Shown: positions 1-64,000 of the stretch, piece after piece | Numbering within the stretch: position 1 is the first letter of the stretch | Layout: the number at the start of each line of letters is the position of its first letter | Assembly: GCA_002189035.1 (NCBI GenBank) | Contig: NEEC01000019.1 | Span: 124,001 to 188,000, forward strand | Direction: 5' to 3' | From: Utricularia gibba | Lineage: Eukaryota > Streptophyta > Magnoliopsida > Lamiales > Lentibulariaceae | DNA: 64,000 nucleotides | Translations under genes and position numbers: made by a program | The notes under the pieces: model-generated | What the model was told of the DNA's origin: nothing | What the model saw: the letters and a program-made list of their open reading frames with translations, nothing else | The model's database searches: none

Positions 1-1871
1 GAGGTCAACTTTAAGTATAATAATGTTTTTTATATTATATAAAAAATAAATAAGAGGTGATCTTTCAATCTTTATACTATCTATGATTCGGATTGTCAAA
101 TGAGGAATGGTATGAGATTCATGAGAGTTGAGGCCTCACGGGCAATGTGGCTTGGGCTTAGAATCGATTTGGAGAATTTTATGGAAGATGAAGAGAGACG
201 AGAGAGGAATTAAATGCAAAGGTTGATAAAGTCTAGCAGAGGCATTGCTATTGTTGCCATTGATCATTGTGTGAAAATATGGCCATTACACGTCCAAATC
301 ACTACCTTAGTTTGATTTTGTGTTTTATCAAGAGTGAAATTTCATGGAGTCGATGACGAATAAGAAGAGGAAAATGATGAATGGAAAAGAGTTTTTACAT
401 CTAAAGTCGTTTAAAATAGCCGCATGTAAGCTCAAGTTAATTTAACAAGAGGTAAAAAAAGTAGTCCAACTATCCCCATACTCCTAGGTTTCAACTTTAG
501 AATTTATTTTTTAATTAAAAAATAGCATCCCACAAAAATTGATTGTACCCACTAAAAATGAACTTGGTTCAAACCTATATGATACACATTCGAGTTGAGA
601 CCCAAGTTAGGGTTGGGTCAGCAAGTTGACCACACCATTTTCCACCTGCACCCACACAAAAGTGCACACAAAAATTAACGTAGGTTGGAAGTGTTCGAGA
701 AGATGCTCCAATAAAGAAGGCTTGTGGCTTGGGTGTGTAGTGCCCGAAAAAGACTATAGACATAGTGAGAACTCATGAAGAATGTTCTGCTGATAAAGGG
801 CTGGGCATATAGCGCCCGTAGAATGTTGTCTCAATATATGCTCGAGAGCTGAGCGCCCAAGAACAACCTCCTGCATGTTGAAGATCCAAGAATGAGATCT
901 AACATAGCAAGGATATGAAAAACAATTGCATGTATATTGAGATAGACTCTTGCATTGTACTCATTGAGCAAGCAGGATCACATATGCAAGAGCCCAAAAG
1001 CTCTTGAGAATCAAATAAATGAAAAATGCCATATTCTTGAAAGACTTAATTTATGGCTACCATCATTGTTTGTATTGAAACTTGAAAGATATCACTTTGC
1101 TATAAGAATTGAATGTAGGGTAAGAGTGTTGATCCTATTAATTTAAGTGAGAGATTAATGAGACTCAAGTCAATAGCCATATATTTTACAAACATCTGGG
1201 AAAGCTCATTCAATGGTCATATCGACCTTTGGTTGGTATGGAAAACACAAGCGTTTAACCTTTACATAATTAGGCTCATTCCTTGCTTCAAAAAACGTCA
1301 AATTAAAACAATGCTCTTTAATTTTTTCTTCTCCTTTCCTCTAATATATTGGTTTACAAGAGTTTGTGTAATATGTGCAGCATAGCATAAAAAATGCTAC
1401 CGAAGACACATCACAATAAGTGATGCATTTGTTGGTGAACTATACCCCAAGAGGTAGATGCTCTTAGTAAATAATGAATTTGTTGTTGATGATAAAAGTT
1501 TTTTTCACAAATATTGAAATTTTTTTGTGTTGGGTAGGTTTTAGTGTTTTTGTGAAAAGATAAAAATACATAATTTTGGTAATTCAGAAAGCCCAAAACC
1601 TAGGTGTTGCTTGCACTTGAGCTATAAGTTTCATTGAAATGCAAAGTGATCTTCAAGAATGCGAGCTTGGTTTGGACTCCAAAGATAGAAATCAAAAGGA
1701 AGAATCTCTGAGTTTCTTCTTGAATGCAGTTGCTATAATGAGGAGAAAGCATCGAAGTTGGCATTTAATTTCTTGTATAGCCTAGAGAGAAAATTGTGAG
1801 TAGTTTGGTGAGTCGTGGCTAATTAGATATTCCTCCAAAAATCAAATAACTTCCATTAGGATTTTTTGTTG

Positions 1872-1902
<31 letters not shown>

Positions 1903-4130
1903 TAGTTTAACCATATTCTAGGTTTTATCTAGATTATGGTAATTATCTTAATTTATGTGTTTGATCTAATATTTTTAGCTAATTTTGTTTAAGTTTTATT
2001 AGAGGTGAACTTGTAGCAGGAAGTATGAGAAAGCAGGCATCACAGGGCGACAAAATAAATCTTCCCATATTGACATTTTTCTTGATTTTCGAAAGATTGC
2101 AGATGTTTAATGATGAGCCTTGATGTGCAATACATGGAAACCTCTTACAGATGAAAACTTAGATAGAAATAGTTCAATTTAGTAGAGATTTGAAAGAACA
2201 CCAATGGCAAAAGTCGCCGTCCCCGTTGTTTTGCCCTTCTTCTAAGGGGCACCATTCAATATTTCTTGGCCCGCTATTGGCCAAACTACTAGGGGCGCAT
2301 TCAATTTTTAATTCTAGTTTCAATTTTTCAATTTGAATGGGAGTTTAGACTTTGTTTATCTTTCTAAAGAATTTTTCCTCTAGATTCTCTCTAGAATTTG
2401 CTTTTATTTTCCTACCTTTGCATGATCATTCGAAGCTAGAAACTCTTGTTTCCATATTGGGAGACTCCCAGATCTACATTTCGTTAGTTAATTTCCATTT
2501 TTTTCTTTGAATCGGATCGGGTTCCGTATGTCTCTATATGATTATATTATGGTGTTTTTGTAACAACCTCCTTATTCAATATTCATGATTAGCGTATCAT
2601 TGCCTACGAGTTTTGAAGATGAACAACATGGAAAGAACCAATTCATGCCCTTTTGCCTCAAGGGAGACAACGTTTTATCTGTTATTGTATTTTGCGTTCA
2701 ATGAATAAATACTGACCTCGTATCTGAAGTCAATGACACTTGGGCACATGCACGCATTTCAATCATGAGGGCATGATGACAGGATCTCTTATCTTCCCGT
2801 TCATCCAAGGGGAGGCAATATCGCATTATTCTTGTGCCTCTTTGTAAGAGAGTATAAGAGAGGATAGACAATCTTTTACTCTTATAGTCAAGTACTTGAG
2901 AAAATTAGAGAAAAATGGAGATATAATGAACAAAATGGGGCAAGATTTCAATCCCAGAAACATTTTCTTTATTTTATGTTCATCACTTAAGTTCATTTCT
3001 CTTGTTTATTTATAATTCCCCTACTCAAACTGCATCATTACGTTTCTACCATCTTTTTCTCTATATGCTCGTTTATAAATCATGACATTTATATTCAGTT
3101 TAACTATACCTTTCACTAGAAAAACAACTATTAGTGTTCAACATCGGTATTACGCATTTTGTGTTTTACGAGTTTTGAAAATCTTAAATTTTTTGTGGAA
3201 ACAACATGCATCAACACACAATCTCCAATATTGGTTAAAGCATGTAATAAAAGAGAATTTTGTACGTCGTTGTAAGAATGATAATTCTCGTATTAAAAAA
3301 TTTATAAACCTAATTCCCAATCAAAATCAAGCAAATAAGAGTATATAGTGGAACAAGGATCGAACATGAAGAGCAATGTTTGCTACATAATAGTTAATTC
3401 TATTTTATCACAACGGAGTATTGTTGTGTATCGTTTTCTCAGAAAACTTTAATTATCAAAACAAAAAACACAATTAAATGTAGTACGAGTGTAGATTTCA
3501 AGAAATTGAGTGAGGTTGTGCTAAATTTGATCATATTATGCTATTTTTGGTGTTAAGATAGGAGATTAAGTGAATTAGAATAGGGAAAATGGCTAAAATT
3601 AACACTAGTAAATTTATTTTCATTAAAAACATGTTCTGGGAAATTTTCTACGTTAATCAAAGAGCTTAGGTGAGTTTACTGTTCATCTAAGCCTAGGTAC
3701 GACTGGCTCATTTGGGCCGAGCCTTGTATTTGATCAATTTTCAAAGTTGTTTTAGTACAGGGGTGGATGAAAAAAATAAGTCAGAAAGATGGTGAGCTAA
3801 GCTTTCCTACAGCACGCAATAGGGGCAGGCACAATCAAGTAGGGAGAGAACGGAGATTTAAGATGCATCAAGGGGATTTTTCGATGAGTTTGAATGAGCT
3901 TTAAGGAAGAAGACGAAGGAGGGGCAATTCCAGCATGACAGTTAAAGTTACCTCCAATACCCAAAGCCTTGCAGAACAATGATCTATTTGTACAAATAAG
4001 ACGATTGAAGCAGTTCCAAAGTAACACTAAAACCATCTTCATCTCCTAGAACAATAGTAGAACACTAGTAACCTTCCTAGATAACCTTAGAACTAGCCTA
4101 CACGAGGAGAAGAAGATGACCAATGCATCG
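1..4130. other. AT-rich intergenic DNA, no recognisable gene
   Basis: No reading frame here resembles a known protein on either strand; the open frames are short and AT-driven. Around 735-865 a GC-richer stretch carries several variants of a GCGCCC motif (near 738, 809 and 855), perhaps part of an old repeat. The rest looks like decayed repeat DNA that I cannot classify. Confidence 0.5.
1872..1899. repeat. (AT)14 microsatellite
   Basis: An uninterrupted run of about 14 AT dinucleotides, flanked by AT-rich intergenic DNA. Confidence 0.9.
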
Positions 4131-4139
4131 AACTTACTT

Positions 4140-4640
4140 GGAGATTTGAACAAATATTTTATTTTCTGTATTTAATTTCCACATTTTCATAATCTGCTAG
4201 TTTAATTTACATTTATTGCTTGAACGTGAACTTGTTTGAATGTTGTCATTAACTCAGCATGCTTCCTTCATTGTTTGCTTTACTATTTTCATACATTAAT
4301 CGGAACAGTGACCTGAAAGTGTTTAAGTTTCTTTTAAGCATAATCAACTTTTAGATTAAGTGAAATATTTAATTTTAAATTTTCAAAAATGCTGATCTAC
4401 TCATTTCGTTGGTTGTTTTTAGTGTAGAAGTCATCTTACAAATTTTTACTAATTTTTTTAGAGTAGAAACCTACTTCCAAAAAAAAAACTCTCTATTTAA
4501 TCCTGCTTGCAATTGAAAACCGTTTGTTTCCTATGGATTGACCCACACTTGACACTGTTGCATTATTTTCTTCGTGAATGTGATGTAGAATGCTTGTTTA
4601 GTTTTATAACTATCTTTTGATTGGGAAAATCGTTAGGTAT
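4140..4640 (+). repeat. possible degenerate LTR end
   Basis: Near 4530-4560 the text resembles the conserved 3' end of many plant LTRs (a 'cctatgga(t)tcgaccc'-like string followed by a cytosine-rich tail and TGCA). No matching start, target duplication or primer-binding site was found, so this may be an old LTR remnant or chance similarity. Confidence 0.25.
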
Positions 4641-6149
4641 GGGACACCTTTAGAATTTTCAATCCGTTATTGAGTTTTTTAAACATGTTTTGCGCTAAGC
4701 TATTACATGTTGTTACTGCACTATAAGAAGGGTTTAAAATATTGAATCACAAACAAAACATAATTAATGGAACTTTATTTAAGAAAGCAATTCCTAGGAA
4801 GGAGAATCCGTTTTTTTTCTTTCTCCCATCGCTCGACTTTCATTGTTTTTTTCGAATAATCAGTCATAAGAATAAGGAATAGTCTACTTTCTCTTATACT
4901 CTTTTAAAAGGAGATATGAGAATAGGTTCATGTGGTTTTCATTTAGACGATTGTGAGAACAAGATTATTGCCATTGATTGTACTCAAAACCAAATTCTAT
5001 GCATGTGTCCAACTGTTGTCCTTGATCAATGACTACGTGCAAGATCACTTTTATGTCCATTGATGAAGTATTCCTAATCCTAGATCATTTATTATCTCTC
5101 TGGAACTAATAGGGCCGAAGATAGTGTTTTTCACCTTGTTTTACATCAAAATTCACGAAGAGTAGTCCACTGTTCATGGACCATGATTAAGATACATTAC
5201 ATAAAAACTGTAATATTACATGTGGAAATATACAAAATCTAGAAGAAATTTAATGAATAATTGAGAGTTATGCTCAAGACATTTAAATAACTCCATAAAT
5301 TCTTAGAAACTAAGAAACGTTTGTCATGAATGACCATTACAAACAAAAATAAAAATAAGAAAATAAAAGTATTCTTACTCCCTATAGAGGAAAGGAAGAA
5401 TAAATGTAGCTACAAGTGCTAGCGCAAAAAGTGGAAAAATCCCTTTCTAATAAGTTCGAAATCTGTTTTAATTTACACCCTAAAGTGCATTTAAGTCTCT
5501 ACCCCTCTTCTTTCATTCCTTATGCGCTTCTCATGCATTCAACTTTTTTATTCATGCAAGTAACATATCTAATTATCACAACAAATTCTGATATGTTATA
5601 AGGCATGAGTTATGGACAATATTAGTGTTCTGCCCATCAAGAATTCGTGTCACATAAAAGCTATAAAATGGCACTCTTTGTTGTCTGAAAGTTTCATACC
5701 ACATTCCAACGTTATTTTCTATGATTTTTAGGTGAAAAAATATATACATATTTTTTAATAATATGTATACATATAGTAGATAATATACATATAATATAAT
5801 AATATCATTTTTTAATAAAATATAATAATTATTAATATAACTATTTATTGGATAATTTAATTCTAAATTAACATATAAAAATAAGTAGTAAATATATAGA
5901 AAATGACATTTAATACTAGATAAATAACTTTTTGACTTTTAGTTTTTTTATCTTTCTTCAATTTTTGCTCTACATCTTTTTTCTTATCCAAAAACAGGAA
6001 GTATTCTAGTTTTACTTTGAATTTATTGTTTGGTAGTGATCATTAACAACTAAACTTCTTGTTTCTCAGCTGTAAGACTTTTGTTTTATGTTTTTTGATT
6101 AATTTTCAATTTCATTTATTAATTTTTTTTGTGTTTCTCATGTCTTCAT
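4641..6149. other. AT-rich intergenic DNA
   Basis: No gene seen. Positions 5740-5900 are especially AT-rich (TATA/ATAT strings). No recognisable domain in any frame. Confidence 0.5.
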
Positions 6150-6210
6150 GAGTTTGATGAGAAGCAAGATTCATATCTAATCACTTTCATCCATCCAGTC
6201 AAAAATGATA

Positions 6211-6965
6211 TCACAAGTACCTAGATCCATAGGCTACAAAAATTCTTTTTTTTTTTTGTCTTTGCATCCAATTTGCATCGTTTTTCAATATTATTGTACG
6301 AGACACGAGACACATCCATGCAGCTTCAAGTGAGAGAATGATAGTTTCTTCCCTATCCGTTTCTCTTCTGACAATTCGAAGATGATAGGCACCAAGAAAG
6401 TTCAATGAAGAAGATAGGCTGTCGCGTTAACAACATCTATTCAGAAAATTTTTGGGTAATCCACTATGCAACCACATAGCTTGAGTTTTATTGTTCAAAG
6501 TACAATTTATCCTTTTAACAACATCATTTTGATAAGGCCTATTAGGAACAATCCTCTTAAACTTAGCTCCCTGATCAATGCAAAATTTCTTGAACTCCAT
6601 TTTCATCATATTCTTCAACATTATCAGATCAAAGATATTTGGGTTTCATTCTTCACTCATTCCCAACCTTCACCCTCCATCGTTTGAAGACTTCAAACAT
6701 GTCACAGTTGTGTTTGAGAAAGTATGACCATACCTACCTAATTGCGTTGTTGATAAAAGCGACAATTTTTCAAGCATCCCAAAGATGGAATCAGCGCCTC
6801 GCCCCATAGATTTTTGTGAATGAGTTCAAACTTGAATTTCTTTGGTTCTCTACGAGTCTTTGAGAAATTCAAATTGCGTTGATTTCCGATTACACACTTT
6901 GATAAGATTGCCATGCCCTTTCTATTCATGTGTTCGAGTCTATTGTGCGAAATGTTAAATTTCAT
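6211..6965 (-). pseudogene. copia integrase fragments (GAG-pre-integrase and integrase core)
   Basis: Minus-strand frames show three blocks. At 6965-6738 is the GAG-pre-integrase signature (NRLEHMNRKGM, then GNQRNLNFSKTRREPKKFK, close to the family's H-R-L-G-H-M ... K-x-x-F-S-K-T pattern). At 6621-6427 is an integrase-core piece (FKKFCIDQGAKF ... PNRPYQNDVVKR). At 6405-6211 is a piece ending in KKKRIFVAYGS, which matches the C-terminal edge of copia integrase. The blocks are in different frames or separated by stops, so no functional product is expected. Confidence 0.8.
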
Positions 6966-7413
6966 TTTTTAAAATATTTTATTGTGATTTTTTCGGTCTT
7001 AATTTGAGATATAGTTGTCAAATTACAAGTTAATTTAGTTATTTATGAATTTTTATTAGAATTTATGAACTTATTAGTCTTATGATTTTTCCTCTGAGTC
7101 TGGATGGAGAAGGAAAATAACTTAATTTCCATGTTCATTTCTGGTTTTTTATGTCCATTCCTAGACAAACAATTTAGTTTCTTGGAATTGATAAGGTTAT
7201 TTTCTACTTCTTTAGCACAAATCTCGATTATGTATTAGATTTTTTTTGGATTTCACATTTGTCTATATATATATATTTATTTATTTATTTATTTTTCTAT
7301 AATATCTCTTTATCATTATTACTAAATAGTTGATTATTGTCTATAAATTCTGATATAGACCAAGATGAAGAGCATCATCTAATCTTTTGGTTAAGAAGAT
7401 GATAATTGATAAT

Positions 7414-8632
7414 TGATTTTGTGTCACTTATATTTGTGCTTTTTAGGACTTATTTAGATGAGTTTTGCATTATTTTTATCCCACTTTCCGTATGTTTTTA
7501 GAATAATTTTATATCTTTTATACAATTTTGATCTTTTTAGAGGGAAAGTGTGTTTTGTGATTTTTCAGTATGAATTTGGAATAATTTGGAGGATTTTCGA
7601 GCTACTTTGATAGAGTCTAAGATTTGATCTATCCGGATGAAGACTCGGTCAAAGATTCTCGAATAAGATAAAATTCGCATCTTATCTTGGAAAACTTGGA
7701 TCTCATCCTAGAAGATTTGTATCAAATCTTAGAAGATTCGCATAAAAGATTTGATATAAGCTCATCAAGAAAGCCCGACAAATCCTCACCATTATATAAA
7801 GATCCAAACGCGAAGACCTAAGAGGATCGAAGAGAGGGACGACCAGAGAGTCAATTTAGGGTTTAGAGTCGAGTCTAGCATATTTGGATTCCTTTCCCTT
7901 CGTTTTTCATCAACTTTTGTTGTTTAGAATCAAGCATGCACGTGTGAGCACTTACAACTGAGGATCTACTCAGGGATGCGAGAACCAATCCTAATAATAA
8001 ACCACTTGTGAAGCCTTGCTTGCGCAAGTTCTGCGCGTGTGACTGTATTACTATGTTTTTCAACATTTAATTTGAGGTCTGATTCTGTTTTTCACAATGT
8101 TTTCTTTACCAACGTGATCTTTAGTACCATATAACCCTAAGGGAGTGTGGGAGAATTAAAGATTGGCTTCAAGCACCTAAGGAGAAGAGCCCAATCGGAT
8201 ATCGTTGGTAAGACACATTTTGTCTAATTTGTTTGCGAGGTGTGAGGTGTAGGGGTTAGATTTGGGTGTGGGGAAAATATGAGTTATCACAAAAGGTGAA
8301 ATGGCTCTGGTGACGTGGTTGATTCCATAATCCCATAAAACAAGTAACAGTACTATAACAGTCACCGAGTAGCACTATTTTAACATAACACTCCCAAAGT
8401 TTGTGCAAGTAGGTCAGTTTTCAAGGTTTGCACACACGCAAGGGCAAGTTTCAAGTAAGGTGGATCTTAAATCCAAGGTCACTTTTCTTATTGTCTTCAA
8501 AATCCAATCTTTCTTTTGTTTTTAGTTTTTTTCAATCTTTTTTTTAAAAGAAAATTCCAATAACAATTCCCTATGAATACGATCTTATTTTATTACTTCG
8601 ACGGTTTCTGTATACTTGCAGAATTACCATCA
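7414..8632 (+). mobile_element. solo LTR with ATAAT target-site duplication
   Basis: The unit begins TGATTTTGTG and ends TTACCATCA, and is flanked by a perfect 5-bp direct repeat ATAAT (7409-7413 and 8633-8637). A TATA-like attatataaag lies near 7790, and the last 70 bases have the usual plant LTR tail. There is no primer site, gag or second LTR, so the 1219-bp unit is a solo LTR left by LTR-LTR recombination. It sits inside copia relic 2 and is therefore younger. The superfamily is not determined. Confidence 0.85.
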
Positions 8633-9479
8633 ATAATTTGTTTTAAACAAAACATTTCACTAGTAAACAAGTAATGATCTCATGCTAGGTTATTTGTTAT
8701 TGAAAACAATTGAGTACACTTGAAGAATTCGATTTTGAGACCAATTAATTACAATTCTCTTGTCCTCTTAATCCTTTAAGGAAGAGTCATATGAGACTAA
8801 TCTCATTCAAACTTGTGAGAGTTGAGCTTAAAAGAGGTTAAAAAAAAATAAAATAAATTCTACCCTGAAAATATTTATTTATTCAAAATTTATTATTTAA
8901 TTATATTTTTCATTTTCATGTAATTCAAGTCCTTTTATAAAATCATGATGATTTATATTAGATTAAAACTGCACTTTTTAATGCAATATCAACTTCTTGT
9001 AATTAACATTTCACTATGTTTGTGTTTTACGTTCTTTGTATTAAAATGTTGAAGAAATGAAACACACACCAAAGCTTTGATAATTTGATCTTTCGAGTTT
9101 CATGATTTTTAGTTATACAAACCAGTTTCTCTAAATAGAATTCCTAACTCTATCACCTTGTCAATAATCATTACTACCTTCGAAATCCTCCAACATCCAT
9201 CCACAAAGGCTCTTCGATAACTTTTATTCTTGAGTTGACCAATTGAAATCAAATTCTCTTGTAGCCTTGGGATATGTTATCGCACCTTCTCCAAATGATT
9301 TGAACATCTCTTTTTCAGAAGTTGAATGGAATGATGCTTCTGAGTAAATAACTCATGACTCTAACGGACTCATCACAGACAATATGAAAGTATCTTTTGA
9401 ACTTTCTTCGCTTGCATTATTGGTGAAGGAATATTCTTTTTCTTTTTGACCTAGCAATCTCTTTTCATATGGCCGGGCC

Positions 9480-9960
9480 TATCTTTTCTCATTTCGGACA
9501 TTCACCCTTTTCTTGAGGTTTTGATTTTCGTGTATCTCTGCTGTCGGAATGCTCACGAGCACCGGCGCGATTTATTTCTTGACCTTGATGTCTAGTCTTT
9601 CCTTCAGTACTTATGGCAGCACCTGGACACTCCTCTTTATGTGCTTGTCCCAAGTTTCCAATAGTGACCAAAGCAATAGGATTGCTTGCATCTCATCATC
9701 GATCTTAAATTCCTTTAACAAATCACTGGCCACATTTAAAAGAGAAGTGTCTTCGTGAGCAAATGTATGGAATGACCACTTCAATGAACTCTGCAAGCTT
9801 TTTCTCCTTAAGAGCGTCTTCAAGATCACTCTCTCGGAGGATGTTCTCTATTTGAACCATCGAGTTTCCATAGTTTTTTTCCAAAGAACATACTCGTTTC
9901 AAGCTGGTTCTAATACCATTTTTTAGGAAATAAAAGAAAAAACTCAATAGAACAACCATT
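9480..9960 (-). pseudogene. copia gag remnant
   Basis: Minus-strand frames contain a UBN2-like gag piece (EFKIDDEMQAILLLWSLLETWD, close to the copia pattern D-E-x-x-A-x-x-L-L-x-S-L-P-x-x-W/Y). A second, frame-shifted piece from 9959 to 9723 gives the upstream part (LEDALKEKKLAEF). Frames change several times. The position just after the primer site at 9906-9918 agrees with gag. Confidence 0.65.
9906..9918 (-). other. copia primer-binding site (initiator Met tRNA type)
   Basis: On the minus strand the text is TGGTATTAGAACC. The typical copia primer site is TGGTATCAGAGC, complementary to an internal part of initiator tRNA-Met. It lies immediately upstream of the gag remnant, as expected. Confidence 0.6.
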
Positions 9961-9965
9961 TTTTG

Positions 9966-10320
9966 AAAACAAAATACTTAAGTATTAAGAAAAATCTTGA
10001 CTATCAAATATATATAGTCGGATATAGTGGTTGGAAGAGGATGATCACATATTTATAGCACATGGTCATTTGATTATAAAATAATGTTCTGGAAAAATTT
10101 TTAAATATATTTTAATTTATAAAAAAAACAAAATTAAATCACATACAACAAGCTATTTATTTTTATTTTAATTTGCACCAAAAGTATCCTCAAATTTATA
10201 CTAAATAAAATGTAAAAGTAAAAGTAGATACAGCCTTACTTTTGGTCTTTATTTTACTTCCGCACAATTTGTGTTAAAATTAATTTATCAAATCTATTTC
10301 ATTTATCATATCTTCTCAAA
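9966..10320. other. probable copia LTR remnants
   Basis: AT-rich stretch between the RNase H end of relic 1 and the primer site of relic 2, both on the minus strand. It should hold the 3' LTR of relic 1 and/or the 5' LTR of relic 2, but I could not find paired ends. Confidence 0.35.
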
Positions 10321-11092
10321 ATTATCAGGCATCTATCCAAAACCTTAGTCAAGTCAATAAATATGTTCCCAATTTGATTTTTTGAACAAAGATAATGCAC
10401 TCTTATCTCATTGTCCTCAACTCATTCACAAATAAAATGATAATCAATTTCAATGAGTTTAGTACAATTGTGGAAGATTGGATTCAATGCAATGGCAATA
10501 ACACCCTTATTGTCACAAAAGAGTTGCGATATCCTAGTGGGAGATGTTAAGAAGTGAACTACTTTTCTTATTCAAACCACCTCAACCATTGTTGTAGTAA
10601 GAACCCGATACTTAATTTGATTAGTTGAACAAATCACTATCCTTTGCTTCTTACTCTTTCAAGCTATCAAACCTCATGCTCTTTTTTAGAATAATCATTG
10701 TATACTTGCTATACCTCAAGACAATCTAAGTTTGATGAATTTTAAGAACTAGAAAATACTTAAGTTTTCTGAGTTTACTGATTCTGTAAATATCCATCAG
10801 CCTTTGCTTAATCAATGGAGAATTCCCTATTATAACTATATCATCAACATTCAGTAGAAATAATTGTAATAGCACCATTTTTGCTGATATAGGAGCAAAG
10901 AGTACTCCGCATTAGATTGAAAAACCTACACTCAACAAGGTTGCTTGGAAAATATGAAACCATGTTTGGATGCCTACTTCAATCCATAGATCAATTTATT
11001 TAGTTTACAGACAAAATGTTGTAGATCATTTTCATGAAATCCAAGAGACTATTTCATGTAAACCTCTTCCTATAACTTGTCATGTAGGAAGT

Positions 11093-12454
11093 TGATAAAC
11101 GGAAATTTCCTAATATCGTTGCACTAAAAATAGAAATATGTATCAAATAAATTTATAGTCTCTAATCCTCATAAAATACAAATTAAGCACGAAATGCACA
11201 GTGGAATTCGGGGTCGATCACAAGGAGTTTGTGCCTGCTAAGTATTTTAATAGATGCATAATTTGGAATACAGTGGTCTTAGTCTAAGTTCGAACTAGCA
11301 GTGGTAAGTAAGTTCAATAAACAAAATCAGGTTTTAATGCAAAAGGTAACAAGTGCTGGCTCTAACTCAGAATAATACGAAGATGCCTTAAGGGTCTGCA
11401 ATTAGTGTGGTGCTAAAATGTCTAATTTAAATGACCATATTCCTACACTCACAACTTCAAATAACCTAAGTCTACCCAAGTCATTCATCATATTTTCGGT
11501 TAAGCTAGTCCACAATATCATCACCAACATTGCAATTAGGTCTACCTGCATGCAAAGTGTATAGAACTAGGTCTACCCGATTCTACTAGTTCTACCCCGG
11601 ACTAACACTTACTGTTCTCGTCTTGAATTGTTGGTCTACCTCTAAATCAAACATCTCAATTGTAAAGCTACTTGTCCCCCTCTTTAGGTCTACCCATAGA
11701 TTGATAGAAACAAAAGTTAAGAAACAATGATGAATTTTTATTAAGAATCCTAGATTCACACCATCATGCTTTATCTTAAGTCATCCCTAGGGTTCTAGCT
11801 ACTCATACTTTGAAAGTAAAACATGATAATATTAATATAAAGTAACAAAAATGTCAAGAACATAGTGAAAGAGTTGAGTGCAGAAATTGAAAACATCAAC
11901 AAATGAAAATAAAGCAATAAGAGTTCTGATTTCCATTTGCTACTATTCTCTGGCTGGAACAGTAGTGTTGGACTGGGTCTTGATCTTCTTCCTTCACACT
12001 GAAGGTTCTTCTCTAGAAAAATCGCCTTTCTTTCTTCTTCTCCTTCAGTATTCTTCGTGTTCGAGTTGGGGGAGAAACCCCCTCATGTGTGTTCTACAAA
12101 CTCTAGTCCTCCCCCCTCTTGCGATTCTCTCTCCTCTCACTTCCCAAGGTAGGTACAGTTTCTGGCAGCTTTGCTATTCCTGCCCCTGATTTGCAGATTG
12201 CCGTTGTGACAGTATACTCATTGCTCCCTGCTGCATGGTGACTTGCACGAAATCCTTGTTCTTTTCCATGATTTTCGGGTTGCTGCTAGACTTAAAATTG
12301 GGTTAGAACATGGGTGGGCTAAATCCTAACACACAAAAAAACAACATTTTCCTAAATTATATAAAAATACTTAAAATTATGAAATAAACAACTAAAGATA
12401 ATTAAAAACCTGTAATTTTTATATCATAAAAGTATGAAAATTTGTGTGCTATCA
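11093..12454 (-). mobile_element. solo LTR, A family, minus orientation, inside copia RT
   Basis: The 1362-bp unit is bounded by TGATAAAC and GCTATCA. It is the reverse complement of the LTR family seen at 57088-58480 and 58944-60381; shared landmarks include the region around 11200-11230 and the AGGTCTACC motif cluster at 11460-11700. The flanking 5-bp repeat is GAAGT / GAAGG (4 of 5 match). No internal region is present. It interrupts the copia reverse transcriptase of relic 1. The open frame at 11878-12189 lies inside the LTR and is not a gene. Confidence 0.85.
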
Positions 12455-13174
12455 GAAGGCATTTTTAACATTAATTTGTGTAGGGGCCAAGCATGGTATA
12501 ATGTGAACATTTACTATTTTTTTAACACTAGACTGAATGTCTCATCATAATCTAATCCAAACAATTGCGTAAAACTACAAGCTACCATCACACTGAATGT
12601 CTCATCATGATTTCCACGTACTATTCAAATTCATGGCTTCCGTTTCTTCAATCATGGGCAGTATCCAATGTGGATCACAAGCCACATCTTCATGCGACGA
12701 TGGCTCAGCTACCCATCATGTCAAAATAGAGGAATCATCAATAGCAATTAACATTTAATTTGCCAACTTGAGAGGTGGTCATTGGTATCTCATGGACTGC
12801 CTCAAAGTATCTTCTAGTTCATGGAACTCTACGATTCATTATCATGATTAATGGTTTCCACAAGATCAAATTCATCAAGGTTGGTAACATGCAGAGCAAG
12901 GGAATCTGATAGTGTTCTAGAAGGAGAAGTTATCGGTGCAAAGTCAAAGGAACTAATAGAGATTTGAAAATTTGATGTATCTACAAAATTCTGGAAAGGG
13001 AACTTTTTTTCATTAAACATAAAATCACATGAAACTATGATACTTTATCTAACCATATCAAACCATAATTTTCTTATCGTAAAAATAGAAAAATTTGTAT
13101 ATCTACCAGTTGATACATAAATAAAAGATTGTAGTGAAAATTGGGGACTAAAAGTACATTTTGAGATTATCAAG

Positions 13175-13795
13175 TGATGAGGTCATGAATACCAAAGATG
13201 AAAACAATGAAGATGAAGAAAAGTTCACCAATTCTCCCATAATTTCACTTGAGTCAATCACTAGATAAAGAGCATAAAAGAATCAAGAATTTTTCAAAAG
13301 GTTATAAGCCAATCAGAAAACCATAAAGTTTATGGCATTAAGTTCAACCTACTCAAATTGAATCAAGTTAAATAATGTTGGGCCATAACTTCCTAATTCA
13401 CTTGTAGTGTTTTTACTCCGAGTAAGCCAATTTATCTACTTATATAAGAAGGGTTTCATTCTTGTTTAGAGATAATTATAGTTGCTATGTGCTTTGAGAG
13501 TAATACTCTAACTTATGTTCTAATTCACTTGTAAAACTTTAGACTTATCAAGTTTTATCATTTTCTTCCTAATTCCTTGTAAAACTTTAGACTTATCAAG
13601 TTTTGTTTATGGTGTTTAGTGTGGTTTACCATTCTCACTTTCTTCCTTGTTTTGTGAGTGTAATACCATTTTTATAGTTTAAGTTGCAAGGATATTCATT
13701 CCTTGAGGGCCAATTTCTTCTTTTCTTAAAGAATTGCTTCATCTAAAATCCAATATTTGATTTGCCAAACACTTGTTGTTTAGAAGATCGCATCA
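13175..13795 (+). mobile_element. solo LTR with TCAAG target-site duplication
   Basis: The 621-bp unit begins TGATGAGGTC and ends GATCGCATCA, flanked by perfect TCAAG repeats (13170-13174, 13796-13800). A TATA-like ttatataagaag lies near 13439. No primer site or coding region follows. It lies inside copia relic 1 between protease and linker. Orientation is inferred from the TATA-like string only. Confidence 0.75.
13514..13608. repeat. tandem duplication (~48 bp) inside the solo LTR
   Basis: A block containing TTGTAAAACTTTAGACTTAT is present twice in a row, with a period of about 48 bases and a few differences between copies. Confidence 0.7.
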
Positions 13796-14047
13796 TCAAG
13801 GACCTTGGAGGGTTTTTAAGTAGACATGACCAAGATTAGTGATAGAATGGTTAGTAGGTAACGAGTAACACTAGTGCCTATGCCAATGTAGAGAAATAAT
13901 TAGAAAAATTATCTAAATCTAAAGTGATATGTTTTGAAGCACCACTATCAAGAGCCTATATATAATCATTAGTAACTTCTTTCGAAGACTACTCAATACT
14001 TAGTAATGAAGTATGAGAAGAAGCATCTTCTATTGAGATATTCGTAT

Positions 14048-14540
14048 TCAGTGTTGATGATCTTTATTTGACTTATAGTGATCATAGCAATTAACAATAT
14101 TGTGATTCAGATGGTCACAAATCTGACAAACTTCTGTCTTGAGTTCCTTGGAAAGAATTTGTAGCATAGCTTGGATGATTTCTCCTTCCATAATTGGAAA
14201 GACCATCATTCTTGTGATTATGGTGACCATAGCTACCAGAATATTTGGTGCATAACACTAGATTAGTGAGCACGGTCGGAAACTTATTAAAATTGCAATG
14301 TTGAATAGTTTCTTCACATTGCATGAAAGTAGCAAATATAATGTCAAAACTAGGCAATGAGTGCCAGCATAACAAAAGCATCAATGATAGATTGATAGAC
14401 TTCTTGCAACTCCTCAATAAAGTACATGTTATCTCCAGAAGAAGTAGAATTACCAGTTGTGGCCAACTAATGACAAATAGAGTGAATCTCATTGTAAAAG
14501 GCAAGAATGGATTGATTTACCTTGCTTAATATTAGTTTGA
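14048..14540 (-). pseudogene. copia gag remnant with zinc knuckle
   Basis: The minus-strand frame ends in a CCHC-like knuckle (CQICDHLNHNIVNCYDH: C-x2-C-x4-H-x4-C), preceded by Asn- and Gly-rich linker text in a second frame. This is typical of copia gag. At least one frameshift separates the upstream part (14504-14115) from the knuckle part (14230-14048). Confidence 0.7.
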
Positions 14541-14559
14541 GAATACTTCAACTGTTATA

Positions 14560-16240
14560 TTTTGGATTTTTTCTACGCCATATATGAGTTCTTAAATTCA
14601 ACCCTAGCATTAACACCCACAATCCTTTCTCTTAGGGCTTTCTCATTTATATATGTATTTATATATAATTGGACTCATATATTATTAATAATATACATAA
14701 TGATTCTAACTCTCTAACCACTATTTCCAAAAAATCCATTACTAAAAAGTGTTGATGATCTTGTAAAGCATAATGAAGCAACATCACAAACCAATTCAAT
14801 GGAAAATATTAGACACATAATTCCTGATCAATTTTGGAATGCTTATCATGAGAGACTTCATAATATTTATGGTCTATTTGGTTTGTGGGATAAATAATAT
14901 GTATTTACTTTCATTTACCATCAATGGAGCTTAGGTATTTTTTTAATATTACTTTAATTCACCCTCAACGAAGCAATTTATATCTTGATAATCCAAATTA
15001 CCTTATCAAAACTAGACACAAGAAAATATTTCTTTTCCTAATTAATTAAAAGAAAATATGTTTGACTATACTCATTGATTAACAGAAAATAGAATTAATT
15101 AATAAATGTTAAAAGCAAGTAAATATATTTTATTCTAGAACACTATTTATTTTAAAGTATTTATAATAAACTTTTTCATTTTTCCAGAATGCTCTCAAAT
15201 CTATTTATATTTATATTAAATATTTTTAAAACACTTTTTAACTTTATGAGGAGAAGTTTACAAATTTTTTCTCTTTATAGAATATTTTATATAGTTATTC
15301 TTTTGCATATAAAATATTAGACACGCAATAGTTGTATATATATTTTAAAATTTCAATGAAACTATACGTCGTTTTCTTCCAATTTCAACTTGAAATTCTT
15401 GAAGTGTATCTCATTGGATCTTTATCAAGTGACAAGCTCTACTCCAATTTCTAGATATGTCATACGTTTTCCTTGGATAAAAGATTGCCACGCATTTTCT
15501 CCAAATTTAAAGTGGCCGCTTTGTACATTGTAGTATCATTCCCAAGTCTTCTTGCCTGTTTTTTTCCATTCCACTCGTCTACTATCTGATCTACCATTGG
15601 GCTGCACACATGTGAGAAGCTTTTGACATGGATTGACATCGCATATAAATTAGTTGAAAACAATTTCACCTAGTTATGTGGGATACCACTCACTTCTCCA
15701 ATACATTTATTTAACAATATATGGAGTTCTTGCTGGCTACAGCTTCTCCTCTGCAACCCAAAAGATTCTTTACTATTTCCCCAATGGATGAACTGCCAAA
15801 GAGGGAGCGCCTTCTGCGGGAGCCTGAAAAATTTCAGGGCAGGGCAACCCAAAGAAGAACTGGTGCGCAGCAGTCCGAAAATCTCTCCTACTGGTCTGGT
15901 CTTAGCATCAAATAATGCATGCTCTATGGTGAATGACGAGATAAAAGATGGGATGAGGGTAGGCCCGTGTAGCCGTTAACAGTTAACGTCACGGACGGGT
16001 CGGATTTGAGCTTTGTTTATTTAAAATGGGCCTGCCTCATCAAAAGTGGTAGTTTCAGCAAAACAGGCAGAACAAAACAGTGTACGGACTTCCCATTGTC
16101 TTTTATGTTGTCTCTCGAGTCTCAACCCCCCCTCCCCTTGTTTTCTCTCCATTCCACGTGCTGCTTTCTTCCTTGAAACCTTTCGACTTGGAGCCCATGG
16201 TTTTCTTCGCTCAACCCACCAAATCCTTATCCCTCGGAAC
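14560..16240. other. intergenic; no identified gene, promoter side of PCO
   Basis: Mostly AT-rich. A plus-strand stretch at about 14725-14898 stays open for about 58 codons but matches nothing I know. Minus-strand 15669-15460 (69 codons) and the GC-richer 15720-15960 also lack a recognisable product. A short dyad GTTAACAGTTAAC sits near 15976. The last 300 bases are the likely upstream region of the plant cysteine oxidase gene. Confidence 0.4.
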
Positions 16241-16245
16241 ATTAT

Positions 16246-16253
16246 TGTATAAG
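16246..16253 (+). promoter_or_regulatory. candidate TATA box of the PCO gene
   Basis: TGTATAAG lies about 120 bases before the inferred start codon at 16366, in an otherwise GC-richer stretch. The transcription start is not known, so this is inferred from position and consensus only. Confidence 0.35.
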
Positions 16254-16311
16254 ACTTGCTCCTCTTCACTTCCGCGCGTAGATCTTCCACTCTCCGCTCG
16301 TTTTTTCTTCC

Positions 16312-16338
16312 ATGGCGGCGGTTCGGAGTTGCGCGTGA
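16312..16338 (+). CDS. short uORF in the PCO leader
   Basis: ATGGCGGCGG... encodes eight residues (MAAVRSCA) and stops before the main start at 16366. It is relevant only if transcription begins upstream of 16312. Another upstream ATG at 16198 would open a frame overlapping the main start and ending at 16403. Confidence 0.3.
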   Translation: MAAVRSCA

Positions 16339-16365
16339 GGTGTTTGTGGAACGACGATTGGGGAT

Positions 16366-17580
16366 ATGGGTTCTGTCGGGACGATGAGGAGATCATCGGG
16401 TGAGGCGCTTGTGGGATCCGATAGAGCGATTAAGAAAAAGAAGAGTAGGAAGAATAGGTTGCGGAAGAGCTTGGTGTACTCCGTGGATTGGAATCTGCAG
16501 AAGGTGTTCGATGCTTGTTTGCATGTTTTCAAAGGCCCTGGCACCGTCCCTTCCTCCCAGGACGTGAAGAAGCTCTGCAGAATTCTTGGTCAGTTTTCTC
16601 GGTTGTTTTTGCCTCAGAGATAACGCGTTCAAAACACGCATGTAGATCTTTAATGAAAGATGACAGAATTTTTCCCAATTGTTGACAGATAGAATGGACC
16701 CTGAAGACGTGGGTCTCAGCCGGAGTCTGGGCTTCTTCCAACCCAAGACAGAATCCGAAGGCACACCAAGAGTAACCTCAGCAACCATATACAAATGTCC
16801 CAACTTTGAGGTTCGCACCCCTTCTTGGAAACGCCTTCGATATCATGTCATCGAGATAGCATATAGGAGCTCCAAGTGCTGATCCTTTTCCCCTCCTTTT
16901 TCTGCAGATGTGTATTTTCCTACTTCCATCCAACGCGCTAATACCTCTTCATAACCACCCAGAAATGACTGTGTTTAGCAAGCTTCTCATAGGAAAAATG
17001 CACATAAAAGCCTACGACTGGGCTGATGATCAAGTGACTGATTCGGCTTTGCCGTTGTCGTCTAAAAGTAAGTCTACTGTTTCATTTGGTTGAAGTGAAA
17101 CCTGTGATATAACGCTTCTATACTGATAAATCACGTTTCTGGAACTTAACCAGGTAGACTAGCGCAGCTTAAAGCCGACAGAGTATTCAGTGCTCCCAGT
17201 GACGCATCTGTGTTATATCCCACGTCTGGAGGAAACATCCATGAATTTAGAGCATTATCGCCTTGTGCTTTTCTTGATATCATCGGACCCCCATACTCGA
17301 AAGCCGACAACCGGGACTGCTCCTTCTACAAAGAAACTGAAGATGAGATTCCATCCGGTAGGAGATTCATCTAGTTACTTTTCAGGATTCAACTACCTTG
17401 GTTTCTATGCTCAAGCTGAAGTTGTATTGTTTTGTAACAGGCAGGGAAGAATTTGCCTGCTACAGATACCTTGAAGAGATAGACCCCCCAAAGGAATCAG
17501 AGATGGATGGAATCGAGTACATGGGGCCTCAAATTGTTGTTTCTGCTCCTAACCACGTGCCCGCCTTCTCTTCCTTGTGA
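16366..17580 (+). CDS. PCO: plant cysteine oxidase (cysteamine dioxygenase family), PCO1/2-like
   Basis: Five exons keep one frame: 16366-16588, 16689-16810, 16908-17067, 17154-17357 and 17441-17580, giving 282 residues. The family (PCO/ADO type) uses O2 to oxidise N-terminal cysteine of substrates such as group VII ERFs, marking them for the Arg/N-degron pathway; it acts as an oxygen sensor in cytosol and nucleus. The cupin iron ligands are visible: His130 and His132 in PLHNHPEMTVFSKLL, and His198 in GGNIHEF. A basic Lys/Arg-rich stretch (about residues 20-35) precedes the domain, as in PCO1/2-type proteins. The start is the first ATG in frame with the conserved N-terminal block. SUVR3 converges on it, with only about 173 bases between the stop codons. 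The exact paralogue is uncertain. Confidence 0.92.
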
Positions 17581-17753
17581 TTGTTCTGCTTGATTGGTCG
17601 AATTGGTTGGGTGAACCAGTGAGACATAAGTGGAAGCTGGCATGGATTCTTCCTGTATAGCAGCGCTTGAAACTTGTCAGAACAATCCAACGAGAACATT
17701 GTTTTCATACCCTTCATAATTCAAATGATTTTTTTCTCATCCATGCAATGCCT

Positions 17754-18852
17754 TCATGTGTGTTCCGAAGGCAGCACTCCAGCACAAGATGAAGTGCCGC
17801 AGAAACAGGGACGACCATTCGGGTTGAGCCGAACATCGCCATAACTGAAAGTGAGTTCGTCTTCATCAATGTCTCGTGATGCGAAGAAGCAGACACGAGG
17901 CAGCAATGCGCCAGAGCTTCTCACGATAGCAGTATTGAGATTCCCGCCATCGCATGAATGATTGATGAATCTCGCAACGTTCCCGATCATCGTTGCGTCG
18001 ATGTTGATCCTCAGAGACGTTTTCCCATCTGAAAGATGCTCCTTCACGACCAGGAGGGCTGGAGTTATGCGGCCAGCAGATGCAAGTTTGTCGTAGGTTT
18101 GAAGTCTTCTTCTTGCTTCCTCCGTTGATAAAAGCTCGCCTTCAGCGGTTAGGAGTAGAAAGAATGAGAAATGTAACCCCGCAACTTCATACATTCAATT
18201 TGATCAGAAATCGAAAGAAATGAGAACAAGAGAAATATTGACCTGCATACTCGCAGATGAAATGCCCTCTGGGAATCATCTCCGCCGCGTACAATCCCCA
18301 ACCCTTTTCTCTACTCCTCACAATCTTCAACCGGCGCGTGATTCCTTGCTGAGTCGCGCGATTCCCACAACCCAAATCGCAGTCGCAACTAGGGCCACAT
18401 TCCCTCGACGTCAAATCCCCAATTTTCTCCAAGCATGGGCAACAACCACCGCCGCATCCAGCGCATTTGCATCCAAATGCATCCGTGACCTGGAACAGAA
18501 ACGGTTCGTTCCTAAACGGCGACAACAAGGCGTCGTCACCGGAGCCCCAGGGTTGGCGGAACTCGGATATCCTATAAATTCTTTGGGTCGGTGTGTAGAT
18601 GAAATAGGAGTAGGGCAGCGAGTCGCCGGAGTTTTGATTGACAAACGGGACCGGAAGGGCTTCCATTCCTCTACTGGAATCCAGTGTTCTTCGAGAAGTA
18701 ACTGATTTGCAAAGCTGGTTCAGAGTCTTGCAGGCCAATGACATGGAGGCGAGCTCCGTATGGCTAAGGTAGGGGAGGATCATGGCGGCGCACTGCAATA
18801 GAGCCTCACCGCCGTGGCGGCTGGTTTCCCGGCTACGATTTTCACCCTCCAT
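17754..18852 (-). CDS. SUVR3: SET-domain histone H3K9-type methyltransferase SUVR3
   Basis: Two exons: 18852-18243 and 18139-17754 (331 residues). The join gives ...ICEYAG-ELLSTEEARRR. In order: an F-box-like N-terminus (about residues 18-50, LPYLSHTELASMSLACKTL); a Cys-rich pre-SET (CKCAGCGGGCCPC ... CGPSCDCDLGCGNR); the SET core with GWGLYAAEMI; the cofactor/active-site strings RFINHSC (260-266) and FSYGD (301-305); and a post-SET Cys triad (C315, C317, C322). This order and the length match SUVR3 of the SU(VAR)3-9-related group, nuclear enzymes that methylate histone lysines. The intron is about 103 bases. It is transcribed in the same direction as the E2 gene to its right and converges with PCO. 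Confidence 0.93.
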
Positions 18853-19299
18853 ATCAGAATTTTTCTAAATGAACTTTTCACCTCCGTTTCCTTTTATTTT
18901 TATTTTTCTATTTTCACGTAAAAGAATATGAATACAAAAATAATGGCAAAATAATGAGGGTAAAAAAAACGCGATTCTTTTAAACGTAAAATCGCTAGTA
19001 AATCTCCGTCGTCCATTCTTACAGAGGAATACGCCAATGTCCTCAACAATTCACCTTTTGCATCGACACACACTCCAAAACCAGAGTCATAAATGGTGCA
19101 AAGTAGAACATGACTTTCAACCAACATAAGATTGCAGAGGAATTGTCCAGATGTTATTCCACAAAAAAGTCCAATCTGAATTTGGTCAGCATTGAAGCAA
19201 CTGCAACCAAAACCTGTGGTGTTGTGATATTATTCTTACCGGTTCAAACCCGGAAGAACGAAATGATGGATCTTCAACCCAATTGGGGAGTCAGCTTTC
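18853..19299 (-). other. intergenic spacer between SUVR3 and the E2 gene
   Basis: Should hold the SUVR3 promoter and leader plus the 3' UTR of the E2 gene, both on the minus strand. AT-rich at 18890-18960. No separate gene seen. Confidence 0.5.
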
Positions 19300-22139
19300 C
19301 TACACATCCAGCAGCAGCCTGCGAGGATCTTCAACCACATCTTTGATTCTTCTCAAGAAGAAGACAGCTTCTCTCCCATCAATCAGCCGATGATCATATG
19401 TTAGTGCAAGATTCATCATAGGCCGAGCAACTATGTTGCCCCCAACAACCATGGGACGGTTAACTATGGAGTGCATTCCCAAGATGGCAGACTGCGGTTC
19501 ATACATATAATATTAGCAACAGCATACCTCTCAGCAAACGTAATTAAAAAGACAGTTTCGTGAAGTGGAAAACCTGAGGTGGATTGATGATGGGAGTACT
19601 CAGGAGGCTTCCATAGACACCACCATTTGAGATGGTGAATGTTCCTCCAGCCATCTCATCGATGGATATAGTGCCATCGTTGGCCTTCTTAGCAAGAATA
19701 TTGATCGATTTCTCAACCTCGGCAAAATTCATATTCTCAGCATTGCGAAGAACAGGGACAACAAGACCCTGGAAAAGAACGATCATTATGGACACAGGTT
19801 ACAAAAACTGCCGTGTGCAAAATGTTTAAGATGGTGGGTGCAAGGGGCGGAGCTAATCTTGCCTTGGGAGTACCAACAGCAATGCTAATATCCACGTAGT
19901 CTCTGTAAATGATATCATCGCCATCAATAACAGCATTCACTATTGGCTGCATCTGTAAAGCGCTGATAGCAGCCTGGAAATGTAGAAGCAAGTATAGAAT
20001 AACTCAACAGCAATGAAAAATTGAAGGTAAATTTTAGCATACCTTCACAAACCCTGACATCAGTCCAAGCTTTACACCATGTTTTTCAAGAAACGCTTCT
20101 TTGTAGTCAGAACGAAGTTTCATTAAGTTAGTCCTGCGTCAACAAAAATGTTGCTACTTTTATGTAACTCAGAAAAGACTGAATGGGAACTGCGATCCAA
20201 TGGCAATGGCAGGCATGATGCACTCAATACAACTGAATAATACGTAACATGCTATACAGGAATCTTTGGCTCCACAAGCAAAACAGGTACTATACGAAAC
20301 TTACATGTCAACTTCATTAAACGTTGTCAGCAATGCAAATGTATTCTGAGAATCCTTCAGTCGTACTGCAACACGTTTCCTGAGCCTTGTCATGGGCACC
20401 TATTTCAATTGTAGAGCAAGAGGTTATGATACATCATCTTATTTCACCATAGCTAAACAAGAGAACATTCAGAGATCTTGCACATACACGTCTTTCCCTA
20501 TCTTTAGGAGGAAGCTGAGGTTCTACTGCTGTAGGCTTTGGTGGCGGGGCAGTACCCTTAGGCTTCTCCACAATAGGGGCGGCTTCAACCTTGGTAGGCT
20601 TCTCCTTTTTCTCTTCAGGAGGCGATGAAGGTCTTGGAACTTTTTCAGAAGGTTTCTCATCAGATGGCGCAACATGAGTTGCAGTTTCACCAGATTTCGA
20701 TATGATAGCAACCTTGGTACCAGGTTCCACTGTATCTCCCTCCTTGGCAAGCAACTGAGGACATGCATGAAGGGGTAAAAAAAGAAAGAAGAACAATCTG
20801 CTCCCAAAGCTAAGAAATACCAAGAAGTCATGTTCCCCGTGGGGCCTACCTCCAGGATAACACCCGCTTCAGGACTATTGACATCGATAGTAACCTGTGA
20901 TTGTAAGAAAATATCAGCCAATATTTGGAAATACATTTTAGTAGACTCTCTGTAATGCTCACTTATCGCCAATCAAATTTTAACTGGCATGGAGCAAGAA
21001 TTAGTGGAGTAAATCGATAGGTTTGAACAATTAACTAGTCTCCGTTTGGTACCTTATCCGTTTCAAGAATTAATGGAGTGAACCGACAGAAATGGAGTAA
21101 CATTGGTACCTTATCCGTTTCAACCTGGGCAATTGGCTCATCCACCTCAACTCTGTCTCCGGGCTCTGCTCCGTCAAACAGGAAGGGGTACAAAAAAAAA
21201 AGCAATCAAAAACTTCAGGTATGTCCCCTTTGGAAATTCACTAGTTGAAATAACATTCAAGGAAGATACTTTTCAAGAATGTTGCTAATGTTCCATCAGA
21301 TATAGATTCACCCATATACGGGACAACAGCTTCAAATGTATCAGCTTCTGTTTGAGAGTCAACAGGAAACGGGCAAATGTTAGTGTGAGATCATCAACAA
21401 AAAAATTATAAATGTACACCATTTCACATAATGTTGAAATACAGCAATATTTCTTCCCATAAAATGCACATCTAAAACTCAACCAATTTTCTCAAAAAAA
21501 GAAAACCGGTAAAAAGAATACCACTGCCAGAACTAAAATGCATTCTTGATATCCCAAATGCACCTCGATGGAGATTGATCCCATGAACCCTGAAAACGAC
21601 ACAAAACATGAACATATGTGAGGTGAAAACATATTAGGATCAAAATTTACTAGGAACCATTAGTTAGAAAGAGGAAGAAGAAGAAGAAGAAACACCTGTT
21701 GGGGGTTGAATTGGTGCTACGAACTGCATACAAATGGAGGAAAAATAACAAAAAAGATATTCAATCATGCAATCCGTTAAAAGAAGCAGGTAGCATAATA
21801 CGAAAGCAGGAAGTAATACCAGTGGTATAGGACTGACAGGATTGTAAGACCTAATCATAAAACAATAAGGGGCACAATGTCTTATCTCCATAAAAAAAAC
21901 CGACAAAATCCAACAGGTAGATGAAACTGGAACTACAATTACCCTTCCAGAAAATGAGCTTGAACGATCCACACACACAGCAGGCCTCAGCCTAAACGAT
22001 GATTTCCCATAGACCTAATAAAAAAATTACAGCTCAATCATCTCGTCACCCCTTGGTACAAAATCCGTAATAACAAAGCAAGAATTACCGCACAGGCCAA
22101 TGCACTGGAAGCGGTCTTCCGCCTCAATACCCCCAACAT
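19300..22139 (-). CDS. DLST: dihydrolipoyllysine succinyltransferase, E2 of mitochondrial 2-oxoglutarate dehydrogenase
   Basis: Fourteen coding exons keep phase: 22139-22089, 22014-21943, 21850-21820, 21723-21696, 21589-21522, 21347-21270, 21165-21110, 20894-20850, 20754-20488, 20399-20305, 20133-20043, 19973-19863, 19768-19574, 19491-19300 (459 residues). E2 moves succinyl groups from E1 to CoA in the TCA cycle. An Arg-rich N-terminus (MLGVLRRK) suits mitochondrial import. The lipoyl domain (about 84-155) has its lipoyl-lysine in ETDK (Lys128). A Pro/Lys/Glu-rich linker (about 165-225) leads to the catalytic domain, with active-site [11 protein letters not shown] (His430, Asp434). There is no separate E1/E3-binding domain, as is usual for plant OGDC E2. 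The intron after exon 12 is GC-AG. The first four exons are small and less certain; the 31-nt third exon is needed to keep frame. Confidence 0.9.
21046..21123 (-). repeat. 21-bp direct duplication across the exon 7 splice donor of the E2 gene
   Basis: The same 21 bases occur at 21046-21066 and 21103-21123 (offset 57). The copy at 21103-21123 is the real end of exon 7 plus its donor; the other is intronic. A weaker similarity extends on the 3' side in gene orientation (20995-21020 against 21064-21088). Confidence 0.85.
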
Positions 22140-22158
22140 AATGGGTTTGATAGCTACA

Positions 22159-22304
22159 GCTGCAGGAAACGTCAATTAATACGATAAGCCACTGAAGAAC
22201 CGCGTTAAACAATGGGGAAAAAGTTAACTTCCACGCCCACAACAGGAAACAGATCTCAAAATGAAAAATTGATAAACAGATGATTCAGGGATAAAAGGAG
22301 ATAC
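22159..22304 (-). other. intron in the 5' UTR of the E2 gene
   Basis: Donor AAG|GTATCT (exon ends at 22305) and acceptor CCTGCAG|CTG (exon begins at 22159) bracket this segment on the minus strand, upstream of the start codon at 22139. Inferred from splice consensus and the need to join the untranslated leader to the first coding exon. Confidence 0.45.
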
Positions 22305-22340
22305 CTTGTCTGCTAGATGGCTTGAAGCTCCAGGAATAGA

Positions 22341-22400
22341 TTAGGGCGCAACTTCTTCAACTCTTAGGATCGCTTTTTTGACTGCAGGGGTGGAAGCCAT
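22341..22400 (-). CDS. 19-codon uORF in the E2 gene leader
   Basis: Minus-strand ATG at 22400 opens a 19-residue frame (MASTPAVKKAILRVEEVAP) ending TAA at 22343-22341, in the inferred first non-coding exon. If the transcript starts upstream, ribosomes would meet this ATG first and could reduce translation of the main frame. An alternative is a former N-terminal exon that lost its frame. Confidence 0.45.
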   Translation of the reverse strand: MASTPAVKKAILRVEEVAP

Positions 22401-22413
22401 TTGGAAAGGATAC

Positions 22414-22919
22414 TCCAGGAAGGGGGAAATTGGGCTTGAGATTTTCTTAAGAATGATTCTGTGCTTATATGTGGCCCGTTGGGCCTTTCTACAAAATATA
22501 TCATTTTTTGAAATGCAAAAGAAAAATATCAGACCATTTTTTAGAAAACCAAGTCCATGCAATCTCTGTAATTTCCAAAGTATTTGATTGGATATGATTA
22601 TTAGGTGAATCATATTCCGTGATTTGCTTCAGGAATTTAAAAAATAAAAATTATAAAATTTGTATAGGAATAAAACTCCGGCCTGAGCCAATTGCGTTGG
22701 CTTTATAATTGTGTAAATATAAAAATCACTACAATAATAAAAACATTATTCTTCTTTAATAGAAGTATAAAATCAATCAAGTCAAGAGAACCATTTTGAT
22801 CTTAATCCTAACAACTCACAGTTTCATAGATGAATTAGTCCAAATATATCTTAGCAATAACATCTAACTATTATTCTTGAGTACTTGAAACTAATTTTAG
22901 ATTTTTCCACAGTTACTTA
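22414..22919. other. intergenic, E2 gene promoter side
   Basis: AT-rich DNA upstream of the E2 gene leader. No gene recognised. Confidence 0.4.
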
Positions 22920-23284
22920 GGCCATGTTTGGTTGGACAATTTAGGTAGGTTTTCGTGTGGGTTTATAGATAAACCCACGTTTGGTACATGGGTTTCAAAC
23001 GAGTAAAAATAAACTCGCATGTTGTTTATATATTTGGTAGGAACCTATCGAGCTGGGTTTAATTAAATCTAAAGAGGATGGTCGGTTTAGCTAAACAAGG
23101 GCACTCCTTCCAATTCTACCTTCATCCTCATATAAATATAAATGTAGGTCTACCAGAAACCAGACTCAAGCATTGCAAATGCAGATCTATCTACCAATAT
23201 TTTTGAAAGTTGGAATTCCTACATATCTGTAGTAGATTTATTCAGATCTATAGCATATTTGTCCAGATCTATTCAAATATGTTG

Positions 23285-23346
23285 AAGAAGAAGAAAAAGA
23301 AAAGGAAGAAGAAGAAAAAAAAAAAGAAAGAAGAAGAAGAAGATGA
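23285..23346 (+). repeat. AAG/GAA-rich microsatellite
   Basis: Imperfect AAG and GAA run. The Lys- and Glu-rich frame over it (23210-23416) is a by-product, not a gene. Confidence 0.85.
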
Positions 23347-23412
23347 TGAAGATAAAGATAAATATGAAAATACTAACACCATGTCTATTATTGTGGGTTT
23401 TCGTTTTTTATG

Positions 23413-23536
23413 CTAAATATGAGTTTTTGTTTTGAAGATGAGTACCGCGTCTATTATTATATGGTGCTTGCTGTTAAATGTGAGTTTTTGTTTTAAAGAC
23501 GAGCACCGCATCTATTATTATACAATGCTCATTATA
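23413..23536 (+). repeat. 61-bp minisatellite, two copies plus a partial
   Basis: Blocks beginning AAATATGAGTTTTTG (about 23414) and AAATGTGAGTTTTTG (about 23475) are near copies, each holding a GAGTACCGC/GAGCACCGC and TCTATTATTAT core. A shorter, more diverged third unit precedes them near 23370. Confidence 0.7.
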
Positions 23537-23867
23537 AAATAAAATTTCAACTAAGTACTGTGATTTATACTATATGATGCTCGATTGAATTTATAAAATG
23601 ATATAAAAAACTAAAATATGTGATAATTTATTTTAATTAACTAAAAGATATATTGGTAATTTTGTGTATATATTTATCATATATCTAATTTTATACTCAT
23701 GTACTAAACGTGATTTTATCTTAAACTCAAATAAATTAAACTCATCAACCAAATATGAATAATCTTCTAAACTCATAAAATCCATTTACCTAAACCCAAA
23801 CAAACTAAACCCGAGTTTAAACGCTACCTAACAACCAAACATGGCTTTAAGGTTTTGTGATAATCAA

Positions 23868-25113
23868 ACTATGTTGGTAATCATTGCTAAAAAAAAAATC
23901 CAACCTTAAATTACATGTAAAATAACATAATAAAATAATCACACTAATAATACATATTTTTTATCAATTGAATACTAGGAAATGACTCATATTGTGCTAT
24001 AAAACTTAAACTTTACTACCTAGTTATATATTTTTGTGCATAAGACCATAATTGTGTTTCTTTAGTTTTAGTTGGGACTAAATCAACCTTACTTTTAATA
24101 ATTTTCTTTGAGCAATGCAACACATGTCGTCAATACAAATCCCAAGGAGTCGAATATGAACAATATAATGGTAGAGGATAAGGCAAAAGTCTAAAATGAA
24201 GAACGCAAAATCTAAGGAAATGAAAACGGAGGATTTTGGACAAAAAGGGGACAAGATGGAAAGAGAAAAAAAACTCTCCCATTAGAGACACACGACACAT
24301 CTTTTTGGAGAATTTTTTCTGAGGGAAGAAGGGGGAGGACGACGATCCAGAAAAACAAGTTTCCCTTTGAAGATTTTCTTTCGTTCTGAATGAATACTGT
24401 CCCTAATTGAGACTAGTTTTAGTTTTCCCTACGTGAACAATTTCCTATTTATGCTCTGTTATGCATCTTTTGTTGTTGTTTAACTTTGAGACCAGAATGT
24501 TGCTTTGAATATATTATGAAAATGTTTTCCTTTTCTTTATTATGAGTGGTTAAGTACTTAAAGGGGTGCCTTGGGGTGAAAAGGGGAGAAATGTGATAGT
24601 CAATCTTTACACCTAATCAATTATAAGTTACACTACTTCCTTAACAAACCAAGATAGATCCAGGAGGAGAAAGTAGTGAAACTCATCTTAACAACCTTAA
24701 TTAGAGGTAGACCAAAGATTAGGGGAAAAACAAGAGTTTTGGTAGACTTAGACTTTGTTTATTAGTTGTTTGATTGATTGTTTGTTTAAGCATGTTTAGT
24801 GATAGGCATAGATCCCCTGCGAGTCCCAAAGCATCACCCATTTTATTCCACGAACAATCGAGTTCAGAAGTTTGTTACTTTTCTTTACTATACTTTATCG
24901 CAACTCTGCCTTAATTATAGTTAAGACTAAATCTATCAACGTGATATTGATTGCATGCATTGACTTTCACATAACAAGCACATGGCTCCTTGTGTTCGAC
25001 TCTAATCCACCATGCTCATATTTTTCATATGATTTGATGTGAATTAAGTTTATAAATTTTATTTAATAGGAGAAATTTTCATTTTAATGATGTGCAATAT
25101 TTTTCGTTTATCA
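23868..25113 (+). mobile_element. old LTR of the A-like family (5' LTR of a lost element)
   Basis: The right end is firm: TTTATCA at 25107-25113 is followed at once by a primer-binding site. The interior is recognisably related to the LTRs at 57088 and 58944 (for example GGACTAAATCAA near 24074, ATGAGTGGTTAAG near 24542, and GGTAGACC variants near 24710-24755). The left end is uncertain; TGATAATC at 23868 is a candidate. No gag follows, so the internal part is deleted or beyond recognition. Confidence 0.55.
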
Positions 25114-25116
25114 AAT

Positions 25117-25134
25117 TGGCACTGTTGCTGGGGA
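25117..25134 (+). other. primer-binding site, tRNA-Asp type (diverged)
   Basis: TGGCACTGTTGCTGGGGA just after an LTR end. It resembles TGGCGCCGTTGCCGGGGA, the complement of a plant tRNA-Asp 3' end, with three differences. Confidence 0.65.
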
Positions 25135-25279
25135 GCGGTGTTTTATTGTTTTGTGATTCGGTTGATGCATTTGCGTTTTTCTGGTGTAGGTGATCTTGTT
25201 TAAGTAAACTTGAATTTTTGTTTATCAGATGAATGATTTGTGGTTTGATTGGAATAATTGTAAGGATAAAAATGTTGTT

Positions 25280-27185
25280 TGTGGAAGTGCCAAGTCATCA
25301 TCTTATTTCTTTTTAAATAAAAATATAATCTTACTCATTTATTCTTTTACTATTTGTTATTATCAAGCTGTCTTAGTCTTAAGTTAAACTTAATTTTTCA
25401 TTGAAACAAAAACAAAATACATTAGACTTCATATGAAAAAGAAAAAACTTTTTGTATTCAGCCTTAAGTTACTATTCTCGTATTTATTATATGATTAGTT
25501 GTAAATTAGGCTTATAACTTTATTTGTCAAGAAAGATTTGCATTTATTAAACCACACTTGCAAATTTTCCACTTATTAGATGTTTTATTCAACTCTTTTA
25601 ATACTATCTTTAAACATTATCTATAACCTGAATCTTATATCAATTCTCCATTTTTACACCTCTTTTTGAGTTCAATTTCATGTATTGTCAAATTCACAAA
25701 TTATTGGATATTAATTTCTCTTCAAATTGATACAAAATAGAAAATATAAAAATATTTTTGGATGACATAAAATCTCTTATTAAGATTTCAAATGCTTAGT
25801 ACACAAAAAAATTAAATGAAAAAGGGAGGCATGAGATTTATGTATTGTAGATGTATAAGACAATTTTTAATATTAAATTAGGATAATCTAATATTTTGTT
25901 GAATGTAAAAAATACTTCCAAGATATTTCTTATCCTAAATTAAATTTAATAACTAAATTCTCTTTCTTATATAATAATTTCATTAAAACATTTTTTAATA
26001 TATAAAGTCTTTTGCGACCCATGAATATCTCTGTAAAAAAAGAGGCTTGTTGAGTCATAATATCATTAATATTGAATGAATATTTATTGTTTTTATTTTC
26101 AGAATTTTTATTATATATGTATTTATAAATATGTATTTTTAAAAGATATTGTGCATTCAATATTATTATATATAAGTATAACAAAATGAAATTAAAAAAA
26201 ATACATTTACGAAATATTTAAAAAATAATAATGACCATAAGTGACATTATTTTTAAAGTATAAAGAATAAGAAAACTTTTGAATATACCTTATAATTATA
26301 ACATCTAAATAAACAAATCATTTGGAGAAAAAATTATAAATGAATATTTGAAAAAAATTATAAATGAGTTATTGAATGAATAAATTTATGGATATTGCAA
26401 ATATAGTATAGACATATCAAGGACTCTCTGAAATATCATCATTTTTCTTTTTAATATGTACAAAAACTTTCTTATTTTCCACTTATAAAAACTGTTCCAA
26501 AAAAAATGTTTCTATTGAAGTGATCTTCTTGGAGCAAAGAGTATTTTCAAAATGAGTATTTGTTTCGTTTAGACCAGAATTCTATTTTATAAACTGTTCC
26601 ATGTGAGTGTTTTTTATTTATAATTATAATTATACACTTGTAAATTATTTTTAAATAAACAATATCACCGTATGATTGGAGCCACTAAATTTATTGCCTC
26701 ATTTTCTTTTGTTAGATTCACCTTACCACTCTAAAGGTGAAAATAAAGGATCTTCAAACTTGCTAGATCTATCTTTGATTTCTGAAAAATTTCTTTGCTC
26801 TTATCGTTTTCAAGTATTGGAAATCTCTAATAATTGGTGGAAGGTATGGTGATTTTATGTATAGATTTGCGTTTGCATATAAAAGTGGCATTTTAGTTAC
26901 CTTGCTACCTATTTCATGCTTTTGGTGTAATGAAGAAGGATATGTTAGAGAACTATGAATGTTTTATGCAAGTTTATAAATAAAATATATCAATAAGATA
27001 AAATATAGATTTGCAAGAAAAATTTGTAATACATGTTATATTTGCATGCATAAAATAAGATGAATTATTTTTCGTAATAATAATATAGATAAATTTAAAA
27101 TAAAATATTTTGTTACAATGATGCTTGACGAGAATCCAATGATGTGTTACAATGCATTAAGGATGAATAAATTTGTTTTTTTTTC
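25280..27185. other. AT-rich intergenic DNA
   Basis: No gene or clear repeat recognised in either strand. Confidence 0.5.
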
Positions 27186-27189
27186 AGCT

Positions 27190-27979
27190 CTATGCTTTAT
27201 TGCAGACTAGCAATGAACTTGAGCCATTTGGTAGCTTCATTGTACTTGAGTCAATTGCACATTTCTTGCAATACGTTGGTAAAGGTCATATCCAACATCA
27301 TCTTGGTGAAGAATACCAACATTCAAGTATGAAGTTGTAATAGTTTGTCATTTATTTTGAGCTTATTAACTGTTTCACTTTGGTTTTATGTTCTTTACTA
27401 GTTTCAATAATTCATTAGTCCTTTTATTCAGTATTGAAAGTATGTTTAAAGATGTCTAAGGATTTGATTCATTTATTCTGCTCTCATACAATCACCCTTC
27501 AGAGATTGCCACCGATAATTGCTATGCTAGCTATTTCTAGGTATGCATTATTAGGGATTTTGTTATTTTTTCTTGTGTGTTTATAGTACCTACGACATGA
27601 TTCTAACATTAATTTTAAGGATTGTGTTGATATTATCGATGGGATGTACATGAAGTGTAAGCTTTCACCAAAAAAACATATTCTATATATTGAAATGAAA
27701 GGCTATTCAACACAGAACATTATGATTGCAATCGATTTCAATTTGTGTTTCACATTTATTGCACCAGGTTGGGAAAGTACTTCACATGACTTGATTGATA
27801 ATGCAAACACGTTTGGTTATATGGTTTCATGTCTTAGAGTTAGATATAATCTCTCGGAATTTCAAAAAGTCAAAGGTACAATCATTCTAAAGAATTATTT
27901 AATTATAGACATTTATAGAAAAAATGATCTCATATCATCAATAACAAGTCTTAATATAAAGTTTCATCATCAAGTGTAA
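27190..27979 (+). pseudogene. PIF/Harbinger (HARBI1-like) transposase relic
   Basis: Plus-strand pieces follow the transposase order. First comes a helical N-terminal segment (27200-27340, with EYQHSSMKL like the family's R-F-Q-H-S-x-E). Next is a short middle part (27440-27530). The catalytic start follows (27615-27830) with VDIIDGMYMKC (family A-I-D-G-T-x-I), then YSTQNIMIAIDFNLCFTFIAPGWEST (family Y-x-T-Q-N-V-L-A ... F-x-x-x-x-P-G-W-E-G). Stops and frame changes separate the parts, and the C-terminal Glu region is missing. Related to, but clearly diverged from, the transposase at 51618-52984. Confidence 0.7.
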
Positions 27980-28124
27980 TTCGTTGCAGCAACAATGATA
28001 ATTCATAATTTTTTTCTAAGTTAATATCGGTGATGACGGATTTGATTTGAGTGAATTCATAATTTGTTCACGATTATATTTGTCAAGTTTATATTCTTTT
28101 CATATGTGTTTCAATAACAATTTA
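27980..28124. other. tail of the transposase relic, undefined
   Basis: Short AT-rich stretch; no inverted-repeat end found for the relic. Confidence 0.3.
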
Positions 28125-28808
28125 GGGTCTTATTTGATACGCATGTTAAGATCCCTTAACATGCGTTTTAAATTAAAACTCTATTTGATAAGAATTGTGT
28201 ATTTCCACAACCTTGTTTATCTAAACATGTAAGAAATAAATTTTGATGTGTTAAGCTAAACATAGGGGGAGGGGCCTACATTTACCCTAACAATTTCTTA
28301 TTATTCCTATTTTATCCCTCTCATCAAAACATGATACCTATTGTTATCAACCATATTCCATCACATATCTTTAGGTAATTGTTTGTATTCTTTGGTTTTT
28401 TTAGCTAATCGTCATCTCTTCAAGCAAATGAGACAATTACTATTATCATTGGAATACACGATTGTAACAGATGATATATCTATCATGGAATTGTTTCATC
28501 TTCTTTAAGTTTTACATAAGTTTATTTAATTTCTTATCAGAGAAGAACCTTGGAAACTTTGATGAACCAAATTGGAATAATAAGGCAAATAATTGTAAAA
28601 AATATTTAAATAATAATGAGTGTGTTTTGGACAATTTTCATGAAACTATTTATTTAATAATAATCTACCAAACATAAAATATTATAAACATTCATGTTTA
28701 TATATAATATTACCAAACGCATATTTAATCTTAACAATAGATATTTGTTTATCTAAACAATAATAATCTTAACAAACTGTAAATTAGACAATCGTACCAA
28801 ACGAGACC
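28125..28808. mobile_element. MITE-like element with imperfect inverted ends
   Basis: The left end GGGTCTTATTTGATACG and the reverse complement of the right end (GGTCTCGTTTGGTACG) match at most positions. About 680 bp, no coding potential. No clear target duplication, so the family is uncertain (PIF/Harbinger or hAT). Confidence 0.45.
28139..28166. repeat. perfect 12-bp hairpin inside the MITE-like element
   Basis: ACGCATGTTAAG and its exact reverse complement CTTAACATGCGT are separated by ATCC. Confidence 0.9.
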
Positions 28809-29290
28809 AAAAAAGTTGTCATATCCTACTGTGTGTTTAAATGACTTTGAGCTTAGTAACAATATCAACTTTAGAATGAAATGGGTTTTAGTCTAAGATT
28901 AATTACAAGTGTATGATTCTTCAATTTCAAATGTTTTTCACGATGCATTATGATTGGCATATACATAATGAATCTTCCATTTGTATGAAAATATTATTCA
29001 ATTAACATCTCACCTCGTACTTATAAGATTTAAATTAATGACAAATTTTGAGGTTATATTTCATCATTTCATTTTGATAGGTCCATTTGATATCCAAAAC
29101 TTGCTCAGCATCATTGTAATTTTGGAGAACGGTGAAGGTGAACCATATAAGTTTTGTCAAATGCAAGTGTTGGTAAGATAAGAGTGCATGAACAATTACA
29201 ATACTCATTTTAAAAAACATATAAAACGCCTATTTCATTTATATTTTTATGAAGATCATGAAGAAACTAAATTTGATACAAAAGCCCATA
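28809..29290. other. AT-rich spacer
   Basis: Nothing recognised between the MITE-like unit and the solo LTR. Confidence 0.4.
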
Positions 29291-29295
29291 TCCAT

Positions 29296-30484
29296 TGATA
29301 ACACTGTTTTAATTGTGTTTTATATATGTTTTTAAGTGTATTTTGTAGGGTTAAATGTTGCTTAAGGTGCTAAAATGTCTTCTTTTGCATATTTAGACTA
29401 TTGAGATATGTTTATTGTGAAAACAGGCTCAATTGGCAACAATTGAGCCGAAAACTCTAATATTTTGTCTAGTTTGTGTTTTAAGTATTACCAAGGTAAG
29501 AGCAAGTACTGTAGCAGCGCACTTTCCGTGTTGACAAGTCAGAAGAGACAGAAAAGCTGTGCAAAAGCCACTTTCCACCGAAAGTAACCGCCCTTCTAAA
29601 AAGATAAGATATGGAGCAGGGATCTTTCTTTTAGAAGCCTGAAGAAAAGACCAAATTGCCCTTAATTTTGAGCACCAAAAGGGAAAAATGAAGGGAGAGA
29701 ATGCACAAAGTCCAGAGAAAGCAAACAGGAGCGAGCAGGAGCAAAGAGAACTTCGTTTCTCTGGCGACCTTCAGATCTACAAGTTTACACCGTCTTTCCG
29801 CCCAAAAACTTGATTTCCAGCAGATCTATAGCCGAGAGCAACCTCTAGACACTTCATTTTCTATTTTCTGCACTTCTATTTCGTTGACAACTAGTTGCTG
29901 TTTCCTTCAACGTTTACATGTTTTCTGTTATATTTTTGCACCTTGTTGTGAACAATAAATCCTCTGTAGACCTTATTTCTACATTTAACCATGTTCTTGA
30001 TTAAGCTTTTCATGTTTACCTTTAAGTTTAACGTGATTTTACTGTTCCTGCTAACCATGCTCTGTTTCTGCAAACTATTACTCTGTTTTTAAGCGTTCCA
30101 AAGTTGGATTTAAGCTTATGGGCTTTATTAAGTGACACAAGAGTCAGACCCTGGTGTAAAACCCAGCCAAATTACTTTTATTTTATGTTTTCTGCACTTT
30201 CACGTTATTTTTAATCACTTTTCATCATTGCAACTTGTTTATTTCAGTTACTGTTATTTTAGATCTTACCCACGTTAGAACTAAACCCCAGAAAACCCCC
30301 TTATTTTCAGTAAATGTAATGAACTTCAAGAAATTACAACCATTCCCTATGAATTCGATCCTTGCTTGCCACACTACATTAATTCATATGATTTGTGTAG
30401 TAGAATAACTAAATTTATAAATTTCTTTTGATGCGTTGAATGTGCTAAACTACGACATTTAGCAACTCATTCCAACGTACATCA
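29296..30484 (+). mobile_element. solo LTR, B family, with TCCAT target-site duplication
   Basis: The 1189-bp unit starts TGATAACACTG and ends ACGTACATCA, flanked by perfect TCCAT repeats (29291-29295 and 30485-30489). It matches the LTR at 60888-62107 along its length (shared landmarks near both starts, the CAATTGAGC dyad at about 29430/61020, and the AGCAACTCATTCCAACG tail). No primer site or gag follows. It is therefore a solo LTR of the same family as element B. Confidence 0.9.
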
Positions 30485-30503
30485 TCCATTTAAATAAATA
30501 AGT

Positions 30504-30532
30504 AAAATTTAAATTTAAATTTAAATTTAATT
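30504..30532. repeat. (AAATTT)n short tandem repeat
   Basis: About four AAATTT units shortly after the solo LTR's target duplication. Confidence 0.8.
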
Positions 30533-30736
30533 GTTAACACATGAACAAATAAATAAGAAAATAAAATTTATTTATTTATGTTTATTAAAAACAAAAGAAA
30601 CTTAAATACGTTTACTAAAAGATCATTTTATAGTGAATAATCCAATAAATATCTTTTGAAATAAAAAATGAAATAAACCTTCAATTGTTCATGGATTTGG
30701 CAACGGCGACCACCGGCAGCCGTGGGATGCGTAGAT

Positions 30737-33700
30737 ATGGCGGATACGAAGTTCAGTGTGATGGTAAGTCTCTTCAACTGGATGCAGAAGAGCAAGTCGG
30801 CGTCTGTAAGGCGTTCAAAGTTTCGCAAGTTTCTCGACACCTTCTGCCGTCCTAACAATGGTGGTGACTATTTCGCTGCTATACGTCTCATCCTTCCTGC
30901 AATCGATCGCGAGCGCATGTCGTACGGCCTACGGGAGCATGCCCTCGCCACTTGCCTAATTGATGCCCTTGGTATATCCCGAGACTCCGCGGACTCTCAG
31001 AGGCTCCTCAAATGGCGAAAGGGAGGCCCGAAGTCTGGCTCCTTTGCAGGGAACTTTTCTCTTGTTGCCTCCGAGGTATCGGAATTTTGTGTATTCGTTT
31101 ACCGTTACACAAGTGCTTGTTGGCCGCACAGCTCACTGGCCTACTAATGGGGTATTCTTTTTGGATCATTAAATTATTGCTATTCTTGCATCATGAGTAG
31201 GTGCTACAGCGGAGGCAGGCCATGACTTCAGCTGGCCTGACTATAAGACAATTAAATGACTTGCTTGATCGCCTGGCCTCTGCTGAGAACAGGTAAGAAG
31301 GGATTTTGTAGTAGAATCTTGGGGTCTATGACGGGATGTGAATCTTGTTTGGAATTCCATAAAAGAACCAAAAGATCAATAATTGGATTAAAATTTCCTT
31401 TTATGCATTGACGTGATATGATATGGAGTGTGATAATCTGTATACAGGTCAGAAAAAACTGCAGTTCTTTCTGAGCTCATAAGGAAGACAAATGCACAAG
31501 AAATGAAGTGGATCATTATGATAATTCTCAAAGGTGATATTCAAGGAAGATTGTGGTTGTTCTTTTTCTTCTTCCTCATTTACTTGCTTTCCTTTTTTTA
31601 ATCTTCCCCCTTTTCTCTTTTGTGTTGCAGATCTTAGACTAGGAATAAGTGAGAAGAGCGTCTTTCATGAGTTTCATCCAGATGCTGAGGACTTATTCAA
31701 TGTCACCTGTGATCTAAAATTAGTCTGTGAAAGGTTGCAAGATCGTAGTCAACGTCATAAGCGCCAGGTTTGCTTTAACATAAATAGATGTTTTGGTTTG
31801 TTGTTCCAAAACTAATGTCATAGGGGTTAAGGACTATTAAAATTATCTGGTCTTCATAAAGAAAAGGTTTCAAGGTGACAAAAGGTTTTAGGAAACTGAA
31901 GCCGAAAAATGTTGCTATACATCTTCAACATCATATATTTTATATCCAAAACAAGATGACAGCTGGGTACTGCTTTGATTCTACAGGAGATTGAGGTTGG
32001 CAAGCCTGTCCGGCCTCAACTAGCTTTGAGGGTCAGCAGTGTAGCTACTGCATTGAAAAAGGTGCTCAGATGGTTTAACTGTAGAGATCATCAGAAATCA
32101 AATATATGTTTTTTACTTTTTAATCTTGATTTTCAAATTAATGTGGCTTCGGGATGACTATTTTGATTGCTGTACAGCTTCATGGAAAGGAGGTTCTGGC
32201 TGAGTGCAAGTTTGATGGTGATCGGATCCAAATTCATAAAAAAGGGGCATTAATAAACTTCTTCTCAAGGTACGCTTCAATTAATGATAAAAGTAACCTA
32301 TACCCTCTTGTTGTTGAACCTATAATTTACGAGCATATGTTCCTTTAAAAGAAGAAAAATTTTAAAGAATATAGAAAATGGCTGATGCATAAAATGAACA
32401 TAGAATATAGTTGTCCTCAACACAGTGAAAGGATGAACTCTTGAATATTTTTGTGATCCCATTTGTACTCCATAATACAAGTGCAATTTTTATCTCCTCT
32501 ATGGAGAGGATTGGTAATTATTCATGTTCTATTTATAATGGGTTTTTTTCTTCATGAACAGGAATTTTCTTGATCATCCAGAATATGAGTCTGGCATGTC
32601 TGACGTCATAAGAGAGAATATTCTTGAAGACAGGTCAATTGTCTAGATTGTGTAGTAAATCCGTAGCTTCATGCGATTTCTCAAATTTTGATTCATTAAT
32701 TTTTCGATTTTAATTGGTTACATCTTTAGATGCAATTTTTTTGTTTTCTGATGAATGTTCCTGCTTCCATTCATGCCCCTTCCCACGTAAAGCTTTAATT
32801 ACATTCAGAAGTGAGCTCCTCATATTGATGGTGATTATAGTGGTCTAGTTCTCCAACTCATCATAAAGAATATATTGGACCCTCATAGAGCTCTTGTATA
32901 GGTGCATTCTTGATGGTGAAATGTTGGTCTGGGATAAATTGACAAATAGGTTTGCAGAGTTTGGTTCAAATCAAGAAATAGGTATTTGAACTTGAACTTG
33001 AACGCATTTTCAATGTTTTTGTATTTCGTATATTATGTTTTGCATTCACTAATTGACCCATCCATGCTTCTTTTTGTGTGTGTGTGTATGTGCATGAAGC
33101 CAAGGCTGCACAAGAGGGGCTCGATATTGATCGGCAGGTTTGTCCAAGTATACCATTATTTTGAATTTTCCTCACTAGTTGACATAGGATACCTGCGTTA
33201 TAAATACTCCTTTGTTGTAATGCAGTTATGCTGTATCCACTCTGTTGACCAGTAGGTAGACGGTATCACAGGTTTATGCTTTTTTCCATGTTTTCAGTTG
33301 TGAACTCAGAATGGGAGACATTCTTTCCAATTAATCCATTGAGATATTTCCATTTTTCCTTGACCTACTTTGTATGTCTAGATGTCGCATTTGATATCCT
33401 CTATGTTGGAGATACCAGTGTCATTCATGAAAGTTTGAAAGAGAGGCATTGTCTTCTTAAGAAGGTGGTCAGGCCTGTAGCAGGGCAACTGGAGATCTTG
33501 GTTCCTGATGGTGGCCTTAATCTGCATCGTTCTGCTGGTAATGGGAAGTGATGCGTTTCATTGTTTATTGAGCATTTTTTATTGTTTTTGGAAGAGTTTC
33601 TAGTAAAAGAACTCGTTTTGATTATTTTCTGATCATGCCATTGTACAGGAGAGCCCTGTTGTTCTATGCACGTTCATGATGCTGAAAGTGTGGAGAAATT

Positions 33701-36700
33701 TTTCAAAGAAACTGTGGATAACAGGTAATAAATGATGTGTCATTGCCATCAGCACTACCTTGTATCCTTGTGTCATGAGATTTATTTGTCATGTCATCTT
33801 TTTGGGTGAGGTTGCTGCATTTTGTAGTTATAGTTTTAGCACAGAAATCTGAATAATCACTCCTCACTGTCGATCTTCCGTTTAGAGAGGAAGGAATTGT
33901 GTTGAAAGATCTCAACTCCAAGTGGGAACCTGGGGATCGAAGTGGAAAGTGGCTGAAGTTAAAGCCTGATTATGTTCGAGCTTCATCTGACTTAGATGTT
34001 CTTATAATTGGTAAGTAATCCTTTAACCTTTTAATGTTTTCTTTTGTCCAATTTCCATTACTCCAACATCATGCAGGTGGCTATTTTGGTACTGGCCGCC
34101 ATGGGGGTGAGGTGAGACAGTCTTTTTTTGTTTTTTTTTTTGTTTAAATGCTCTTCATAGCCTATATAGTCATATTTAATTTTTTCACATGGTTGAAGAT
34201 AGCACAATTCCTTGTTGGCCTTGCAGACCGTCCTGCCTCTAACACATACCCCGACGGTTAGTGTTCCACATTTTATCTCAGAGTATGTGGGTTCATGATT
34301 CTTAAACGTGCTATTGTATTTTCATGCAACTCATTCTGAGTTCTGAATTTTCTATTTTTTAGATTTGTTTCGTTCTGTAGAGTTGGCACTGGACTTTCTG
34401 ATGATGAGCTTAAGGCTGTTGTTACGAAATTAGAACCCTATTTCAGGTAATTTTAGGATCTGTTAAAAATCACTGGCCAGTCTTGATGGTATTGAAAGCT
34501 TTTGAGCATAAAAGGCATAAGGCTAACCACTACAGGATGATGATTTCAGGAAAAATGATTATCCAAAACCACCTCCTAGTTTTTACCAAGTCACAAATAA
34601 CTCGAAGGAGAGACCAGATGTTTGGGTTGAAAGCCCTGAAAAGTAAGATATATGGATTTATTTTCCCAAATATTTTGTTATTCTTATAAACCAATTGTGT
34701 TTCTTACAGATCCATTATAGTCTCCATCACAAGTGATATTAGAACAATAAGATCTGAGGTAACATTCAGCACTTGAACTTATCTCCTCGTTTTTTTTTTT
34801 TCAATACTTCTTCATATTGGTCAAATCTTCAGTTATTTCTTACCTGCAACTATATTTCTCTATATTTTTCTTGGAAAGTGATGGTGAGCAAGATTGTTAT
34901 TACATTGATTTTTAATTGTCCAAGGTGTTTGCTGCTCCATATAGCTTACGGTTTCCAAGGATCGATCAAGTGAGGTATGACAAACCATGGTATGAGTGTC
35001 TTGATTTGCAAGGTGAGTAAGTCATTGGGCTTCGTGCCTTATGCTTGTTCAAGCAACATGGCTGCTTCTGATTTTACTTTAATTTTTGGTGAGTACTGCA
35101 CTGGTGGACTACTCAATTATGAATGGTTCTTTTATTGTTTCAGCTTTCATTGAATTGGTACATTCAGCAAGTGGTGCCACACGATCGTTAGGGGATCCCA
35201 TGACTCAGCAAGAAGATAGACCACAAAGACATGGAGTGAAGAGGAAAAATATCTCTGTTCCTCTTCACTTCATTCAAACGGATGTTTCTCATATCAAGGG
35301 TGAAACATCAATATTTACAGGCAAGAAGTTTTGTATCCTTCTTAATCATGCATTGCTGAGTAAGTTACTTTTGGATTTTTCTCATTATTCAGTTGTCAAA
35401 TCAATGTCCTTGACTTCCTATAGACTTTGTTAACATACCTTTGTCTACCTCTCTTGAATCTTTGCACAACATGGTGGTGGAGAATGGTGGCACTTTCTCT
35501 ATGAATCTCAATAATTCTGTTACGCATTGCATAGCATCAGAAAGCAAAGGTCTGTTTCGTTGCTCTTGGATATTGGCTCCAGATGATACTGTACACGAAT
35601 TTCTTTACTGGATGAGTTACAGTTGTTCCATATGCTAAGAGGAAATAACCGTTTGGTTGCTTTTCAGGAATTAAGTTTCAGGCAGCAAGGCGCCTTGGAG
35701 ATGTTATCAATGTCTCCTGGTTTTCTGAGTGCTGCTCCCAGAAAAAACTACTTCCTTTACAGCCAAAGTCAGGGAGCATATTCGAATCTTTTTTTCATTC
35801 CTCATTATTTTCAATACTTACCTCTATAATTGCTTCTTATGAAGGTATTTCCTACATCTGTCTGATGCATCAAGAAAAAAACTTGAGCATGATATTGATG
35901 AATTCTGTGATTCCTACTATTTGGATATTAATGCAGCAGAACTCACAGAGGTAAGGAAATAATTTTGGGAAGGGAATTACTACTGAATGCCATTGTATTT
36001 TTGTTCATGTCTAGGTTTTAATGCTTCTCTTCAGATCCTAAAGAATATCAGCAAGACTGGGGATTCTATAACTATAGATCACTACAAGAAGAAACTGTGT
36101 CCTAGGGATCAGTGGGTTTATTTTCATGGTTGCTGTATTTACTTCCACCTTCCAAGACAACATTTGTAAGCTAACTAGATTTTCTGTTGTGTGTGAACAA
36201 GGTTCATGTTTTGGAATATTAGAAAGTAAAGTTTTCTGTCAAATTTTCAGTAAAAATAAATGCTCAGAAATCGTATTAGGATTTGCAATAAGACGGATGA
36301 AGAATGAAGTTTGCATTCGTGGAGGCAAACACACAGAGATGCTTTCTCATGCTACACATCTTGTACCTGTTTTCGGCCAAGATACTGTTGTGGACTTCGA
36401 TACATTGTTGAATAGGTTAGAAGTTTCTTTTTTTTTTTTTTTTTTGCCATATACTGTCTGGTTGGTATCCCAGGCTGCTATAAATTCCTTTTACATAGTT
36501 TGAATTTATGGAATGTCGTATGAGCCTAGTTGCTTCACTGAGGTTAAAGCAATAATAGATACTGCGTGTGATGATGATTTTAAGACGGAGAGATAGAATT
36601 TTCCTTTCAAACTGAGATTTGTGATGTTTGTTCTACTCTGGGGTATTGACCGATGCATGATCTATTGCAAAAGAGATAATAAAGGATAAGGGATCTAATA

Positions 36701-38210
36701 TAAATGGTAGCAAGCAGCGAGTGTTCAAGAATGTTTTACTAAAGAAATATACTAATGAAAAACCTTGTAAAATACATACCTAGTGTTAAGGCGTGCGTGG
36801 AGCTGGTGATTTGTTCATTTTGTATCTCACTGCTCTTTCTGTATTGCAGTTTCTCTCTGGAAGATAGGGGCCTTTTAAATTTTAACAGAGTACAAGTCGT
36901 CCAGTCTCAGTGGCTGGAGGACTGTTTCCGGGAGGGTAAGTTGCTGCCAGAGAGCAATTACAGTTTGAAGCCTCAGCATTTCCGAGATTCTTTGGAAAAT
37001 GCTCAGTAAGCAATTTCATTCATAATCATCCTTATTTATTGACTGTTTGTTTAGTCTGCATTCCTCGAAGAATGTGTTCAAAAGTGTGGGTATAAATCAA
37101 AGGTGGCTGCTTTACTTGGGGTCCGTTGCTCGTACTGCCTCAACCAGTGGTCAAACCAGTGTTTACAGAAGCGTAAAAAACCTTTGGCTTTAAGCTTTTC
37201 AAATACCATACAGTTTTCAGCACCTCATTTTATTTTGGAATAGTGTGTCTCCTTTATTTAATTTTGAAACCCACAGTGTTCTTTCCTAAAGAAGATTCTA
37301 TGCGTTTCTTCATCTTCCATGAAGGTGTGATCAAGAAGCTGCAGGAGAACAATGTTATGAACCTGAAATCGGACCAAATGATGGATCTGGCTCCAAAAAA
37401 GTTGAAACGCGGTGTGTTGCATCCGGAAAGCAAAGAGTCGTCACAATGCCTGCTGCTCGAGGGAAAGTATCAACAAGGCCGGGGAAACATTTGAAGAAAC
37501 CAGTTGTTGACAGATCTCGTAGTTTGAGGCCACGTGTTAGAAACAAGGCAACTAAGATCCATGAACATGAATCAGATGATGGTGCCTCATTTTCAGACGG
37601 CAAGAAAGAATTTGAAACCACGAATGTATGCGGAGCTAGCAGAAGTGGCAAGATATTCATAGATGTTGGAGGATCAGTCTCTAGTCAGCCTAAAAGAAAA
37701 AGGGCACATTTTAGAAGCAAGCCCGCAAACATTGGTGGGAATGATTCAGACAGTGATGCTTTTCATGAGGATCAACCAAGAAACGAGGACTCTACAAATA
37801 CTGAACCTTTCCACAAGCCCTGTAACGGAAACCCCTCACCTCAGGAGAAAGGAGAAGCGAAACGTTGTGAACCAGGAAACCATGCGGAGACAAGGGATGA
37901 AGGGTCTAAAAGCCAAGGTGAACCCACCATGGACCCTGCTGAGGCGGCCGCAAGGAATGAGGGTTGTAGCACCACCCAGTCTGAAAACCAAACTGAGCAA
38001 ACCATGGACCCTGTTGAGGCTATGCTATTTAAAATGGTTCCAGCGCTTCGTGGAAGGGAAATCGAAAGTGCAAATCCCATCCCTGATGTTGCAAGTGAAA
38101 CCAAGAAGGTGCATGGGGAAACATCATCTTTAGATTCTGAAGTGATGCCTGCAAAGAAAAAAAGGGTGAGCTACAAGGATATTGCCGAACAGCTGCTCAA
38201 AGACGGGTGA
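30737..38210 (+). CDS. LIG4: DNA ligase IV (non-homologous end joining), with an apparent frameshift in exon 15
   Basis: 27 exons: 30737-31075, 31201-31292, 31448-31533, 31631-31767, 31987-32061, 32178-32269, 32562-32633, 32902-32981, 33100-33137, 33226-33232, 33382-33537, 33649-33724, 33886-34010, 34077-34111, 34199-34256, 34363-34446, 34550-34642, 34710-34758, 34925-35012, 35144-35332, 35424-35549, 35668-35767, 35845-35950, 36035-36165, 36251-36415, 36850-37005, 37325-38210. LIG4 seals double-strand breaks with XRCC4 in the nucleus. Visible parts: the N-terminal DNA-binding domain; the nucleotidyltransferase motif ECKFDGDRIQIH with adenylation Lys254; LDGEMLVWD; EEGIVLKDL and WLKLKPDY; two BRCT regions (about 630-740 and 800-920); and a charged plant-type tail ending KKKRVSYKDIAEQLLKDG. 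All exon joins keep frame except 15/16, which is one base short (see findings). With that base the product would be about 1213 residues, the usual plant length; as written it stops at 34431-34433 after about 512. Confidence 0.92.
33226..33232 (+). other. LIG4: 7-nt microexon of LIG4
   Basis: TTATGCT between acceptor TGCAG and donor GTATCC encodes Leu-Cys and the first base of Tyr. It is required to give the conserved Q-L-C-Y-V-A-F-D string across 33137 to 33382 and to keep phase. Confidence 0.75.
36428..36446. repeat. poly-T tract in a LIG4 intron
   Basis: About 19 T in a row just after the exon ending at 36415. Confidence 0.9.
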
Positions 38211-41127
38211 ACCTACTCCATGCGAAGTGGAAACACGAGCATCACCCGAATTTTGTTGAATGTGTGGAAGGACACAACATGCTGATCTGGTAAGTACAAA
38301 TTATGTAGAGTATACTGATTAAACTTTGTTGTAAGTTCATATTACAAGTTAGGTTTTGGAATTTCCCCAAGCGAGTTCTCCAATAATCTCCGAACCGACC
38401 TGATTGGTGTGTGTTCATCCTTTCTGTTGCTCTTGCTCACCCCTCTCGACCAGTGGGCTCAGATGGGGTGGATACCGAGTGTTGGCTGCTCGGTAGGATC
38501 AATGTTACTAGTACAATTCAGTAAACTTTTTAAACCCCCAAGCCTTTTTAAAGAGATTTATGAACAGTTATTTTACCAAATCCCACTCACAACATTCTCT
38601 TATTAGGTTAACAATTTTAGAAGCTGTTTTGACTTGGGACATGTCTTAGAGAAGCACTTGATAATTTGTTTTTCATAAACTGATTTGCATATGTTAAAAA
38701 AGTAAACACATGTATGAAATTTTCAATAAATGCATATGTAAGAGATTTAAATTATTCAATTTTAAATGAAGCTATTCTTACCAAACAATCATATTAAATG
38801 AAAGTATTGTAGATCATGTATCAACATCTAAATCCCTTAATATTTGGAGTGTATTTTCTACAAGTATCCTCACACTTTGGGCTGCATGATTGGATGGATG
38901 CATTACTGTGGTTGATGAAATTATAGCGTCTTCGCAGTTGGGCACATAAAAATTAATTAGTTCGCGATTCATTATGTTTCCTCTACTTTTCATGCATACT
39001 ATAAATGATTTCTTACTATTTATGAAAAAAATTACATAATCAAATGAGTAAGCTAAGATTTTTTTTCAATTATAAGATTGTGATTTTCATTTCTTACAAA
39101 TGAAATTCTAAGATATTATAAAAATAAAATTGACATGATGATTGATGACGAGAAGTTCATCAAATTACCAATGATGGTTAAGTTAATTATTCATTTAGAT
39201 GCACATATATTTTTTATTCATTTATTTTGTATTCACTGAAATAACTATAATTGAACGACTACATGAAAATGTTTCCATACACACAATTTCAAAATATACC
39301 AAAATTTTAAAAAATCCTGCTATACTCCAAATTTGTGTTCAGTAGCAATGTGTTGTTGTTTTGTAGAAGATTTGTCATTAACATACCTTTGATCCTATTA
39401 GTAGAATTGTCGTATTTTTTTATTGAGAATATTATTTTATACAATATCGTCTAACATATTTACAATCGAAAAAGAGATGTACTGACGTTTCTAAGGTAAC
39501 TTCATTGTAGACACTACGACCATAAGAAAACAAAATATTGTTTCTATACCTGAGCTTATCACACATTAACAGTCTATTTCTTCTTAATAAATCTCAAAGA
39601 TTTTCACTTTCATTGATAATATCTTACTCTCCATGGAAGGCTAATCGATTCTTCTCAATTTTCTTTGTTGATTAATATATTTAGTAATATATTTCATTAT
39701 TAACTAAATCCGCTTGTTTTCAAAGTTAATCTCAGCACAAAATTAATGTCATCCATCTTTTTTTAACACAAAAAATTGCATCCTCTGGTGAAGGGGGAGG
39801 TGAAAAGGTAAAATCCGTGAGTGGTGCTGTCAGGCAGTAAAAGTCGAATGTGAAGAAAAGAGCAACTGAAAGGAATCCCATTCATCGTCATGTCCCATTT
39901 TCCATTTGCTGTAAAAAAAAAAAAACTGTGATGAAAACGTACTACTTCTGGTCAGGCATGCGGTGAATTTGCCAGATTTTTTTACTGCGCCAACTCCAGC
40001 CTTTCCCTCAACTCAAAATTGTAAAAAAAAGTTGTTTTCTTAGTAAACAAGGGAAAAATCAAATGAAAAACAAGTGCGTAAAAGGTTATGGAAGTTGTTT
40101 GCCACAGTGGGCAATGGTTATTCCCCTGTTCCCAAAGTTAGATCCAATGAAGCTGGACTGGAGCTGATGCTGCTGCCACCTTTTTGACTGCAACTTCCCC
40201 TCTCCCTGTTGCCAATAAATAAATAAACCAAATTATAGAAGAAGGCCAAAACCCAAGTTCTCATTTGAATGAACGTTGAGAAAAAGGGATTCCTGACAAG
40301 TGCAATGACTTCTTAACGTGACTTTTGCATTGGAGTTGTGAGAGTCTTGTGGCAAAAATCAAGGCCCAGAAATGTTTACCAGTAGAACACCAAACAGAGC
40401 TCCCAAGTAGTGAGCAGCATGCCAACAAGCGAGCTGTTTCCGTATGAGGAGACACACACAGCTCCCCAAACGCACACAAAAACTCTATTCGATCATTCAC
40501 GCTTCGACAAATTCTGCAGGTTGTTTCCGTCCACTCTTGTCTGTATGTGCACAGGAGAGCCCATACGCCATGCGTTGCATTGCATGAAGAGAAAAAGCAA
40601 AAGGCCAACGGAGGAGGCAAACAAACAAACACATGGAAGGCACCGATCGACGTGACAGGGATGGATTCACGCTTCTTCTTCTTCTTTTCAACTTTTCTAC
40701 TCCTACAAAAGAAAAACAGCGTCTTTTCTTCCTATTATCAATCCACTCAAAACTAAAACCAAAAAAAAAAAAAAAAAAAAGAAGAAAACTGGGTTCACCG
40801 CCTGCACCCCATGATTCATTTGAAGGAACCCTAGTAGAAAACCTCGTCACATGTAATAGCAGTTTACCTACTTGGAGAACACCCATGTAATCCGGTGACT
40901 GGGTGAGATTGTGGCCGCTTTCATATCACCAAGATCGGGAAGGCATGTGATCCGGACCCGTCTGGGCAGTGGGCACTGTTGCTTTCGCCCTCTTCTTTCA
41001 TGCCTATACTGATACAGTACTCTACATACCTTCCAACTGCCAACACTCCACTCATGTCCATTGCTTTCCAGCCTGAAATTCATCCATACAGATACCCGGG
41101 TTCATTAAAAGTGCAGTCTTGACAAAA

Positions 41128-41612
41128 TGAGTTTGGAATCATTTCTAAAATCATTTTGGTTACTAAATGATCTCTTCCAAAAAAATTAAAATCTATAATT
41201 ATTTCTCAATTTTAAAGATCAATTTATATTTTTTTCAAAAAAAAAACTTCTCAAAAAATACAATATAATTGATATTAATATGATAAGATATATTATAATT
41301 AAATAAAATATAATTTATATTAGATTTTAAATAATTTTAATTTCAAATACAGAAAAAGATATTGTTTTATTTATTTATTTTATTTGGAACTTTCATACCA
41401 CCTTCATATTTAACGATCAAAAGTGAATTGATATTTTATATCTCTATCTACTGAAAATCCAAACTCCCCCTGGAGACTTTCCTATGGAAAAACCATTAAA
41501 GCTTCACATGTTCACAATCTAAACAGGATTGAGTTTTAGGGATTTTCAGTCATAGGATTTAAAAAAAATCAATGTCTAAAATATAGAAATTTTGATATTT
41601 TAGAATCAATGC
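41128..41612. mobile_element. possible AT-rich MITE
   Basis: The left text GTTTGGAATCATTTCTAAAAT and the reverse complement of the right text (GTTTGGCATTGATTCTAAAAT) form imperfect inverted ends. No coding potential; target duplication unclear. Confidence 0.35.
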
Positions 41613-41627
41613 CAAACATAAAGGGCA

Positions 41628-41992
41628 TGTCCTGTTTTAATAATGTTTTGAATTCATTCTGTGTAATTTAAAAATTCTAAACCTTTTTTATGTGATTAAA
41701 TTCAGAAATTATTAAATTTGTTTAACTTCTATTTTATTGATTAAATAAGAAATTAATTAGAAAAATTATAAGATTAATTTTTTATTTACTCTAAAAATGT
41801 ATTTATATCATAATTTTAAATTATATAGTAATTTAATATATTAAACTTTACAATATATATTTTATTTTATTAAATTATATACTATATTTTAATAGTATCA
41901 CACAAAATAATTTTACAATTTTAAACAGATTCTATTCTAAAGAAAACATTAAAATTACAGAACATATCCAAAATGAAGCTAAAACAAACCCT
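41628..41992. mobile_element. possible second AT-rich MITE
   Basis: The left end GGGCATGTCCTGTTTTAAT and the reverse complement of the right end (GGGTTTGTTTTAGCTTC) are loosely similar, and both continue into a TTCTGT(G)TAATTT string. Weak evidence. Confidence 0.3.
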
Positions 41993-43300
41993 TTTAGAAA
42001 TTTCTAGGATTTTTTTCACTTTTTTTTTGCTTCTAGAAGAAATACGTCTTTTTTTTATTGGTATGATTATTATGGACAAAAAAAAGATATCGCAGATCCC
42101 GAAGCACGCCATAAATTGGAGGATTACGTTCACATTTGATAACGTTTAGTAGTATTCTTCCTCAAAAAGCAAAAAGAAAGACGCAGTGGGAGCTGGAAAA
42201 ATATAATTATTTTATTAATAAGAAAACGAAAATGTTACAAAAGCTGGGAAATGAGAGACAGGGGGGTGCCTTTTCAGACTGCTTTTGGAATATGTGCAAT
42301 ATTTTATTAATAAACTCAATTATTTCAACCTCCATTGGAATGTCGACAGTAAAAAAAAATGTATTTTTTTTAATAAAGAAAACACGATTCATCTTTTTTT
42401 TTTTTTTTTTTAGAAAAATGTTGTACAAATTTCGAGATAGAAACTGGGGTGAAGTTGGTGTGAAAAGCAGGAAGACACTGATTTACATGCAAAAGGTTAA
42501 AAAGAAAAGAGAGTGAGGGACAAAAAAGATGAATTAATTAATCAATAATTACAACTTTTTGTCTCTGATTTTAATATTTCTTTCTTTTTATCTGCTCATT
42601 GTAACCTTTTGGTCTACATTATGAGGGAGGGCTGATTGCTTTTTCGAATATCCTTCATGCCTCATGCACCACCCACCCTGTTTCTCTGTGTCTGGTCTGG
42701 ACTCCCCTTTCTTTCCAATCAACAATGTGCTCTCCAAATGCCTGTGAAAGCTTAATGTAACTTTGAACATGGTTTTAGAAATGGATCTAACACATTGTTC
42801 AGTGGAGTGATGAGTTTTGGATGGGACTGGATTCATTCGATAATTTCCTTCATATTATTGTAAGACTGTGTGATCATTTTGAAGGTTTGTCTCCTTATCC
42901 GCAATGTTGGACTTCCAGATGCATATTGTGTATGTTAGCTGCATTGTTTAAGGCTTCAACATCAAAGCTTACGATCGGTTTAAGGCGTGTTCAAGTTAGA
43001 AAAAAGAAAGAGAAAAAAAAATCGAGCTTTGGATGGTTGAGGTGAAAAGTGAGAAATAGTTGCAGGTTCAAGTTAAAGCTCCACTAGCCATCACCCAAAA
43101 GCGTTCACTGGTTATTTCCTTTTAAGGAGTTTCAAGGGGGGAACAAAGCGCTGCAACCATTATCCTTCATTCAGAAAGCGCTGCAGCAACCTTGGTTGTT
43201 ACGGAAGGGAGGGAGGAATTTCTGGGGCTTGGTGAAGGAGAAAAGGGCTTGATTTTTCCGGTGGTTGCGGCTGTGTAACGTAAGATCAAGGAGGAGGTTT

Positions 43301-43320
43301 GGGGGGAGGGGGTGGGGGGG
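43301..43320 (+). promoter_or_regulatory. G-quadruplex-type tract in the 5' UTR of the SMXL gene
   Basis: G6-A-G5-T-G7 on the coding strand, ending 15 bases before the ATG at 43336. A four-tract quadruplex can be drawn from these runs. Established knowledge: in Arabidopsis, SMXL4/5 mRNAs carry a 5' UTR G-quadruplex bound by JULGI zinc-finger proteins, which limits translation and phloem formation. The same kind of tract at the same place supports both the gene identity and this control. Confidence 0.7.
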
Positions 43321-43335
43321 ATTTGGTTACAAGTT

Positions 43336-46300
43336 ATGCGTGCAGGAGCTTGTGCAGCGCAGCAGACGCTCTCGCCGGAGGCGGGTTCGGTTTTGAAACA
43401 CTCTTTGGCCCTCGCGCGGCGGCGCGGCCACGCGCAGGTGACGCCGCTGCATGTCGCCGCCACCTTATTGGGTTCAAAGACGGGTCTTTTGCAAAGGGCT
43501 TGTCTGAAATCTCAGCCTCATCAATCTTCGCATCCTCTTCAATGCAGGGCTCTTGATCTCTGTTTCAATGTTGCTCTCACCCGACTTCCGGCGATGGCGT
43601 CTCCCCTGCTACACGCTCAGCCCTCGTTGTCTAATGCCCTTGTCGCTGCCCTCAAAAGGGCACAGGCCCACCAGAGAAGAGGCTGCATAGAGCAGCAGCA
43701 CAACCAACAACAACAGCCTATAATCGCTATTAAAATTGAACTGGAGCAGCTGATTTTGTCTATTTTGGATGATCCAAGCGTTAGCAGGGTTATGAGGGAA
43801 GCTGGCTTTTCCAGCACACTTGTGAAGAACAGCTTAGAAGACACTAACTCACTTTCTTCTGTTTTCCAGTTTTACAATACTGTTGGTGGGATTTACTCCA
43901 CGCCAAGTTCTCCTCCGAATGAAACTCACAAGGAAATCATGAAGACTGGAAATTTCTGGCATTCCCAGTTACTCTCTGACCAAAACCGGTTCATTTTCTC
44001 AACTTTGAACAAGTTTGTTGCCAGCCCCATTTCTGGTTCCTACTTATTTAAGGAAGAAATAGAGGTGGTTTTAAATGCTCTGCTGAGGAAAAGGGGCAGA
44101 AAAGTGGTCATCGTTGGTGATTCCCTATCCATGGTTGATGGGCTCATTGCAGAATTCATGTGTAAAATGGAGAACGGAGATGTTCCCGAGGAATTGAAAT
44201 CTGCCCATCTGATCAAGTTTCATTTTTCATCACTGCCTCTCAGGCTCATGAAAAGGGAAGATGTAGAATCGAGTATTGCTGATCTTAAAATGAAAGTTGA
44301 TTCTTTTGCGTCCGACGGCGGTGTTCTTATCTACACGGGCGACTTAAAATGGACACTTGAGAGCTGTGAAGATGAACAGAGAGATGATTTTACTGTCAAA
44401 GAAGCCATTTTTTACAGCCCCGTTGATCATTTGGTTTCTGAGATTGCCAAGTTGATTTCTTCCTACAATTTTCATAGTCAAAGGATCTGGTTAATGGCTA
44501 CTGCCAGTTATCAAACTTATTTGAAATGCCAGATGAGGAAACCTCCTCTTGATCTTCAATGGAGTCTTCAACCAGTTTCTGTTCCTTCTAGTGGATTATC
44601 CCTCCACGCATCAAGGTACGTAACTTTTTTGTGGGTTCCGTGATTAGATTTAAGTGGGTTGCGGCCGATCAACTTCTTTATGAAAATGATGGTTTGAACA
44701 CGGGCTTTTGTCCTATCTTGACTCATTTGAGAAGCTTTTCCCATTTGTAATTTTTCATGCTTCATTTGCATTACTCTTCTTCAGAGGACAGGATTCAAGA
44801 GCAGTCAGCTTCCCCCAGAATCAATCTGAAGATTTGGAATGGAAATCCTTGTGTCTCAATGAGGAAGCTGACAGTCTAACTTGTTCCCAAGAGTGCAAGT
44901 TTAAATATGAAAAGGACGCCAGGCTTAGATCCTTTCCGTTGAATTCATCGAACACGATTACAGAAAACGGTTCGTCTCCGATGCCATTCTGGTTGAAGTC
45001 ACAGACATCCGAGAAGGTTATTACATATGCCCTCGATCCAAATGTACAAATTTCACAAAAATCTAGTGGGGAACAAGTTATTGTATCTGTTCTTACATGT
45101 ATTTTCAGGACTTGAGGAGAAGGGACAACAAATTGTGCAGCATTCTCCACCAAGGAAACACTATCTTTAGCTCTGATATGAATGGAGAACCATATCCGCG
45201 GGGGAATCGTGGTCATTATACTAGAATATTTTCAAGTTGTTCAAACAAGAAAACCATCTTTGCTGATTCTGAGACAAACCCGTGTGGTGTTTCATTGCTC
45301 AAGCCGTCTGAACTGGGGAGCGCTCTGCCTAGGTTCGAAAGACAGCAGCAGCGGTCTTGCCATGTAGAGTTCAGTTTCAGTTCTAAAAACCAATCTGTTG
45401 AACCCAACTTGGATTCTCTTATAGTGGCTGACGATAAGGAAGTAAAGATTTCTCTAGCTCTCGGAAACTCAGCGTATACGGATGATGTGATTCGTGACAA
45501 GGTTGAATTGGGTGCTGATCTGAGGCTGATCTTTCAAGAAAATGTCCCATGGCATTCTGAAAGCATTCCTTCGATTCTAGAGGTGTTGGCTGATCTTAAA
45601 ACAGGTGTTGAAAATCAGTTCATCTTGATTCAAGGGAATGATTCCATAGGAAAAAGAAGATTCGCCACTGGAATTGCGGAATCTTTCTTTGGATCGTCCG
45701 AGTGTCTCTTGCGGATGGTAATGCGGCATGGTGCAAATGCAGCAACTCTAGAAAAGGGTGTGCTGGAGAGAGCACTGAGGAGGCATCATGCAGGGATTGT
45801 TCTCATTGAAGATGTCGATTCTGCTGATCCAGAGTTCGATAAGTTTCTTGTCGATATCTTGGAGACAGGAATACTTAGAGAGCACACGAAAAACCAGAGA
45901 AGAGTCTTCATCTTAACTGTGGATGGAGAGGAACGCTGCAGTGAAGAAATGAACTCTGCCATTCAAATGAGACTAGTTCTGAAGGAAGTTCCATTGGATA
46001 ACGGTATCAGTGATCAGGTCCGTAAACGAAAAGGGGAATGGGGAACACACAATATGAGCAAGTCTCAAAGAAAATTGGAGCTCGAAATGATCTCACAGAA
46101 CAAGGGAGAAGGTACTGCAACCAAGAGAATGAGCACCAACACCCTTGACCTCAACATCAGCGCTGAGGACGACTCAGCTCCCATTCCCAAACATGGATCA
46201 CTCAAAATCATCCAAAAGATCAAGAACCACATCATGCTCGAGATGAACCGTGATAAAGAAAGCTGCGCTACCGAAATGTTTGCATCAAAAATCAGGAGGT

Positions 46301-46584
46301 CTTTTGATCAGGAGGTTAGAGGGGATAGAACCATAGCTAGTTTCAACATCGATGAGACAGTTTTAGATGAGATCTTCAAGGGGTGTGGTTTTTATCTCAA
46401 CAGTTTGTTTGATCAATGGCTGGAAGAAGTTTTCAGGCCGAGTTTTCGGACGATAGATACAGAGGGGAAAAGGTTTAGCATTAGGCTCTGTTTAGCGGGT
46501 AAAGGAGGAGGGGGGTTATGCTCAGATAATGGCTTCATGGGGACGAGTCTTCCTACGAGGATCCAAGTTTCTTGGATTGGCTAA
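43336..46584 (+). CDS. SMXL: SMXL4/5-like protein (double Clp-N, ClpB-like)
   Basis: Three exons (43336-44615, 44785-45076, 45109-46584) give 1015 residues, the usual length for SMXL4/5. The start is MRAGACAAQQTLSPEAGSVL, the conserved family start. The double Clp-N repeat covers about residues 8-190 (RRRGHAQVTPLHVAATLL ... ALVAALKRAQAHQRRGCIEQ ... ILDDPSVSRVMREAGFSS). A degenerate ATPase region follows in exon 3 (ILIQGNDSIGKRRFATGIAESF near residue 695). An EAR-type LDLNI lies at 870-874, a TOPLESS-recruiting repression motif in this family. No FRGKT degron, the strigolactone/karrikin-response motif of SMAX1 and SMXL6-8, was seen, which fits the SMXL3/4/5 clade. Those are nuclear regulators of phloem formation. 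No disruption seen. SMXL4 and SMXL5 cannot be told apart here. Confidence 0.92.
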
Positions 46585-46599
46585 GAAATCTGCTGTACC

Positions 46600-47450
46600 A
46601 TACTGCTGGTTCTGGTTCTGGTTCTGGTTCTCCATTCCACTTCTATGTATTGTATGAACTGGCTCTGCAAACTTATAACATACACTGCCACCTACCAAAT
46701 GTAACCAATTCATGAAACAGGCCTCACACCACAAGCACAGGGATTGCCAAACCTCTGCAAGTGGCAAGAGTGTTGACGAGGTGGATATCATATGGATTCG
46801 ATACGATAATTTCATGACATCTTTGCAGAAGCTATACTAAATCTACTAAAAATTTCGCAAGTTTCATGCTTTTTGATTCAAAAGACGTTCCATCAATTCA
46901 TTCAGCTGAAATTTGGTTGGACTTCCGGTAAAACACTTTATTCTTTCACTAGGAAACATTCTTCTTTTGAAATCAGTAGAACAATTTCTGATGCAGTGAG
47001 GTACAGAAAATGAGCCAAGTAATCGTGTCAGAAAATTTTCTTCGCAGAATAGTATAGTTTTGCATGAAAATTTACAAAATGACTGTAATACATACAGGAC
47101 TGTGTATGTAACAGTATTGCACTCAAGGATATTCTTACCAAGTGTGATTTATTTATTTTTTATATTATATGAAATATTCAAAACAAACATAAAAATAATT
47201 TAATATTATTTCGATATGTTTTTTTATAGTATTTTTAAAACTTTAAAAAATTACAAATAAATTTTAATCTTTTCATATACTCGATTAAAATGAGTGAATG
47301 AGATCGAATAAAAAAATATTTATTTACCATATTGCAATCAAGGCAAAAATATAAATTTCTTGACACTCTATTACTATTTTAGAAAAAATACATTTAACAT
47401 CATAAAATTGACTAATTCTCTAATAAAAATACAGTATAAAAAATTATATA
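46600..47450. other. SMXL 3' region and AT-rich spacer
   Basis: After the stop codon, a short GGTTCT tandem run (about 46606-46630) and likely 3' UTR, then AT-rich DNA up to the Mutator-like element. No gene seen. Confidence 0.5.
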
Positions 47451-47460
47451 TTTTTAAAAA

Positions 47461-47590
47461 GGGCTAATTTCATAAAAGCTATTAAATATAACACACGTTT
47501 TTAGTTTTGCAATCCAATTTTTTTTGTTTCACTAAAGCCATTAAATATTTAAAACCATTTCATTATTAATTATAGTAAAAAAAACCGATT
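47461..47590 (+). repeat. MULE left terminal inverted repeat
   Basis: Pairs with about 55410-55542. Inner limit approximate. Confidence 0.7.
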
Positions 47591-50223
47591 TATTCAATTT
47601 GTCAAAACCGAGGGTTAGATCGGTTTAATCAATATAGAACTCAATTTATTATTTAAAAATAAACAATATTTTCCATTTTTTTTTCCACTCATTTCATTGC
47701 TTTTGCACAAGATTTTTTTCATTTAACTATGAAGAAGCGTGGCACTAAGAATGCCGAGGATTCAAAATGCAAGAGACAAGGGTCTTTAATGAAGGAAACG
47801 AGTATGTTATTAGCTAATGAAAGCGAAACTTTTATGTTCAAACTTCATGTTGATGGTAAAGTAGATCTTCAATCGAATTTTTACGTTAATGGAATTCAGC
47901 ATTTGGTGGGATTGTCTGATGTTTCTGAGTTTACATATAATATGCTTGCTAGGTTGGTTTCAGATTTGGGGATTTCTAGAAAAATTAGAGTTTTCATGAA
48001 ATGGGTAGACGTGAATGAAATTTTGTATAATTTGTTGGTTGATGATGATTACAAATATGTACAACAACGCCTACTTGAATTGGAACCAATTGAAATTTTT
48101 ATTGATATAGTAGATGAATGTGAAGCCGTTGATGAGGTTGGTAAATCTATGAATGGGAGATTATTAAATGATTTCTCAAATGATATCTCCAACTTGAGAG
48201 AAAATGCAGAAGTTGATGTTGTTTTTCACCAAATGTGGATAGATTTAGATGCAAATATTATTGCAAATGAAAATATATATGATGAGGTAAATGCTAATGT
48301 TAACTCAGAGTATAGTGATATAGAATTTTAGACTGATGAGATATATCAGTTTCAGAAGAATGAAGAGCTGATTTCTAACTACGGTAATCACAATATTGAG
48401 TTTGATGGACATGATGGGACCATTGCTGCAAAACTTGCACATGATAACTTGAACATGGAGGCAGATATGAATGCAGCTGAATCTGGAGATGATTTTGTGA
48501 GTATTAATGGATCAAGTGATGATGAAATTAGTAAGAATACACTTTATAATCCCAAGAGTGATGCTGATGATCCAAACTTAGTAAAGGGATTGGTATTTAA
48601 CAGTCTGAAGAAGCAAAATATGCAATTCAGATACATGGAATTCTACGTGGAAAAGACTTAATATTTAGAACTGATAAATCAAGAGTTATAGCTAAATGTA
48701 GAACATTAGGATGTGGATGGTACATTCATGTGTCCAAGACAAAGAATGATAAAGGTTGGATAGTTAAAAGTCATAATTCTGATCATCATGGATGTTCAAG
48801 AACTATAGAAAATTTGGGATTAAGAAATACTTATCTTGTGAAAAAATTCATTCATAAAATTATAGAAAATCAAAAAATTGGATTAAAAGAATTTAGGGCA
48901 CACATGGTCAAGATACTTCGAACAGATATTTTCAAGTCGAAGGCTTTTAGGACACGTAAGAAGGCAATGGAAATGTTGCATAAATTTGAAGCAGAGTAGT
49001 GGAACTTAATTCGAAGTTACTGTGCAGAGTTACGAAGAACAAATCCAGGTTCAACCATACATCTAAAAGTCTCTGATGATAAAAAACTAGAGGATCAAAA
49101 ATTCGTTATTTTGGCAGATTTGAGAGATAATTTCAAGGCAGGGTGTAGAAGAGTAGTTGAGTCGATGAGTGTTTTTTAAAAGGAGGTTTTAATGGTCAAT
49201 TACTCAGCTTTAGAGATAGATGCTAATTATGAAATATTTCCCATCGCATATTCAGTTGTTGAAATTGAAAATGTATACACATGGAAAGAATTTTTAAGAC
49301 TTTTGAAGGAGGATTTGGAAATTGTTGATGAGAAGGAATGAACATTTATTTTTGATAAGCAGAAGGGTTTGTTAGAAGCATTTGATGATCTACTGCTTGA
49401 TGTGTAAAATAGATTTTGTGTGTGTCATTTGCATAGTAACATGAAATTAGCTGGACATGGTGGTATCAAATTGAAAAATTTGTTATGGGCAACAGCTAAA
49501 GCCACGAAAAGAGAGGTTTTTCAAGCTCACATGGAAGAAATTAAAGCTACGGATTTAGAGGAATATAAGTGGTTGTTAAAGAGACCTACGCAACAATGGA
49601 GTAGAGCATTTTTCGTAACAAGCAATAAATATGATGCTCTACTTAATAATGCTTGTGAATGTTTCAACAGTGCAATACTTGAGATTAGAGAAAAACCCAT
49701 TATTGGTTTATTAGAAGGAATTAGAAATAATTTATTGGTAAGAGTTACTGCAAATTTGGATATTTCTAAAAAATGGACGGATGTAATTTGTCCAAGGATA
49801 AGGAAAAAGTTTGATAACATTATGGAGGAAGTAGGAGACATGATTGCCATAAAATCAGATAGAAATAATTACCAAGTAATGGGACCATATGAGCAACACA
49901 TGGTTGATATGGAACCCAAAATTTGTAGTTGTAGAAAATGGGAACTTAGGGCTCGTTTGGTATATAGGTATTTATTGGATATAGATTGGGTTAAAAAATA
50001 AACCTTCGTTTGGTTAACTAATTTTCACCTGTTTTTAAAATCTGAGTTTTGTTATTAAACTTGGGTTTTGGGTATTTTTGTAAACCCACCAAGAAGATGG
50101 GTTTTGTAAAAGTAAATAATAATAGTCTATTTTACCCTTCTACTTAATCAAAATTTTTACATGCGGATAAAATACTTCTCCTCTTTCATCTTCTTCAAAC
50201 AATTTGCTTGTGTTTTTAATAGG

Positions 50224-51151
50224 ATGGAGGCAGAGGGAGGTAGTAAAGGGAGGCGTAGGTGTTGGTCCATTCACGATGAGAAGATGCTAATCATCGCTTT
50301 GAAAGAAATCTCTTCTACCGGTTGGAAGTTGGAGAATGGCTTCAAGACAGGGTATTTGACTGAGTTAGAAAAAATTCTGAAACGACAGATTCCAAGTACA
50401 GATTTGAGGTCAAAGCCACATATAGAATCGAAAGTTCATGCTTGGAGAGCTATGTATGCAACACTGTCTACAATTCTATCAAGATCCGGTACTGGTTGGA
50501 ATGACTCTAGTCATCAAGTAGATGCTTCTGTTGAAATGTGGGATGAGTTAGAAAGGGTAATAATTCTGTCAATGTGTTTTTTGTACTTGTTTTTTTTTTT
50601 ATCTCAACATAGATTTTTTTGCATTGTAGACTATTGCAAATGCGAGCAAAGTGAGGGGTAAATCTTTTCCATTTTACTCAGATTGGTCAGATATTTTCGG
50701 AAAAGATCGAGCCACTGGAGAAAAGGGGATGGACTACCACACTGCTGCGGAAGTCATGGCAGCTTCATCAAACACATCTGATTTCAATGTGTTTATCGGT
50801 GAAGATCCAATATTACCGGATGAACCAATTTCTGGGTCAATTCGTAATGGAGATGGCTCTTCTACAGCATCAGAAGATCCAACACCACCATCTCGTAAAA
50901 GAAAATGTCGTTTAATTAGTCCAATGGAGAAGCTCATTGAAGTTATTAATGAAGGCTCCAAAGATCAAAAGGCACAATTTACCGAGGTATGTGCACGATT
51001 TGGAAAACGAATTGAATTTGAGAAAGATGAAAAGGAGGATGCAGTTCTTGGATTGATACTAGCAATGCCACTTCAAATGTCGTTGATGGAGCGTCATGAA
51101 GTAACAAAAGTAATTATGGAGGATCATAGGTCGTTGAAACCACGCCCGTAG
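50224..51151 (+). CDS. PIF/Harbinger ORF1: Myb/SANT-like DNA-binding protein
   Basis: Two exons, 50224-50556 and 50630-51151, give 284 residues. The start is the first ATG (MEAEGGSKGRRRCWS). Residues about 10-105 form a Myb/SANT-like (Myb_DNA-bind_3) domain with the pattern W-S-x-x-x-D-E-x-x-L-I and later KVHAWRAMYATLSTILSRSGTGWN, followed by DIFGKDRATGE. The middle is Ser/Pro-rich with a basic PPSRKRKCR, a possible nuclear signal, and the C-terminus is helical. In this superfamily ORF1 works with the transposase, binding element ends and aiding nuclear entry. Many host plant proteins share this domain, but the position inside the element assigns it here. Confidence 0.88.
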
Positions 51152-51617
51152 ACACATGCAGCAGTACCACAATGCCACACGGGCGTGGTTTATGCATAAA
51201 CCATGCCCATGTGGCATTCGATGAACTCATGAAGTACTTGGTTAACGACATCAATCACTTTGTTGTAAAAAGGCATTAATGAGGCTACTTTTGATCGACG
51301 CACGAAATAGAAAAACTAAAAATGTGAAAACCATTTAAATCATGAAGTATGGCACTAAAAGCTAACTTCCTCCTAGTGAATGCATTTGTTTTATCCGATA
51401 ACCAGAAAATAGGATTAGGAAGGGTTGAACATTAAAATAAAAAAATAAAAGCCTGAGTTAATAAACAGTTATACATCATCATCATCCTGAAATACATAAT
51501 GATCATAAATGAAGTCTGTTGCAAGCAAACTAGGAAGGAGCATTGATGTTACACTAGACATGAACGATAGGCTATTACACTAGACATGGAGATAAACCTA
51601 GAAATTAAGACATTACT

Positions 51618-52984
51618 TCACTGATGCCATTGATTGTACCAAGTCATTGCCAATGAATCTCGCCACTGCATCCAAGCATTACTCGAGTCCAATGTATCTA
51701 TGTAGTCATCATCTCCTTGTAATGTGTTGTCTACATAACTTTGTTGCAATAAACTTTCAAGAGGATCATCCGGATCAGTGATTCGAATAAAGTTGTGGAG
51801 AAGTGCACATGCCAAAATAATGAAACTGAGTATATCCATATTGTAAAAGCAACTATCTCGTAGAATCCCCCAACGTATTTTAAGTAAACCAAAAGTTCTC
51901 TCAATTATATTCCTCGCTTTGGAGTGTCTCAAGTTAAATAATTCTCTTGAATTTTGAGGTGCTAAGTTACCGTTGCCCCATTCTTTCAAGTGATATCGAA
52001 CTCCACGATAGGGTGTAAGAAATCCTTCACAATTCATATAACCATTATCACATAGATAATAATTTCCTGAAATAATTTGATAAACCAATTAAAAAATTAA
52101 ATGAAGCTATTATGATCTCAATGGGCTGAAATACTTCATATAATAACAATGAATAAGAATATACCTCGAGGAACATGAAATCCATTGTTCCTTGTTAGAG
52201 CATCTCGTAAAACTTTGCTATCTGCAGCTGATCCTTCCCATCCAGATAACACGTATACAAATCTCATGTGTATATCACACACTTCAAGTACATTTAAACA
52301 AGTGTATCCTTTTCTACAACGATATTGGCCTTGTTCATCAACACGCACTTTTGCCTGAATGTATGTTCCATCCAAAGCTCCAAGACATCCCTGCCATTAA
52401 GAAAAAAAATGAAGAACCACATATAATTCAAATAAAAACACCTGGATGCTCACCACAAAATATTTCCAAGGAGTTTCTTCAAAATTTGTTGTCACTAGTG
52501 TAGGTTTCATGAGTAGGATGGGGTGTAGCTTTATTATAGTCCTCAAAACCTCATGAAAGTATTTATGTATTGTGTGCTTCGATCTAATGAAATCATGAGA
52601 TTGAATGCGTACCTTCTTATGATGAGATAAAACTCCCAAAAAAATAGATACTTTCTCAAGTATAGACACATGCCTTGAATTCATTAAACCACCAGCATTT
52701 TCCAACAAACTACACAATCTACCGAAGGCATTTCTAGTCATTCGCAAATTATCCAAACAAGCAAAATCACTATAACCAATAAGATGCTGAAGATGCCAAG
52801 ACTGCATATTCATTCTACCAATCATGGAGTACTTTTGTTTTTTACTTTTCTGATTTTGTTTAGCTTGCTCTAGCAAAAGAGCAAGTAATAGGCACAACCA
52901 AATGAATTGTGAAAAAATGGCTTGTTGAAGAACAAGGAACATCATGAATTCTAAAAACTCATCCATCCTACAACAAAAGCCCAT
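51618..52984 (-). CDS. PIF/Harbinger DDE transposase (HARBI1-like)
   Basis: Three exons, 52984-52454, 52390-52165 and 52066-51618, join in phase to 401 residues with no stop. The N-terminal helical region has RMTRNAFGRLCSLL and HTIHKYFHEVLRTIIKLHP. The catalytic DDE domain has GCLGALDGTYI (Asp184), CDNGY (Asp259) and ARNIIERTFGLLKIRWGIL (Glu308), plus the conserved WEGSAADSKVL (Asp234). The C-terminal ACALLHNFI is also typical. Such enzymes cut at element ends and insert into TTA/TAA sites. The first ATG (52984) lies 18 bases upstream of a second (52966); either may be used. The element appears to retain everything needed to encode its own transposition proteins. Confidence 0.9.
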
Positions 52985-53869
52985 TCAAATACAGAATATG
53001 GTTAGAAAATAAAAAAAACATTTCATGCTTGAATTACCCACATAACATTGAAATGAAATCACGAGCAAGAACTCATCAGGAGCGTTGGGACTTGAACCGT
53101 AAAGAACTCGAGCAGTTTTCTTGCTAGAAAATTCAACTTGAATAGCGTTTTAGGGGAACTTCAATGGCACTAGTCTGCGTAGAGGGAATAGCAATTTTCT
53201 CTCAAGGAACACAAGACTCAGATTTGGGGAAAAGTAATTATATCAATTAATAAGGGTATAATGGTAAAATCTCATTAAAACCAGAATTTTAACATATCCA
53301 ACCAAACACACCTTTTATTATCTCTTGTAAAATAAACTATCACGAAACTAATTAAACCCATCCATGATGGTTTTATTTTACCTAGTTTCTAAAAGCACCC
53401 TAATACTAAAACATCATACCAAATGAGCCCTTAGGGGAATCCCATGTAAGCTACTGTTGCTGTAATGTGGGCAAGGAAAGAAAAACCTGAAAACTATATT
53501 CATGAGTGTTATGTTGTTGAAACTTATATCCGTTGCTATACTCTTGCTGTGATGGGAATAACAAGTTCAATTTTTTGGTCAAAAGTTGATATTCCTTCCC
53601 CAATCCCACCCAAATATGAGAGAAGGTAGGTCGTCCTAAAAAATTGTGAAAAAGGCAACTAAATGAGTCACCACCTGCACACAAGAATACCAATAGATTT
53701 GTTGGCATGATTAGGATGAATAATTAGTATAGCATATGCAAACAATGAGGTCATAGTGCCAAGACTTGCAAATATACAGGCACAAAGCTAGCTGAAAGTG
53801 TTCAAAAAAGAGTTAAGCAGGTATTTATTAAATTCTATTGTTTCATAAAATTTTTTTTTTATCAATTTT

Positions 53870-54930
53870 ACTCAATCATATTTGTAATAAACCTTTTGTG
53901 TGATTAGATCTCAGGTTGCAAAACAAAGTCTCAATTAATAGTTGATGATTCAAGTCATATCGCAAGGGAAATTATCCCAATTATCCCAAGTGCTATTACA
54001 CAAGAAATTCAGGTGATGGTAAATTTCGAATTTAACTAAATTTTCATTAAAATCTGAATATGTTTGTCATACTATGATTTTTTAGGCCAATAATTGTGTG
54101 AATAACTCTTCACAACAACCTCTTATCATTACTCAAAGTGGGTCTGAAGTTATTCCAAGTGGAACAGTGAAAACAAATCAGGTTGTTATTTAATCTATGT
54201 TGTTTATATGTGTATTTACATATATTTTATTATATATATTGATAATTAGGCAAAAACGACCATGCAAAATGCTGAGTACACGGGGAACAGGTGGAGGCAT
54301 AGTTCAAAATGAATGGAATAGAAAACATCATGAAAAGGTATAGTTGGGTGTTTACACAATGGAGAATTTAGAGGTAAAATATCGAAGTGAGATTTATATT
54401 TGATTGCTGTTAAATTTTATTGAAAGATTTAAAGTTTAATAGTAATTGAAAGAATATATCAAAGTTTAATGTACAAATGTGATCTACATGAAGTTTCTTT
54501 TTACTCCATTTTTTACTGGTTTCAAAGATTATCTAGAACTGAAACATTTGATTTTAAAATAAAGATGAAAATGCTCTATCGTCACCATTTTATATTAGAG
54601 TCGTCTTTAGTATATAATGTTGAAAGAATGAGTAGTATTGATGATAGTACTTTTTTGGTTGCATTTTTTGCAGACCAAGCTACAATTGCTATATAAGAAA
54701 AAGAAGGGAACCTCTTCAAGCACAACAATGTTTCAGGTTTGTGACAATTATTGATGTTAATGCTAATTCAAGCTTTTCCATAACCAATTATTTTTTTTGT
54801 AGATATCACAAACTATGACACCTATAAATGTACCTATCATTATCAAAAGAGGTCAAAATTTCATCACCCTTTCAAACTTGAAAAATTCAGTGAATGTTTT
54901 CCATGCCAAAGATGATGGTAATTAAACATA
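53870..54930 (+). pseudogene. possible 3' exons of the MULE gene
   Basis: Several short open pieces between AG and GT sites (about 53908-54015, 54086-54182, 54250-54310, 54800-54920) are Ser/Thr/Gln/Ile-rich and would extend the transposase C-terminus past the zinc knuckle. No domain recognised; inference from position only. Confidence 0.3.
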
Positions 54931-55375
54931 TGATTAAGTAATATTACTTATGTTGTTTACTAACTTTTGTAACAATGGTAATTATATTGCCATATGTATG
55001 CTTTTTATTTGATTGCTCATACTCTTATTTCAAGGTATTTGAATGATATATTTTGCTGCATTAGGAAAATATTTAATATAATGCTTATTATAAAAAGTAA
55101 TTTTAGACATATCCAATGTTTTATGCTATTTTTTAAAATTTTGAGCTTATAATTCAAGTATCAGGTGGTAAAAATAAAAAAGAAAAACATGTTATTCTAT
55201 TTTTAAAAAGTTGACCTTTTTTGATTTTGTAAAAATTTAATCGATTTTGATATTTTAATGGCATTAGTGAAATGATTAATTGGTTTTAATGAAATAAAAT
55301 AACTTTGGTGTCACTAATGAAAATCAGACATATGTTCAAGGGCTTTAACGTAAATTTATTATTAAACTGATCTTA

Positions 55376-55403
55376 TTTAAACTGATCTTATTGCCGGTCT
55401 AAT
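55376..55403 (+). repeat. 15-bp tandem repeat, two copies
   Basis: AAACTGATCTTATT occurs twice in a row, close to the inner edge of the MULE right inverted repeat. Confidence 0.8.
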
Positions 55404-55409
55404 GACATA

Positions 55410-55542
55410 AAAATCCGATTTTTATGGATTAGTTATAATTGAAACGGTTCATATATATTTAATGGTTTTAGTGAAACAAAAAAAATCCGATGGGAAAACT
55501 GAAAATGTGTGTTATGTTTAATTGCTTTAATGAAATTTTCCC
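55410..55542 (-). repeat. MULE right terminal inverted repeat
   Basis: Reverse complement of the left repeat at 47461-47590 with roughly one difference in five by eye. Confidence 0.7.
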
Positions 55543-55552
55543 TTTTTAAAAA

Positions 55553-57087
55553 TACTCATTATCATTTATGAATTTAAACAAAAAAATATGGAATAAATTC
55601 CCTTAAATGGAGAAGTAGATTAGTGCGATGGTCTAGATTATCATTTATGAATGTTAACGAGGATTTAGATGATTGTGAAACATATGTTAAAGAATATCTA
55701 CCTACTTGATTTGTAGGGATTATAGAAGGTGATAGCATACTCATGTATGATGGATGTCAAAATATTAAGCTTTGATCGGTATGAACGTCACTATGTAGGA
55801 GATTTATATATCGTCTTGTGTTCACTACACCTGGAAGGCATCGAGTTGGAGTATGATGCCTTCATGTCGATTGACTATCATCATGCATGTGGGTCAATAA
55901 ATCTTTTAAATGATGATGCGCGTGAAATGCATGTGTCTGTTTTTGGTCGAGATGCTTCTAGGTCTTGTGTAAACACGTCATCAAAATCATATGCTTGTGA
56001 TCGATGATCACATCTCCTTGAAGTTTGATATCAACTGCACCCTTTGTCATATGGTGGTAGGTCATCCAACTTTGGTTTGAAGATAGAATGGATATATAGA
56101 AAGGATAAATGATATTGCATCCTAATGTTTTCCATCCTGTGAAGGATGGGCTTGTGCTACGTATGTGTTCATCAATGCAAAAATCTTAACATAGCTTCTA
56201 TCCCATAGGTTTATGAAAAAATGATGGCATGCCAATGAATTTGAATGTTATAAAAAGTAGCTTCTATGCGTGATAACATAAATATATGGGGAGTTGTCAA
56301 ATACTACATTCACATTCATTATTCTTGACATATGTTTCCATCAAGAACATGAATTATATAATTTTCTCAAGTCATATGTATGCAATGCGATAAAAGGCTT
56401 TTTCTTTGTTATGATGCTTGGTTGTATGAATTATTCACTCTATGATGATATGATATTCATTGTGCATATCTTTGACCATACTTTTTTTTTATTCACACCC
56501 CTTTTCAAATATGAACCATATACCGATACATATTTAATAATTTATGCATTAATTGTCAAAAAGACAACCTACATGCTTTATATTAAATATTTATTATCAT
56601 AATAGTGTACTTGGGAAATGATAATAAATGATATTACATAAAATATAGTTTTTTATAATAGATGAAGATGCAACATACTCAGTTCTTCCTTAATTATAAA
56701 ATAGCGTTCGATTTTCTCATCATTTTCAAAAAGGAAGTCATACGCCATTTGACATCATGATCAAATTTCTTCAATCGCATGATTCTAAGTGTTTTCTGTG
56801 TTGCATATGTTACCTTATATATTCAAGCAACATTCACATTTACTTATTTAAGAAAACAAATCCAATCATTACTATATTCTTTTAGGAAAGATGCATACAC
56901 AATGGGAAAAACACAACTATTTACATAAATTATAGCACACATGTTGGTGTATGTGTTCTAGAGACAATCAACTCATTGGCAAATCTGAACATGATCATTC
57001 ATGTCTATCATGAATAATTTTGAAAACATGATTTTATTAGTCTTAGTTTGGACTTGAGGACAAGTCTGGTGTTATTGTAGCATAGTG
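55553..57087. other. intergenic or old repeat DNA
   Basis: A 92-codon open frame at 55729-56007 has no recognisable domain. Near 57050-57066 the text TTGGACTTGAGGACAAGTC resembles a string common near the 3' end of plant Ty3/gypsy internal regions, so element A may have inserted in an older retroelement. Nothing firmer seen. Confidence 0.35.
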
Positions 57088-58480
57088 TGATAACCCATGA
57101 ATTTTCCTATTATTAGAGTAAGAAAATTATGCTTTTGAATCATGTTTTAAGTGTTTATCTTATAGTTTTTAGTATTTTTACAAAATTTTAGAACATAATG
57201 TGATTTTATGTGTTAATGGGATAATTCCTTTGATTTAGCCCATCCCATGTTATTCACATTTTGTCTAGTCCAGCAGCAAAGTTCTAAAATCAGGGAGGAG
57301 ACATGAATTTCGTGCATGTAGAGATTTGGAAGAATGGGCAGCATTAAAAGAGGAGACATAATGCACTGTTCAGCCGTCCACAGTCTGCAGGTTTAGGCCA
57401 AGAACAGTACAGATGTCAGGAACAGTAGATTGATTTTGAAAAATGGAAAAAAGATGTGAAGATATTTTTGGAGGAGGGAGAAGGAAGAGAAGATGGGCAG
57501 ACCCGAGAAGGGGGCTTCTTCCCCAACGCGAAAAACACCAACCAGAAGGGGGGAAGAAGGCCTCCATCTTCAAGAACAGCACTAGAGCCCAGTCTAGCGC
57601 TACTGTTCCGGGCTATGAACAGTAGCAACCAGGCGAAAAAATTAATCTTTACTTGCTTCCAGTTTTCTGAACATTTCTAGTTTTTGTACTAGACTAGCTT
57701 ACAATGTTTCTGTTATTTTTGCCAGCTTATATGAATGAAATCGTGTTTTATTTCCCAAGCATGAGTGGCTAAAGTCTTGGATGCGTTAAGGTGAAGTGGC
57801 GTGGTGTGTGTTTAGGGTTGATGATGAAATTTATGTGTATTCCTTGACTCTTGTTTCTAACAAACCATGGGTAGACCTAAGGAGGGAAACAAGTAGTTCA
57901 CAACTTAGATGCTTGGTTTAGAGGTAGACCAACAAACCAAGACGGGAGTAGTCGGTGTTAGTCCAGGGTAGAACCAGTAGAACCGGGTAGACCTAGTTCT
58001 ATATGCCTTGCATATAGATAGACCTAATTGCAATGTTGGTTATGATATTGAGGACTAGCTTAGCCAAAAATATGATGAATGACCTTGGTAGACTTAGGTT
58101 ATTTGAAGTTGTGAGTGTAGGAAGATAGTAAATTAAGTTAGGAATCTTAGCATAATACTACCCGTAGATCCTTAAGGCGTCCTCGTGTTATTCTAACTTA
58201 GAACTAGTACCTGTCACTTTAGCGTTGAAACCTGATATTGCTTAACTATCTTGTTTACTGAACTTGTTTACCACTGTTAGTCCGAGCTTAGACCAAGACT
58301 TACTGTTATCCGAAATTATGCATGTAGTAAAACACTTGGCAAGTACAAGCTCTTCGTGATCGACCTCGATATCCACTATAAAGTTTTCTAAATTTGTATT
58401 TTGTGTAGATTAGGGATTATAAATTTATTTGATAACAAAATTTCTATTATTGCAACGACATTAGGAATTCTCGTTTATCA
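57088..58480 (+). mobile_element. element A: 5' LTR (Ty3/gypsy type)
   Basis: Begins TGATAACCC and ends TTTATCA, followed directly by a primer site and gag, so it is the 5' LTR of element A (1393 bp). Its right half carries a cluster of GGTAGACCTA-like motifs (57869-58095). The preceding five bases, TAGTG, are the predicted target duplication. The 3' LTR is not in the window. Confidence 0.88.
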
Positions 58481-58483
58481 AAT

Positions 58484-58501
58484 TGACGCCGTTGCCGGGG
58501 A
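58484..58501 (+). other. element A primer-binding site (tRNA-Asp type)
   Basis: TGACGCCGTTGCCGGGGA, one mismatch to the complement of the plant tRNA-Asp 3' end (TGGCGCCGTTGCCGGGGA), three bases after the LTR. Confidence 0.85.
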
Positions 58502-58679
58502 GCGGTGTTCAATTGTTTTGTGTTTTTAGTTGATGCATTGGTGTTCCTTTGGTGCAGGGAATTTCGATTTCAAGCTTGAGGTCGAGAGGGCTACTTGAGG
58601 GAACCGCAAAAAAAAAGAAAAAATCAAGGGAGGTGGTCAAGCTGAGGAAAATCCTTACCGTAATCACCCAAATCTGAAA

Positions 58680-60887
58680 ATGGCCGAATAGGAGAAGACA
58701 TTGAACGAATTAGATGCTGCTGATCACACTTACAAGGGATTGTGTATCAATTTTTCAGATGATGCAACAAGTGAACTTAAACCTTCCATGATTAATTTTT
58801 TGCCAAAGTTCTATGGGAAGATTGGAGAAAATCCACACGAGCACTTGGATAATATTGCAGCAGTTTGCACATCATTTAAAAGTGCTGGAGTGATGGAAGA
58901 AGCAATTTGTTTGAGGGCATTTCAATTTACTTTGGAAGGAGGATGATAACACACATTTTTCCTAAAATTCATAACACAAAATAGCTATATTTTATCATGA
59001 TTTAGGTTAGATAAATGTGGTTTTTCATGCTTTAGTGGTGTTTATGTTGATCCTATGTGATTATGTTGAAAAGTGGACTAAATCAAGGATTTAGTCCACA
59101 ACTCTTATTACTAACGTTTCAGTAAGTTCAGCAAGGAGATGAGCCGAAAATCAGACTTGCAAACGTGTAAAACAAGCAAAAAAGGGGTGCAAAATCCGGA
59201 GAAGGACAAAGAGCACTATTCTGCTGCTACCGCAGTCTGCAAGTTCAGGCTGGGAACAGTGCTGGCAGTCGGGAATAGTGCTGGCGGTCGGGAATAGTAC
59301 TAGCGGACAGCAACAGTGCAATGGAGTGAAGGAAAGGGGAAATTTATTTTCGAAAAAGAGGAGAGCACGAAGAACACAGAGAGGGGGGGGGGGGGGCGCA
59401 AAGGGGGTCTTCTTCCCTAACGGGAGAAACACCAACCAGAAGGGGGAAGAATGGCCTCCATCAGCAAGAATAGCACCGGAGCCCAATCCAGCGCTACTGT
59501 TCCGGGCTGTGAACAATAGCTAATGGGCGGAAGAACAATCTTTATTTACTTTCTAGTTTTCTGAACATTTCGACTTTCTGCATTTTACTTGTTTACAATG
59601 TTCCCGCCATTTTGGCCAACTTATATGAATGAAATCGTGTTTTATTTCTAAAGCATGAGTGGCTAGAGTCTTAGGGATGCCTTAAGGAGAAGTGGGTGGT
59701 ATGTGCTTAGGTTGATGATGAAATTTAGTTGTCTTCCTTAACTCTTGTTTCTAACAAACCATAGGTAGACCTAAGGAGGGGAGCAAGTAGTTTCACAACT
59801 TAGATGCTTGGTTTAGAGGTAGACCAACAAACCAAGATAGGATCAGTCGGTGTTAGTCCAGGGTAGAACTAGTAGAACCGGGTAGACCTAGTTCTATATG
59901 CCTTGCATGTGGGTAGACCTAATTGTAATGTTGGTTATGATATTGGGGACTAGCTTAAGCCAAAAATATGATGAATGACCTGAGTAGACTTAGGTTATTT
60001 GAAGTTGTGAGTGTAGGAAGATAATAAATTAAGTTAGGAAGCTTAGCATAACACCACCCGCAGACCCTTAAGGCGTCCTAGTATTAGTCTGAGTCAAAAC
60101 CAGTACCTGTTACCTTAGCGAAGAAACCTGATATTGCTTACCTACCTTGTTTACTGAACTTGTTTACTACTGTTAGTCCGAGCTTAGACTAAGACCTACT
60201 ATTATCCAAAATTATGCATGTACTAAACCACTTAACAAGCACAAGCTCTTCGTGATCGACCCCGATATCCACTATACAAGTTTTCCAAATTTGTATTTTG
60301 TGTAGATTAGGGATTATAAATTTATTTGATACGGATTTTCTATTTTTATTTTCAACGATATTAGGAAATTTCCGTTTATCAGAGGAGCAAGAATGTGGTG
60401 TAATTCCTTGAAGCCAAAAAGCATATCAGATTGGGCTGGCATGAAGGAAGCATTCTTGAGCAAATATTTTCCTGCCTCTAAAGCTTAAGGAATTAGAAAA
60501 AAAATCAGTGACATTGAGCAAATGAATGTGGAATCACTTCATGAGTATTGGGAGAGGTTTAATCAATTGCTTGGATCTTGTCCTCACCATGGTTTTCAAT
60601 CTGCTTCCTTGGTCAAATATTTTTATGATGGATTAATGTACACTGATAGATCCATGGTTGATTCAGCAGCAGGGGGGTTCTTGAGAGAAAAGACACCAAC
60701 CGAAGCTCTTTCCTTGCTTGAGGAGTTGGCTGAGCATTCTAGGTATATTATCAGAAAGTAGGCCTCAAACAAGAGAGTATACGAAGTGGAGAGTAAACCT
60801 AGGGTTTCAGAGATTGAAGTCATGAAAAATATTGTTGCTATGTCAGAAATTATGAAGGAGCTATTCTTATTCCAGGCCAAGAACATG
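58680..60887 (+). pseudogene. element A gag, split by a solo LTR and truncated by element B
   Basis: The frame from ATG 58680 has a stop at codon 4 (58689-58691), then runs through a retrotransposon gag N-terminal part (HTYKGLCINFSDDATSELKP; FLPKFYGKIGENPHEHLD) to 58943. A solo LTR intervenes (58944-60381). Gag resumes at about 60387 (ARMWCNSLKPKSISDW), with a stop near 60487, and continues with IEQMNVESLHEYWERFNQLL and SLLEELAEHSRYIIRK. It ends where element B begins at 60888, just before the expected zinc knuckle. Comparison with element B's gag confirms the order. Not functional. Confidence 0.85.
58944..60381 (+). mobile_element. solo LTR of the A family inside element A's gag
   Basis: The 1438-bp unit, TGATAACACAC to TTTATCA, is flanked by perfect GAGGA repeats (58939-58943, 60382-60386). 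It aligns along most of its length with the LTR at 57088-58480, including the GGTAGACC cluster. A run of about 14 G lies at 59383-59396. No primer site or second LTR, so it is a recombination product. Confidence 0.93.
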
Positions 60888-62107
60888 TGTTAACACTGTT
60901 TTTATAGTGTTTTTATATATGTTTTTAAGTGTGCTTTGTAGGGTTAAATGTTGCTTAGGGTGCTAAAATGTCTTCTTTTGCGTATGTGGACTGTTGAAAT
61001 ATGTTTATTGTGAAAATAGGCTCAATTGACAACAATTGAGCTGAAAACTTTAATATTTCGTCTAGTTTGTATTTTAAGTCTTACCAGGGTAAGAGCTAGT
61101 ACTGCAGCAGCGTACTTTCCACGTTGAAAAGTCAAAAGGGGATAGAAAAAAAGCTGTGTAAAAGCCACTTTTGCTGAAAGCAGCCGCCCTTCTGCAAGGA
61201 TAAGATTTGGAGTAGGATCTCTCTTCTAGAAGCCTGAGGAAAAGACAAGACTACTTTTACTTTTGAGCTGCAAAAGGGAAAAGGAAGAGTGAGAGAAAAG
61301 AGAGTACACTGTGCATGTAGAGTGCACAGAGGGACAAATAGGAGTGAGCGGGAGCGAGGAGAACTTCGTTTCTCCAACGAACGTCTCCGGCAACCTCCAA
61401 ATCTACGTGTTTACACCGTCTTTCCGCCCAAAAACTTGATTTCCAGCAGATCTACAATCGAGAGCAACCGCTATACACTTCATTTTTTTTATTTTTTGCA
61501 CTTCTATTTCGCTGACAAACTAACTACTGTTTCCTTTTGCGCCTTTATGCTTTCTGTTACGTTTTGATGCCTTATTGTGAACTCGAAAATGTCGGTAGAC
61601 CTTGCTTTAGCTTATAAACATGTTTACATTTAAGCTTTTCACGTTTGCTTTTAAGTTAAACACGCTTTTACTGTTCCTGCGAACCATGCTCTGTTTCTGC
61701 AAACTATTACTCTGTTTTTAAGCGTTTCATAGCTGGGTTTATGCCTATGGGCTCTCTTGAGTGACACAAGAGCCAGACCCTGATGTAAAACCCAGCCAAA
61801 TTTATTTTATGTTTTCTGCACCTTCACGTTAATTTCAGTCCCTTTTACCCCTGCAACTCGTTTATTCCAGTCACTGTTATTTTAGATCTTACCCGCGCTA
61901 GAATTAAACCCTAGAAAACCCCCCTGTTTCCAGTAAATGTGTTAAAGTTCAGGAAATTACAACCATTTCTTGTGGATTCGACCCTTGTTTGCCACACTAC
62001 ATTAATTCCTGTGATTTTTGTAGTAGAATAGCTAGGTTTATAAATTTCTTATGATGCGTTGACTGTACTAGACCGCAACATTTAGCAACTCATTCCAACG
62101 TTCATCA
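60888..62107 (+). mobile_element. element B: 5' LTR (Ty3/gypsy type)
   Basis: Begins TGTTAACACTG and ends ACGTTCATCA (1220 bp), followed by a primer site and gag. It matches the solo LTR at 29296-30484. The preceding five bases ACATG (60883-60887) should recur after the 3' LTR, beyond this window. Confidence 0.9.
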
Positions 62108-62110
62108 AAA

Positions 62111-62128
62111 TGGCGCTATTGCCGGGGA
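62111..62128 (+). other. element B primer-binding site (tRNA-Asp type)
   Basis: TGGCGCTATTGCCGGGGA, two mismatches to the complement of the plant tRNA-Asp 3' end, three bases after the LTR. Confidence 0.8.
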
Positions 62129-62156
62129 ATGGTGTCTATAAATTTCTCTGTTTTTA

Positions 62157-64000
62157 ATGCATTTACGTTCCTTTGCAGGTGCACTTGAACCTCTTGATTT
62201 GGAGATCGAGAGGACCGAAAAATTACTGAGAAAGAAGCACAATCAAAGTCAGCAAGAGGCTAAGTTGAGAGCCATAGAGATGGCTGACACACCACCAAAT
62301 AACCAACAGCTTGTGAATATCTTGGAGAAGACCATTGGGGAGTATGAGTCACCAGACCATACCTACCGAGGGCATTGTATCACCTTTCCTACATCAGCAA
62401 TTAATTTGAAGTTGAGGCCAGGAACCCTTGCTCTGTTTCCCAAGTATTATGGGAACAAGAATGAGGATCCTCACATGCATATTGATGATTGTATTGCTGT
62501 TGGAGCTGTGCTGCGACCCAAGGACGTGACTGAGGATGATTTACTACTCAGAGTCTTCCAATTTACTCTTGAAGGACATGCCAAGACGTGGTTCAATACA
62601 CTTGAACCCCGAAGTATTAGAAGCTGGATGGAAATGAAGAAAGAATTTTTAAATCAGTTTTTTCCTACCTCTAGAGCAGATGAAATTCGAAGCAAAATTG
62701 AAAATATTTTTCAGGATTATGATGAGCCTTTACATGAATATTGGGACAGGTTTACAACTCCTCTTTCGAGCTGCACACATCATGGATTTGATAAGTTGAA
62801 GCAAGTGAAGTGTTTTTTGAAGGGTTTGACTGCTGCACAAAGAGACAAGTTGGATTTTTCTACACATGGTAATATGAGTACTCTTACCCCATCTGAAGGT
62901 TGGGAGAAAATTAAAGAAATGGTTGGACATTGCAGGCATTCTTAGTCTCGGTCTCGAGCCCAACACCAAGTGCATGAAATGGGGATATTGAGAGAGGATG
63001 AAGCAGCAAGAAATGACAAGGATATTGCTGAATTGAAGGATATGGTGAAAGGTTTATTTCTTGTTCATGCAAAATCTGTGCCTTGTGAAGTATGTGGAAT
63101 TCTGGGACATACTCCAGATCATTGCTCCATGAAAGGAAATCTGGAATAACCACTTGAAGGAGTGAATGCAATGGGGTATATGAATAATAGAGCTGATTAT
63201 TTCAGGCCCAAGAATGACCAGCGTTTCGAGCCTATGAGGAGTCATCCCAATTTTAGTTGGAGAAGCACCAACGTTGAAAATCCTCAACATCTGGGATTTA
63301 CTCAATCGCAGTAACAAACAGCACCACCAATTTCGTTTCAGCAAGGACAGAGTGTTCAACAGGGGAATAGATATCCAAATAAGCCATATCAGCCCCCACA
63401 TCAGAGAGTCGACCAGCCAAGCACTTCAGGTGTTAAACCACCTCCTTCAACTGAAGAAATGATGAAGATGATGCTGGAAAACATGGCCAGACGTGATGCT
63501 GAACAAGCAAAAAGGGATGTTGAATCTGAGAAGATGATGAAGAGTCTTGAGAGGCAAATTGGCCAACTTGCTACAGAGCTCACAGAACTGAAAGGAAATT
63601 CAGGGAAACTACCATCTCAGCCCAATGCCAATCCAAAAGCAAACATTTCTGCTATTGAACTTCATGGGGGAAAGCAACTACCTGACCGAAAGGCCCCTAC
63701 AAGTCATAGTAAAGTGGCTGAAGGTGTTAAAATTAATTCTGAGGATAAGGTGTAGCATGGAAAAGCAGCTGGGGAACCTGTTGTTGAGATCAAGAAAACG
63801 CCTCCTTTCCCTAGAAGATTACAAGCTAGAGCAAGGCAAGAAGAGAAGGACTCTATAATTATAGCCTTGGACTCTGCAATGATTACCATGAAGGCTGTAG
63901 ATTATTTGAAGCAAGTGCCGAAAGGGATGAAAGTATTGAAGGACTTGTGTAGTTCGAAGAGGAAGAACAAGGATGAAGAATTGATCAAAGTCAGTGCTCA
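62157..64000 (+). pseudogene. element B gag (and start of the following polyprotein), interrupted by in-frame stops
   Basis: One frame stays open from 62157 to the window end apart from four stops: TAG 62943, TAA 63147, TAA 63312 and TAG 63753. Visible parts: a retrotransposon gag domain (about 62340-62930, with FPKYYGNKNEDPHMHIDD, FQFTLEGHAKTWFNTL and LHEYWDRF); a CCHC zinc knuckle (CEVCGILGHTPDHC, 63091-63132: C-x2-C-x4-H-x4-C); and a coiled-coil-like Lys/Glu-rich stretch with LERQIGQLATELTEL (about 63547-63590), a pattern of Athila/Tat-like plant gypsy gags. The true start may be 62281 (MADTPPNN). Protease and polymerase would lie beyond the window. The stops suggest it is non-coding today. 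Confidence 0.85.

Follow-up and report, generated by a model that had tools for sequence, protein, structure and literature searches.

A young, probably non-autonomous PIF/Harbinger transposon with a truncated ORF1 in a decayed MULE

PIF-like elements such as AtPIF2, OsPIF2, PePIF1 and MtPH of Medicago belong to PIF/Harbinger, an already well-known plant superfamily of DNA transposons. They carry terminal inverted repeats (TIRs) of 14-25 bp with the motif G(N)5GTT and a TTA or TAA target-site duplication (TSD), and they encode a Myb/SANT protein, ORF1, together with a DDE transposase of ~400 aa whose gene often has two introns; deletion derivatives are also found (PMC2213677, PMC6327408). Ping and Pong of rice, with mPing, likewise form a two-protein system with Tourist-type deletion derivatives, and both proteins are indispensable for transposition in the superfamily (PMC2836001). 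In Ping, HDP2, NAIF1 and ALP2, it is the C-terminal portion of ORF1 or the Myb protein that binds the transposase or nuclease (PMC7282668).

The element described here, which lies in a window of 64 kb (the whole stretch of DNA that was analysed), is a PIF-type PIF/Harbinger DNA transposon. It shares the features listed above with the PIF-like elements, including a Myb/SANT ORF1 (284 aa, compared to about 303 in AtPIF2 and OsPIF2), but unlike theirs its ORF1 is without the C-terminus. Its two genes are convergent whereas those of PePIF1 run head-to-tail, and gene order is known to vary. Compared with Ping/Pong, it follows the PIF and not the Pong pattern in its TIR and in the layout of its genes, an assignment made by resemblance only; in contrast to mPing, no amplified MITE family was seen in the family of this element.

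Borders, host and age of the insertion

The element spans exactly 49949-53430. Its ends and the flanking host, a MULE, are as follows.

48400..49948, plus strand: left part of the host MULE, decayed, with the SWIM C-x-C at the join; 93% identical to C2:1987465-1989026 and C409:1157614-1159179
49946..49948, no strand: left TTA TSD; a single TTA at two empty paralogous sites
49949..49963, plus strand: left TIR, GGGCTCGTTTGGTAT; siblings have the same ends
53416..53430, minus strand: right TIR, inverted reading GGGCTCATTTGGTAT
53431..53433, no strand: right TTA TSD; a single TTA at the empty paralogous sites
53434..54400, plus strand: right part of the host MULE; 92-94% identical to C2:1986500-1987464 and C409:1156668-1157613

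The two TIRs match at 14 of 15 bp, and GGGCTCGTTTGGTAT agrees with the definition of PIF ends (14-25 bp with G(N)5GTT; PMC2213677). The 3-bp TSD is TTA in the window and TTA, TAC, ATA or TAA in other copies. When the insert was removed in silico, the united flanks read ICSCRKWELRGIPCK, and a SWIM match (1.1e-4) spanned the junction. Two MULE paralogues, C2:1986500-1989026 and C409:1156668-1159179, which are 92-94% identical to the host on both sides, cross the insertion point uninterrupted with a single TTA, reading CSCRKWELRGIPCKHA. The borders of the element are therefore proven by two empty paralogous sites. The original prediction had described 14/15-bp inverted ends with a TTA duplication, exact borders and nesting in the SWIM motif of a dead MULE, and all of these were borne out; its assignment to PIF/Harbinger likewise fits the TIRs, the 3-bp TSD, the Myb/SANT ORF1 and the DDE transposase.

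The frame of the host is broken by a private 1-bp deletion right after the CK codons. The window MULE has stops of its own and its paralogues carry different ones, which indicates that these copies decayed separately. The 9-bp PIF target consensus is reportedly CWCTTAGWG, as Zhang et al. are said to have described in 2001. By eye, the insertion site of the C413 sibling, CTCTTAGTG, fits this consensus and the window site agrees at 7 of 9 positions, an agreement that is not intended as proof.

The private branch of the element amounts to 0.9% by a polarised count and to 1.4% by a three-point estimate, compared to 3.3% (three-point) for the host MULE. Since the branch of the element, ~1.4%, is the shorter, most of the host's private decay preceded the insertion, and the proposal of a recent arrival was supported in this relative sense. 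At substitution rates of 7e-9 to 1.3e-8 per site per year, the upper bound on the insertion age would be about 0.7-2 million years, or more if the rate were that of a slow-evolving tree.

Coding capacity in the window copy and its siblings

We searched ~100 Mb of the genome in 516 contigs and found a small family of about 14 members. The coding relatives are C413 (93-97% identical over two stretches), C505 (97%, right part only), C3 (86-94%), C98 (88-92%), C142:51837 (88-90%, partial) and C402 (72-76%). The closest copies, C413:3158262-3162577 and C505:220539-222802, are 97% identical over the transposase half and have the same 3' ends. As siblings do exist, the predicted mobile element is not called into question on that account. 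The genes of the window copy were read as follows.

50224..50556, plus strand: ORF1 exon 1, with the Myb/SANT-like domain PF12776 (splice reading, Pfam)
50557..50629, plus strand: ORF1 intron, GT-AG, at a position common to the related C2/C304 elements
50630..51151, plus strand: truncated exon 2 of ORF1; the native sequence extends to 51139 (...DHRSLK) and is followed by the foreign codons PRP and a stop
51140..51223, no strand: 84-bp foreign sequence; sibling matches end at element base 1191 and resume at 1276
51171-51218: strong hairpin inside the foreign sequence (z -3.9)
51618..52066, minus strand: transposase exon 3, with D253, E302 and the stop
52165..52390, minus strand: transposase exon 2, with D178 and the private G207E
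52454..52966, minus strand: transposase exon 1

Spliced ORF1 (50224-50556 joined to 50630-51151) is open over 284 codons and matches Myb_DNA-bind_3 (PF12776; 7.8e-8), as the Myb/SANT gene of a PIF element would. The foreign piece stands in place of the ORF1 C-terminus, the 3' UTR and the intergenic spacer. As a result, the last three residues, PRP, are foreign, and the final 23 residues found in the family are gone; with its tail the protein would have 304 aa, next to the 303 aa of AtPIF2 and OsPIF2 (PMC6327408). The sibling ORF1s in C413, C3 and C98 run on through the tail, which in C413 reads FFLGLKELERITFVEEILAKLRV and in C98 itself has a stop, and beyond it these copies have a spacer of several hundred bases. 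A query with 79 residues of the ORF1 C-terminus matched 25 places in the genome besides the window, many of them weakly, and every one of these matches extends beyond residue 56, the point at which the window copy ends. The C2 and C304 families, 37% identical to the query, reach its last residue (for example, RIFLGLKDNDKEEMVKGMLKKINV). The truncating junction itself had no second occurrence in the ~100 Mb and 516 contigs searched. Because the tail is conserved in siblings and in distant families while the junction is unique, the sequence comparison indicates that the window ORF1 is truncated, and that the truncation is invisible from one copy alone. The earlier reading of a 284-residue Myb/SANT ORF1, open after a GT-AG intron, thus stands as to the frame and the Myb match but fails at the C-terminus, which is foreign and 23 residues short, and the element cannot be called apparently intact.

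Repeat units similar to the 84-bp piece were found at C244:1720493 and in contig C349. The latter (43 kb; L063, C349:1-9000) has repeats about 2.4 kb apart with subrepeats of 61-62 bp, CTCGATCC... and CCACGCCCGTGTG..., that are related to the foreign piece.

The transposase is open across two GT-AG introns and matches DDE_Tnp_4 (PF13359; 1.8e-22) and Plant_tran (PF04827; 2.5e-7). It has 395 aa from a conserved ATG or 401 from an upstream ATG at 52984. The C413 copy has lost 4 bp at the latter, which is less conserved and therefore the less likely start. The three DDE residues expected of a PIF/Harbinger transposase are D178, D253 and E302, which correspond, minus 6, to D184, D259 and E308 in the originally predicted 401-residue protein, and the prediction of an open transposase was confirmed. 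A search of solved structures returned only chance matches (E 0.05 or worse). Both transposase introns occur at the same places in the C2 element (L035), with GT and AG present, while the C304 element (L037) has the first in common but no longer the donor side of the second. The break in ORF1 at residue 111 is also common to the window copy and the related C2 and C304 elements, and the family sharing these intron positions is about 60% identical in protein. Splicing at the predicted introns is thus well supported.

Within the ~100 Mb searched, no other member of the family has an unbroken transposase. Compared with the window copy, C413 keeps the full ORF1 tail, but its ORF1 is frameshifted and its transposase is broken by one stop and, near the end, by a deletion of 2 bp; C505 has no ORF1, and a stop and a frameshifting deletion of 2 bp disrupt its transposase. 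The C3 and C98 transposases have several lesions each. The substitution G207E, private to the window copy, lies in the catalytic domain, past the first catalytic residue and before the second. Measured against C413 and C505, which form a trio of close copies with the window element, dN and dS were about equal, at 0.025/0.026 and 0.018/0.021, compared to a dN/dS of about 0.4-0.5 against older copies, so that the recent history of the transposase looks unconstrained.

Capacity for autonomous movement

We consider it likely that the element is a young, already decaying and non-autonomous member of PIF/Harbinger with a truncated ORF1. It would have moved by cut-and-paste into a TTA inside the MULE relic no earlier than roughly one to two million years ago. 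The conserved ORF1 C-terminus would have been removed by a deletion and the 84-bp foreign hairpin sequence put in its place, with the transposase frame left open. An autonomous PIF element would be expected to have a complete ORF1 with its C-terminal part, and here PRP and a stop replace 23 conserved residues. Its transposase would also be expected to be open with conserved sites unchanged; the frame here is open and the DDE residues are present, but the protein has the private G207E. Judging from their position and conservation, the lost residues probably belong to the contact with the transposase. With the part of ORF1 that docks the transposase in related systems lost, the element would most likely be immobile alone, and any movement would need ORF1 from another copy; an intact helper may lie outside the ~100 Mb in 516 contigs searched. 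The open transposase, the well-kept state of both ends and the shortness of the lost tail weigh against non-autonomy.

An open transposase with its DDE residues, the intact Myb domain, the near-perfect TIRs with their TSD and an insertion later than most of the host decay, would be expected if the ORF1 tail were dispensable and the two window proteins could still assemble on the ends and move the element. We regard this as unlikely. The tail is conserved as far as distant families, and in related systems the half of ORF1 to which it belongs is the one that binds the transposase; the truncation junction was found in no further copy within the ~100 Mb searched, so there is no visible sign of movement since the truncation; dN and dS are about equal; and at site 207, where the window copy has E, 33 of 36 genomic relatives have G, A, C or T, the 36 including overlapping loci of the same copies. 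We therefore do not retain the suggestion of a candidate autonomous element, since its ORF1 is truncated at a junction private to this copy. MITE studies could make use of the element if it had kept its activity, but the evidence speaks against this.

The hairpin region could also be an assembly error, the real locus having a complete ORF1. The neighbouring sequence in C413 is a long fold-back, and such repeats collapse easily. However, about 0.6-0.8 kb of non-repetitive sequence, the ORF1 3' end and the spacer, was lost as well, which is more than a simple hairpin collapse explains, and we judge an artefact to be quite improbable. Even slighter is the chance that the truncated ORF1 acts as a repressor, occupying the ends without recruiting the transposase and so competing against its own family. 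Domain anatomy would permit this, as the DNA-binding domain is kept and the transposase-binding half partly lost, and the copy number of the family is small, yet only one copy bears the truncation, and there is no visible sign of selection for its retention. Non-autonomy through loss of the ORF1 tail is thus the explanation we prefer. The case is largely ordinary for plant genomes and contributes a copy whose borders are well defined and whose empty sites are proven. It also illustrates that open frames alone mislead: without siblings, a truncated ORF1 looks complete.

Short derivatives and neighbouring repeats

A parent of an amplified Tourist-like MITE family would be expected to have many short copies that are near-identical to its own ends. 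We found about six short internal-deletion derivatives of ~340-680 bp, in C3, C244, C451, C413 and C2, that are 75-88% identical to the window element and 83-88% among themselves. From these identities, the derivatives are older than the window copy and do not stem from a recent burst. Several siblings and derivatives have clear 3-bp duplications (TTA, TAC, ATA, TAA). The element had been proposed to drive MITE-like units such as the one at 22920-23846 of the window. This was not supported, as the subterminal comparison with that MITE revealed no homology; the family's own derivatives predate the window copy. The unit at 22920-23846 was rejected as a derivative, as the two share only a 28-bp match at chance level and its TIR is different; it represents a separate MITE family with the TIR GGCCATGTTTGGTTG and a TTA duplication. 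At 28126-28808 of the window there are degenerate Harbinger-like inverted ends ~683 bp apart. This region was rejected as a second member because its TIR-like pair is 2-3 mismatches off and has no matching 3-bp duplication.

Other insertions and repeats were seen in the siblings. Between its ORF1 and transposase, the C413 sibling contains a fold-back (L051, about 2660-2990) flanked by an inverted ~30-bp duplicate of the element itself. The C505 copy (L052, C505:219000-226000; copy at 1537-3803) has GGGCGCGTTTGG-type ends by TTA close on both sides, perhaps those of another nested PIF-type MITE. The C3 copy (L053) is interrupted by 1547 bp inserted between the right end and the start of the transposase, and the spacer separating ORF1 from the transposase contains a 59-bp AT-rich tandem repeat.
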